Below are positions 1 to 64,000 of a stretch of DNA of 64,000 nucleotides, one piece after another. The stretch covers positions 946,278 to 1,010,277 of the forward strand of contig KN832565.1 in NCBI GenBank assembly GCA_000827205.1, written 5' to 3'. The notes beneath the pieces were generated by a model. It did no database searches. It was not told the origin of the DNA and saw only the letters and a program-made list of their open reading frames with translations. How positions within the stretch are numbered: position 1 is the first letter of the stretch; each line of letters begins with the position of its first letter. Source of the DNA: Plicaturopsis crispa FD-325 SS-3. Its lineage: Eukaryota > Basidiomycota > Agaricomycetes > Amylocorticiales > Amylocorticiaceae. The translations under genes and the position numbers were made by a program.

Positions 1-1799
1 TCTTTGCCGCGACTACAAGAAATGACGACTATGTCAGGATGCAAGGCATGAAGCATGTCGTCGCTAATCCCGACCATCGCAAAGAAGTAGTAGCCAACGA
101 CTTATACAGCCATCTCAGTGCTGGTATGTAATCGCATGGCAGCATAACGGTCTACATCTCCTAACGCTGTTTCAGAGTTCCGTAAAACAGTCGACCGGGT
201 GGGAAATGATGCCAGCGAATTTCCAGAGGCCAGAAGGACACATATTCAGCGAGATAGGTTGACGCTCAAGTCTCTGCTTAATGAGCCACTGCAAACGCTA
301 CCGGAGGTTTTTAGAATCCACTCATAAATCGAGTTGAGTCCACTAAACGATGTTTTAGATTGTATTTGCTTTGCGCGCCGTCCAATACCCTGCTTCCATT
401 CCGCTGTCTTTAGCATCTCTGAGACTCATTCAAGAGACTACAGCGGATTTCAGTTTCAGCGTTCTCAGGTTTCTGGAACAGACTGGATCTATCTCGGAGC
501 AGCTGGCAGACGTACGCAAACTATACGAGATCGTCAACATACCCAATACGATTGTGGATGGACGGGAGCCTTTCCCTGAAAATCAACAAGCCCTGACCAG
601 TGGAATCGCCGTGGAGTTTAGGTGCGTGTACTAGTGCAGATTTTCTTATCACAACACTCAGTTTTCCGTGGTAGAAACGTCTCATTCCGTTACCCTGGTA
701 GTACTGAGTACGCGTTAAAGAACGTGTCCTTCAAGATTGAGCCAGGCCAGCTTTGTGTGCGTATTCCGATGCGTCTCTCCTGGTCACAAGAATTGAAACT
801 GGGGTTATAGGTCATCGTCGGGTCCAACGGGTCAGGAAAATCTACTTGTTTGAAGCTCATCACAAGGCTTTATGACACTACGGAGGGAGATATACTTATA
901 GACGGGAGGAATATACGGTCGCTCAAGCTCGCCGATTTGCGAAGGGCCACGTCTGTTCTATTCCAGGATTACACTCACTTCCCATTATCCGTGAGGCACT
1001 TTTACATATTTTCTCCCGCCGTGGTGCTTACGCGTGTCCTAGGTTCGCGAGAATATTGGTCTGGGCGATCCGGAGCACGCTGACGACGATGAAAAGATAG
1101 AACAGGCTGCCCAGCTTGGAGGTGCTAAAGAGTTTATCGATCGTTTACCAGAGGGGATGGACCAGTACCTTGATCGACCGGTCCGTGACTACTACTCTGG
1201 CATACCTCAAGGAACGAAAACTCTTTTTGGACGACCCGTTGATTACAGTCATGTTCGAGGCGCCGGTGGCATGGACACCACAATGACCACAACCCTGTCT
1301 GGCGGTCAAATGCAAAGGCTCGCTGTGTAAGTGGTATATCCCTTATGTCCTCAATTTTACCGTTGATATTTGGTGGTATAGGTCGCGTACATTTATGAAA
1401 TCGCTTATTTCCGAGCCGAAGGTGGGCATGCTGCTCTTCGACGAGCCAAGTGCCTCCTTAGACCCTACGGCTGAGCACGGTAACGATCATATATCATTAT
1501 CATCGTTGTACATCCTACTAATTGCGCGCGACCATAGACCTTTTCGAGCGACTACGAAATCTACGGGGCAACAAGACTATGCTATTCTCCTCTCATCGAT
1601 TCGGTAATCTCACTCGGCACGCCGACATTATCCTGTGAGGCACTAGTACTCGTTGAGGAGCATTGGTTACTAAAACGTACTCGACAGGTATATCCAGGAT
1701 GCGGCAGTGCAAGAGACAGGAACTCACGATGAGCTATTGAAGCAAAATGGAGAGTACGCTCGTATCTGGATGTTACAAGCTCAGGCTTTTCTATCGTAG
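1..1799 (+). CDS. ABC transporter, C-terminal part (5' end outside window)
   Basis: The C-terminal part of an exporter-type ABC transporter, with the end of a membrane domain followed by one nucleotide-binding domain. Five or more short introns separate the exons. The ATPase core is complete: Walker A GSNGSGKST near 817-845, with an intron just before it (about 756-810), a Q-loop region reading VLFQDYTHFPLSV, the signature LSGGQ at 1295-1309, Walker B MLLFDEP near 1428-1448, D-loop SASLD, and an H-loop in SSHR near 1590. About 60 residues between the Q-loop helix and LSGGQ, containing DYYSG and GRPVDYSHVRGAGG, look like an insertion compared with ordinary ABC domains. The stop is TAG at 1797-1799. 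The substrate cannot be told from this part. The gene converges on the helicase gene, 93 bp away. Confidence 0.85.
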
Positions 1800-1892
1800 A
1801 CGACGCATCATCGAGTGCATATACATTAGTCAAAACTAGACACCATTATTCGTATCGTACATCCATATCTATCCACCCCTCAGGATTACATA

Positions 1893-4800
1893 TCATAACA
1901 TCAGATCGTCCTCGACGTTCAAGCGCGGTTTCTCTTTTTTGCGCTGGCTCTTTCCTTCGAAAAATAGTGCGACGATTTTGAGGTCGTGCTGAAGCTCCTG
2001 TTGTACGACGTGCCCGAGAATTGGGTGTTGGCAGAGTTCTTGCACTTTACAGACGTGCATCTTCAACTGGCCCAGATCTCGACGACAATGTAGCGAGGAT
2101 TTCGGGTCCAGTGCCTTTTGCAACTTATTGACGGCTTGAAATAATGTCCTGTCAGGATACTTGTCAAAATAGGGCTACGCTGGGTGACGAAAAGAATGTC
2201 ACTTACGACACCTCTGTCTGCAAGGTCATCAGCTCCTCCAATTCTATATGCTGGGCCTTGCTCATGCGCCTTTTGACTTTGGCTTTGGATGCATGAACGC
2301 GGGCTTGAAGCGTTTGCAGGCATACGAGAACGTGAGGAAGCGCCCCTAGGAACAGGATACGATAATATCGATGAGGCCAGTCCATCTTCTGCGATTCTTG
2401 GTAACAGTCGTTCCATATGATAAATCGAGTGCCCGCCAAACCATTTGCCGTAGCACGAGTCCGACGGGAGACATATTGATGATATGTACGTTCAATAATG
2501 CGCGCAGCCTTGATCTCCTCGGGCGACGGTGGTTTTTCCGTCAGCGAGACATTGCTGGACGGTAAAGGTGCTTCCATATCTACATCTGCGACTTCGTCTT
2601 GTAGCGTTTCCTCGACATCGTTTTCTTCTTCGTCTCCATCATCATCCTCGGCCGGGTCGTAGGCTAGGTCGTCGGTAGGGTCCCCTGCGGACACATCGGC
2701 CACATCCTCCTGCGTCGCGTTCGCCGACGTAGAAGTGGTCGCTGCCGCGGAAGAAGGGACGAAGGGTGCAGCACTGGGCCGAAGAATTGATACGACTTTG
2801 GTCGAGGGTTTGAAGGGGGGAGCCTCGAGGGCGCTCGGAACATCGCGTAAGGTCTGAACGATGATTGGGCGCACATCCTTTAGGGGGGGCGGAGATCTAG
2901 GCAGAACACTTCTATTCCAGAGCAAAATCATCTCGTCCATCGGACTCCTCACAGTGGGATTTTGAACAGCTTTGGCAATGTCCTTCCAGTCTCTCGATAG
3001 AACATACCTAGAGGGGTTTGAGCGCCCCGGCTTTGTAAGATAAGTAGGAGGAAATGCTCACGGAGCGTATAAGCGTGAAACGTTTCGACGATCAGATTTG
3101 GATGACAGTCGCCTCATCGCTTGCACTATCTTTGATCTTAGTTCGAGGTTATTGATGTTGTAGCCCACTATCTGGCAAACTCAGACTCGGCTGCAAGGTA
3201 AAGAGGCTCTAAATCCACGTACGCAGACAGATGGTCCGACATCTAAAGTTATGGTGAGCATGCGGATTGGGAGATCTCGACGATAAAGGCCTACATTCGA
3301 GCAACAAAGACATGTCGAATGACAAAACGGACTTTTGTAAGAGTAGTTTTTTCGTAAAGAAGATAATCAGCGTCAGCTATGGATCCCAATTATCAGCTGA
3401 ACCTCCATGATATGTCACAGATTGAGCAGACCTTGTCCTTCGGAAATTTGTTCCAGCAGCAGTACGGCGATATTGTGGAAGACATTGAGGAAAAGCACCG
3501 CATTTTGGGGAGTGTTAGTATCAAAGCTCTTGGAGAAGGTGAGCAACCAGCTACGCGGTAGAGTAACTTGATGTGTCATAGCTTCCTTCCGGTATTGGTG
3601 AGTAAGAGCAATCATCCCGCATATTTGGTCCAGTAAGTCGCAGAGGAGATTGATATCTATTGGCAGTTGCGCCTCCACAATATGCCTAAGTAGTATCAGC
3701 AAACGGTGCCAGCATTGCAAAAAATCAGTGTGCGCTTACTTTAGAGAGAAGATACCCATCGTAATGGAGTTAGGAGTGTTACCGTGGATGCACCAAATCA
3801 GTTCCTCCACGATATAACCGCCCCCTCTCCGGATAAAGCCATCGTCGAGTATGGTTTGCATCAGTGGTGTCCGAACAATAAAGCGAGAGGCTTCAGCGCG
3901 GTCTATAGTGAAGCTCAAGCTGGCAGCTTTGAGAATGGTCGAAAGAATGGCTTTTTCGCCGTTTCTGTGACGACGTTCGAAATGGTAGAGCAAACGCTTT
4001 GACCACACCTTCGCCACTTCAAATCCAGCCACATCCTCACGAGATAGATTCGGGTTGAGGTTTGCTATGGTTCCAAGAGGAAAATATGGGGGATGGAGGG
4101 CGTCATAAAGTTGGTCGAGCCAATATCTATAAATCTCACGTCGGTGGAGTTCAACCTCTCTGGGAGGAGGATACACATACCTTTGGTGCCATTCCTCTTC
4201 CGGGCCAAGCTTGACTATGTGGAGGGTATGGAATATGAGGATCTGCTGCAAATGAATGTGAACTCGCGAATTGTACCAGTCCTGGTCCAATGCAGTGGCA
4301 TTAACGTGAGCCTGTGGGCATCCTGGCCGGTTGCAATATCCAGAAGCCGCCCACGAGACGCAAGGGGAAAATGCTTGTGCTCTACGGCACGCCTCGTTCT
4401 CACCGAAGACTTTTACTCGAAGCCGTCGTCCTAGTTCCCTTTTGAATATAGGTGTAAAGTTGACATCAGAGATGAAGACATCCTCTTCGTTCTGACGAGT
4501 CATAGCGTATCGAGAGGAAGCTATGAGGCCATGGAGAAACGTCCCAGTGCGAATGCGAAGCTCATGGGCGGTCGTCGTCGACGCAGTGAAACCGAAGAGT
4601 CGCTGAACGATACCGTTGTTGGCGGGATCCGAATGACTGTAAAAGTCTCGGAGCAAGGTGGCATAGATGAGAAACATCTCAAGTTGCCTGGATACATCTC
4701 GGGCCAAAGCCTCCGCAAGGATTCGAGGGGGGTTAACGAAGACATGATCGAGGCATAATAGGGCGGCCGCAGGTTTGTTATAGACGTGGTAGAAATTTCG

Positions 4801-7800
4801 AGCAAGTTCTTCGAGATGATTAGCCTCCTTCGCTACAACGGCGCGGAAGAGGTCAATCTTGCGAAAAATGATATCAGTAACGGAATATACATTGACGGCT
4901 TGTATATACCTCTGCGTTGTCACTAGGCTCCAGAAGTGTAGGATTGAGTCGACCAGCCAACTTGAGCAATTGTTGCAGAGCAACGTTCGAGCTTGCAGTT
5001 TCTGCTGTTACCCCAAAGGATAAATTTTGCCACAATCCATCGAGCAAGCACTCTTTGGCCCGTTGCATAGATACTTCGTTTCCGCCATCCTTGAGGAACA
5101 AGTGGATGGCCTCCAGAGTACGGCCTTCGGCAAGATGTAGCTCTGCAGCCTCAGCCATTCTACCGACACTCGCAAGCAGAGAAGCACGCTGGACGTCCAG
5201 GTCATAAGCCTCCATAAATTCCAACTCATCTTCGAACGATGGGAAAAGAGCGCTCGCTTTCCTGGAACAAGTGTCATCAGTATGAGCAGTTTGTAGAGCT
5301 GAGCATGTCAAGTCTTACTCCAGCTCGCCACTTTGGAAGTAAAAAAGCCGGGCGACACTGGTAATCCGCTTCGATACGTCGGGCTTCACCTTGGCTTGAT
5401 AAGTCGTGATAACGCTAATAGCATCATCGAACATGCCAATCTTGCGATATTGTAGAGTAGCAGAAGTGTAGTCCTCTGCGTCCACGAACGCTCGGGCCGC
5501 CTTCAGGTCATCCCCGCCTTGCATATAACAATCCGCAGCATTGCGGAAATATGCTGTTTTTTCCTTGTTGGCTTCCTGCGCGCAAGCATGGAAGGCCTCG
5601 GCAGCAACGAGAAACGCAGTCATGCGTTCCGCTGTACTCGATCGGGAGCCTGCCGGCATTGCGCGAGCTTCCTCTCGCAAGTAGTAGGCCTGTGAAACAG
5701 CGACTTCGCGGGGAAGAGAGGCCCTTTCAAAGCAGTGCTTGGCCTGCAAGTAGCGCTTGTTTTGAAATAGGGACCTCCCGGAAGTGGCCCACTCTTCTGC
5801 AGTCGACGATACAGCTAGGTGTGGTACGTCAGTGCCAGGGGTACAGTTTTGAACCAAGTCTCGACTTGTCCAGAATATCTAACATGGATATATATTATCA
5901 GTAGTTTTACCATCATCGACCAGACTGATCATACCCGCATCGGTTCGCTCTTCTCCGAGCTATCCACTATCCACATATTTTTTCGTGCCCTTGTGATTGC
6001 GACGTACAGGAACTTCAGCTACTCGAACTATGATGAGCTATGACGAAACATCATAGGGGAGGATCATTACTTCACTGCAAACACCAGCATGCCTAGTCTC
6101 GCTGAAGCGTGGTGCCGGTGTAGACTTGCGCTGGCTAGCTTCCACTGCGTTGAGCACTACTCGCCACTGGGACAGGTCGACTGTCGAGTCCTGGAAGAAA
6201 TTATACAGAAGGACCTGTCATGGTGTCAGCATTATCCATTATATGCAAATTTGATTCATACATCATTGAATTCTAAGCCCTTGCTCTCGTAAAGTGTCCT
6301 TGGAAAAGATGAGCGGTTTGATACAAATAGGCCGTTTGCACTTACAGTATCAGTCCGATGTCACCAACCTGACCCCGTAATCTCTCGCGAGCGGCATTAT
6401 CGCGTACGAGGATACCTAGAGATGTACGTCAGATCGTCGCACCGCTGGGGCATTATCAACGAAATTGTCTCACACTGTTGGGCACCAAATTCAATCGGAC
6501 TACCTCTGTATAGAGAACCTCAGTGATGATAGTAGCTTTTGAGGGAAGGGACGTACGAGTCTCCAAAGAGAAACTGTTCATATCTGACCGTGTTCTGATC
6601 CCATCCTCCCAGAAATACAGGGCGAAGGCCCTGAACGATGCCTTTTTCTTGTGCTAGTATATCGATAGCATACGGCCAAAATTCGGTTATAAGCTCGATG
6701 ACTGAATGGGCACAGTTGACAATCCCCGCATGAGAACGATAGTTGACGGCGAGTTGAAACGACTTGGGCGGCTCGATAGTCTTCTGAGCGTGATGCGAAT
6801 TTTGCTCCTAGTAATAAAGTACACGTGAGCTTCGATCTCGATATACAATTTACAAACGAAGAATGATTGACATGCCTCGATACGAAAAAGAAATGCTTTC
6901 AGATCGTTGAACCTGAATGAACTGCCTATCGAAATCGTTTGGGCTGTATCCCCGGCCCAGAAAAGTCCATCGGGGTTCCGACACAATTTACGTAGAACTG
7001 AATGGAAAAGATTAACAAGTGTCGTTTAAGATGTATGAGATGACGCACGCAAAGCGTCAATCAGCAGATTGTCCTGGGCCTCGTCGACATAGCTTCCGAA
7101 GGGATAGTTTAGTCGGTTGACTACAAGACTTGATAGAGCCGACATACAGATAATCGATAAGACGGGGCAGAAGGCCCGGCTCTTGCAGATGTTTGAGGAT
7201 GGTGTGTGTTCTGTAACAACGTAAGCCGTACGCAACAATTTCCTACACTGTAGGCTAACCTGTCTGCAGCATCATAGTCATTGCGCCCTCGCTTGCGCTT
7301 GAGGTACACCTGAAATAAGCCGTATATGAGATCCCGTTGTGTAGCGAAAGTCGCCTGGGTACGGTGACTGAGGTTGTCGTATGCATCCTTGTCCAAGTAG
7401 CATTCGGGATGAGCTAGGGCTTGCTCTGACCCTTTGATGACACCTGGAAGATTGTGAGACCAGGGCTCAAATTTGACTGAGCAGCAAATCCATACCCATG
7501 AACTCGCTATACACAAGGGAGGGGTCTGAAAACAAATCCTCGTCAGAAGGGGTAGCGATAACTTAAAACTCGATCAGTACCTAGATTTTTTATAAGAGAT
7601 TGGGGGAAGTGTGGCCAGTATGATTGGAAAAACACATCATACGAGACCATGGATTGACCTCCTAGAGCGAGACTGAGGTCCACGCCCGATTGGAGTGACA
7701 CGCTCGGAGATGAAGGTTCATTGCTCTCATCATCATTGAAAAAGAGCCTCGTCGAGCTCGCCGCTTGAGAAGCCGACTGAATGTCAGCCTCTATCAGCTT

Positions 7801-10340
7801 CGACAACTAGTCAAACGCGTCAGGCTAATGTTCTCTTAGCCATGACGAATGACGGCACTAACCTGGTCGAAGGTGATGAAGAGCGGGAAATGATCGTCGC
7901 GCAGCTCACTGAAGCATCCAGGGAGATCTGCGCGCCAGTTCACCTCGTCATCCCGATCGACGAGCATCGCTTCCTCCCGCTGGTTTTTCGCCGATTTAGA
8001 CAACTTCGCGAGATCTTGCAGACTAGCGGAAGCTGTCGCCAGGGACTGCAGCAATTTCGAAAAGTATTCTTCGACCTTTTCGGCGAGAACGCGGCTCTGC
8101 GTAACGAAGACTTGTCGTGGCTTCGGGACGTCGTCCGCGTGAAGCTCCCATGCTCGCTCGATTCCAAGCATCTTGAACAGCATGGTCGTCGTTTTTCTAG
8201 GTTTATCGTGAGAGCTGTTATCGTGATGGTTCAATGTAAAGCTCACCCCGTCCCGCTTCGCCCTAGGACATAGCACGAGTGCTGGTGTTCTATAATCTCC
8301 TTCTCTTGGGAGCTAAGATGAACGGAACATGAGCGGTTTCTGTTCACTTCGAATGTGTATGATAACCTACGATACATGGAAGACATGTTGCACTTCCTGG
8401 TTTGCGATAATACCTGAGTAATACGGTCAGCTACGTGCCTACATGCTGGTGGTTTTGAAGAAAAGGCCTACTATTTAATAGGGCTTGCGAAAATGTGACA
8501 AACTTCTCAAGACTACGACAATCGTGAGCTTAAGTAAGTAGGCACAATAGTAGTCTTAATCGCGTACACAAGTAGTGAATGTAACTAAAAGAAGAATACT
8601 TGATCAGCAGTAGGACTCGTCGCAGGAACAAAGTGTATCACCTCCTCCAAATCGCCGTGCGGTAGCTCTAAGTGTTTCTGGGTCAGGTCGATTGCTGACT
8701 CTTCGACGGGGGGCCATGTTTCGGGCTCGAAAACATTGTCCCCTGCATGTAGCGGCCGCTTGCGGTAGATGCACCTGGTTTTTTGCCATTATCAACATTG
8801 GCAGAAGACCGTTCAGAGGCTAACAGACCTCCGTCTGTATTCCTTCCCTTTCCTTCCCAACTGGTAGCCAACGGAGTCCCATAAGCGTTTGTCAAATTGT
8901 GCGTGCGTATATATCCCAAAAATCCGAATGACTAGAGCGAACAAGTGTCAACGGCATGTTTGTTAGAGCGGAGAGTAGTATAAAACGACCTTGACGTTCT
9001 ACATCACTGTCATATTCCGGAACACAGTCTACTTGATACTGCGAGGATTGGAGATAGTTAATCCATGCACACGTTCAGACTGGTGAGTGGTACGCACTAC
9101 GAGACGAAGGTCGCGCGTCATCTTTGCTTCGTATATTGGAATCTCAGTGTTAGGCCCGTTCAAACGCTTTTGATTATCGTCCGAAAAATGGCCGTTCGAT
9201 AACTCCCTGGATGAGACGCGTCGGTGACAGTGGCCAACGAGCAGGAGACAACGCTGACACTGACTTAATCTTCTTGATGATGATCTTGAATTTAGAGGCA
9301 TCCTGCCTTCGCGCCTCGCGCAAATGCGCGTCGGCCCTCCCAGCGATGAGGATGCGCCACTGGCCAAATCCTTCCGCACTTTCGAAGTACAGCGCGGCTT
9401 TCATGGGCTGCACCATCGGATATGCTGCAGGAGTCTCTCCTTCGCAAGAGGACTCGTTTGCGATAGTCGGCACATCAGAAGTGGACTGATCGTGTATCGG
9501 ATCCAGTTTTGACTGACTAGTATCCTCTGGCGGGATGTAGAGCGCCTTGACTACGCTTGAAAGCTCCGGCCGACGAAGAATCGACAGGAAGAACTAAGCC
9601 CAGAGTTAGTTATTCTTTGTAAACATGGATTAAAGGAAATCTAGGAACCTCGAGAACACCTTTCTGGTCTTGAAGGATTTGTGCGGCGAGATTCTTGGCC
9701 TCTTGAGGCGTTGTCGGCACCTGGACGCCGAGCTCATCAAACACCTTCATGTCGAGAGGGACGGTGCGCTTGGTGCGCTTCTTCTTCTGCCGGGGCTGCT
9801 TTATCCAGTTCGACATCGACGCCAGATGCTCGTCTTCATCTTCATCACAGGCATCAATTGGGGAGCCGGCGTCGAAAGGCAGCGCCATGACAGTTGGAAT
9901 TACTTTTAGAGCAAGGTCGAAAGAGGAGCGGCACTCCCGTAGACTCTGGAAGGTTTCTGGGGGAAAATCATGGGGCAAGAAAGCCAAGGACAATGACAGC
10001 TTTCCGAGAATCTTTGCAGATGTAGATGAGATGAACTCATCGTGTTTAGAGGGGAATTGCGCAAGAACTTTTGCAGCCAAGAGGTCACTTGCTATAGCAG
10101 TATCAGCCGAAATCAGAATAGCTACACAACTAAGGCTTTGTGCTCACCAGACACAAGAAACTCGAATAGATGGGGCCGAGACAGGATCTGTGTAATGAGA
10201 GCATCAAACGCCCCGTCTCTCAACGCAGTTTCAAACTCGTTCACGGCGATGCGAATGGCATCGTCACTCTTCAATGCATCCACGTTTAGGATGGATAAGC
10301 GCATGGACGTGTTCTGGGGTGGCGACATGGCTAGGGTCAT
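1893..10340 (-). CDS. TRANK1-like giant protein with UvrD-type helicase domain and TPR-like repeats
   Basis: One multi-exon gene of about 8.4 kb with many short introns, predicted at roughly 2,200 residues. The ATG at 10338-10340 opens with MTLAMSPPQN. The N-terminal part (10340-9000) contains KAALYFESAEGFGQWRILIAGRAD. The helicase core follows: Walker A GRSGTGKTT near 8220-8265, interrupted by an intron, then VDEAQDN (Walker B) near 7070-7095 and WAGDTAQTIS near 6940, which are UvrD/superfamily 1 motifs. Downstream (5860-4870) is a helical repeat region with CFERASLPREVAVSQAYYLREEA, read as TPR-like. A CCCH-like C-x8-C-x4-C-x3-H cluster lies near 4300-4340, an acidic stretch near 2560-2680, and an IQ-like helix (RIIERTYHQYVSRR) near 2450-2500. 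This order matches fungal relatives of TRANK1. The substrate and role are unknown. Exon borders were judged by eye. Confidence 0.85.
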
Positions 10341-10636
10341 GGTGTGTACGACTTCCACCCTCTCGTTTTAAACGGAAACTAGAGCAGGATGCGTGCTGCG
10401 GATTGCAACGAGGCGTCCGAGCGTTCTTGAGCGCTCTTTTTGAAAGGGATTCGCCTTTCACGTTTTGGTGCTGCAATTGCAACCCTTGCTCGCGACGCGC
10501 ACGCGTCGAATTTCTTCAGAAAGTGGGTGGCTATTGCCACAACAGAACCAGTCGATAGCAGTCTCTGAGTGAGAAATGCAGCGAGAGAAGCTATACACGA
10601 CAAAACGCATAAACGCCAGAGAAACGCGAGAAAGAC
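10341..10636. other. Remnant of helicase-gene upstream region next to the transposon
   Basis: About 300 bp between the helicase ATG and the left target-site duplication of the transposon. Overlapping ORFs here look like noise. By position this is one half of the former shared upstream region; the other half lies at 27395-27612 before the Rab8 gene. No clear TATA box was picked out. Confidence 0.5.
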
Positions 10637-10645
10637 AAGGCTTAG
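10637..10645. repeat. Left 9-bp target-site duplication (AAGGCTTAG) of the DUF6589-RecQ element
   Basis: AAGGCTTAG lies directly outside the left terminal inverted repeat. It recurs in the same orientation directly outside the right repeat at 27386-27394. The match is exactly 9 bp, and the next bases differ on both sides. Confidence 0.93.
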
Positions 10646-10746
10646 TAGTCTCGGATCCAGCCGTTTTCGGAGTTTCAAAACCCAAGACACAGAACCTCCT
10701 ACAACGTCTGGTGCACTGTGTAAGGGACACCCCCGCGCAGGTCACA
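10646..10746 (+). repeat. Left terminal inverted repeat, 101 bp
   Basis: Begins TAGTCTCGGATCCAG. It is identical over 101 bp to the reverse complement of 27285-27385. Inward of this the two ends stay weakly alike (ATCACG...CCAAAA) and then diverge. It ends about 350 bp upstream of the DUF6589 ATG and contains no full gene. Confidence 0.93.
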
Positions 10747-13264
10747 TCAGGGGTATCACGCTTCCAAAACGGTGTATTTTGTTACGGTGACACTCCTTAA
10801 CGAGTTATACGCCCCTATCTGGAAGCGCTACGCTACGCTCACTCTTTGCTTTGCAAGTCATTGACTGCACGAAGGCATGCCACGAAGACATGTCATTCCT
10901 GCCTTAGAGTATACGTGAAAACAAGAGCATATGCCCTTTGAAAGAGGTGTCTTTCAAGTCAGTTCTGGAGTGAATTCTATTGCAATCAATGTGGGCTTTC
11001 TTTGCTAAGCAGACTCTGGCTCTTGGAAAAATTGGTGACCGTGTTTTCGTATCAAAAACAACACTCAAAAGCGATTATTATAGCTCTATCCTATATGTCT
11101 GAACCACTTGCACAAGAAGATACCGCGGAAACCAGCCAACCAGCTTGGGGAAATATATTTCTTCATGATGACTCCGAGGATCCAATGGCTCGAGAAGAGC
11201 CCGAAAGCGACAGCGACTGCAGTAGCGACGACGACGACGATTCGGACTACGACCCGGACGCTATGGACGTGGACGAGGAGAGTGACGAAGGTGCAGAGGA
11301 GGTGCGAGGAACTGTGCCGTATCACGAGCACACGGAGAGGCGAAGAAAGCGGCTATCCGAGGACAGACAGCGCAATGAATTGGCCGGTAACCCTGTCGAA
11401 ACAATCCCAACGAAGGTCGCAAGAGTTCTATACACATTGGACGTCCTGGGCCTCGACTTGCCAATTTTTCTGGACGCGCTAAGCTGGGGCGGAGACGAGA
11501 ACTATGGCTCCGGGACGCCGTCCGAGGCACGCTCGATCCAGTACGCGCGCTCGTCGCTGCTGCATAGCAAAGAGCTGCCCGGGATTCTGGAGCGCTGGTG
11601 GAAGCCGCCGCGCTCGAAAAAGTCGAAGAGATCGAGGCCGAAAGGAGCGAAGACCAGTATGGAGGCATTTGCAGTGAAGTGCGTGGATAGCGTCCGCGAA
11701 CGGGAGATGAAAGGTGTCGCGGAGCTTCTCCGATCGCCGTCGGGCGAGGACTTGAAGGAGGAGACCCTGACGAGCATTAACTTCGATGAGATGGGCGAGG
11801 AAATCCGGGCACGCGCACCGACAGTCTGGACATTGTTGCGAGGAGCCGCATACAGCGCTAAGCAAGAAAAACGAAACAAGATGAAAAATCCTGATAAAGT
11901 GCGTCGAATGGTAATTGCTTACCGTGTAGCGCTAAACCAGCTGCGCTAGGTTGTGCTCATGACAATCGCGATGCTGGCGTACACGCGAAATCATCGCCAT
12001 GGTCGCATGCAAAAGATGTTCGCGGTGTATCTGAAGTTTCGTGGACTCTCAGCGAAGGCTTTCGACACTCTCCACGCACTCGGAGTTACAATGAGTCATA
12101 AATGGACATGCAATGCCGTCGAGACCATGTCTAAGAACGCGATGACCGAAGTCGTCAATATGATTCAACAACATCCCTTCTTTATCTCGCATGATAACGT
12201 CAACATACCGTTTCGTGTGTTCTCCCAGCGGCTCGACAATAAAGGAGAATTCGGAAATGGTACCGCTGCGACTGTATATGTCAAAAGGAACGCTAAGCAG
12301 CTGCCAAAAGACGAGAATCGAAACTTACAGGAGACGCGCGCGGAGGGGTTGAAGAAGCCGTTGGAGATTCTCGAGATCATGGAGATGGACCTCGAATCAG
12401 CCGGGCGCATACAGGACCGCATGTGCGACGAGGTCCTTCAGTTCCTCATCGGATCGCCCGAGTTCGACTTGAAGACATACGTGCACGGGGACAGTGCCCT
12501 TCTTCAGCGGCTTCCTGCCGTCCGTCCGCTTCCATGTGGTCCGGAGAACATCACACTGCAGTATATGCTGGGGACGGTCGATATCCCCGAGGCTAGCTAC
12601 GCCGATAATGACCGTCTGCTTATCGAGTGGCTCCGGCAGCTGAGAAAGGATGCGCCCGATGAAAAGAGACGATTAGCGCTCGAGCAACTCATCGTGTGGG
12701 TAGGCGATCAGCTCACCGTCGATCGTATTCGAGGGCTTTTCAAGGCTCGTGCTGAGGATCTAAACTCCTACGACCGGATGGACTGGATAGTGCCAGCGTT
12801 CGGGTGGCTGCACCTCGAGATGGCGGTCGAGAACTCCATACACAAGCAGTACCTTGGTACATCATCGGGCAGGGGTCTAGCACACGATTTCGCAGTCCTG
12901 GAACGAAAGGGATTGTCGTCAGTGCTCACGAAGGGGCCGTTCCATCACAATCTCCAAGAAGCACTCTACCACATCGCAGAAGCCCATATACGTATCGATT
13001 TATGCATGGTCGCCGGCGTCTCTGACCTCAAAGAGCTCCGCAAGAAGTCGCCGGAAGAGCTGGTAGAGTTAGCGAGGGCTGTTGTTGAAGAGCACGCGTC
13101 CACTGCAGCTATCGACAAGATTAGCCACGGTACATCGGAGGACAAACAAGACGAAATCAAGAGGCAAACCATTATGTTCAACCGCGATGTTCTCCAGTAC
13201 ATCGTCCTGGATCACGCTATCAAACACGGCGACGTTGGGATCATGGAGGACTCTTTACCGCAAC

Positions 13265-13269
13265 TTTTG
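13265..13269. repeat. Target-site duplication TTTTG, left of the Gypsy element
   Basis: TTTTG immediately before the TG of the left LTR matches TTTTG at 23440-23444 immediately after the CA of the right LTR. Five bp is the usual Ty3/Gypsy duplication length. Confidence 0.93.
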
Positions 13270-13470
13270 TGTTAAGGGGTGATTTAGAGTCCTTAGAATC
13301 ACACCTGTAGCTTAACGGGTCCAATCTCTAAATGATATTAGGATGGATGCGAATGAGCGTAGGTGGATGAGGATGCCCGCATCCGACCCAACGGCTCATG
13401 AGCATAACTACAAGCGAACAAATATATGTAAATACGCGCCACAGGCGCGCCACGATCCACGTCCGTTACA
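13270..13470 (-). repeat. 3' LTR of the Gypsy element (201 bp)
   Basis: Starts TGTTAAGGGG and ends CGTTACA on the plus strand. It is identical base for base to 23239-23439. It is the 3' LTR because the genes read leftwards and the polypurine tract is next to it. Confidence 0.93.
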
Positions 13471-13481
13471 CCCTCCCCCTC
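13471..13481 (-). other. Polypurine tract of the Gypsy element
   Basis: GAGGGGGAGGG on the minus strand, directly adjoining the 3' LTR, as expected for the plus-strand primer of reverse transcription. Confidence 0.8.
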
Positions 13482-13661
13482 AGGATGAGACCCTAGGATC
13501 AGCCGAAATAGCAAAGTTCTGTGCAAAATTTTTACGCGGTAGTTGAATACCGGTAGGGGTTTACGACCCTGACGCCGACATGTAGCGTTTCTGCCACCAT
13601 GCCTAAGTCCTTTCGATGGTAAGCAACACCAGTTGATGGTGTGCTGAGAACTTCCCCACAC

Positions 13662-16076
13662 TTAGTTGGGGCCCTGCTGAGGGTCGTGATCCACGGCCAT
13701 AGCCGCTTGAGAACGCGGTGACCGTGGCGACGCTACGCCGGGGTGCGATGGTTCGGGAGGGGGGTCGTCGGTCAAGAATACCGGCGCGACGAAGCCCGGG
13801 AATGCTCGTATAGCGGTGTGGTATCCGGGAATGCGGCCCTGCATGCGTTGCACCGTCGACTGCAAGTCTGTGAGACCTGCCGTGAACGGTGCCGCGTCGG
13901 TAGGGTGGCGGCCGAGGCGCATGTTGCGACGTGAGCGCGCGTAACGCTCGATGCCCACGTAAAGGGGTAGTTGGGGGTCGCCGCCGTGCATGCGGATCCA
14001 GAAGGCGATGTGGGCATAATTCGCGTTTGACGCGTCGATTGGGTAGGGAGCCGGAGTCAAGCCGCCCAGCGGGTATTGCCCCTGTGCGACTATCCATCCG
14101 TACAACCCAGGGATAGAGAAAAGCTCGATCGCCTGCTCTCTGAAGAGAGAGTGTTGGCGATCCTGGTTCGAGCTACGAGAATGGGATCCAGGCGGGGTGA
14201 ATAGACGGAGTATGTGGACGGCGTCGACATCCGACATACGCGGGGTCTGCCTTGCTAGCGGACCCGCGGGCAGAGGTAGGATGTCGGGCTCGGCCCTCAC
14301 TCCAATGGGCCACTGGGATGGTGGCACATTGTTGCAATAGTGATAGAACAATGCGTCATTGCTCATCTCACGCAGTGCTGTGATTTCGTTGTCCCCCTCG
14401 ATAGCTATGGCATCGTGGGGGCGCACCGTTGCCGCCGAAGAGCTCGATCCTGCTGTCGACGTAGTCGATGCCGGAGGGCCCACCGGCTGCTGAACGTTGG
14501 CGGGGGAGGGAGTACGCGGCGGGGGGGCGTGGTCATCGGTGCCGGACTGCATTGGCGACGCCCCACCCATCACACGCGTCTGCTCGTCGTTGTACTCCTT
14601 GATCCGCTGACGTTTACCACGCACTTTCGTGCTGGTCTCGTCGGGGGCCAAGGTGTGGCGATTGATGCGGCGCACAGCCGCGTTGCGACGATTGCGACCA
14701 TCCTGGCAGTACTTTTTGTACCACCGGAATAGCTGCTTGGCCGCAACATCGCCACCCACGGCCTGGCGATACAGTTCCGCGCCTTCGCGTTCTGTAACCA
14801 TGGGGGCGTCAGCCCACTTGCCCAGCTCGCTCCGCGGAAGTGGTTCCAGCGGCACGAGCGGGGTTTTGTTGCGCCTTGTCCAAGCCTGTTGGACGCGCGC
14901 ATTCTCCTTGAGCTCCGGGTTCATGCGCGCGTCGTCCGAGACGTAATCGTCGTCGGGGTACGAGTCCTCGCCGTCGTCGTCGTCATCATCGGTGGCGATC
15001 ATGTCGCGCCGCGAGGCTTCGTCCCGAGCGATGCGTTCCGCGTTCCGGGAGCCAGACGAACCCGCGGTGTGAGCAGGGCTCTGCACCGACGACGTCGCTG
15101 GTCCGGAGGGGACGCCTGAAGCGTAGGGCACGCGCGGGCCAAATGGCCCCACAGAGGTGGCCAGCGGGGCTGAGGGAGCATGCTGGGAGCTCGACAGCCC
15201 TTGGGCTGACGAACTCGCGGCCGCCCGTGTACTCGCCGAGTGCGGTTGCGACGCCATCTGTGCTGCCCATTGGTTCAGCCCAGGGGTCGGCGCAATCGGT
15301 CCAAACGACTGCTGAGGGGGCTCGGGGGAGTGGCGAGCCTTTTTGCCCTTCCAACCGTTGTCGGGGGCGGATATGGCCGCGGGGCCCTTTGGCTGCTGCC
15401 GTCGATTAGACTGGCCGGAGCGTATGGGGCCCGCTTGCGACTGCCGCGATCCCATGGGGCTTATGGAACGAGGCGGTTGAGGAGGTGGAGGAGGGTACGG
15501 CGACGGTCGGGGGTTCCCACTCGACACCAGCTCTAGCTCGAGTCTGTCGACGTGGGTCGACAGCGTTCGAAGCTTAGCCTCGAGCGTGGTATTGTGGGAT
15601 ACCGCGTCATCCCGCTCCTGCCTCAGTCGGGAAACCATCTGTTGCAGGCGATGGCTACGTAGCCGAGAGGCCTCTAACATCCGGTCCATTTCGGACTCGG
15701 CTGCAGAGGCCCGCTCTGCTTCGCGCCGATCGGCGTCGGGTCCCCCTCCCCTCTCGTGGCGGCCGTCAGGACGCCATGTCGACGCCTCCAAGCCTGCCCC
15801 GGGCGACGCATCACGCATCTCTGCGTCAGGCGCCGCGGGTGCCGGCTGTGGAGCGCCGTACGGCGGATACGCGTACGGGAAGCCGTACGGTGGGTATGCC
15901 GGCGCGGGCGCGTAGGGGCCGCCTCCATGTGGGAACGAGGGCGGCGGTGGGTAGTATTGTGGGGGCGGCCAAACCGGCGCCGCGCCCTGCGGGACGCCAT
16001 ACGACTGGAAGTCGTAGGAGCCCTGCGGGGCCGGTGGGCGCTGGTCGGCCTGGTTGTTTTGCGAGTTGTTGGGCAT
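13662..16076 (-). CDS. Third ORF of the Gypsy element, unknown function, 804 codons
   Basis: An uninterrupted ORF with a true ATG (16074-16076), 283 nt downstream of the pol stop. The first 90 residues are rich in Pro and Tyr (YPPPPSFPHGGGPYAPAP). A predicted coiled coil spans about residues 125-195 (LRQERDDAVSHNTTLEAKL). Low-complexity Ser/Pro sequence and an Asp-rich run (DDDDDDGEDSYPDDDY) follow. A folded-looking C-terminal region contains FWIRMHGGDPQLPLYVGIERYA. I see no membrane segment or signal peptide, so an envelope protein is unlikely, and there is no zinc knuckle. Similar proteins occur near Gypsy elements in mushrooms from memory, without assigned function. How it is expressed is unclear; a separate or spliced transcript is possible. 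Confidence 0.75.
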   Translation of the reverse strand: MPNNSQNNQADQRPPAPQGSYDFQSYGVPQGAAPVWPPPQYYPPPPSFPHGGGPYAPAPAYPPYGFPYAYPPYGAPQPAPAAPDAEMRDASPGAGLEASTWRPDGRHERGGGPDADRREAERASAAESEMDRMLEASRLRSHRLQQMVSRLRQERDDAVSHNTTLEAKLRTLSTHVDRLELELVSSGNPRPSPYPPPPPQPPRSISPMGSRQSQAGPIRSGQSNRRQQPKGPAAISAPDNGWKGKKARHSPEPPQQSFGPIAPTPGLNQWAAQMASQPHSASTRAAASSSAQGLSSSQHAPSAPLATSVGPFGPRVPYASGVPSGPATSSVQSPAHTAGSSGSRNAERIARDEASRRDMIATDDDDDDGEDSYPDDDYVSDDARMNPELKENARVQQAWTRRNKTPLVPLEPLPRSELGKWADAPMVTEREGAELYRQAVGGDVAAKQLFRWYKKYCQDGRNRRNAAVRRINRHTLAPDETSTKVRGKRQRIKEYNDEQTRVMGGASPMQSGTDDHAPPPRTPSPANVQQPVGPPASTTSTAGSSSSAATVRPHDAIAIEGDNEITALREMSNDALFYHYCNNVPPSQWPIGVRAEPDILPLPAGPLARQTPRMSDVDAVHILRLFTPPGSHSRSSNQDRQHSLFREQAIELFSIPGLYGWIVAQGQYPLGGLTPAPYPIDASNANYAHIAFWIRMHGGDPQLPLYVGIERYARSRRNMRLGRHPTDAAPFTAGLTDLQSTVQRMQGRIPGYHTAIRAFPGFVAPVFLTDDPPPEPSHPGVASPRSPRSQAAMAVDHDPQQGPN

Positions 16077-16358
16077 TGTGCTGGTGCAGACGCAAAGCGG
16101 CGGCGGTGGTGTGGTGGGAGTAGGAAGGAGAGGACAAAAAATGGCGAGGATATTAAGGGCTCGAAGTGAAAACTTCGAGCGCTTAAACTCTCCATTGTCT
16201 CGGGTCCGATCGAATTCCGCAACAATGCCGAGTCGATGCCGCGGCCTGGGCTGCGGTTATCACCGGCACGTCACCTGATCCACATGACCGAACGCGACGC
16301 GACTTAAGTGTGCGGAAGCTGTCTCTCGCATAGCACCTGTCGTGCATCGTTAGCTACC

Positions 16359-19300
16359 TCATTTCGAGGCAGCTTTGCGCGGCAGCTTCTGCCACTTGTC
16401 GACCCCCATTAATTCCAGATAATCATCGAGCGCCGACAGTTCATCGCAGCTCGATAATGGCTCCCAGCTATGGTCGCCGTGAATCCAGTGTATTAAGAAT
16501 GTGATTTTCTTGCCCACCCACTGATGGCCGGCTATTTCTTGGACCCGCCACTCCTCATCGTCAGGAGTGCCGAAGTCGTAGGGTTTACGAGATTCTCGGC
16601 CCGGGAATAGCAAGTCATCATTGGGCTCGAACGCGCGCAGAAGGTTCTCGTGAAATGTGGGGTGTATACGGCGAGCAGTCATCTCCGCAGGCAGGTCTAG
16701 CGTATACGTAGACGTCTCCGGAAATGCCGCAGCCACCGTGTACGGGCCAATGTATTTCGGCGCGAGCTTTCGCGCGCGATCCTTCGGCAAGTTCAAGTTC
16801 ACGGTGGACAAATAAACTTTGTCCCCCACAGAAAATGGCGCGATCACCGCTCTGCGCTTGTTAGCCTGAACGGTGGACCGCACGCGTGCCTCTATAATTG
16901 AGTCATGCGCCATTTCGAGGTGCATACGAGCCCGGAGTGCGAATTCGCGAACTCCTGGGTACTTCGCATCGGCGTCGCGAAATGGGGCCATACGGGGCAT
17001 GTGGCCGTAGTTCAGTTCAAATGGAGCGAATCCCGTTGAACTGCTAATGCTCGAGTTAATTGCAAATTCGGCCAGTGGTATCATGTCCAACCAGTCCGAT
17101 TGGTCGGACTTGACCATAGATCGCAGTATCTGGCCCACATTACGGATGGCGCGCTCTGACGCCCCGTCCGTTTGTGGGTGAAATGACGTGGACATCAGTA
17201 GTTTCGTGCCCGTGAGTCGGTGAAGTTCCTGCCAAAATTTGGCCGTGAACTTAGCGTCTCTATCGGACACGATACTCTCTGGGATCCCATGCAGTCGTAC
17301 AATATCCCGCAGGTAAAACTGGGCCAGTTCAGCGGACGTGTTGCGCACGCTAAGGGGCACCAGGTGTACCATGCTGGTTAGCCTGCAGATGACCACCCAC
17401 AAGTAATCAAATCCTCCGGAAGGCGGGAAGGGGCCCACGAAATCCATGCCGACGGACCGCCAGGGTTCCACCGGTATGGGCATCGAGTGCAATAGGCCCG
17501 CCTTCGGTTGATTGCTCGTCTTGGATGTCAGACAAGTTTCGCAGGATATGCAAAACTTTTCGATGTCCTTCCCGATACGAGGCCACCAGTACCAGCGCCG
17601 GATGTACTCCGACGTCTTCTGGTACCCAAAGTGGCCGAGAATCTGGTGAGCTTCCGATATAATAATCTCCTGCAGCGTCCTCTTGCCATTCAACGATCGC
17701 GGCACGCATAAACACTCAGAGCCAAGTCGGCTCTTAGTGTATATGAGGCCATGAGCGACTCGGAATGAGGGGAACGCTGCCGGGTTTGCGATTATCTTGG
17801 AGAACAAGTTATCGATAGCGTACCCAGCCTTAATGGCCGGCAGGACCGTCACGTCGCCCTCAATTCGAGGACGCAGTGCTGGGCCTGCTTGCAGAGCGTC
17901 GGCTAAGCTGATATGGCCATCGGTGTGTGGTACTGCCCGTACCGCGCTAGCGGCTAACTCATCGGCTTCCAGTACTCGGGCCTCAACGCCTTCGAGTACT
18001 CGTCGCGCATGTATGTCAGCCGTTGGCAAGCGGGTGCGCAGTATCTCATCGCGTCGTATACCTGGCAGATCCTCGAGATCGGGGTCCAGGCGCACATCGG
18101 CGTTCACATAGTGCTCCATCGGCTGAACCTCGTCGGCTCTGTCGTTCTCGTAGTATCGAGACAGGCAGTCCGCGACTTTATTTATTTCACCAGGGATGTG
18201 CGTGATCTCGAAGTCGAATGGGGAGAGGTACTCGTCCCATCTGACTAATCGACCATTGCGCCCATCCCGTGCGACCGTTTTTATTGTCGTCAGTGCCTCA
18301 TGGTCGGTGACGATGTGGAACTTCCGACCAATCAATTTATCCTCCCATTTCAGCAGCGCCTCGATAACTCCCAACGCCTCGTGCTCGTATGTCTTGTACG
18401 AACGCTGAGCCGCAGTGAATTTCTTGGACATGAACCCCGCCGGGCGACAATTACGCCAGTCGGGGCCTTGACCATAGAAGGCGCCGGTCCCATACGGACA
18501 TGCGTCGACTACCACCCAGATGGGATCAGGGTTCTTAGGGTCAATAGGTCGCAAGATCGGTGTCTTACGAGCTATGTCCTTTATCCTGTCCATACACACT
18601 TGGTGGAACGCGCGCCATTGAAACGGCTGGCCGTTGCGGCACATCGTCTCCAGGGACGATGTATAAGCCGATACGTCCGGCATGAAGTGCGCAATGTATT
18701 GCACGAGACCAACAAATCGTTGGACTTCGTTCAACGACCGCGGGGCTCGCCATTCAAGAATGCGCGCCATTTTGTCGCTGTCGGCATGCAGGCCGGCATC
18801 GTCAATAACGTGCCCAAGGCAGTCCATTCTCTCCGAATATATATCACATTTCTTCCGGCTAAGGTGAAGTCCCTCGCGCTGGAGAATATCCGATATAATT
18901 CGCAGATGTCGTTCATGATCCTCGATGCTATCTGAGTATATGAAGATATCATCGAGGTATACATGTACGAAGTCGGACAGGTATTCACGGAATAGCCAGG
19001 TCATCAGGCGCTGGAACGTAGCAGGGGCGTTACAATCACCCTGCTGCATTACATGCGAGATGGCCGTGCCAAACGTTGTAGCGAATGCCGTCTTCCACAC
19101 ATCATCAGGATTGACACGAATTTGTTCGTAGGCGTCCGACATATCGATTTTGGATCGATATTTCGCTCGCGCTACGTCCATTCGTATCTGATCCTGGTCG
19201 GGAAATGGGGTGACGTCCTTGAACGTGTTATCGTTGCGCTGTCGCGCATCGACGACCGTCCTCAGTCCGCCGTCCTTCTTGGGGATACACAAGAGGGGTG

Positions 19301-19907
19301 CGCACTGAGAGGCAGGCTTCATTTCCCACCAACCCGCGTCCACATAGCGATTCATTTTATCGCGAAGTGGCTGTTTGAGGGCGTCAGGACACCTAGGTAA
19401 ATGGTACGTGTACCTCGCGTTCTCGTCGATGAGTGGTATGTTGTGCACCACATCTCGCAGAGGCGGGAGTTCCAGAGGTAACGGTCCTAGTATATCTGCG
19501 CATCGCTCAAACCAGCGGGCGCGAAGCCCAGGTATTTCAGGCGCTGAGTACGTTATACGCTCCCCGCGCTGAACTGCCTGTGCTCGCAATTCCGCTATAA
19601 ATGCTTCGTTCAACCCATACGGGTCTTCGTGACCGAACACATCCCTCGGCACCTCAAATTGAGTGTGCTGTGTGGGCGGTGCCGGTTCCGCGATGACAGG
19701 TATTTGGGCGGCTGTCGCCTGAGTCCTCGATCCGTGGAATCGTGGAATGGTATCATACGATGCTCCGGGCACCGCATTTTTGCTAGTCAACTCATCGGCG
19801 ATGAGTTCATCTAGCAATATTTCCGCGTCGTCGTTTTTCTTCACCGGGTCATCGGCTGCATCGGGGACGTCCTCCACCGATGCTCGCCGGGAGCGCGCGG
19901 GCTCCAC
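16359..19907 (-). CDS. Gypsy Pol: reverse transcriptase, RNase H, integrase, chromodomain
   Basis: An open frame of 1,182 codons. Reverse transcriptase covers about residues 190-370, with the catalytic YLDD in VYLDDIFIYS. RNase H covers about 450-570 (VVVDACPYGTGAFYG, HEALGVIEAL, VTDHEALTT). The integrase has an HHCC finger near 750-800 (HFGYQK...CETCLTSK) and a DDE core with MDFVG, SDRDAKF and TDGASERAIR. A chromodomain-like end reads FLIHWIHGDHSWEP, marking a chromovirus. The frame is the same as gag, separated from it by one TGA (19932-19934). The codon at 19907 is GTG and the first Met codon is about 185 residues in, so Pol is probably made as a Gag-Pol fusion. Confidence 0.95.
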   Translation of the reverse strand: MEPARSRRASVEDVPDAADDPVKKNDDAEILLDELIADELTSKNAVPGASYDTIPRFHGSRTQATAAQIPVIAEPAPPTQHTQFEVPRDVFGHEDPYGLNEAFIAELRAQAVQRGERITYSAPEIPGLRARWFERCADILGPLPLELPPLRDVVHNIPLIDENARYTYHLPRCPDALKQPLRDKMNRYVDAGWWEMKPASQCAPLLCIPKKDGGLRTVVDARQRNDNTFKDVTPFPDQDQIRMDVARAKYRSKIDMSDAYEQIRVNPDDVWKTAFATTFGTAISHVMQQGDCNAPATFQRLMTWLFREYLSDFVHVYLDDIFIYSDSIEDHERHLRIISDILQREGLHLSRKKCDIYSERMDCLGHVIDDAGLHADSDKMARILEWRAPRSLNEVQRFVGLVQYIAHFMPDVSAYTSSLETMCRNGQPFQWRAFHQVCMDRIKDIARKTPILRPIDPKNPDPIWVVVDACPYGTGAFYGQGPDWRNCRPAGFMSKKFTAAQRSYKTYEHEALGVIEALLKWEDKLIGRKFHIVTDHEALTTIKTVARDGRNGRLVRWDEYLSPFDFEITHIPGEINKVADCLSRYYENDRADEVQPMEHYVNADVRLDPDLEDLPGIRRDEILRTRLPTADIHARRVLEGVEARVLEADELAASAVRAVPHTDGHISLADALQAGPALRPRIEGDVTVLPAIKAGYAIDNLFSKIIANPAAFPSFRVAHGLIYTKSRLGSECLCVPRSLNGKRTLQEIIISEAHQILGHFGYQKTSEYIRRWYWWPRIGKDIEKFCISCETCLTSKTSNQPKAGLLHSMPIPVEPWRSVGMDFVGPFPPSGGFDYLWVVICRLTSMVHLVPLSVRNTSAELAQFYLRDIVRLHGIPESIVSDRDAKFTAKFWQELHRLTGTKLLMSTSFHPQTDGASERAIRNVGQILRSMVKSDQSDWLDMIPLAEFAINSSISSSTGFAPFELNYGHMPRMAPFRDADAKYPGVREFALRARMHLEMAHDSIIEARVRSTVQANKRRAVIAPFSVGDKVYLSTVNLNLPKDRARKLAPKYIGPYTVAAAFPETSTYTLDLPAEMTARRIHPTFHENLLRAFEPNDDLLFPGRESRKPYDFGTPDDEEWRVQEIAGHQWVGKKITFLIHWIHGDHSWEPLSSCDELSALDDYLELMGVDKWQKLPRKAASK

Positions 19908-19931
19908 TTTAGTCGAGACCGCGCCGTCCCG

Positions 19932-22900
19932 TCAAGCCGACGCTGGTCGCTCTGGCGCCTCCACGTCCCAAGGCTTACGAGGAGCAGGGGGCCGCTTAGC
20001 GACAAGTGCGTTTTCTTCGGTGAACGATAGTGTATGTAGCATCACGTCACCAATGCGCACACAGTTGTTCCCGAAGTCCAAGCACACATTGTGCGAGTTC
20101 ATAAAGGGTGTCCCTATGATGCAGTCGTAGCGATCCAAGTTGACTATGTCAAAGTATACTTCCTCGGCAATGCCGCCGAAGTTTACTGGGACCTTGGTGC
20201 CATAACTGATCTTGGAACGGCTACCCACGCAACCCAACTGCAGGGTCACTTGCTCGTCCAGTGTTATGCGTGGTGCTTTCGTCACCCGCGCAAACTCTGG
20301 CGTTATCGAGTCAGTGGTGCTCCCTGAGTCGAACAGCGTGTATGCCTTCACGCCATTTATCTCAACCTCAGCAGCGAGTGTCGTCTGGGATCGACCGTCG
20401 CGGTGAGGTTGCACCGTATCACCGGTGGATTTGCGGCGGCCAACATTGGCTGAATGTACCATGTTCGCGGCGCGAATGTGTACCACCTCGTCGGTAGTCC
20501 GCATTGCACCAATTCGAACATGACGCTCTGGAAGGGGATCGTCGTTGACCGAGTTCGATTCCTGTTCGGATTCGTACTGGGATCCCCCCCATGAGTTATG
20601 GTCCTCGTCTTCAAATTCCCGCTCGTATTCTTCCCCAGTGTCCACGTCGACTAGTCGCTGAGCGTTTAGTCGACGTGTACCCGGTACTACCCGCTGACTG
20701 TACTTGGGGCACTTGGGGTCATTAGCGTAGTGACCCCGAATCCCGCATGTAAAGCAGTCGATGTTTGTCGCATCCCGAGGTGGGCGCTTAGTGAACTCAC
20801 GGGTAGCCGAAGGCTGGGCCGGAGTCGCTGTCGGTTTCGCCAGCGCATCCGCAGCCGCGTTGCCGTCCGGTCGAACACGGGTCACAGGAACAAATCTAGT
20901 TCCAGAGGTCGAGGGTAGGGCCCCACTCACCGTACTCCTAGACGAGCGGAGTAGCGGTATGGACTGCTCAATCTGCCGAGCATTCAGGCGTAGGTCATCC
21001 AAGTCCGAATGCTCCGCCGACAGCCCTCGATGCTCGATCAGTTTATTATATATCGACGTCGGGAGTCCAGCCATAAAACGACTGCGCAGCATGTACTCCC
21101 CTGGGTATTCCACCATTCGGGAGGCATACTTGAGCAGCGTAGTATAGAATCCGTCAACGCCGAGCGCGGCGGTGTACTTGCATGCGTCAAAGTCGTCTGA
21201 CGCCTGCTTAGCCGTCGCGCTGTTGACGAATCGCCGCAGCATCATGCATATAAGTTCGGGGAACTTGATGATCCGCGGGCGAAGTCTCGGGTTGAGTACT
21301 TCACGCGTGAGCCACTCGCTGGCGTTACCCGTCAGGAAATTCGCGAGCAAGTCACTCCGGATCTGATCACAAGCGTCACCACACAGGTTATGGCTTCGCA
21401 GCCACGCCAAGTATGAGGACAACCAGGATATGAACGTGTCATAGTTGTCACTTCCGTCGTACGATGGAGGATCTTTCAACTTGGGTTGCTTGGCGCCCGA
21501 TGGTAAGGGCGCCAGTGCATGCCCAACTTGAAGATCTATCATGTCACGGATGTCTTCCAATAACGATGCGTGATGTTCCACATAAGATGTCTCGTCGCGA
21601 GTGCTGCGGCCGGCTTTCGTTATGCTCGAGCCTGCCCTAGCACTCGTATCATCCGGACGATAGTATGGGTACGACGCTCGCTGAGATACACTGCTACTAG
21701 TCACGGGTTGTTGCCCGCGAATGTAATCGCGTTCATCGCGGCTGTATTCAATCCCGTCTGGTAGAGGGGATGGAGTACGATTATCCGCGAATCTCACCGC
21801 GGCCGAAGTTGCTCTTCTACTAGTTTGCGACTCCGCCCGCCGGGCGTTCGTGTTGCTGCGTCCCCAAGATTCCCGCGATTGCGCGGCCATCTTGTGGGCG
21901 GCATCTACACGTCCTTGAAATTGTTCAATAGTTTCTGCAGGTCCCCTGGGAGCTACTTCTCGGTCAATCTCCTCTCGCAACCCCGGGGAGCGATCAATAA
22001 TCACATCCGCGGTTGGGGTAGGCGATCGCTCAATGATAGCCGCTACCGGGTGAACCGGCTGGTGTTGTGGCAGTTTGCCTGAGAACAGCAGTCGCAGTGA
22101 GCGCTCAGTTTCACCGGATTCCCTGAGATGACGCAACGTGTCGTCGATCGCCCTATTGGTGCGAGACTTCAGGTCGTTGATCTCAAGGTTAGTGTCACTG
22201 AGAGCTTGGTATACGCCACGCATATTGCTCTCGACTTTGGAGACGATAGCACCATGCGTGGAGTGTAGTTGAGCCGACGTACGGAGATGACGACGCAAGA
22301 ACGATTGATCATTAGACACTTGTTTAAGTGCGCTACGCTGATCCTCGTTGAGCGACTGCCAGAGCTCCGCCAGTCGAGGGGACAAAGCGTCCGTCTCAGA
22401 TGTTTCGCCATATTCCTCAGCAGGTCTACTCACCCCGAGGTCCGGTGCTAGCGAGTTTCCTCGTCCAGCTAACGGCGACGGCGGGGTGGTCAGTACCTCA
22501 CGACTAGCGCGGGTATTGGACCTGTCCAGGTGAGGTGGCGAATCGTATTGCGAGATGTCTCGTCGACCAGTCGGGGGTGTACGAATCGTCCCGTGTTCGT
22601 GCGTTGAACTACCCGTAATCGGGTAGTTCGTACTCGATATCGGTGACTCTTGCACACTCATGGTTTCCTCGATCGTCGACAGTGTGGGCCGTACCGCCTG
22701 TGGCTGGTACGGGGTACTGCTGTACGGCTCGCGGGACATCGCTGACTGCATGTACAAGTTCGTACCTGCCGTCGCCGGTGCCTCCGTGCTCTGGTCAAAC
22801 AGTTCTGGTCGCTGGTCCGAATTCAGACCAGAGGCCATCCCTGCTTGTCGCCGAGATGGGGGTTCGTCCGACTGCAATGACCGTCGCCAATTGCCTTCAG

Positions 22901-23117
22901 ATCCTTGCCTCGCGTGCTCGGTCTCTTCAGGAGACTCCGCGTGGCGAGGATGGGTTAAATTTGATGAGAAAGCGCCCGAGGCTGCAGCCGTTCGGGCGCT
23001 ATCGCCATTTTGGGAGTCATCAGCTTCTCCCGCGGCCTCGGGGAACGCGCGTGTCGCGCCTCGAGGCTCGCGGCCAAGTTGCTGTCCCTCGGGGTTCGTT
23101 CTAGGAGATTCGGGCAT
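19932..23117 (-). CDS. Gypsy Gag with zinc knuckle and retropepsin-like protease
   Basis: The frame is open from 23192, but the first ATG is 23115-23117 (MPESPRTNPEGQQLG), so this start is chosen. A helical region lies near 22100-22400 (LRTSAQLHSTHGAIV). A retrotransposon Gag domain follows near 21200-21500 (LKDPPSYDGSDNYDTFISWL). A CCHC zinc knuckle (CFTCGIRGHYANDPKCP) lies near 20705-20757. A retropepsin-like domain with the active-site motif FDSGST lies near 20320-20340. The gene stops at TGA 19932-19934, followed on the coding strand by CGG and an open frame into pol. Confidence 0.92.
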   Translation of the reverse strand: MPESPRTNPEGQQLGREPRGATRAFPEAAGEADDSQNGDSARTAAASGAFSSNLTHPRHAESPEETEHARQGSEGNWRRSLQSDEPPSRRQAGMASGLNSDQRPELFDQSTEAPATAGTNLYMQSAMSREPYSSTPYQPQAVRPTLSTIEETMSVQESPISSTNYPITGSSTHEHGTIRTPPTGRRDISQYDSPPHLDRSNTRASREVLTTPPSPLAGRGNSLAPDLGVSRPAEEYGETSETDALSPRLAELWQSLNEDQRSALKQVSNDQSFLRRHLRTSAQLHSTHGAIVSKVESNMRGVYQALSDTNLEINDLKSRTNRAIDDTLRHLRESGETERSLRLLFSGKLPQHQPVHPVAAIIERSPTPTADVIIDRSPGLREEIDREVAPRGPAETIEQFQGRVDAAHKMAAQSRESWGRSNTNARRAESQTSRRATSAAVRFADNRTPSPLPDGIEYSRDERDYIRGQQPVTSSSVSQRASYPYYRPDDTSARAGSSITKAGRSTRDETSYVEHHASLLEDIRDMIDLQVGHALAPLPSGAKQPKLKDPPSYDGSDNYDTFISWLSSYLAWLRSHNLCGDACDQIRSDLLANFLTGNASEWLTREVLNPRLRPRIIKFPELICMMLRRFVNSATAKQASDDFDACKYTAALGVDGFYTTLLKYASRMVEYPGEYMLRSRFMAGLPTSIYNKLIEHRGLSAEHSDLDDLRLNARQIEQSIPLLRSSRSTVSGALPSTSGTRFVPVTRVRPDGNAAADALAKPTATPAQPSATREFTKRPPRDATNIDCFTCGIRGHYANDPKCPKYSQRVVPGTRRLNAQRLVDVDTGEEYEREFEDEDHNSWGGSQYESEQESNSVNDDPLPERHVRIGAMRTTDEVVHIRAANMVHSANVGRRKSTGDTVQPHRDGRSQTTLAAEVEINGVKAYTLFDSGSTTDSITPEFARVTKAPRITLDEQVTLQLGCVGSRSKISYGTKVPVNFGGIAEEVYFDIVNLDRYDCIIGTPFMNSHNVCLDFGNNCVRIGDVMLHTLSFTEENALVAKRPPAPRKPWDVEAPERPASA

Positions 23118-23238
23118 GCCGAATCGTGTTTTGGGTGCGTTTGGTGGGTTTTTGTATAATCCAAACGCGATTTGGGCGCTTGTAGAGTCCAAATGTCGAG
23201 TAGAAGCTCGAGTTTTCGAGCAATGGCGTTAAAAAAAG

Positions 23239-23439
23239 TGTTAAGGGGTGATTTAGAGTCCTTAGAATCACACCTGTAGCTTAACGGGTCCAATCTCTAA
23301 ATGATATTAGGATGGATGCGAATGAGCGTAGGTGGATGAGGATGCCCGCATCCGACCCAACGGCTCATGAGCATAACTACAAGCGAACAAATATATGTAA
23401 ATACGCGCCACAGGCGCGCCACGATCCACGTCCGTTACA
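23239..23439 (-). repeat. 5' LTR of the Gypsy element (201 bp)
   Basis: Identical to 13270-13470. Because the element reads leftwards, this copy should contain the promoter. An AT-rich CATATATTT stretch lies inside it on the coding strand. Confidence 0.93.
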
Positions 23440-23444
23440 TTTTG
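23440..23444. repeat. Target-site duplication TTTTG, right of the Gypsy element
   Basis: Second copy of the 5-bp duplication. The DUF6589 reading frame resumes in phase immediately after it. Confidence 0.93.
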
Positions 23445-24109
23445 TTCCGCTTTCAAGGCAGCGGTCAGTCAAACTATGCGACGGAGATCCTGGAGCTGCT
23501 TCAAAACTTGCGGAGGGAATGGCCAGAGGAACTACGGTACGGCAATCGTTCAATCTCCGAGACACAACCACTGAACGAATATGCATACCTTCAACAGCGA
23601 GTTCGTCATAACAAACTGCTGGCTTCTCAATTTTGGGGGACGACGGGACGGGTTTGTGCCAGTAGACATGGCACAGGAGCACAATATAAAGGATATCAAA
23701 GTCAGTCACTCGCAATAATCCTATGCAGGCGGAGGTAGCTGAGCTGCTGTAGGTAACGTACCACTCGGAAGGGCCAAATATCGACTGGGCCTATTTGAAG
23801 AAGATGCACCCTGCCGTGCGCATAATTCGAGCACTGTCGCAGCACATGGAGCAGGACTTTGGAACCCTGAACCGAGGCAACAAACACGGCATACCTAAAA
23901 AAGACCGAGACGTCAGAAAACTACAAGACTCGTATCTAGCTTCGCGCACTCACGAAACATATCCAAATGGACGCAAGGCTAAATCAGAGAATCGCGCACT
24001 CGATGTCGTGAATGTAGGCTGCATTAGTCTGCAAAACGGCGACAAAATGAAGGAATGGATTAGTGGCCGAAGCTTCAGAAGGTCAATGCAACAGAAGTGG
24101 AAGGAATGA

Positions 24110-27100
24110 TTATTTCGATGTTCTGCCGTGTCCATAAGTATTTGTATCGGTGTAGTTATCTAGGGCCCCAGGCATTCCAAAAGCGAGCGTGATGCCGGGA
24201 TTGTTAGACGTTGACTCGGAAGCGCTCGAATTTGTGGAGGGTGAATGGGGCGAAGGATGCTGCGCAGGTGATATTGAATAGTCGCCGGGAAATGCATTGA
24301 GCGCATACGACAAACGAGAAACGGGCGGCGAAGGATGGCCGTATGGATATGGATATGGTTGAGAGTTATACACTAACGCGCCCGGTGTCGTTGGAGAAGT
24401 GGCGGCATGAGGCGCTCCCGAGAAGAAAGGTAATGGCATAGGCAGGTAAGGCATTGGGTACTGAGCCGCGAAGGGGTGCCGGTTGGAGGAAATAGGCGAC
24501 GCAAATGCGACGCCAGATGGTGACGGTGCAGACGAGGAAGAACTCTCGCTCAACGAGGCCGGAAGATAGGGATGAAACGGTGGTGCGCGCTGGCTTATGT
24601 ACGCTGGGCTCGGGGGAGTGCCATACGAGTTCGCCGGATTACTATCCTGTACATGACGAGCAAGGTCAATCGACGAATTGAATGACAGAACTAAAATAAA
24701 GGTGCTTACCTGCTGAGCCTGCTGAGCACGAGGCGTCGAAGTCCCCATGTTGAAGGTAAACGAGCCAACAAGTGTGGAGGAAGCTGGCGCTCGAGCGGCA
24801 TCACGTATCGCGGCACGCTCGTCCCTCTTCCGCGCACTCGCTGCTAGCCTTTGCTCCCTTTCCTTTTCCTTCCTATCGGCCGTGGCTTGCTTTTTCTTTG
24901 CACTCTTCTCAGCTTTGGCTTGCTCGAGCGCCGCTTTCCTCGCCACGTCAACACGCCGAATAACCTCAAGTACCTCCTCGCCATGCTTCTTAGCGAAGAT
25001 CCACGGTGTCTTGAGCGCCAGCAAGTCGTCGACGGTTTTCAAGGAGGTTTTTGTCGCTAGCGCCGTAAGAGTCGGGTCGGGGAGAATTGCGGACGTCGCA
25101 AACGAGCTCGGTGAGTACATGTCGCGTTTTTTGCGGTAGCGCCAAGTCTCGAGGCACGCACGGACATCCTTCAGGTGGTCACCCCGGCGATTCGACGGGC
25201 GCTTTGGTTGGCTCCCCATGGGTCGTTTGCCGTTGACGTTCAGCATCGTCGATGGCTTGGAGTGTCTTCCAATGGCCCGCGACCTGCGCATACCCCGCTC
25301 GCCTTCGCTGCCGCCGTCGTCTGATTCAGACGAGGACTCGGCGTCTTCGTCATCGGTGGGATCCCCGTAATCGTCGTCTGATTCGTCTTCATGATCTCTC
25401 GAGGTGCCCGGATCTAATTGCTCTGAAGCCCGGAGTCCTTGACGAGCGACATCTTCAGCCGTCTGCATGCATCGGTCGCAGCAGGCACCGGTAGGGGCTA
25501 CAATCTTCGATCAGTCCCCGTAGTCTCCAAATCCAAATCACTGGCACTCACCCTTTCGCGGACGAGGGCTATCGAAATACTCGTCTGATACATCCCGGCG
25601 ACAACCAGGCGCCTGGATCCACCTGCGAAACGGCTCCTCCACTTTACGCGCCCATACCTTCCCATCATCCTCGATCGGATGTTGGCGCCCTTGAATTTCG
25701 TTCGGAGATGGGTCCACGTTGGTAGATTGCACGGTCTCGTCCTCAGTGCCAGCGCCTTCGTCCTCAGCATTCACGATGTACATCGCGTCGTCGCCAGCCT
25801 CGCCTTTCTTTCTCTTCCTTCGATGAAACATGGATTCTTCGACTAGTAAATAGACCGAAGCGTGCACGCCAGGTGAGCGCCCCGCACGACCGGCGCGTTG
25901 GGTCCATATTGATAACGATTTGCAGAGTCCAAACTGAATGACGCGTGTTATATTGGGTATATCGGCACCCTGTCATATTGATGAGTACGGAATTGAACAA
26001 ATATGAGATATACTGAACTCACCATGCCTGCTGCCTCCGTCGCCACCAGAATCTTGACCACACCTTTCGAAAACCGCTCCATCACATCCTCTTTGGCAAA
26101 CTCCGTTCGCCGTGAGCTCAGGCAGTCGATAGCATCGTGGAAATCATTCGGAAACCAGCTCCGGATTTCTCGCACCAAGTGCTGCGTGGACGCGACACTG
26201 TCGATGTATACGACGGTCTGTTCGAGGTCTTCGGGGGAAATAACGCCAGTTGTAATGAGTCGTTTGAGTTCCGTATAATCGTTTGTGCTTTTGATGCGGA
26301 TGACCGTCGGGGTGAGGTTTGGGCGATCGTTTCCAAGATTGAGAAAAAAGGACTTGGGGAGGTCGATATTGAGCTTCATGCAAGTCTCAGTAAGAGCAGC
26401 TGAGGGCAAGGTTGCAGACGTAGCAAGAAAAGGTATGTGCGTGGGTACAAAAGCACGAAACTTCTCAACAAGAGAATACTTCGGACGGAATTCCCCGCCC
26501 CACTGTGAAATACAGTGGCATTCGTCGATTATGAATGCGGTAATCCTTTCCGCATATGCTTTCGATCCAAGTAGCTCCCGTATTGCAGGATTCTCCAAGC
26601 CCATCTCTGGAGACAGCAAGATGGCACGCCACTTGAGGTCCTTCAATTCCTGCCATCGATGATGATGTGAGAGAGACCATGAGGCTCGGGTCTGATGAAA
26701 CGACTGCTGTATTATGTACATACCTGATGCAGTCGCTCATTCCACGTTTGTTTGTTCACAGGTACTGCTGCAATCCCCATCTTCTCAAACCGCGCTGCCT
26801 GTCAACCACATTGAGACTGAGTGCAAAAAGTAGAGGCTCCTTGGGCACACACCATGTCTTTCTCAAGGATGTTGAGAGGGGAAATGATGACGACAATCTT
26901 GGTCTTGTCATGTAGCAGCGGCATCATGAATGGCATCGTTTTGCCCGCACCGGTCCCTGCAATAACCACCGAGTCGAGTCCGAGAAGAAGCGCTTCGGTG
27001 ACATCGACTTGCCATTCATGAGGCGCAGATCCAAAACGATCCGTAAAGGCTTTGCGAAGGGCTTCCCGAGTTGTTGCTGATGCATAACCCCGAGCCTGAG

Positions 27101-27176
27101 TAGCTGTCTCGCGTGCAGCTTGAAGATTATCATGAGAGCGTTTGAGCCGGGCATCGAGGGCAGGTTGTTGAGCCAT
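24110..27176 (-). CDS. RecQ-like ATP-dependent DNA helicase carried by the transposon
   Basis: A DEAD/DECH-type helicase of the RecQ group, several exons with short introns. ATG at 27174-27176 (MAQQPALDARLKRSHDN), 109 bp inside the right inverted repeat. Walker A is IAGTGAGKT. Motif II lies in FIIDECHCISQWG, motif III in ATSATL, and motif VI is QRAGRAGR. A zinc-binding patch (ACCDRC) lies near 25480. The C-terminal part holds an HRDC-like helical segment (LLALKTPWIFAKKHGEEVLEVIRR), a basic coiled coil and a long Pro/Ser/Tyr-rich tail. No break was found, in contrast to its DUF6589 partner. It converges on that gene with zero bases between the stops. A role in transposition is inferred from the context; RecQ proteins generally unwind DNA 3' to 5'. 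Confidence 0.88.
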
Positions 27177-27284
27177 GGACAGATATGTATTCACGCAGAA
27201 AACAGTGAAAATATTCGACGCGGCGCTGCGACGCGCTATCACGTGGATTAAATTAATGCCATTTTTGGGACGTGATGTTACGAT

Positions 27285-27385
27285 TGTGACCTGCGCGGGG
27301 GTGTCCCTTACACAGTGCACCAGACGTTGTAGGAGGTTCTGTGTCTTGGGTTTTGAAACTCCGAAAACGGCTGGATCCGAGACTA
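27285..27385 (-). repeat. Right terminal inverted repeat, 101 bp
   Basis: Perfect reverse complement of 10646-10746. It lies upstream of the RecQ gene and probably contains or borders its promoter. Confidence 0.93.
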
Positions 27386-27394
27386 AAGGCTTAG
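27386..27394. repeat. Right 9-bp target-site duplication (AAGGCTTAG)
   Basis: Direct copy of 10637-10645, immediately outside the right inverted repeat. Confidence 0.93.
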
Positions 27395-27612
27395 GACGCG
27401 GACATGCGGATGTGTCCAAAAGTGGCACCAGCCCAGGGCTCAACCACGTGGAAGCCGTGGCTTAGCTTCGTCGCCAGTCGGAAACAACTGAACTGCCCAC
27501 CGTCACGTCCCTTTTCCTCTACTTTCCTGTTGTTGTCCTCGTACTTTACCGGTGAGTAGCTAGGAAACGAGAATGCGACTTGAACTAATGCCATACTTCA
27601 TAGGCCGTCCAA

Positions 27613-28526
<914 letters not shown>

Positions 28527-28742
28527 GTGCTGGCACGTACAACCCCTTGATACAATATTCATAGTACATACTCGGAACATGTTCTCTGCGATCTTGCGCT
28601 GTGCCTGCGTGGTTTTCTTTTCCCCTTCAATTCCTCCTTCCACCTACACTTTGCTTAGGCTACCTTGGCAAATCATATTACATGTGTAATACAAACACAA
28701 CGGACATGCACTTCTACCGTCCCGAAAGTCAAGAAAATCATG

Positions 28743-31686
28743 CTAAATCGACGCATTCCAGTTGCCTCCCCACCACCGCTTCACTCGTTCGCCGCCCCAT
28801 TCTTCGTATTCTGCTTTCGTAACGCCCACATTTCGGAACTCATCGGTGTTAGCAAAGTTCGCCATCCCTTTCCATGCGTCTAGAGATGGATCGGCGGCGC
28901 GTACGACATGGAGGGGCATCTCAGGCGGTAAAATGGGCCGTAAACTGGAATGTAACCTCGGGATGAGCCCAGGGAGTTGGGCAGGTGAGCCAGTCACGAA
29001 GACATTCTAGGGTAAAGAGACGTGTAAGCTGAGATTGAGCACCGGATGCAGAGACAAGTATACCTGAGCTAGTCGTGCTTTGTCGCTGTCGGGGAAGCGG
29101 GCCAAAACGTTTTGAATCACCTCATCAAGCCCGGCGGAATCGACACCGGCCATGCCTGGAGCGAACCATGCCTCACATACCCGCCACCGCTCGGTGTTCA
29201 GATGTATCCGCGCGCTCCCTACATTAATCGCTTTTAGTCTCTCTATGTTCAATATAAATAGTAGCTGGTCACCTTCTACGTCGCCCTCTTCGTATAGTGG
29301 CCTGAATGCCGAGATGAGGGCAGACTTCTGAGAGATGATGGATGCATGCGTATGGTGCACTTGGAATGTCGGATCGTGGGTAAGCAGCTTCTGCTCGATA
29401 GCTTGTAGCTGGGTCAAATCTTCCTCTTCATCTGAGGACTCTGCGCCCGTGTTCTGCCACATTGGTCAGAATCGGTGAAGGTCGGAAAGGGCTATGTCTT
29501 ACTATCTTTCGGTAAATGAGCCAGTCCGCATCATCCGCGCCAAAGGTATCTTCTACTCAGGATGAAACATAAGTTTCAGTCGTGCATGATATATATGCAG
29601 GTAACTTACCACCGCCTGTCTTCCGTTTCTTTTTGGGAACACGGTCATCTGCAGCTAGAGAGGCGATATTCTTCATCCGAGCCTGCGCGGCTGCACTTTT
29701 GCGATCGCTCAAGGCTGCCTTTCGTCTCGCTCTGTCTTTGATCCTGCCCATAAGTGCCTACCAGAAACAACCAAGTCAGCGGAACGACCCAGCAAAGCAC
29801 GGAAGAGTGAATAGTACCTCTTGCTCCTTGCGTAACTTGCTTGCCCAGCCAGTCAAATCCGCAGTCCTCTCTTCCTCTTCCTCTTTCTCCTTCGCCTCTC
29901 GTTCCTCTCGCTCCCGCTCCTTCTCGCGCCGGGCGCGGGCACGGGCGTCAAATCCTGCTTTCATGAGCTTTTGCTTCTTTTTCTCTTTCAGCTCATCTTC
30001 GTCGAGCTACGGGCAGAGAAGACGATAGGTCAACAATGAAACGATGCACTGGTCAAGGAAAAAATGTTACTCGCCTCAGCGTCTGCCACATCTACGAGAG
30101 GGAACGACGGCTCCTCCTGCAAATAAACATGAGACGACGAGAAAAATGGAATTGATATCGACGAACCGTGATGTCTTCCCCTTCAGCTTCTTTTTTCCGA
30201 CTTCGCTTCAGATTAGACTCCAATTTTCGGATCGTTTCTGCCAGCGCAGCCTCGTCTTCAAAACCTTCTGTCTGCAAGGTGTTCTGATACAAAAGAACAT
30301 CAGCAGGATGCAATAATGCTTTGCAATGATCGTGCCTACCAACCATTCCCGCTTGCTCTCCAGATTGCGGGTTTCCCTGAGGTTCAAAAAATACTGTAGG
30401 TCCGCTTCTTTCTGTATCAACTGCATGGTTTTGGGAGCTAAGAGAGCAGAACACGCTGCACACAGTGTACGAACGTACCTTCTCCATTCTCGTTTTAGCG
30501 GCCATTTCCTGCAATTTCTTGCCCTGCTCCTTGCGTTTCTCAGCAATCCGTGCGAGCTCCTCTTCCGATTTGTCGTCCATTACAGGCAGAGCAAAGGGAA
30601 ATTGGATTATCCGCTCCGCTTCGCGCATTTTCAGCGGGTCCTTCAGAGTCCGCAGTAGAGCGGGATAGTCAACCGCAAACTCGCAAAAGTTGCGCAAGAT
30701 CCACTGGATACATGTATGAGACAGGCGCGTGGCTATACTGCATGCACGAACTCACATTCGACTGGACGGACGTAACGCGTGTCGGAAAACTCGAGTACTT
30801 CAGCTGAATCAATTTCAGGAGATACTCGGATGCTTGTGAGGCACCCCACGGAATTCTGCCAGACGTGTTAGCGAGAGCCCAAAAGAACACAAGAATGATA
30901 TTTACCGTTTGCTGTGACTCATGATACCCTTGCCGCTTAAGATAGGTATGACAGAGGTCGAGGCGGTGTTGAAGGACACAACTAGTCCATCGGACGTGAA
31001 AGGATTTGAAATTTGAGGTCGATCGTTTTGGTAAAATGACATGACCGCATCCACGGTGTATGCCAGAGATGGAACAGAATACTGCTCGAACATAAGCTCA
31101 GAAGTTACTGCACCCCGTATACCTGGTAAGGATTGTATGCCGGTGGTGTAGCAGACAGCACTCACAGCCTCTCGAATGCAATGGCGAGCATAACCGTTCC
31201 GTCATCAATATTGGATGGTCGACCGAGGGAGTATCAATTCCAAGTTGAATAAACGTGTAATCTAATACGTTTTCCTACACGACCTCGAAATCAAAACCTT
31301 CGCTACCGCTTTCCCTAGCCTGAAGTACGGGCGTGTAGAACACATACCAGTGCATCAAAGTTCAATAAGACATCTCCCTCCCATGGTGTTCTGGCTTGGC
31401 CCTTCGCGCCGCTCTCCGTGTCGATCGCGTCGCCGAAGAGTAGCAGTGGTCTGTTGAACTTGCGTTCTTTGTACTTTGCGACGACATTCAGGCCCGTGCG
31501 AGGGTTTGTGGACGTCGAAAATCCGTAGCGAAGATTTGTTGACCCGTTGTCAATGATGAGTGGTGTGCTCTTGCCTCGGAAGGCGTCGTAGGAATCGGGC
31601 GCCGAGACGAGGGGGAGAGTCGAAGCTGGAAGACGCGTTATGTCAGGAGCTGGTGTGTCAGTCATTATAGCATTATCCTCGGGCAT
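28743..31686 (-). CDS. arp5: Actin-related protein Arp5 (INO80 complex subunit)
   Basis: A multi-exon gene coding about 780 residues from ATG 31684-31686. The N-terminal actin fold has the nucleotide-binding strand LIIDNGSTNLRYGFS and RTPWEGDVLLNFD. The middle contains TSELMFEQYSVPSLAYTVD and GLVVSFNTASTSVIPI. A long charged, Arg/Glu/Lys-rich insertion (about 30550-29560), largely helical, is typical of Arp5 rather than actin. The C-terminal actin fold resumes with NIERLKAINVGSARIHLNTE and NVFVTGSPAQLPGL. Arp5 works with Ies6 in nucleosome sliding by the INO80 remodeller. Confidence 0.93.
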
Positions 31687-31997
31687 TTAGAGAGTCATGT
31701 ACATATAGAGAGATAGAACAAGGGAGTCGAGGTAATCCAAGTCGGTAGTGAGAGCAAGCGTCCGCGTCAAGCGAAGCGAAAGTGCTGCAGCGAACGGACG
31801 CGAGACGCATCACCTTTTCAGGAAGGTCTAGTAATCGCAGCAACTTTGCACAAGTTATTCTGCACCATCCTCTTCGCTCATGATAAGTATCTACAGCTAT
31901 CCTATTCACCGGAAGACGTTGAGAGTTACAAGTATGACTGTGGCAGGATTGAACACCGAGCCAGCGTGCAGACACCAGAGAAATCCAGAGACTATGT

Positions 31998-32180
31998 ATG
32001 TCATGGCGCCCTAGCTTACCGCGATACACTGAGTATATTGAAACGACGGCACTAGACGCAATTAAACCAGCTACGCTTGGCAGGAAGAAGTCCAAAGGCG
32101 TTGTACCCAAGCACAATCCTACAAATGTATTCAACCAGTATGAACTCATACCAGCTTCGTCTGTAACAAAACCAGAATAG
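31998..32180 (+). CDS. Possible small ORF of 60 codons between arp5 and the SMN gene
   Basis: MSWRPSLPRYTEYIETT... ending SSVTKPE with a TAG stop at 32178-32180, 40 bp before the end of the convergent SMN gene. Its sequence is simple and slightly basic. An open frame also exists on the other strand (31673-32149), so the coding strand is uncertain. I do not recognise a family. It lies in the 530-bp interval upstream of arp5 and could be an exon of a small gene or chance. Confidence 0.25.
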   Translation: MSWRPSLPRYTEYIETTALDAIKPATLGRKKSKGVVPKHNPTNVFNQYELIPASSVTKPE

Positions 32181-32219
32181 AACGATCAGATTCCCCACCT
32201 AAATCGCCACGAACAGATT

Positions 32220-33269
32220 TTATCGTTGCGTGGATAGAAACTCTCCCGAGTCTTTGCCTTCATCGTCTTTAGAATCTTCCTCTTCGACATTAGACTCCTC
32301 CTGCTCGTCGACGTCTTCTCCCCTAGCTGGTCGTTTGACGGAGGCGCTACGCTGGCACTGGATACAAGAATATGAGAAGTATTCGTCACATTCATGAAGG
32401 GCGAAACTTACGTGATAGACAGCTGTCCAATAACCGCCCCAATACATTGCACCCAGTGCGCGTGAGAAGGCCTCATCCATACTTACGAGAGGGCCAGGCG
32501 GCTGAGGCAAATAATGGGAGGAGAAATCCGCTGGTGCTGGAGGAGGGTGATGTGGTACTGGCATATCCAGTGTGGGGTCGTGATTTGGAACAAAAGTGTC
32601 AAAGTTCACTGGCTGCGAGTCGGCTTCGCCGGTGGCATTTGTGATGTTATTCACCAGTGAGGCGTCATGCGCTAGGGCACCAGGCGACTCCTGGACCTCC
32701 GCCTTTTGGGTATCTTTCTGGGTATAAGGAACATTGTACCATCTGTGGACGATCAGTCGGAGTGTCTATGAGGCGAGAACAGTATGACGTACAACGGAGA
32801 CTTGTTCACTGGACCATTTTTCCAGCCCTTGTCGGGGCCATTGTATGCCTTGAGAAGGGCGGTCAGAAATACGGAAAGGCATCAAGCAGATGTAAGACAG
32901 TACCTCATACTCCTCCGTTGCCGCATTCCATGCCTCAATGAGAGCAGAGTCGTCCCAAATCTCCTGCTGGGTCAGTTCCCTACTCTCATCTTCCTCCTCT
33001 CCATCCTCCCACTCCTCTTCTTGAAAGTCGTTTCCGTCCGCGTAGCCGTAGCTCATAGATGCATCTGGGTTTCCAGGATCGTCCCAATGCTGCACGCGTT
33101 GTTGTGGTTGTTGTGGTTGTTCGCGTCTGGGCTTGTTGCGTTGATTCTTCTTTCGTTTCTTGGCTGGAGGTGGTCTTGCCGGTGGATCGTGTGTGCCGAT
33201 TTCAGGTGGCTGGTGTAAAAATCCAGACGCTGGAGCCGAGATATCATCGTACGAAACTAACGGGCGCAT
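32220..33269 (-). CDS. SMN (survival motor neuron)-like protein
   Basis: ATG at 33267-33269 (MRPLVSYDDIS); the frame is open upstream but without an ATG. An N-terminal helix reading WDDSALIEAWNAATEEYE matches the Gemin2-binding segment of SMN. A Gln/Arg/Lys-rich basic region lies before it (KKRKKNQRNK, EQPQQPQQR). Near the C-terminus ALGAMYWGGYWTAVYH is the YG box, the Gly/Tyr zipper used for SMN oligomerisation. An acidic tail follows. No Tudor domain is obvious, as in other short fungal SMN proteins. The family assembles Sm rings on spliceosomal snRNAs. Confidence 0.82.
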
Positions 33270-33602
33270 TTCAAGATGAGAGACTGCAGACGAAATGCGG
33301 CGCTGGTCGAAGAAATTGAATGACACCCGCGGGCGGCCCAGTTGAGTCAGGTCTACTTTGGGAAATTATCTTGACACAGCTAGGCAATCGATATCTTCTT
33401 GACCAGTCGCGACGCGCTCGTTTCAATTTCAAGTCGTTGCTCTTAGAAACTGTGGCTTGAACCGATACCGTCAGCGGTCGCTTGTATCACTAACATATGG
33501 TGACATCCGCTTCTCATCTGCATAAATACGCAGCCAGTAAGTCCCGTCACTTATCAATCATCCCCCTTCGACACCATTAATCGACACTGATTAACCTCTA
33601 TC
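33270..33602. promoter_or_regulatory. Divergent intergenic region between SMN and reductase genes
   Basis: 333 bp separating two start codons that point away from each other, so both promoters must lie here. No specific motif was assigned. Confidence 0.5.
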
Positions 33603-35226
33603 ATGTCCAGCATCCTAAGTCGCGAATATCATCTTTCCAAGGTTCGCAAGAGTCTTTCATATGTTTCACTAGATTTATGATGACCCAACGTGCGTTTTTT
33701 AGTTCGACGGCATCCATGACCTCGCCATATCAGAGGTCCCTCTCCCACAGATCAGAGGGACAGAAGTCCTGGTCAAGATACATGCCGTATCCTTGAACGT
33801 GCCTATCCTAACCCTGTTCAATTCTGTCGAACGAATGCTCACGTCGAATTTATGTTCCCAGTTTCGCGATCTCAATGTAATCACGGGAACGTATCCCTTA
33901 CCGTGAGCCATCTCTATCTCATCTGTCTCTGTTTGACGGTGTTAACGGTGTCGTTGTATGCAGCGTCAAGGCCAATGTAATCCCTACGTCTGACAGTGCC
34001 GGCAAAATCGTCGCTCTCGGGGCCGACGTCCTCGCCTCGAAGAAGTGGGCGATAGGCGACCGCGTCTGTGCCAATTTTGCTCTCGATCATTTGCACGGGG
34101 ATACGTCGGCTGCAATTCAAGGGACCTCCTTGGGTGCGCCCGTAGATGGCGTGTTGGCAGAGTACAAGGCATTTCCTGCTCACGTAGATTCATGCGTCTT
34201 TGCCTTGCCGTATACTACGACTGACTGTCCTCCGTGGCCAGGCTCTCGTCAAGATACCGGATCAGTTATCATACGAAGAAGCATCGACCCTCCCGTATGT
34301 CTTACCTTATGGTTCATACCCCGTGTTCCGCTCATTTCGTGGACTGGTACAGTTGCGCTGCATTGACGGCGTATAACGCCCTTTTAGGGCCCGTGCCTCT
34401 CAAAGGCGGAGACACGGTTCTAGTGCAGGGGACAGGTGGTGTTTCCATGTAAGTTCTCGTGTTCTATCTATGTCTCGCCTGAAGTGCTTATGAAGTGGCC
34501 AACCGCGGTCATATAGATTCGCCTTGCAGATCGCAGTCGCCTCTGGTGCGACTGTCATTGCGACGTCCTCCTCCGACGCGAAGCTACAGGTTGCTAAATC
34601 GCTCGGGGCGCACCACCTTATCAACTACAAGAAAACCCCCGACTGGCATAATGAGGTTTTGAGGATTGTACGTTCCCCTGTTTGTCGCTCGTTCGAGGCG
34701 GGGCTAATTCGAATGCGGTCTCGTAAAATCCGCACCAGACAAATGGTGTCGGTGTAGATCACGTCGTGGAAGTAGGTGGCTCTGGAACTATGGCCAAGAC
34801 CGTACAGGCTGTCCGGTATGACGGCTGGGTGCACGCCATTGGATACGTTGCAGAGGTACGTTTTGACCGCTGTCGACGTCACGGTGTTATACATACTTAT
34901 TGATCGTTCGCAACGCAAGGGCGGCGACGAAGTGAACATCGCGATGAGCGCTATCGTGAAAGCGTTCACCCTTCGCGGTATCCAGATCGGTTCCGTTGCC
35001 CAGTGAGTCGAGTCGGCACCCCCTTACACATTCATTGTACACGGAATTCATTGAACTTCTGACTTGCATGGGCAGATTCGAAGACTTGATGAAGCTGGTC
35101 ACGGCGGCGGATATCCGACCGGTCATTGATAAAGTTTTTGACTTCGAGGACGCGGGCAAGGCGTACGAGCATCTGCAGTCGCAGGCGCATGTGGGGAAGG
35201 TGGTTATCAAGGTTTCTAGGGATTGA
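33603..35226 (+). CDS. Zinc-type alcohol dehydrogenase/quinone oxidoreductase-like (MDR) protein
   Basis: About 350 residues in roughly eight exons from ATG 33603 ([16 protein letters not shown]). The N-terminal GroES-like domain contains [16 protein letters not shown] and AIGDRVC. The Rossmann domain has [33 protein letters not shown] and [14 protein letters not shown]. It ends [18 protein letters not shown]. The catalytic-zinc ligands and the Cys-rich structural zinc loop of classical alcohol dehydrogenases are not evident, so an NAD(P)H-dependent reductase of the quinone-oxidoreductase branch is more likely. The substrate is unknown. Confidence 0.85.
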
Positions 35227-35364
35227 ATAAATGGCGAGGATCGGCGGGTGGACCATGCGCCGCAATTTACGGCGGGAGTTACTCCGAGTCTGGTCTCACT
35301 CACAGGATTATCAGCGAGGGGGAGATAGTATCCAATCATATTCATATAACACCATTTAGTGGTA

Positions 35365-36191
35365 TTATGCCTTGGACAACTTTACATGCTTCTCGTCGAT
35401 TTCTGAGTTCGCTCTGAGAGGGACGCCAATGGCCTCGTGTTTTTCGGGCGTCAAGCCCTTGATCAACTCGCGGTGAGCCTGCACATCAAGGGAGGGTCAG
35501 TATCTCAAAGCGAAAGAAAGCGACTGCAAGCATGAATACATACCTCAACAGATGTCCAGCCCACAACAAATATCAACGTGTCATCCTTCTCCACCGACGG
35601 GCCATACGCCGCCCCTCGCACTCCCGGCGTCTCCTCACTACTAATCTTCGCGAGGATCCCGTCCACGACGTCCTTCGACCCGCCCGCCTTGACGGTGAAG
35701 ACGGATAGTTCCGTCGCGGGAGCGGAGAGCGCCGCGGTGGGGTCGGCGGTGAAGTTGGCGTGGATGATGGAGTGCGGGCCTGTGATTGTGGGCTTGAAGA
35801 GCTCGAAGAGGGACGCGTAGACGGCGGGGGAGTCGATTAGCGCTTGGTGGTTCTCGAATGCCTCCCATACTGCGACCGTGCAAGGTAGATTTATGATATT
35901 GATATTGCGGCGATCAGCATTGAGTGGCAGCTTGGTTGTTGATGAATGATATTTTACTTACCGACAAACAGGTATCCGACGGCGGGGTCTTCAACCTGAA
36001 CGCCGTGATAGAAACTGTAGCAGCCCTTTAGGTTTGACTACACAGCGCAATTGAACGTGTAGATGAGGATGGGAGACTCACCTGATTAAACCGGCTTCCT
36101 TGCTCAACGCGTCTGCGAATGGCTTCATTATCGACTAATCTGCACGATACGCCTCAGACGTCGGGAACGTGCAGATTTCAGTGACTGTCAT
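35365..36191 (-). pseudogene. A/B-barrel (ABM/EthD-like) protein, paralogue 1, nonsense at codon 19
   Basis: ATG 36189-36191 begins MTVTEICTFPTSEAYRAD and then meets TAG at 36135-36137. The paralogue at 38666-39443 has CAG (Gln) at the same codon, so a C-to-T change explains it. After the stop the frame stays open through four exons: SFYHGVQVEDPAVGY, VVWEAFENHQALIDSP, HSIIHANFTADPTAAL and FVVGWTSVE. A Met three codons after the stop (codon 22) could start a protein lacking the first beta strand, so it may be a pseudogene or an N-terminally shortened gene. The family forms dimeric alpha/beta barrels; function unknown. Confidence 0.7.
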
Positions 36192-36737
36192 GGTGCCAGC
36201 TGTTGAAGTGTTGGATGAAGAGAATGCTAGGGGGGTTGTCGGGGAACCAGTGGTTTGCTCAACGACATCGTTGCGGATATGGTTTATATGGTATAATCTG
36301 TTTCAAGGAGTCGGTCAGCTAGGATCAGTGTTTTGGTAGACCATGGGAAAAGATATGGACCATGGAGAAGAAGGTGTCGTCGTTGGCGAGTAAATAATGA
36401 AAGTGTGCATACTGCTTGAACTATCATGAGTTGCCGCTCCCGGAGATCGAGCGTATCGTAAACGTCAACGACCTTCGTCAAGGGCTGCCTGGGTCAGGCG
36501 GTCGAGGGATGTAGGCTGCAGGTCAACGCGGAAGCGTAGTTGACGAATCGTGATTTCGCAGAGAGAAATGCTCAAAAGTTCGCAGGCATGCCAAAACGAA
36601 CTCGAATACTTCAGCCACAGCAATCTATATGACTCGACACTCACGAGGACGACGAGTTTGCAGGAATGCAGTCGATAGGTTGGTATAGATAATACAGAGT
36701 GCTACAATACAACAGCAAAAATCGAGTGGAAACAGAT
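36192..36737. other. Intergenic region, no gene seen
   Basis: 546 bp between the start of the A/B-barrel paralogue and the end of H2B. Only short random frames occur. It should contain the upstream region of the broken paralogue and the H2B 3' end. Confidence 0.5.
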
Positions 36738-37345
36738 CTACTTCGCACCCGCACTCGAGAACTGTCGACATGATTAGCATGGATTGCAAGACTTAGGAGC
36801 GAGGACGTACTTTGGTGACAGACTTGGTGCCCTCGGAGATGGCATGCTTCGCGAGCTCTCCCGGTAGAATAAGGCGTACAGATGTTTGGATCTCGCGGGA
36901 CGAGATGGTGGACTTTTTCGAGTATGCGGCGAGTTCTGAGGAAGGACGTCAGACACGGTGAGGACAGAGTACTTGGGTTAACGTACTAGATGCTTCGCCT
37001 GCAATACGCTCAAAGATGTCGTTGACGAAGGAGTTGAGAATGGCCATGGCCTTGTTCGAGATACCCGTGTCAGGGTGGACCTGCTTCAGGACTGCATAAG
37101 CGTTGTATGTTAGCACCGCCGCTGGACCTTGCGATTAGAGAGGGCTCACCCTTGTAGATGTACGAGGAGTAGGTCTCCTTGCGAGTCTTCTTGCGCTTCT
37201 TCTTTTCGCCGTCAGCAGGCGCCGATGTTTTCTTCGCACCGCTGGTCTTTTTCGCAGCCTTGTCGGTCGTCTTTGCGGGCGACTTGGAGGCAGCGGTAGT
37301 GGAAGGGGCTTTGCCGCCGGTGGTCGATGCAGGTTTAGGGGCCAT
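36738..37345 (-). CDS. Histone H2B
   Basis: ATG 37343-37345. The basic N-terminal tail reads [17 protein letters not shown] and continues through Lys/Ala-rich sequence. The histone fold starts [19 protein letters not shown] and continues [33 protein letters not shown] and [19 protein letters not shown]. The conserved ubiquitination segment ends EGTKSVTK and the protein finishes SSAGAK. Three short introns interrupt it. It is divergent from H2A, sharing a 258-bp upstream region, the common arrangement for coordinate S-phase expression. Confidence 0.97.
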
Positions 37346-37603
37346 TGCGAAAATAAAGTGAAAAGTCGACGACGACGGTGGTGGTGGTTTGAGAGAGAGC
37401 GAGGCGAGGGTGAGGAGATCGAAGGGCTACTTAGATAATATAAGGCTGTGGCTGTGCTGAATTAACGCGGTTTTCGTTGAACGCAATAAACGCGCGTGCA
37501 CGTGACCATTCGAGTCGTATAAGACGTCGAGCCACTCGGCCTGCGTCTCTTCCTTCCTCCCACATCCATCCCACTCGACCACCACCACCCTTTCAAACTC
37601 AAC
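37346..37603. promoter_or_regulatory. Shared divergent H2B/H2A promoter
   Basis: 258 bp between the two histone start codons. It contains a CACGTG E-box near 37499-37504, TAAC/AACGCG-type steps near 37460-37495, and AT-rich ATAATATAAGG near 37435-37444 that could serve as a TATA-like element. The sites are read by eye and not demonstrated. Confidence 0.6.
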
Positions 37604-38185
<582 letters not shown>

Positions 38186-38665
38186 ATGGGTGGATGTTTT
38201 CTCTGTTGCGCCTTTTTGTGTCTCGTCTGTCACTGTATCGGTCCTGTATTTTGTAAGTTATATTCAGCTTATCTCTCACTGCACATAATCGAGGCGGACA
38301 TGCTTTTCCTCGTTTGCTTTGGCCTGCTTTTGAGTGACTACGATAAGTGTGCGACGCTTGCACTATTATTCAGTATAAATGTTGCTGTGTTTGTTTTCTG
38401 GCGGCCTGTTCCCCGATCTCAGTGCACGGACCTACGCAGACTCAGACCTGATGCCAACCTCGTTTCGTCGGGAGCTCGCGGCTCGTGTACCATCGTCCAC
38501 TTTCCGTTGAGTATCTGCACAGACGCCTTGTCAAGTACTCTTGTAGACCAGGACACCATTTCACAATAGATATATGCCTTGACATTATGTCGAAGATAGA
38601 GATTGTACATGCACGACGAAAGCCGTATGTTTGCCAGATATTCTGGTCAATAACCATATAACCAC

Positions 38666-39443
38666 CTAAACCTTGGTCATCTTCACATGCTTGACATGGA
38701 GGTCTGCCCGCTCCACAAGGGTGCCAAAGTCTTTGAACATCTTGGGAGAGAAGCTCCTGATAAGCGCACTCTGGGCCTGTACATCGACGCGCACGTCAGT
38801 ATCACCATCCCCATAAGCATTAACTGCAGACGTAGATACCTCAACACTCTCCCACCCCACAGCCAACACGATCGCGTCCTCCTTCTCGACGACGGGGCCA
38901 TACGCCGCCCCGAGGACGGTAGGCAGGTCTTTATGACCGATCTTCTGGAGGATCTCGGTCACGGCCTTCTTCGAGCTCCCTTCTCTCACGGTGAGGACGA
39001 CGTATTCGAGCGTCGGGGACGTCAGGGCTGCGGTGGGGTCGGTGTCGAATCGCGCGTGGATGATGGAGGGGGCGCCGCCGAACGAGGGTGTTAGGAGCAT
39101 GAGCGCAGGCCCGAAAGCGGGCGAGGCCGAGAATGCCTGGTGGGCCTCCAGGGACTCCCATACTGCGGTGTGTCGATGAGCGATCGAGCGGCACCGAGGA
39201 CGTGTGATGGCACTGACCGACAAAGCCATACCCTACGCTGGGGTCTTCGATCTCAAGCCCGTGGTAAAAGCTGGGAGATAATTCGGATTTAGTCGACGTC
39301 GGAGGCTACTTACCAGGGGACCCCAAAACTCGCCTGATGAAGCCAGGTACGCTGGCCAACGCACGCGCGAATGGGTGTACGGTCGACTGATCTTGCCGGT
39401 ACGCCTCCGACGCTGGGAAGATGCATATTTCGGTGACCGGCAT
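38666..39443 (-). CDS. A/B-barrel (ABM/EthD-like) protein, paralogue 2, intact
   Basis: ATG 39441-39443 (MPVTEICIFPASEAYRQDQS). About 220 residues over four exons with two repeated ferredoxin-like halves: YHGLEIEDPSVGYGFVVWES and GAAYGPVVEKEDAIVLAVGW. It ends HVKMTKV. It is clearly homologous to the gene at 35365-36191, and the pair brackets the histone genes. The ligand or reaction is unknown; similar domains occur in small monooxygenases and stress proteins. Confidence 0.8.
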
Positions 39444-39891
39444 GGCTTCAGACTTTGAAGTGTATGTAGGGGCTGTAGACGTTGTCGGACGCTGGTGTGT
39501 TGGGGAGTATGTTGACTGATTTCAGGGGGGTCGAATCGATGGTTTGTGAGCGTGCAGTGGTCGCACTTACAAACGTTCCGTTACGCTCCGCGGACGGTAA
39601 TGGACCGCGGCTCGGGCCTGTTGACAGTAGAAGAGAGCCTGCCATGAGGAACCGTATGTTTGTCGCCGTCTTCAGCCATATCCCTCTCGAATTGAAGGGT
39701 GCTTTGATGCTCTTGCAAGTATACGGTGCAGTTTTGCTGTATAGACGAGAAATACAGAAGAAGGACATGTCCGGCGCGTCCTTGAGCAAAGGACTCGACG
39801 AAGGTCTAGGCCAGTTAGTCGCGCCAAACAAAGCCAAACTGCCGCCTCGAAAATACTTGACGAAATTTCGCTCCAGCCGGAACGCGTCAAG
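39444..39891. promoter_or_regulatory. Divergent intergenic region between A/B-barrel paralogue 2 and mL38
   Basis: 448 bp between two divergent start codons. A 162-codon plus-strand frame crosses it but has no recognisable content and overlaps the mL38 start in another frame, so I treat it as chance. Confidence 0.5.
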
Positions 39892-41417
39892 ATGCTTCAA
39901 CTACGCTCTCTCCGGTCGGCAAGCACTGCTCGTCGATTCCTCGCTAGGTCGAATGCGACGCTCAGCGTAGAAGCGACGCCAGAAAGTGCACCCCCGCCAT
40001 TAGCGTCCGACAAGCCCGTGCCACCGCATCTACAGTTGCAGCCGCAGACCGAGTCGACACCACTACGCAGGGTGAAGAAACTGAAGCACCCAACTAAGAG
40101 ACCACCCATCTCTCTGGACCGTCCGCGCGAGTGGAACCGCCCCATCCCAGTCGGCGTCATCCCGGCGTATGATCTCGCGCTGGAGTACCTGAAGCGCGAC
40201 GCTGACGCGCTCAGGGCGGAGCTTGAGCAGGTTCGCGCGCAGGCGGCGAAGGCGGAGGGGGAGGAGGCTGAGCAGCTGCTGGAGAAGGCGCGGATATTGG
40301 AGGTGCAGAGCGAGATTAATCTGCCTGATGTGAGGTGGAAGACTGCGAACGGCATGGGTGAGTTGCGAGATTCGCGTTGACGGAATGGGGTGCTGAAGGT
40401 ACACATTGTATAGCCGACCTTTCCAAGCCTGTATACAGGCACTTGGTTGAGCAGCGTTGGCGGTCCGAGGGCGCTCTCGATTTGCTTGTGCGTATTTACA
40501 TCGTATCTCTCATTTATACACGACTAACGCCTAGGCTAGATGGAGCGTATTTACCAAATGAACGTTGTCCCCGACGTTCTGCCCGAGTTGCACCCTTCCT
40601 TCGACTTGCGTATAAACTTCCCCGAAGGTGTTGCGCCTGGCCAATATGTAAAATCGTCTGCTTGGAAACCCGTCGAGCCTGGTGTATATCTGCTTCCGCA
40701 ACAGGTCTGTCTAATTTCTTGAATCTACACGTCTTTCGAGGCTAAACACAGTGCAGACTCGGCATAGCCCCCGTTTATTCACAACGGTGTTCCACACGGA
40801 TACGCGGTTATATACGCTGCTCATGGTTGATCCTGGTGCGTCTATAGTCTGCGTAATATGCACAGTGTCTCAATGTCTTCGCATGCAGACTTCCCCGACG
40901 AGGAAGTGCAGGGTTTCCAAAATTTCCTCCACTGGATGCAGTATGTGTTGTTTAGCAATATACCCAATCCAGCTAACTAACCATATCACAGACCCAACAT
41001 CCCGCTCTCCTCGTCCTCCTCGGCTATCCCGTCGTCCATATTCACGCACACGCCTTACATACCGCCACACCCCCAACGCGGCACTAAGTACCACCGCTAC
41101 GTGCTCCTCCTCCTGCCGCAGTCGTCCGAGATCACCGTCCCGCGCCTCGTGCGCGGAGAACGCCTCCGGTTCGACGTGCGCGGGTTCATGGAGAAGTACG
41201 GCTTGGACGGTGCGAAGGGCGGCGGTGCGCACATGTGGAGAGAGGTGTGGGACGAGGACGTGTCCAAGATTTACTCGGATATACTCAGTACGTTCTATTT
41301 ATTATTCTTGCGGAAGGTGCGGGGGGCTGATTGTGCGCTATTGCAGAGGCGGAGGAACCCAGGTATGGCCAGATCCCGAGGCGCGTGGAGTATCAGAGAC
41401 CGAAAAAGTACATTTGA
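39892..41417 (+). CDS. Mitochondrial large ribosomal subunit protein mL38 (MRPL35), PEBP-like fold
   Basis: ATG 39892 (MLQLRSLRSASTARRFLARS) gives an Arg/Ser-rich mitochondrial targeting sequence. The next region contains REWNRPIPVGVIPAYDLALE and a helix LRAELEQVRAQAAKAEGEEA. The C-terminal PEBP-like domain includes FTTVFHTDTRLYTLLMVDPD, FLHWMQPNIPL, KYHRYVLLLLPQ and RGERLRFDVRGFMEKYGL. It ends RRVEYQRPKKYI with TGA 41415-41417. The order and sequence fit fungal mL38. About seven exons. Confidence 0.88.
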
Positions 41418-42210
41418 GGTTGTGGGTAGAGGTCGCGTCCCGTCGTAATCAAGTTTTGGTCTCAATGACTACTTACCATCTCCATATATTTTATCCAAGC
41501 GAATCTCATCCGTCACCTGCGGCATGTTTGCCGTTGAATGATCCACGCACAGCGCACAAGTCATAACCGTCTGCCGCCTGACGTACCTGTCGCGTATGCT
41601 TACACGGTATCCCCTTCCTCAATCTTCTCGTGTTGTTGGGATATCTAATATTTAGTAGTTGTACTCCGTCCCGACGCGATAGTGGGCCCCGGCTGCCTCA
41701 AGCCGCACCTCGAGGTGAGGCCTATTTATCATTGTCCTGCGTGCGTTGCCTCTCACACATATTTGACACAAGCGCGTCTCCTCACCGACGCCCTTGCCCT
41801 ATATCTCAACGACGGTAAGTGTATTTGCTTCAATGTCCGGGGTATCCAGGTGCTAGCAAGGGTGCATATACCCCGCCCAACAGCGCTAGCCTGAGGAAAC
41901 AGAGAACTCAGAACACAGACCCGTGAAGGCCGGAAATTACCATGTTTAGTCAAGATTCTGTCAACATAAGCCACGTTTTGTCCGTTACCACCACAAACGG
42001 AGGCAATTTTTGGATACCACCGGTATCGGCGTCGTGATTATCCGAAACCATGGCCTCGTGTGGGGAAACGCGAAATTGTACATGATCTGTCTGCAGTCAG
42101 AATCAGAAACTGTTCGAGCAGCTGAGCGTATTATATATACTGACCATCCTTGTCTGCCTAGGGCGTTTCCCATCTCTCCTTACCCCCTACGCCAGCGCTA
42201 CCTACCGACA
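41418..42210. other. Intergenic region, no confident gene
   Basis: 793 bp between the mL38 stop and the thiolase ATG. Several short plus-strand frames exist; one near 42010-42130 reads GIGVVIIRNHGLVWGNAK, faintly like a class II aldolase segment, but nothing connected to it was found. Confidence 0.4.
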
Positions 42211-44217
42211 ATGTCTCCTAAAGGCCGACGCACTTTCATCATTGGAGGCGGTTGTACCGCCTTCACGAAGCCGAGGGGCCAGAGAAACACAGACGACGTG
42301 AGTGGTGTCGCAGGAATGTCGAGTATGAATTTGAATATTAAGCGCTGGTCTGCAGATGGGTCTTGAGGCTGCCACGAAGGCCCTCCTTGACGCTGGTAGG
42401 TCTTGGCATGCTATACGTGCACATGCGCTATCTGCTGACCGTGCTACAGGTATCACATACGACGCCGTCGAGATAGCATATGTAGGCTATGTCTTTGGAG
42501 ACTCCGCTTGCGGCCAAGTAAGCCTGCTGTATTCGTACGTGAATACATTAGTTGACCGATTCGTCCGGCCGTTAGCGCGCGCTTTACAACCTGGGCATGA
42601 CCGGTATCCCCATCACCAATGTAAACAACAACTGCTCGACTGGGAGCACCGCCTTGTTCTCGGCGAACAACATGGTGAAGGGCGGTCTGGTCGAGTGCGC
42701 GATGGCACTAGGGTTTGAGCGGATGAAGTCGGGCAGCTTGGGTGCAGGGTTCGGCGACAGGGAGTCGCCCATGCAGCCGTTTAATGACCTCACGGATACG
42801 GTTGAGGCGCCTCTAAGCAGTGGGGCAAATCACGGTCCGGGGGCACCCAGGATGTTCGCCAATGGCGCACAAGAGGTAAGCGCAGGCTGCACATATTTGG
42901 AATATCAATATATTGAATGAGGTCTGCAGTACTTTGACAAGTATGGCGGCGATATCACGCATCTCGCAAAGATAGGTAATGTTTCTCGTCTTATATCTCT
43001 ACGAGTCCAGATCTGAGTCGGGTCTCCTCCACAGCTTCTAAAAACCACAAGCACTCGCTCAACAACCCTTACTCGCAATTCCGCGCGGGCTACTCCGAGG
43101 AGGAGGTCCTGAAGGGGCAGAAAATCAACAAGCAACTGACAAAATTCATGTGCAGTCCCACCTCTGTAACCATGTTTTGCCTCCTCCTGCCATATCACTG
43201 CTCACATTTGGCATAGGATGGTGCCGCGTGCTGCATCGTCGCCTCGGAAGACTTCGTGCACGCCCACGGACTGGAAAACCAGGCCATCGAGATCGTTTCG
43301 CAGGGGCTCTGGACAGATGAGCCGGCGACGTTCGAGAGCCGCAGCGCGATGGAGGTCGTTGGGTACAGCATGTCGAAACACTGCGCGGACCAGGTCTTCA
43401 GGGACGCCGGCTTTGCTGAGGGCGAGGGACGCGATCTCGTTGGCGTCGTAGAGCTTCACGACTGTTTTGCGGCGAATGAGCTGCTCATGTACCCCGCACT
43501 CGGTCTGTGTTCTATTGAGGATGCACCCAAGTTCGTGGAGCGTGGCGACAACACTGTGAGCAATCCGTACATCTACAAAGTAGAGCTGCACTGATATGAT
43601 ATCCTTGCAGTACGGTGGCAAATATGTGGTGAACCCTAGTGGAGGTTTGGAAGCCAAAGGCCATCCACTGGGCGCGACTGGCCTTGGCATGCACTTCTAC
43701 ATTGCCAGTACGTGTTTTCGCTTCTAGTATTTATTCAATTCCCTGGCTCATGTTTGCGATGCGTCTAGTGCAACTACGGAACTGTTGGTAACATCCTCAC
43801 AAACATGAATATTCCTACTGACGCGAAATACGTAGGTGCTGGTCCAATGCAGGCTCCTGGGCTATTCGACATTCCCGACAAGCGCGGGAAGTTCGGCCTC
43901 GTTCACAATATCGGTGAGTCATCTCCTCGTCGCACACATAGCGACCGTTGCTGAAAATTTTGCGTCTGTCGAAAGGTCTCGGTGGCGCCGTAGTAGTCAG
44001 TCTCCTACGCCGACCCGAGTTCTACCAGCCCGGTGGTGTGGACGGCAATGCACGGTGCGTAATGTTCCTGGCTCCTGCACATATGTGACGTATCTGACCT
44101 TGGTGCAGAGTGGGATATGACCATGCATACCAATGCCGGCCCATCACTCGTGCGGATGTGGACAAGGTCAAGTCGACACGCTCCTCTCCGTATATTCTGG
44201 AACGGGCCAAGCTCTGA
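42211..44217 (+). CDS. SCPx-type thiolase (peroxisomal)
   Basis: ATG 42211 ([20 protein letters not shown]). The thiolase fold is clear: nucleophile Cys in [47 protein letters not shown] and the catalytic His loop [19 protein letters not shown]. The C-terminal part contains [20 protein letters not shown] and [15 protein letters not shown]. The last residues are AKL before TGA 44215-44217, a peroxisomal targeting signal type 1. About ten exons. This is the thiolase half of sterol carrier protein X without an attached SCP2 domain; it likely acts in beta-oxidation of branched or sterol side-chain acyl-CoAs. Confidence 0.92.
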
Positions 44218-44452
44218 GTGATTCCACGCCCGTTACACTTCTATGTAGTACTTACCGGATTGTGGGATGTATGAGTATCTGTGGATGTGTATGCCAGTCC
44301 TCGTATTTTCTTTCAACGCTTACGGTCGCAACGAATCACAAAGTTGGACAAGAAAGTGCTCGCGCGCATGAGACGTTCACTATGAAGCCCCTCAGATTAA
44401 TGGTCCTCTTTGGTTATAATCTCGCATAGTTCTAGGGCGTCAGGTTAGGCTG

Positions 44453-45154
44453 ATGGTGCCATACTGTAACCTAGGTAGACTCAAGTCTCGCGGCGACCGA
44501 GGGGCGAACGCAAAACTATGTTTTTGTGGGCGCCAATGTCGCGTGGCCGGCAGGCGAAATGAAAACCGATATATGGCTTACGTAACAATGCTCTCTCAGT
44601 TTCCAATGCGTCCAAGTAATTTGCGCACGGTTGAACTTGAGCAAAGGCGGTCGTCGTTTCCTTCGTACCGTTTCCTTGAGGCCGTGTTGCCCCCACAATT
44701 TGCCTACATTTCCCATAACATCCGCCGAAAATCTAGCCTGCAAAAGGACGGACTGGAGCAAGTGCGATCAAGCAAGAAGATTCAAGACCGGATGTCCCAA
44801 CCACAATCCATCGACGAAACAAATTTTGTCGGTCAAGAACTTGCATCGCAATCGCTGCACACCCCTCAAAACCAGACACAACCTCTGCCTGCAGTAGACG
44901 GGAGTGAAGCTAGTTCGAGACGTGAAGATCAAGACCATGGCCGAGTGGCGTCTGAGAGAGACGAGGCACAGGGGCCGTCAAGAACACTTGGAACCATGTC
45001 TCACTCGAGGCGAGTGTACAAAGATCGAACAAAACCAAGTTGCGAGCTAACGATGCTTGGTGAACTCTCCAATAGTCCAGTATGGCCTGCAGGCCCCCCT
45101 CTTTCACGGTCCGGGTCGAGACGGTACGCGCACTTGCCCACACCACAGAGGTGA
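44453..45154 (+). CDS. Unassigned ORF of 233 codons between thiolase and PHD genes
   Basis: An uninterrupted frame from ATG 44453 with hydrophilic, Ser/Arg/Gln-rich sequence (ELEQRRSSFPSYRFLEAVL; PQNQTQPLPAVDGSEASSRR). I recognise no domain, membrane segment or repeat. It is longer than chance frames usually are here, but the composition is unremarkable and other frames also open. It may be a small basidiomycete-specific gene or noise. The rest of the interval 44218-45418 shows nothing else. Confidence 0.25.
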   Translation: MVPYCNLGRLKSRGDRGANAKLCFCGRQCRVAGRRNENRYMAYVTMLSQFPMRPSNLRTVELEQRRSSFPSYRFLEAVLPPQFAYISHNIRRKSSLQKDGLEQVRSSKKIQDRMSQPQSIDETNFVGQELASQSLHTPQNQTQPLPAVDGSEASSRREDQDHGRVASERDEAQGPSRTLGTMSHSRRVYKDRTKPSCELTMLGELSNSPVWPAGPPLSRSGSRRYAHLPTPQR

Positions 45155-45418
45155 GAGAATTCGAATTTCCCTCCGTTTTGCATTGGCACCGTTTGCCGAT
45201 GGTGGGAGGAAGGTGCCGCACGCAGGGTGCCTGCAGTGTCTCGTTCTACAAATCATACAATCAACACCATTATTGACTCTGTTTGCCCCGCAGCCCTGCG
45301 CATACGTCGTATATCGCCGGCGTCCCTCATACCCCCGAATCTCCCATGACACACGGGTAAACCTTGTTTTCAAAATTTCTCGCCACAAAATTGACCTGGC
45401 ATGTTTTCAGGTCGTCGC

Positions 45419-48124
45419 ATGCCACCGCCTCTCTCACCCAAAGGCTTCCTCGTCGCCAACCGTACGTATAAGGCGGTCAAGATCTCTCTACTTTTCTAAC
45501 GAGTACTACAGAGATTCAGCGTCCTTTGCTTCATCATCGATCATGACTCCGGAATCTAGGTAAGGATTCGCCACATCTTTACTGGCTCTTAATAACCCTC
45601 CGCGTAGCCCACTTGCATCTCGCTCATCCCCAACGCCTCATTATGCTAGCGGATCTCGATCCCAGTATGTTATCAAACGAGATCATAACCTGATAGGTAA
45701 CTTACAGTCTTTTGTAGGCTGGGAGCGCGCCCCAACACTACATTTCGCCCAATAGTAGTCCCCGAGTAAGTTCGTCTCATTAGCGGTCAGATTACCCGCT
45801 TATACCAATACGTATAGGTCGCAAATCAATGGGCCGCCAGTCTTAATGTTAGCACCTGCACATCAGATTTCCCCGCCGTTATCTGCAGCGTCGCCGGAAG
45901 CGAGGCCGCAGTCGCGTCTGTCGTCACCTTTCATGGCACGAGTCTCTCTACCCGAGGGAACGCATGTCCCTCCCCATCCGTCGTCGAGCACCGGTCAGGC
46001 AATGCTTGTGGACGAGGGATTCTCTACGCAACCTGCCGCCTCGATATCAACACCGCCCATGTCACCGACGGTACCTATCCCAGACGCGAGCAGCAATCAA
46101 GAAATGCAGCGTATTTCCAAAGAGATATTGGAGAGGGAACGTGCATATGTTGAGGAGATGGAGCGTCGACGGCCTGAATATCTCAAGCGATCGAAGCGAT
46201 CGTTGGACGAAGCTGATCCCTCCGCTCGGGATGTCGCCCAGGAGGAGCGTGATATGGGTTTGCCAGGCGTCGGCATCACCGTGAGCCCACATAAGGGCAG
46301 GCGGCTCAAGTTGTTTCAGGAGACATCTTTCCAAGAGACGTCGGAGGAGAGCTTCGAGGAGAGCCTCATGGCGGGTGGATACGGTCGCTATGTCAGTTCA
46401 CTCGGTTTGCTTCCTGTCCCCTTCGACGGCTGACCTTTTTTACCGTGTAGCGCACGACAGACTGGCTAGAACCGGCGCCGCCGAGCACCCCCGGGCCGTC
46501 GAATCATGCTCCTTCTCCAGAGGTTGAGGCTAAGCCTACGGAGAAGGAGGTGAAGAAACGGAAGCGCCTGGCTGCGTTCCGCGAATCTGCGCTCTCCGCT
46601 CCACCATCGTCTGCCAAGCTGCATCCTGTAGATCTGGAAGGAAAGGGGCGCGTCCTTGTAGATACAACCATCGACGAGCAAATACTTCCTCCCGAATTAT
46701 CGACACCCAAGAAACGCTTGAACAAACGAAGACGCAAGGATTCACAACCTGGATCCATTCAGAAGAGCGGAGCGGAAGGTCACTTGCCCGCAGATACAGA
46801 GGGACCGAACTGGCCCGACGGCGAGTTCCCTTGGGCAGTGCGGCTGGAAGAGCAGGCGGAGTTAGCGAAAGCTGAAGAATTGGAACGGCTTAAGTGGATC
46901 GAAAAGTTTCTGGATCGTGACTCGGACGAAGAGGAGGAGGAAGACACAGACGATGTGCTGCCATCTTTCTCGACTGGTCCTGCGCACACCGAACCCACAC
47001 CGCCCCCAAGGCGTGGTCGAGGGAAGATGGTGCCACTTAGGGTGGACTCTTTGCCATCGCCGATCAGCAATGCACTCCTACGAAGGCGCAGCGCGTTCTT
47101 CCCGAGCGACCCTGCAGACGCACGGGCTGCGCTGCTCTCCAAGAAATCTGTTCGGGCCCTCTCATTTCGAAATTCACAACGGAGGATTAGAAGGGATGAC
47201 TACGACGGCGACAGCGATGAGGAGGTCCTCTGCGTTTGTCACGGACGGGATGACGGGCGCGAGCTAGTGCAATGCGATGGATGTAAGACATGGTACCATC
47301 TACAGTGCATTGGTATCAAGACCATTGCTGATCTGGGCAAGGAGGAGGATCCTTGGTTCTGCGACGCTTGTGAAAGCCGTGCGATGTCGCCATCGTCGAC
47401 TCCAGAGCTCGCCCCGTCCTCGGAGCCAACCTTCGTGCCTACCTACGAAGACCCGTCCGGGAGTGCAGCACGGCGACACGACCCTTTATTTTACCAAGGG
47501 ACATATCAGGATTCGCCCATGCCGTCCTGGTCTGCGTCGCGCGAGCCCCCGAAGACGCCGACTCGCACCGGCGGTGAGCGTGCCCACTTCTCTTCAGGCT
47601 CCTCCATGAACGCAGGCCCGTCTACGCCGCAGAATAGCGCTCAAAGCGTGCGAGTGTATACCACCCCGAGCCAATTCGACGCGTACGGCTCTGACGACTT
47701 TCCATACGACCCAACATCGACGCCGTCTCGTGGCATCAAGTTCGCACCGCCCTTCGCGACTCCCAAGAACAACGCGTGGTCCGCGCGTGCAAGTGGGCTA
47801 TTCCACACGCCTCTGCCAGGAGAACGCGGATCGACGAGTACCGTTCGCACCGATTCGTCGTTCCCTGCGTCAGACGAGCACCATTACCCCTCAGCGTATC
47901 GCACTCCACACGGTTACGACGATAGCCCTATACGACGGATGAAGCCTGACGATAAGGCGAAGCCATTGACTGCTTCACGTCGGCTCCTCGAATCCCCTTT
48001 GACGGCAAGGCTGACTGCCCCACCCTATGCACCACTAGAAGGATCTCCTGTGATGCGTTCGCGTGCAAGCAGGACCAGGGAGGAGCCAAGGGCCCAGTTG
48101 GAAATGGACGCGTCGAGCGACTGA
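45419..48124 (+). CDS. PHD-finger nuclear protein
   Basis: ATG 45419 (MPPPLSPKGFLVAN). Five short N-terminal exons, then two long exons. Long Ser/Pro-rich and probably disordered stretches carry basic patches (KKRLNKRRRKDS, KEVKKRKRLAAFRE) suited to nuclear import. A helical charged segment lies near 46850-46930. A single PHD finger of the Cys4-His-Cys3 kind lies near 47230-47370: VCHGRDDGRELVQCDGC, then TWYHLQCIGI and WFCDACES. The Trp before YHLQC suggests methyl-lysine binding such as H3K4me. The C-terminus has repeated TP/SP motifs. The partner complex is unknown. Confidence 0.82.
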
Positions 48125-48562
48125 GCGCGTCGGATGACATCTGGGCGCGAGACATGAGCAACGATACGATGAAACGAAACCCTCTAAGCAAATAACTTTA
48201 CCTACTAATCTTTCCCTATTCCCTGCGCGACACCCACCCACCCTCCATTTGCCATAGCGGAAGCGCGGACGCGTTTACTTTATCCCTAACATAGCTCTCC
48301 CCCGATATTCTCATTTCTTGTCAATGGCTGTCCATCTTAACGATGCTGTAAACTCCATATCGTCCCTTTAGCTGACTACTTCGTAGAATATATTCCATAC
48401 TTACTGCGTTGTCCGCTGGTTTTATTGAGCGATTGAACACAGCGCGAGATTTTTTCGAAGATGATGGTCGTCGATAGCGGAGGCGCGTCAGGTCACAGAC
48501 TTGTGAGGTCGTGACCGATTTCATCATGGCCGCGCTCAGCACGAAATTTCAGCACCCAGGAC
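48125..48562. other. Intergenic region
   Basis: 438 bp between the PHD-protein stop and the next start. Only short frames; nothing recognised. Confidence 0.4.
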
Positions 48563-50504
48563 ATGACGGCCATCTCGCTTTCCGCACCTGCGTCGGATAA
48601 AATTCGCATTGCAATCGTTAGTGTTGTTGCTGTTTTACCGTATCGTGTTATGCTAATCGTGCTCTTTTTTAGGCCCTTTCGGCTCTCAAATTTAAGCCAC
48701 CGGGACAGTGTTTCGAATGTGCGTGCGAGGATCTGTACACTGCATGTTGACGTGACCGGACTACGGCGCCTGCTACATATAGCATACGTCCTCGACCTTC
48801 ACGCCGCATTCCCATCATGCAGGCGATGCTCACAAGAAGAAGACCCGTGGCGAGACCGCGCACTTGCCCTTGAGACAAGTCTCGCGGAACTGAAGGAGAA
48901 GTACGAAAATGACCATCTCAGTATGTGCTTTCGATGTCCAGTCCTACCCCCATGTACCTTACTCTGATGATACGTAGAGCTACTAGCTCTCCGAGCGGAT
49001 GCATCCGCTCCCACGGCGAAGAAAAAAGTACGCCGCAAACCCCAGGAAGGAGTTGCCATGCATCTCCCTGCGGCTGGCGACGCTGTCGTTGATCCCTTTG
49101 TTGAATGTGAGTCGTCTTCATCCCATTTTGTCGCCGTGTTTGTCTTGCATCCATGCACGCAGGTCGTTTCTTTTGGATCCTCCCTTTGATTGCATACCAA
49201 ATTAGCATGAACACCGATATGCGACTCCTCGGAATGCTCGGTTTATGGCGTGTTTCGCCAATTCATATGCACACCTCCTTGATGAACATCGTTGACTCGC
49301 CGTACTGAACGGTAATCTGCTGCTGCTGCTGATTGTTCATCTCCGTTCTATGAATACAGGTCCTGAACTCCTAGCCTTTCTTGGTGACTCCTCCACTTCA
49401 ATTGTTTCCGCCTTTGACGCACTGGCCAAACTTAAACCTTCCACTGCACAATCCCGTGCGACTCCTTTGGCTTTTCTCATCCCTACGGCGACTCGTGCTC
49501 TCGAGACACTCGGATCCTTAGTCGTTAGCGTACTCCCGGGTGCATCCGCGGCTTCTTCGTTACCGGCCTCCCAAGTTCTCAAGGATGCCTCCGGACTCCT
49601 GCGCCATGTGCTCACGACAGCGGTGCCTCTGATGGTACTGAAAGTGCAGAGCCAGCTGAAATCCTCATCCCGTTCAGGTAAACTCTCAGCTGAAGTTGCG
49701 CTGGACGACTTTCTCAGCTTGCTGGCCTCCGTCCTCCTCGTGCCTCTGATTCGCGCGTTCAAACCGCTGTCACGGCTATACCTCGCGGCTGTATTCGATG
49801 GCACTCTCTGTGATACTGGCTATACGGGCTCCGCAGCTGGCGCTGATGTTCGCACATACGTGGCTATAGTGTTACGGCAGGCCGCGTCCACTTTAGGGAT
49901 GCTCTGTGCCAGCGCTGACACTGATCCTGCGACCGGTGTGCTCCAGCGCTGTGCGCGGAGCACGGTGGAGCGCCTTGCGCTTGAAGCCGTACGAGAGCTT
50001 GAAGCATTATCCGTGCACGACGATGCTCCCCTCCGCCAGCCAAGCTCGGACGACACGCTGCAGCGCGAGCGGCGTGTGTGGAGATTAGCGGATAAGGACG
50101 CCCAGTGCTTCCTCTGCGCCTCACTGCACACTTTCTTCGACATGTCCGTGTTTTCCTCAAGCTCATATCCAAATCCGAAGCGACCTGGAGAGCCTTCGCT
50201 GTCTGACCCTTCCACCGCGGAAGACGCTCATCTCCTACGGGACGGCATGCTGACATCATTGTCAGCGCTTCTTCGACGCCGATCGCAGCCTTGGACCCAT
50301 CTGGACTCACAAAACACAGCGGACGATTCGTCCAAGGACAACGGAGGACGAGAAGATGACGGATGTGGAGGCAAACAGGTACACCTCGAGGCGGGGAAGA
50401 TCACTGATCAAGTGGGGCATGGCATGATACTCTCAGTGATAGAGAAAGCGTGGCTGAGCGGTTTCGTCGATGGGACACTGATACTTGATTCTCGGGGCAT
50501 ATGA
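48563..50504 (+). CDS. Unknown protein with N-terminal coiled coil
   Basis: The putative ATG at 48563 (MTAISLSAPASDKIRIAI) is followed by short exons. One reads as coiled coil (ALETSLAELKEKYENDHLKL), then a basic segment PTAKKKVRRKPQEG. A long final exon (about 49361-50504) codes about 380 residues of mostly helical, Leu/Ala/Ser-rich sequence: STSIVSAFDALAKLKPS, DFLSLLASVLLVPLIRAF and DKDAQCFLCASLHTFFDMSV. I recognise no family. The open long exon with normal codon texture supports a real gene; the exact borders of exons 2-4 are uncertain. Confidence 0.65.
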
Positions 50505-51819
50505 GGGCCACAGGATGGCTTATCGCGGGGATATGTACTGATTCTGCAGACGTGCGGCCTCGAATGAAGAACACGAACTGATTTCTTGTGCTGTGCCGTC
50601 TGTTGGTCACTCAGCACTTCAAGGAGAGGAAACCTGTTTTGTAGAAAACACGCTGCGTATGCTCTACACATGTCTGCTGTATTTCGAGATCCATCCGTGC
50701 AGTGCTCCACCGCGCGTGTACGTTTGTCTACAGACTTGGAACAAAGTTCGTTATTTCAATGGGATGACCGGGAGCGTCTGCGTCAAATCTCCGAGGTCTG
50801 TGGGCACACGGCGTGTGAACTCGACTTGCCTGTTTGGGTTGCTCCGACACGTGAACGAGCGAACATACCGACGCTTGCCGAACCGAGCGTCGGTCGGTTA
50901 TGACCCTGCGCATACTTGATGGGAAACCAATTTACACTGATTTTCATGTGCACCATCAGCCGGCTCGCCTATCCTCGACCCGGGGCGGGGGCAGGGAGGG
51001 GCAGGGCGAGGACTGAGCTCGCTAATACGTGTCGGCGAGGGGGATCCAGTATGGCGGGGAAAAGGCAAGGCAACGGCGGACATGTGGACGCGATGTGGCC
51101 GGATAATCTGCGGGCATTGTGGGTGCGCATGGGTCCAATACTCCAACGAGGGTGTCGTGACACTGTGCGTGGCTGCTGCTGAACGTACTCGAGCGCTGCT
51201 TCGCTATATCTACGCGGCTCCGCCTCGTAAGAGCGGAGGAAGAAAGACGAGTCTTCGAAGGGACGGAATTGGATTGGATTGGCTCAGGATTGGCTGGCGC
51301 GACTGGGGCGCACTGATCCGGCGGAGGTAGGTCGCTAAGGAAGCGAGTTTTTACCCACTTTTTATGATGTACAAAACTTATTTTCCCGGCAAAAATGCGG
51401 GCAAAGGAGGTTGATAATTTACACGTGTGAATTAGCCGAGCGGCGCACCCCGGGCCACCATTGCAGAGGCCCGGCTACCGTTGTCGATGTCGATGTCGAT
51501 GAGCGATAGTAGCAGATGAAAGATACACGACGCTACGAACGACAGTGAGAAAGGAAATAGCAGAGCAGGACAGCGGAAAGAAGAGGGCCATCGATTGACA
51601 GCAGACGCCCAAATATTCCTCCGAGAAAGGACCAGCCACAATTCCCAAAGGGGCGGCGCGTCAAAAAAAAGCAGCCGAGATCCCATCGACACGTTTGAAC
51701 TCAAACCACCCTGTCGGACCAAGCCTCTTATAACTCTCCCACAAACCCGTTCCCTGCCACCCGTTCCTCCCTTTCTCCCCCTCCCCCTCCGCCACTATTA
51801 TCCAATACCCTCCTCCCCC
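50505..51819. other. Intergenic region, no gene assigned
   Basis: 1.3 kb. It holds overlapping short frames (for example 50586-50903) without recognisable content and a (GTCGAT)3 microsatellite near 51484-51501. The final 200 bp are pyrimidine-rich just before the FYVE gene (CTCCCCCTCC), as is common in fungal promoters. Confidence 0.4.
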
Positions 51820-53067
51820 ATGTCTGCTCTTGCTGTCGCGCTTGCTGCTTTTGCTGTAGAGCCTCCTCAGAAGGTCATCGCGGGCGCCACGTCGGACGCT
51901 CAGCACCTTTCTAAAGAGTCTACGCAAGGTTCGTTTTTCACATTTCACATTCTTCATCTCGCGTTTTCAACGGTCGTGCTGCCAGATGTATGCGAGCGAG
52001 CCTCATGCTCGAACCAACAACCCTTGACGACAAGCTCGTGCGAATCGAGTGCACCTATAGGGCCGCAACTCGCCACGATTCCACTTCGGAGAAATGAGCA
52101 CTTAGCTGTGTTACTGCCGAAGCACCTCTGGAAGGTATGTGCGCGTGTCTTTTTAACACCCTTCACTGTTCTAACGCGTTCACAGCCCGACTCGATGGCA
52201 TCCAAGTGCGACAACTTTTACTGTCAATTACGATTCTCTCTCTTTGAACGCCGTCACGTGGGTCCTACTAGCTACTATGTCCGTTGCTGTACCGGGTGCT
52301 AACTTTTCACACAGCATTGCAGAAAGTGCGGCGGTGTATTCTGCCAAAACTGCTCGTCTCGTGTGATGCAGTTACTGGACACGTCCAATCTCTCGTTCAT
52401 TCATCCTCCCCGCAATGTACCCATATCAGCATTCGAGTCTCCAAACTCTCCGGTCGCGCCTTGTCGCGTCTGCACCGACTGCTGGGATCAAGTGAACGGA
52501 ACCCCTCGCGGCTCTCCACGCTCACCCTCCCACTCACTGCCACATTCGGCGCCAATATCTGTGACGCCCAACCCTCTGCAATCAGAGTCGTCGTCACTTT
52601 CCTCTAGCGTTTCGACGCCACCGAATGGCCTTCCTCCTATGCCTAAGCGCGCTCTCCGTGGCGTTGCTTCGAATTCTCAACTTTCCCTGCGCCGCGCCAA
52701 CACGCGTGGCTCACTTCTGGCTCTCTCCGATGCAAGCTCTAGCCAACAGGGCCATACACAGCTTATCCCGGAGCCCGAGCCCTCCTACGGTGAACTCGAC
52801 GCGTACCCGCTTCGGCGTGCGAGTGCCTTGTGTAAACTCAGCGGTGGTGGCCGGTGGGTGCCGAAACACGAACTCCCTCACCCCGGCTATCGGATACCGG
52901 GCGGCAAAGCGCTTTTCGAGATCGAGATGGACCGCGAGGAAGAGGCCGAACGGCTGCGCCGGCTGAACCCAGTTGTTCACGACGGCGACTTCCAGTACCG
53001 ATTCCTCTGCCATCCACCGCCCTCACCCATCCTCTCCGCCAGCCCGTACCAGATGTCGGCGTACTGA
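51820..53067 (+). CDS. FYVE-type zinc-finger protein
   Basis: ATG 51820 (MSALAVALAAFAVEPPQK). Several short exons build a FYVE finger: WKPDSMASKCDNFYC, then FERRHHCRKCGGVFCQNC and CRVCTDCWD. The RRHHCRKCG sequence is the PI3P-binding signature of FYVE domains, implying endosomal membranes. The C-terminal two thirds are Ser/Pro-rich and low complexity. A short conserved-looking end reads LNPVVHDGDFQYRFLCHPPP. Stop TGA 53065-53067. Function beyond likely PI3P binding is not evident. Confidence 0.85.
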
Positions 53068-53494
53068 TTGGAGTACCATCCCGCGACACCTACCCACCCC
53101 CCTCGTATTGTTATTGCTGTATATTCGCACCCCCTCATATGCCTCCCCCTTGTAACATCTTGGCCCGCTGTCTGCTTTCCTGTTCCCCTGTCCATATACC
53201 GCCTGTTGCACCAGCTTTCCCTTCCGCGCTGTCTCATTCTTGGTTATATACCACTGCCCCTCGTACATACCATGTCCTACTCTCGTCACATTTTTTTTTG
53301 GTTAGCACCGTTGTCGTGTCCTCTCCCCAACCCATAGTTATTTTGTTGGTTTGGACAAGTTGGCTGTGGTTAGGTTACACTTTGGTTGCGTTGTTGCTTC
53401 GTACCATACTGTCCGCTGTTATTATATACTCTATAATACCGTAAATATTCGAATAGACTCTACATGCTGTTGCCTCTAGCTTTGCCTCTGCGTA

Positions 53495-54416
53495 TTGAGC
53501 AAGTCGTTGTGGGTGTTCGAACGTCTTCGCAGGAGCGTTGAATTCGTGCCAGGCGAAGACTCGGAGCCAGCGCCACCGGCTAGCAGTTTAACGTTTGAAG
53601 ATGCTCTACCAAACCACGATCCACCACCGACACTGCCGAGATCTACTAAGGTAAGTACTAGGGTCGCTATTGAGTAGACATGTAGTGTGCAGAATACTGA
53701 TATCGATATATCAGCGGCACGGGCTTTCGGCGACTCTCAAGCTTGCTGAACATGCTGGAGACGGCCATACGCCCCAACCGATCCAGAGCATCATCAACCA
53801 TCCATGACAGTGAGTGCAAAAGCCCGACCCGGTGCATCAGGGTGATAGATACCGCGAGGGTAAATCACAGTTTACTGTATGTCCACGGCGAGAGTCATTC
53901 TGATTGAGCTGTTGCGTGCAGCGGCGGCAGCCTCCGCGACCTTTGGAGTTTCCAAACCTACTCCCCGTACGATTCTTGGTCCTGTCCGTGAGGACCGTGA
54001 AGCGACGAGGTGCGCTGTGGCCATACTTTTAGGTGGACTGAACTAACCAACTCGTCGGCAGCAGGCATTTATTGCCCAGTACGAACCTCGGTGCGATGCG
54101 CCGGGATTGTGGAACGGGATGTTACACCGCGCTGCATGGACACGCCCAGGGTTCGCATGCCCAGCTTTGTCTGGAGTATCGACTTCTTGGAATGGTGGCT
54201 ACGCCGTTCCAGAGGGTGCGAGTCACGGAATTGACGCTGAGACGCGCCGACGCCTGAAGCGTCGCATGGTGGCAGTCCAGACGTGTCCAGTACTCACTGG
54301 TGCGCCCAGCGCAGCACGACGACTCGCCAGAGTCGATAAGTCGTGCGTGCGTTCTTTATGCTATGATCCATGCCACTGCAGTGTACAACGTGTGTACACG
54401 CTCGTTCACCGGTGAG
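53495..54416 (+). other. Possible split gene or remnant, unassigned
   Basis: Several plus-strand open segments could be exons: one from 53495 (MSKSLWVFERLRRSVEFV) ending at a GTAAGT donor at 53651; one reading GFRRLSSLLNMLETAIRP near 53715-53800; one reading FGVSKPTPRTILGPVRED near 53940-54000; and a longer one after an AG at 54062. I could not join them into one convincing protein and recognise no family. The rest of 53068-55079 shows nothing clear, apart from a 104-codon frame at 54753-55067 with no recognisable content. Confidence 0.25.
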
Positions 54417-55079
54417 TACTGCATATTGGCAACCCCACTTGAAGCGCTCATTTGACTTGCTTAAGTAGAAGCACGGCTAAAGCAAGTCGACATCAATCGG
54501 GGCAATAGGTGACAAGCTCGAAAACGGCTGAGTTGAAAACAGAAACAGTGGTGGGTCAATAGCCCCTGCATACATATTACAGTTTACGCTCACTATACTT
54601 ACTGGAAATAGAACCGCCCGCAGTTAAGCTAGGCCCTGACAAGTGTCAGAGCTCTATGATCATCCCGGACCACCTAGTACTCTGGAATTGGCACAGGCTC
54701 TCGCATATCGTGTCTGAGCGAAGCGCCCAGGAGACGGGTCTGCTTGTGATCCTTGTCGCTCATGAATTTTGAAACTTTGCATAGACATATGTTCGAGTAC
54801 AAAGTATTAGTGCACAGTATCTGTGACTTCAAGCTCTTTTATAATGGATTATTCAACGCGGTACAAACGCTTGACAAACGTCATAGCCAAGACGACGCGT
54901 GCTGGTATGTCTGGGCAACGCGAAGATTAGGCTGGGCGTGCTTGGACTTCATCAAGCAATGTGAATACCAAGGACTTTACAACGCTGTCAGAGCTCCCTC
55001 AGCTGCAGACCTGCATACCTCTTCGTTACACTCCCTCCCGCTTGTACTGACAATATCTCGATCGTGAACCGCTCTCGAA

Positions 55080-56934
55080 ATGACCGCGCCGAGCTTGCAG
55101 CGCTCGCCATCGTCGTTCAAACTTCAGCACTCGTCTCCACTCGAAACGCTCGTTCGAAGAGCGTCTAACAAGGAGACCAGAGGCCAAGCGTCGTCGCCGT
55201 CAAGTCATTCTAGACGAGCAAACTCTCCGTCGAATCCACCGCTGGACCAACATCTGCAGTCGCCGAGCAGTGCGACGCCGCGATCGGGGTCGGGGAGGGC
55301 ACCGTCGTCGCCCTTGCTCCATACTCAATTCCGCAGCTCGACCGCAACCTCGTTTCAGTCAAACGACAACAGCTCCGTATTCCACGATAGATCGCAGGGC
55401 TACGCAGACGATTCCCAGGAGATCCAATATTACCGCCAGGGCGACGACGAGAGTGTGTACTCTGCACAACATTCGGTCTCACCGTCGACGGAGCGAAACT
55501 GGGACTATTATGAGAGTCAGTATCCGGATGGATACCGCGAGTCATGGCAGTCGACAGACACTGCGACGCCCGATAGGACCGGCGCTACTCATTCCCCCAT
55601 ACCGACACTCGTAGTCTCGAATCACGATACCCACGGGCACGCACACGGGCAGCCCTCTCGTCCAGAGAGAGTCCCTGTTATGGCGGGTATAGCCAGGGAT
55701 TACTCTGGTCGGCCTGCTATCCTATTACCCACAGACGAACACAAACGACAGGTCTTAGAACGAAACGCCCGACGAGGCCAGTCTCCCCTTCCCTCTCCCC
55801 AACCCACTCCTTCGTCGTCGCATTCTACCATGGATATGTACCGAGAGTCGGGATCGAGGAGTCCTAGCTCTAGCGTAGGAAGATCGCCTTCTCCGTCGCA
55901 GTTTCCAGGTACTCCTCAACTAGCGTCCCGCCAGCCGTCGACCGCAGCTTCTGGCCCTTCGTCAAGGTCCCCGTCTCCTTCAGTGTCACCACATCCTTCA
56001 CAAGGCCAATTCGCGCAGCCCTCGTATGCGAACTCCCGACCCGCTCCGTCGCATTCGTCTTCCGATAATCACATAGCATTACCCGGTCGCCCGCCGTCCA
56101 TAGTACGAGCGTCCTCGTCGACGAGCGTCTATTCTGCTTATTCCTTCTACAACCTCGACGACGCTGCGTCCTCTCCAACCGGCAGCAGCAGAAATTCCCC
56201 CGTACCTCAAGTTGTGCCACCCAACGGTAACCAGGGTCGGCAAACGCCACTTTCGCAGCCAAAGTCGCCGGGGCCGATCAGTGTGGTGGAGCCATCGCAG
56301 GGACCGTCGACGCCGCAGGAGTACTTGCAGCTTGGCATTCAGCATCACGAAGCGAATCGACTGCAAGACTCTGCGGTCTGTTTCGAGAAGAGTGCTACGC
56401 TGGACGGCGGTTGTGGGGTAGGGATGCTGATGTGGGGCCTTACGTTGAGACACGGTTGGGGGTGCGAGAAGAATGAGAAGAACGGGTTCAAGTGGCTGAG
56501 AAAGGCGGCCGAGATGGCGACGGAAGACTTAGAGAGTGCGAGGGAGGGCGCTTCCCAGGTAAGTGCCACCCATATACTGCTCGTATCGCCCTCACCCCCG
56601 ACATTCGGCAGAATGAGCTCGTCCTCGCCATATATGAGGTGGCGCAGTGTTTCTTCCAAGGCTGGGGTGTACCGAAGGACCAGAAGATGGCTGTCAGTTA
56701 TTACCTTGTGGCGGCACGTCTTGGCGATGCGGACGCTCAGCAAGATCTGGCCTTTTGTTTGGCCAATGGCAAAGGTTGCAAGAAAGACCGGAAGGAAGCT
56801 GCAAAATGGTATCGTGCTGCAGTGAGTATGATATCTGGATCTGTGTACATTGTGTACTCATCTGGTTTGGAAAGGTTGCTCAGGGTGCAAGTGATGTAGG
56901 GCTTGCATGGATTTACAAGGAGAAGTTTGCATGA
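55080..56934 (+). CDS. Sel1-repeat (TPR-like) protein with disordered N-terminus
   Basis: ATG 55080 (MTAPSLQRSPSSFKLQHSS). The first 400 residues are Ser/Pro/Thr/Gln-rich and probably disordered. The C-terminal part carries Sel1-like repeats: EYLQLGIQHHEANRLQDSA, GMLMWGLTLRHGWGCEKNEK, YEVAQCFFQGWGVPKDQKMA and LAFCLANGKGCKKDRKEAAK. It finishes QGASDVGLAWIYKEKFA. Two introns interrupt the repeats (after 56558 and 56822). The layout resembles fungal Chs4/Skt5- or Dsf2-type Sel1 proteins, scaffold proteins linked to cell-wall synthesis or cell polarity; which one is unclear. No C-terminal CaaX box is seen. Confidence 0.8.
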
Positions 56935-58528
56935 GCAAGCATTGTACCCTGGACATTGTACCTGACTCATTCCCAATATTTGCTATGTGGCCTGTAATCC
57001 TTGGCTAGAGCTGTGCATATGCTCCAAGACATCGGACAAAGTAAGGCTCTCTGGGTGTCTACGCTAAGACACAGTGAAGATGAATGTGACACCAGTATGG
57101 GATCCCCAGAAGCAATCACCTTGCTTGTCAAGGTCTTTCCCATGTCACAATTGTGGCACAGTTAACCCTCACATTGGGGACGGGCAATGCAGATTGTACA
57201 GTCGCTTTTGTAGGTAGTGATAGGTAAGATAAGTAATAGTCGTCGTGAGGCATAAGGAAAAAATGAACAAATGAGAAACCAAACTGCGGGAGGCTCTACT
57301 CTGAGCCCGCTGCGCTCAACACAGAAACACTGTGGGAAGGCCGACTTGGCAGCCCTCTGTAAACTACAAGCGTGCTAAAGGGAGAAAGAGAAAGAAGACA
57401 GGGATGGTGGGTGGGATCGCGAAACTGGAAGGGTGACTGGACGGGATGAGACGGGATGAGACGATGCGCTGTGCGCGCGACGAGACCGAAGACGAGGAAA
57501 ATGAAAGAAAAGCTGATGATGAACTCTGCATTTATATACCGCAGCAGGCAAACAAGTGCCAAGAGCGGGCCTACAGTACATGTGTAAAGTAGGTAAACGA
57601 CGGGGTTCTCAAACATAGTGAACGACGAGAGGTCAATGGGGGGAGGGTAGAGGGGGTAGTCGAAATTGCTCGGTAACGGGTTATAAGTAGCATAATGAGG
57701 CATAAGTAAGGCTAGGTCGGAACAATGAAGCAGGCGGCGGGTGAGCAAAGCTCATAAAACGGCAAACGAATCTGTAACTGTCCTTCCCCGAGACTCACAA
57801 AAAAACTCCACCCCAGTCCTGCAAACGGCCCATTCATCATCTCAAACACCTCTCTCGCACCCGACTCTTCACCCTTCTCACCCGACTCCCAGGCCTTGCA
57901 AATCTGGCCAATGGGCTTAAAAGCCTGATCGCGTTAGCACCTTTACTGGGGTGTACCAGAGATAGAAAACCGATTGTCGAATGATGTATGTTGTGGATGG
58001 ATGGAGTGAGTGAGTGGAAAAGTGAGTGGAATCCGGTCAAGTTGTGAGCGAGGCCGTAGTGTCAAGGGATTACATAAGTGGGGCCAGGGCATACGAGTGC
58101 CTAACGTCGATTGGTGAATGCGGATGTGCGCACAGCGGCCGGATGACGCTGCTAACCGGTCGTGTACAAAGCCGCGAGGTTGTTGTTGGAGTCAATGAAG
58201 GCTCTGGACGGCGTGGATGAGGAATGCGGAGTGGGGAATGGGATGGATGGCTCAGTCCTTGCTCGGATGCACCTCAGTTGGCGGGTTTGGTCTACGGGGT
58301 GAGTCATGGACTCGTTGGTGCTACGACAATCTCGAAAGTGGCGGCGGGGCGATGGGAGCAGTTGACTTTGGTGGTGCCATGGGTGCTGAGGACGTGAGCT
58401 CTGCAAGCTCGCTGTGTGGAAGCGACACCACCATCCTTGCCCAGCAAAAAAGCGTGGGAAAAACTCGACCAGGTGGTGGTACGAGTTCAAGGAGCTCAAT
58501 GAAAGAAAAGCAACCTTTAGTTCGCTCT
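56935..58528. other. Gene-poor region after the Sel1 gene
   Basis: About 1.6 kb. A minus-strand stretch at 57790-57925 reads like an exon (PIGQICKAWESGEKGEES then FEMMNGPFAGLGWSFF), preceded by a possible acceptor CAG, but no matching upstream exon was found. A 12-bp unit (GACGGGATGAGA) is doubled near 57440-57464. Other frames look like chance. Confidence 0.35.
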
Positions 58529-59161
58529 GGGACACGCATTCCGGAGATAGCCGGACATTTACATAACGGCAATATATTCACCTGAACGCTCGTACCGCTC
58601 CAGGGAGAGCGTATGGTGCTCTTTTGACACCGTAAAAAGTATGACAATTGTCTAACCATGTACATAGACCCCTCTGAATTTTTTCAGCGGTGGGGGTGGC
58701 CCAAAAACTGAGCGCGAGACAAATTTGCAGTTTCCCCCGCGGAAATGCCCCAATTTTTGCGTTTCTTGGGCGTACCTCGGCGTTCCCCGCGTGTCCCATG
58801 AAAAAAACTCGACTTAGATCTTCATGGGACACGCATAATATGGCAGGCATGCCCTGCGACATCGTGTGAAATAAGTCTTTGAGGCACCTGGGACACGCAC
58901 CAGCGTTTAGACAGGTTTAGGCGCGTCGAGCGCGCTTCTTCGGTGCTCGGCACCATCAATTGGGTCCCCAGCGACGTAACATTGCACGGCTATCTAAGTA
59001 CACTGTTCTCGATGTCTTCGGAGCCCGTCCGACGCCGTTAGTGCCCCTCCCTCGTCGTACACGACCTCGAGCACGCCATTTCACAAGGCGCGCTCATCAC
59101 GTGATTTATTGTGTCCCGGGACACGCTGTTTGTCAGCAATAACCGCGCGCCACCGTGTCCC
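58529..59161. repeat. Cluster of GGGACACGC motifs, including a 14-bp inverted repeat
   Basis: GGGACACGC occurs at 58529, 58826, 58890 and 59118. Its reverse complement occurs at 58789, and shortened (CGTGTCCC) at 59154. The copies at 58789-58802 and 58821-58834 form a perfect 14-bp inverted repeat around an 18-nt spacer. The spacing could reflect two small elements with inverted ends (58529-58797 and 58826-59161), but no target-site duplication was found. Confidence 0.45.
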
Positions 59162-59984
59162 ATGAAAGGAAAGCTGAAGAAAAAGACAGATGGTGCCGCC
59201 GCAAAAAGGTCTGCACGGTGCACGTGTGCGGTGCTCCCTCCCAATCTCCTCGATCTCTGTAAATCTGCAAACTGCAAAGTTCCGAATTCCGACGTGCACA
59301 CCGCAGAACGGTAAACCACCTCGGACGGTGGTAAATTCTATTCCTCATTCTACAGCCCACATCTCGTTTAGCGTTGGTGAGAGTTATGGTAGAGACTTTT
59401 GCTCCTATAAAAACGTTCAAGCCCGATTTTGTTATTTTTGCCTATATGCTTCAATACGAGTCACGGACAAATAATAACTCAAGAACCAGAGCAAAATAAA
59501 AAAATTGAGCTTGAACGTTCTGTTGCCCGGGTCTTACTTGGTAGGTTGGAATGTTTAAATGGGCAGAAACGGATCTGTGGAAGCCAAAATAGAGGCCAAT
59601 GTTTTGCAGTGAATTTACTTGGTGGCGCGACACGACACGTTGAATCCAAGTGAAGACTTTTTTACAGTGTAAGTCTTATACCATCTGAGGGATGTTAAGC
59701 TAAGCTCCAAATTTTGGTACAGCACATCAGACGACCTCTATCATCATTCCCGAGGTCTCAAATGTAGTCCCACTTCAATATTCGTTGTTGAGGACATCAA
59801 TCTTGGCTAACTGTATCAGTGCTTTCCTTTTTAGGACAACACGTTTTTCACGGCGCATCACCAATCCATCGCGCCGCTCGACCTCTTCGACCGTACCCTT
59901 CACTCTCTCTGTCCTAAGGGGACAGTTTACTCTATGGTTAATCTAATCTATTTATTTCTGGTCATATTATGCTTGCTTAACGTA

Positions 59985-61321
59985 ATGTCAACTCCTAGTC
60001 TCAATAACATGGGCAGGTCTGCACGCTCAAATCTCCAGAAAACCATCCTTCGTTGTGCTCAGCTCTATGCCCATCCCGGAGACAAGGAGAACGACGACCC
60101 GCTACACCCATCTGCTACACGACTCAAAGCTGTCGAATATGCACGAGACACAGCTCAAGAGACACAGCTCAAGAGTGTGCCCAGAACTACGAGGCAAAAT
60201 TCAGGAAGGAACATCGAAAGGTCCTGCCACGCGCTGATAATACTCATGGCCAAAAAAAGTAATGAGAATGTGTAACTTGTTGTTTGCTGGACTCAATCCA
60301 ATATATGGGGACAAATCTGGTGCTATAGTGTCTAAAGGGTCTCTAAAGCATCATTATCATCATGCTTGCAGAGCAGTCAATGGTATCACGGTGGTGGTGC
60401 GGGGCAAGAAAGAGCAGTCCAAAAAATCAAATTTTTCCACTCTAAGGAAAAAATTATATGCTATCCAGGTCCTTTGCAGCGCTCAAGAGTAGGTCAATAC
60501 AAGTTGATTTATAGCAGGGATCATGGCAATTGGTGGGTGTTTGGGGCTGCTAGAGAGGCGCGAAGTTGACCATTTTGACAAGAAAATGGTGAGGAGTTGC
60601 CATAAATAGTAACTAAATTACCTAAAATGGGAATTTTGCCTTTCATTCTGTCAACTTTGCGCCTCCATAGCACTCCCAAATGCCCTACAAGTGTCATGAG
60701 TTATTCCATAAATCAACTTATATCACCCTATTCTTTAACGCTGAGATGGAGGTAGTCACACTATAATTTTTCTGGCCGAGTTAGTTTTTGGGGTCATTTT
60801 TCCTCACCTTACTGCAGCGTCACCGTTCTACAGACCAGTTTGAAGATGTGATAGATAGCATGCTCTGAGGACCCTCTAAACACTGTAGCACAAGTTTTAT
60901 CTACATGTGCGAGATTGAGGCCATTAAGCAAGAAATTATGCATTCTCATTACTTTTTTTGGCCATGAGTACAAAGGACGATCTTCGTCGTCGACTAGAAT
61001 CGGCGACTGCCTCTGCGGAGCAGGAGCTCTTGAGAGCTGAATCGTCGAGCCATGCGCTCACCGTTGCCCGTGCCAAACTCGAAAGGCAAAAGCGCGGAAC
61101 TCGAGCGGCAAAGCGCCCAGAATGCCGAGCTCAAAAAAATCGAAAAACGCGCTGCACATGCGCAACAGCCGACACCTCATGCAGTAGCCCTTGTGCAATG
61201 GAACACAGATTTTCCCATAATCGTCAATGCAATGGAACCGGAGAAAGTCCTGCACAGCCACTTACTCACCTTTGGGGCATTTCGGCTTGTCCGGCACCTT
61301 GCGCTACCCTTCGGACCTTGA
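59985..61321 (+). pseudogene. Decayed coiled-coil ORF interrupted by a MITE
   Basis: From ATG 59985 (MSTPSLNNMGRSARSNLQ) a protein-like frame runs LRCAQLYAHPGDKENDDPL. A tandem 14-bp duplication at 60147-60174 shifts it. In the other frame it continues AQNYEAKFRKEHRKVLPRAD up to the TA where the MITE sits, and resumes in phase after it with TKDDLRRRLESATASAEQEL. A further 1-base shift near 61094 precedes LERQSAQNAELKKIEKRAA, and it closes at a TGA at 61319. It is helical and charged throughout. The family is unknown. Confidence 0.55.
60243..60968. mobile_element. TA-flanked MITE-like element, 726 bp
   Basis: Perfect 28-bp inverted ends (60243-60270 and 60941-60968) start CTCATGGCCAAAAAAAG and extend imperfectly inward. 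TA flanks both sides (60241-60242, 60969-60970), as expected for Tc1/mariner-type insertion. There is no transposase inside, only a 76-codon frame of no clear meaning. The surrounding reading frame is continuous across the TA if the element is left out. Confidence 0.7.
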
Positions 61322-63765
61322 ATTCAGCTTTGCTAATGCTCGCTGCCGCCTCGGATGGCTTGCGCGACTTCGGCATGCTGTCATGAACCGACCATTCTAC
61401 TGGTTTAAGGGGATTGAACTGTGCGATCAACATATATAGCGCTCGCAAACTAATATCAGTAACCTGATATTGTGGCCTTTTGGCTCAGTGGTTCTGGGTT
61501 CATTGCGAGTGGCCCAGTTCTTACACATGCCTCCGGGCTCGTTGTCGTCGTGCCTCAAGGCTCACACATTTCTATTTTTAGCTACTTCTGAAAATCTCCA
61601 CCCTGGGCCATATCCGCGTTTCTGCTTGGAAAAAACAGCAAAAAAAAATATTTATTACCGTAGCATACGGCTTGTACTTCTACAATGTGGATCGAAGGGC
61701 ACAAAAAAAATCACCCGCTTCCGCTGCACACAGCGCAGCGGATGCGGGGCTGACGCGCACGCGCACCTCCATTCTGTCCCGGTTGTGACCACGGAGACCG
61801 GGAGTAACACCCGGTTGGGCCACGGTGGGGAGGAGAGGGGAGGGTCCGCGAGCGCGCCCGGTTTATGCGAAAAACAATATCACATACGACAGTGGCGGGC
61901 CGGGCCGTAGAATTTTTGGCATTCTGCGGCATGCCACTGTTGTCGTCCTCATAGCGCGCACCTGCAAGGCGCCGGTGATGGCAGTGGATCCAGCGGGTGC
62001 CACCGTGGCCGCGCTACTGTGTGATGTGGTCGCCGTGAGGGATGTAGCAGGACGGAGCTGCCATCGCCGCTGGGACGCACTGGGTATGGTGGTGGAGCAA
62101 GCCGGGTGCTGTCGTCATCCTATCGCTCCTACTGGTTGTTGAAGGTGGTGGCGGAAATGGGTGTTGTACATAGATATGGGCAGCTAGGGAGAATATACAA
62201 TGGTGCACATGCGCACGTGAGGGCTGGGATGCCGCTGCATGCTACAAGAAAGGATAAGCATGTCAGTATTGCAACGAAGAGGAATGAATAAAAAATCGAA
62301 CCCCCAAAGCCACACCCGTTCTGATGCCCAAGGTCCGAGCTCACATACTAGGGCACGGCTTGGGAATGAAATCATACGGGAGGGGTTGAGGCCAAAGCCG
62401 CGCGCATTCTGGCGCCCAAAGCTCACATACTAGGGCGTGGCTGGGCAGGAAAGAAGGAATAGGGAGAAAAATAGAATATACATGACTTACCATTAGCCTA
62501 AGGATATGTCTGCTAACGACCTCTGAGCCCCGCTGCTGGTGCAAGGGCACTGGGGCCAGGTGAGACCAGCGACGTGGCATTTGGGCACGGTGATTCCGAG
62601 GATGGTAGAGGGAGTAGACCGTGATGTAGGAAGCAAGGCGCAAGTGCGGGCAGGCAGGACACGTTGATCAGAAAGACGGCCTGCGTGGTCGAGGTGGCAG
62701 TCGGGGTGGTGGTACGAGACAGCGTTGAACACGAAAAGACGACTAACAACGAAAAACCAACCGTGGGAACATTTTTTGGACTTCACCGCGCTGTGGCACT
62801 GGCACTGACAAGACCGAATCGCTTTCCGCAACGCTCAAGGGAGCGTTTTTTAAGGAGTAAAAATCAGAATCGTCCTCGCATATGCTTATAGATAGCCTGT
62901 AGAAAATTTAATTTTTTTTTGTTGAGTGTGGAATGTGCGCGGTGCAAAACAATCACAAAATATCGCAAATCATCGCAAATCAATGTCGGATTCGCGATGA
63001 AATTGTGTTGCGCTCTCGTCCCTCTTTGTTTTGCGCCGTGAAAAAAATATATTCAAACTTGGGCACCAGTCCCTGTACCTGAATTATAATACATTGTGGC
63101 TACGAGCACACGCTACGTTACAATACATCAGGCGACCACCTTATGGCAACGCATTATAATACATTCCCCCAGCCAAATGCCAGCCACTTTCAGCCACCTC
63201 AACTACTCGAGCAATCCTGGTGAATCCCTCAGCCACAGCAATCCTCTGGCTTACAAATCATGCACCTCGGCTTTCCATATTTGCGCACAGACCTCCTCAA
63301 CACCTCTGGTGGCTCGAAATTCCGGCCACGTGGTTCTGATGTCCGTGCGCAACGCACTTGCCAGGCGCCGATTTTTTTCTCGGGTTTTTTTCGCATTTTT
63401 TTCGCATTTTTTTCTTATGTCTAGACTAGCAAATATATTTTTATTCATGTCTATACTACTTGGAAACCCGCAAAGCGGGGTTACACGACTGGGGGCGGAA
63501 AAATTGCGATCGCACACCTGAATCAGTAGCCAAATTACAAATGATTCAGTCATGAACCGTTGGACTCTGTGCAAAGGAACCCGCTAACATCTCAGCCACA
63601 TTTTCGGCACATTGCGGCACTGCGGCAAGCTCGGCTCCCTCTCTATGCCTTTCGGGCTTTCAAAATTTTGTCCCCCCTCCTCGTCAACCCCCTCGGAGTC
63701 AATCCATGCAGGTTATAAATGCACAAATCATGCAAAAATAATAATTTCACCCAAAGTTATCATAA
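61322..63765. other. Gene-poor repeat-bearing region
   Basis: 2.4 kb with no assignable gene. It contains a diverged direct repeat (62304-62365 and 62392-62447), two copies of ATTATAATACATT (63083-63095 and 63153-63165) and long T or A runs (for example near 62912, 63365-63415). The texture suggests decayed transposon or subtelomere-like DNA. Confidence 0.4.
62304..62447. repeat. Diverged direct repeat, two copies of about 60 bp
   Basis: Both copies start CCAAAGCC and share the exact 17-bp core AGCTCACATACTAGGGC (62338-62354 and 62420-62436), followed by similar GGCTTGGGA / GGCTGGGCA sequence. Confidence 0.6.
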
Positions 63766-64000
63766 TTACACAGGGATTTCGTACGCGTCCTGCATAAATT
63801 CCTCCTCCATTGTACGGGGCCCCTCATCCACGGCCTCCTCCTCCCCCTCCTCCCTCTCGTCCTCTCCAATATCCTGATCACTAGGCCTATCGCTTCGAAT
63901 GTCGCTCCACATGGCACTGAACTTCGAGACAAGCCCTCGGAGCATCAGCGTCTGGGAATCGGCAAACGCCCGGGCACCCTCCGCGTCCGCACCCGCCAAA
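63766..64000 (-). CDS. 3' end of an unassigned acidic ORF (start beyond window)
   Basis: Open from the window edge to TAA at 63766-63768. The sequence reads GADAEGARAFADSQTLMLRG, then a strongly acidic stretch (GEDEREEGEEEAVDEG) and ends MQDAYEIPV. It has a coding-like texture but no recognised family. Confidence 0.4.
   Translation of the reverse strand, partial: LAGADAEGARAFADSQTLMLRGLVSKFSAMWSDIRSDRPSDQDIGEDEREEGEEEAVDEGPRTMEEEFMQDAYEIPV

Follow-up and report, generated by a model that had tools for sequence, protein, structure and literature searches.

A recurrent pair of DUF6589 and RecQ-type helicase genes marks a fungal DNA transposon that most likely belongs to AcademH

Results

A two-gene element between perfect inverted repeats

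Within the window, the 64,000-nt stretch of the Plicaturopsis crispa genome that we analyzed, lies an element of ~16.7 kb (10646-27385; contig position C12:956923-973662). Its ends are 101-bp terminal inverted repeats (TIRs) with zero mismatches; lengthening the inverted-repeat match extends it to 127 nt at 91% identity. The sequence AAGGCTTAG directly abuts both ends, and 9 bp was the sole matching duplication length when lengths from 2 to 14 were tested. Besides a nested retrotransposon, the element contains two genes, one encoding a DUF6589 protein and the other, on the opposite strand, encoding a RecQ-type helicase. The genes are convergent, and their stop codons abut at 24109/24110. The perfect repeats, the 9-bp duplication exactly outside them and the two-gene content had been described in an earlier note on this DNA; all are borne out by the sequence and by scans of the open reading frames (ORFs). 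The features are as follows.

10637..10645, no strand: left 9-bp target site duplication, AAGGCTTAG
10646..10746, + strand: left TIR, 101 bp, starting TAGTCTCGGATCCAG
11095..11949, + strand: DUF6589 gene, N-terminal exon region, with the first ATG of the open frame at 11095 and an acidic stretch
11950..13269, + strand: DUF6589 core as far as the retrotransposon, with candidate Asp codons at 12193-12195 (HDN) and 12706-12708 (GDQ)
13265-13269 and 23440-23444: target duplication of the retrotransposon, TTTTG
13270..23439, - strand: nested LTR retrotransposon
13270-13470 and 23239-23439: LTRs of the retrotransposon
13662-16256, - strand: extra retrotransposon ORF
16359-19931, - strand: RT/RNase H/integrase
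19932-23228, - strand: gag/protease
23440..24109, + strand: remainder of the DUF6589 gene past the insert, several exons
23484-23486, + strand: invariant Glu of NYATE, DUF6589 gene
23677-23679, + strand: candidate third catalytic Glu (AQEHNIKDIK), DUF6589 gene
24110..27176, - strand: RecQ-type helicase gene, several exons, with DEAD and Helicase_C domains
27285..27385, - strand: right TIR, 101 bp, same as left
27386..27394, no strand: right 9-bp target site duplication, AAGGCTTAG

The retrotransposon, which is 10.2 kb long and has identical LTRs of 201 bp, breaks the DUF6589 gene between the second candidate Asp and the later candidate Glu residues. A related copy of the element lacks this insert. 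The retrotransposon is of the Ty3 type; its gag/protease and pol regions share one frame, with a single stop between them at 19932, and its extra ORF, of 864 amino acids, lies between pol and the 3′ LTR.

In Pfam scans of the element ORFs, the only domains above the cut-offs outside the retrotransposon were DUF6589 (PF20231, 3.8e-77) and those of the helicase (PF00270 and PF00271). This protein content bears on one alternative. Long TIRs and 9-bp duplications would suit a Mutator-like element (MULE), but we exclude a MULE because no MULE transposase domain was found in these scans; we also know of no MULE with a RecQ partner. The likeness to MULEs is thus confined to the repeats and the duplication, as had been proposed, and we give a MULE almost no credence.

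For the helicase of a second full-size copy (L009), the closest solved structures to the homologous piece were WRN and RecQ. By eye, a CRR...CCxxC stretch in the helicase is similar to a RecQ zinc site.

Copies of the element are flanked by 9-bp duplications

The terminal repeat gave 23 matches in its own genome, in at least 12 places, a number that is a lower bound. The element is therefore not single. The 12 places consist of three full-size copies (the window copy; L009, 6.5 kb; and L017, 8.3 kb), eight short copies (L010-L016 and L018) and one end on its own (L019). With L009, and with the part of L017 that was compared, the eight short copies have only end sequence in common, at most ~140 bp per end. 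Because of this they look like non-autonomous elements, and they were probably moved in trans.

All nine copies that carry the window-type repeat and have two intact ends are flanked exactly by a 9-bp duplication; L012, L018 and L019, in which the second end is not intact, stand outside this count. The element at C5:37259-43760, for example, has the duplication AGATCATAC. The TIRs of L009, like those of the window copy, are identical (101/101), and the identity of the repeats within each copy is consistent with recent movement. We also searched the genome for empty sites with the joined flanks of three copies. Those of the window copy and L009 matched their own locus alone, and those of L053, an element of another lineage, matched short repeat copies and gave no clean empty site.

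The TIR ends vary by lineage, beginning TAGTCTCGG, TAG[A/G]CTCG or CAGGCTCC. The 9-bp length also holds in a distant lineage, for the elements L057 and L058, and in the short copies L067, L068 and L070, which have ends matching the right end of L053; in all five, 9 was the sole matching length from 2 to 14. When all lineages are pooled, each of the 14 copies whose two ends are intact carries a 9-bp duplication, a total made up of 10 of the 11 initial copies (L053 was dropped) together with L057, L067, L068 and L070. The duplication length is thus constant across further copies, a check that the earlier note had called for. Ends were sought at 10 of the 20 near-complete DUF6589 loci described below. 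A clean pair was found at five, and none was found at L053, L054, L055, L056 or L071.

A candidate 9-bp duplication at L053, CAAGGCCTT, was rejected; it is a palindrome within a longer inverted repeat (104-239 / 7203-7339). Judging from L067, L068 and L070, the true ends of this lineage begin CAGGCTCC and the left end of L053 has been lost. These three short copies (on C3, C8 and C15, respectively) are hairpin-like repeats that start CAGGCTCCTAACC and probably represent non-autonomous elements related to L053. L057 and L058 have unlike ends (TAGACTCGTAACC / TAGGCTCGATATATCC). At L055 (C6; 953-1046 and 7982), the left end is rearranged, with two outward-facing TIR ends 42 bp apart. One of them is followed by the 9-mer GATAGCCAC, which reads as the reverse complement of GTGGCTATC, the 9-mer that follows the right end; inversion of a piece would produce such an arrangement.

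DUF6589 and the helicase are paired at every near-complete locus

A DUF6589 profile gave 56 matches in the genome. Grouped, they make up 20 near-complete loci and six fragments, with one further match below threshold. In searches with two helicase proteins, an opposite-strand helicase gene lay beside 18 of the 20 near-complete loci. At the other two, L017 and L071, the adjoining helicase was seen in part, as its start only; the L071 start is an ORF (6810-7421) in which 107 of 135 residues are identical to the L057 helicase. All 20 near-complete loci therefore have the pair, two of them in part, in keeping with the proposal that the two genes are a mobile unit. The gene order is convergent at 17 loci and divergent at three (C14, C15 and C1:2473893). 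L057, L058 and L071 represent a lineage in which the genes are head to head rather than tail to tail.

None of the six DUF6589 fragments had a helicase partner beside it. Four helicase loci (C3:1689978, C28:55924, C6:1124183 and C2:325412) had no DUF6589 nearby and are perhaps host or relic genes.

To assess selection, we compared the window copy with L009. The ratio dN/dS was 0.039 in the transposase core (440 codons) and 0.165 in the N-terminal exon of DUF6589; in the helicase it was 0.069, 0.085 and 0.095 in three exons and 0.167 in the tail. By this sequence comparison, both genes are under purifying selection, and the low ratios indicate that both were maintained as the copies diverged. 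A comparison of L017 with L009 was saturated. Between the window copy and L009, dS was 1.0 in the transposase core (11950-13275) and 0.22-0.24, about fourfold lower, in two helicase exons (25948-27176), a difference that hints at recombination between copies.

DUF6589 is predicted to be a DDE transposase

The structure model of DUF6589 (pLDDT 90) has a core of the DDE-transposase type. Its best structural matches, led by the Hermes (hAT) and P-element transposases and including Transib and RAG1, share a DDE core with a large helical insertion, but their identity with DUF6589 is only ~10%. A sequence search of the PDB with the DUF6589 alignment gave one match (E 0.81), which was not a transposase.

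We examined the candidate catalytic acids, numbered as in the modeled protein (P0006), in an alignment of 53 rows. The column of D241 has Asp in 51 rows, with one Asn and one gap, and that of D412 has Asp in all 53. Two later Glu residues are also conserved. E612, of the NYATE motif, is Glu in 53 of 53 rows; E656, of the QE(H) motif, is Glu in all 44 rows with a letter and falls in a gap in the other nine. In a second protein group, 54 of the 103 proteins with YxxE have QE at most 70 residues past it, and many of those without QE end before its position.

If the structural alignments with Hermes, the P element and RAG1 are taken to be free of gaps, a backward count from where they end to the catalytic Glu of each enzyme (E572, E531 and E962, respectively) leads to residues 656, 657 and 654. 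Because of this count we prefer E656 over E612 as the third catalytic acid and keep both as candidates. The suggestion that DUF6589 is an RNase H-fold (DDE) transposase whose acids include those of HDN and GDQ is upheld by the model, by its first-ranking matches and by the conserved Asp motifs. The suggestion of a later Glu holds in that a conserved Glu exists, but there are two candidates rather than one.

With its DDE-like model, its pairing with a helicase, the fixed 9-bp duplications and the purifying selection, DUF6589 is very probably the transposase of the element, and its catalysis is predicted. The two genes might instead be passengers or host genes that lie between repeats moved by a transposase encoded elsewhere, and the eight short copies consisting only of ends do suggest mobilization in trans. 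However, the pair is found at 20 of 20 near-complete loci (two in part) across lineages with different ends, both genes are under purifying selection, and the modeled fold of DUF6589 is transposase-like. We regard passengers or host genes as very improbable.

The element resembles AcademH

AcademH elements have terminal inverted repeats. The lineage was reportedly defined in a 2020 paper by Kojima (Mob DNA 11:15). In published descriptions, AcademH has 9- or 10-bp duplications and AcademX has 3- or 4-bp duplications, a difference tied to the helicase of the former and the nuclease of the latter (PMC10045372). Published work also states that fungal Academ copies encode DEAD/DEAH and recQ_fam domains and frequently go under host-gene annotations (PMC6416283), that AcademH occurs at low copy number in Basidiomycota, Ascomycota and Mucoromycota (cited in PMC10799480), that Academ is among the DDD/E superfamilies (PMC9587614), and that the mushroom Marasmius oreades has putative non-autonomous MULE and Academ elements (PMC8290104).

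The element described here has a protein with a modeled core of DDE type and conserved candidate acids, a helicase gene both in the window and at the related loci, perfect 101-bp TIRs, and duplications of 9 bp in every copy with both ends intact. Because the helicase, the 9- or 10-bp duplications and the fungal host match the reported marks, we assign it to the AcademH kind of DNA transposon (Academ superfamily), with DUF6589 as its DDE transposase and a RecQ-type helicase as constant partner. We consider this assignment, made by comparing features with published descriptions, very likely. As far as these descriptions go, no difference was established, and to them the genome adds two gene orders. 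AcademX would belong to the same superfamily, provided that the assignment holds. This analysis adds the link between DUF6589 and this transposase, the candidate third catalytic Glu and the two gene orders.

The earlier note had raised the idea of an undescribed superfamily, which is not supported, since a helicase with 9- or 10-bp duplications in fungi matches the published AcademH lineage. In such a superfamily, the DUF6589 transposase would be unrelated to Academ and would have gained its RecQ helicase and 9-bp duplications independently. The variation of TIR ends among lineages would fit, as would the fact that the name DUF6589 was not found in the literature searched (publication elsewhere is possible) and that AcademH was compared by description rather than transposase sequence. 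Nevertheless, the helicase, duplication length and fungal host described for AcademH are all found here, and a second, independent fungal lineage with every one of these features is less likely. We therefore think a separate superfamily unlikely. It is similarly doubtful that DUF6589 defines its own superfamily near hAT/P and RAG-like transposases (with GxxH for C/DxxH), in which an independently acquired, constant RecQ partner would make excision or gap repair a copying step and very many unrecognized copies would be annotated as host genes in mushroom genomes.

Membership in hAT or the P-element group was rejected. Target duplications are 8 bp for hAT and the P element and 5 bp for Transib; here they are 9 bp in 14 of 14 copies, the similar fold nonetheless. 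We know of no RecQ partner for hAT, P element, Transib or RAG1. Kolobok elements duplicate TTAA, and we exclude them because the duplications here are 9 bp long, which leaves a Kolobok element with a RecQ helicase only a slight chance. Such an element would account for the gene content: according to one report, KolobokH, so far restricted to fungi, encodes a DDD/E transposase and a RecQ helicase, and in Kolobok-1_CCri of a red alga the RecQ gene runs on the complementary strand (PMC9587614), like that of the window element. On the other hand, the same report places the KolobokH helicase downstream of the transposase domain and gives the group a C/DxxH motif (PMC9587614). In DUF6589 this motif is GxxH instead.

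A possible mechanism

By analogy with DDE enzymes in general, the DUF6589 transposase would bind TAGTCTCGG-type ends, cut them by hydrolysis and carry out strand transfer; this chemistry and the exact acid triad are inferred. Joining of the cut ends to target cuts staggered by 9 bp, followed by gap filling, would yield the 9-bp duplications. A probable task of the RecQ-type helicase is DNA unwinding, either at the ends or at the gapped product. Least certain are its exact contribution, be it end melting, the clearing of proteins or gap repair, and the route of movement, cut-and-paste or copying.

Relatives of DUF6589 in other genomes

In many mushroom genomes, the genes for DUF6589 proteins are listed as hypothetical. 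If DUF6589 is the AcademH transposase, these genes are mobile DNA rather than host genes, and gene counts need correction. Copies that have both genes and perfect repeats make a tractable system for studying the role of a transposon-borne RecQ helicase, and the DUF6589 model yields candidate catalytic acids.

Two protein searches found at least 376 and at least 448 relatives, each among the ~8,000 candidates that shared most with the query. Among the best 120 of the 376 and of the 448, every relative with a named organism was from a fungus and none from an animal, and the 120 matches listed for one of the searches include Amanita, Mycena, Schizophyllum, Boletus, Trametes and Ganoderma. By the occurrence of its nearest named DUF6589 relatives, the host of the element is agaricomycete-like. 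In viral contigs, 33 stretches matched a pattern, and none was a relative. One DUF6589 protein of Ganoderma boninense (P0070) is publicly named "Type 1 capsular polysaccharide biosynthesis protein J," a name that is probably wrong.
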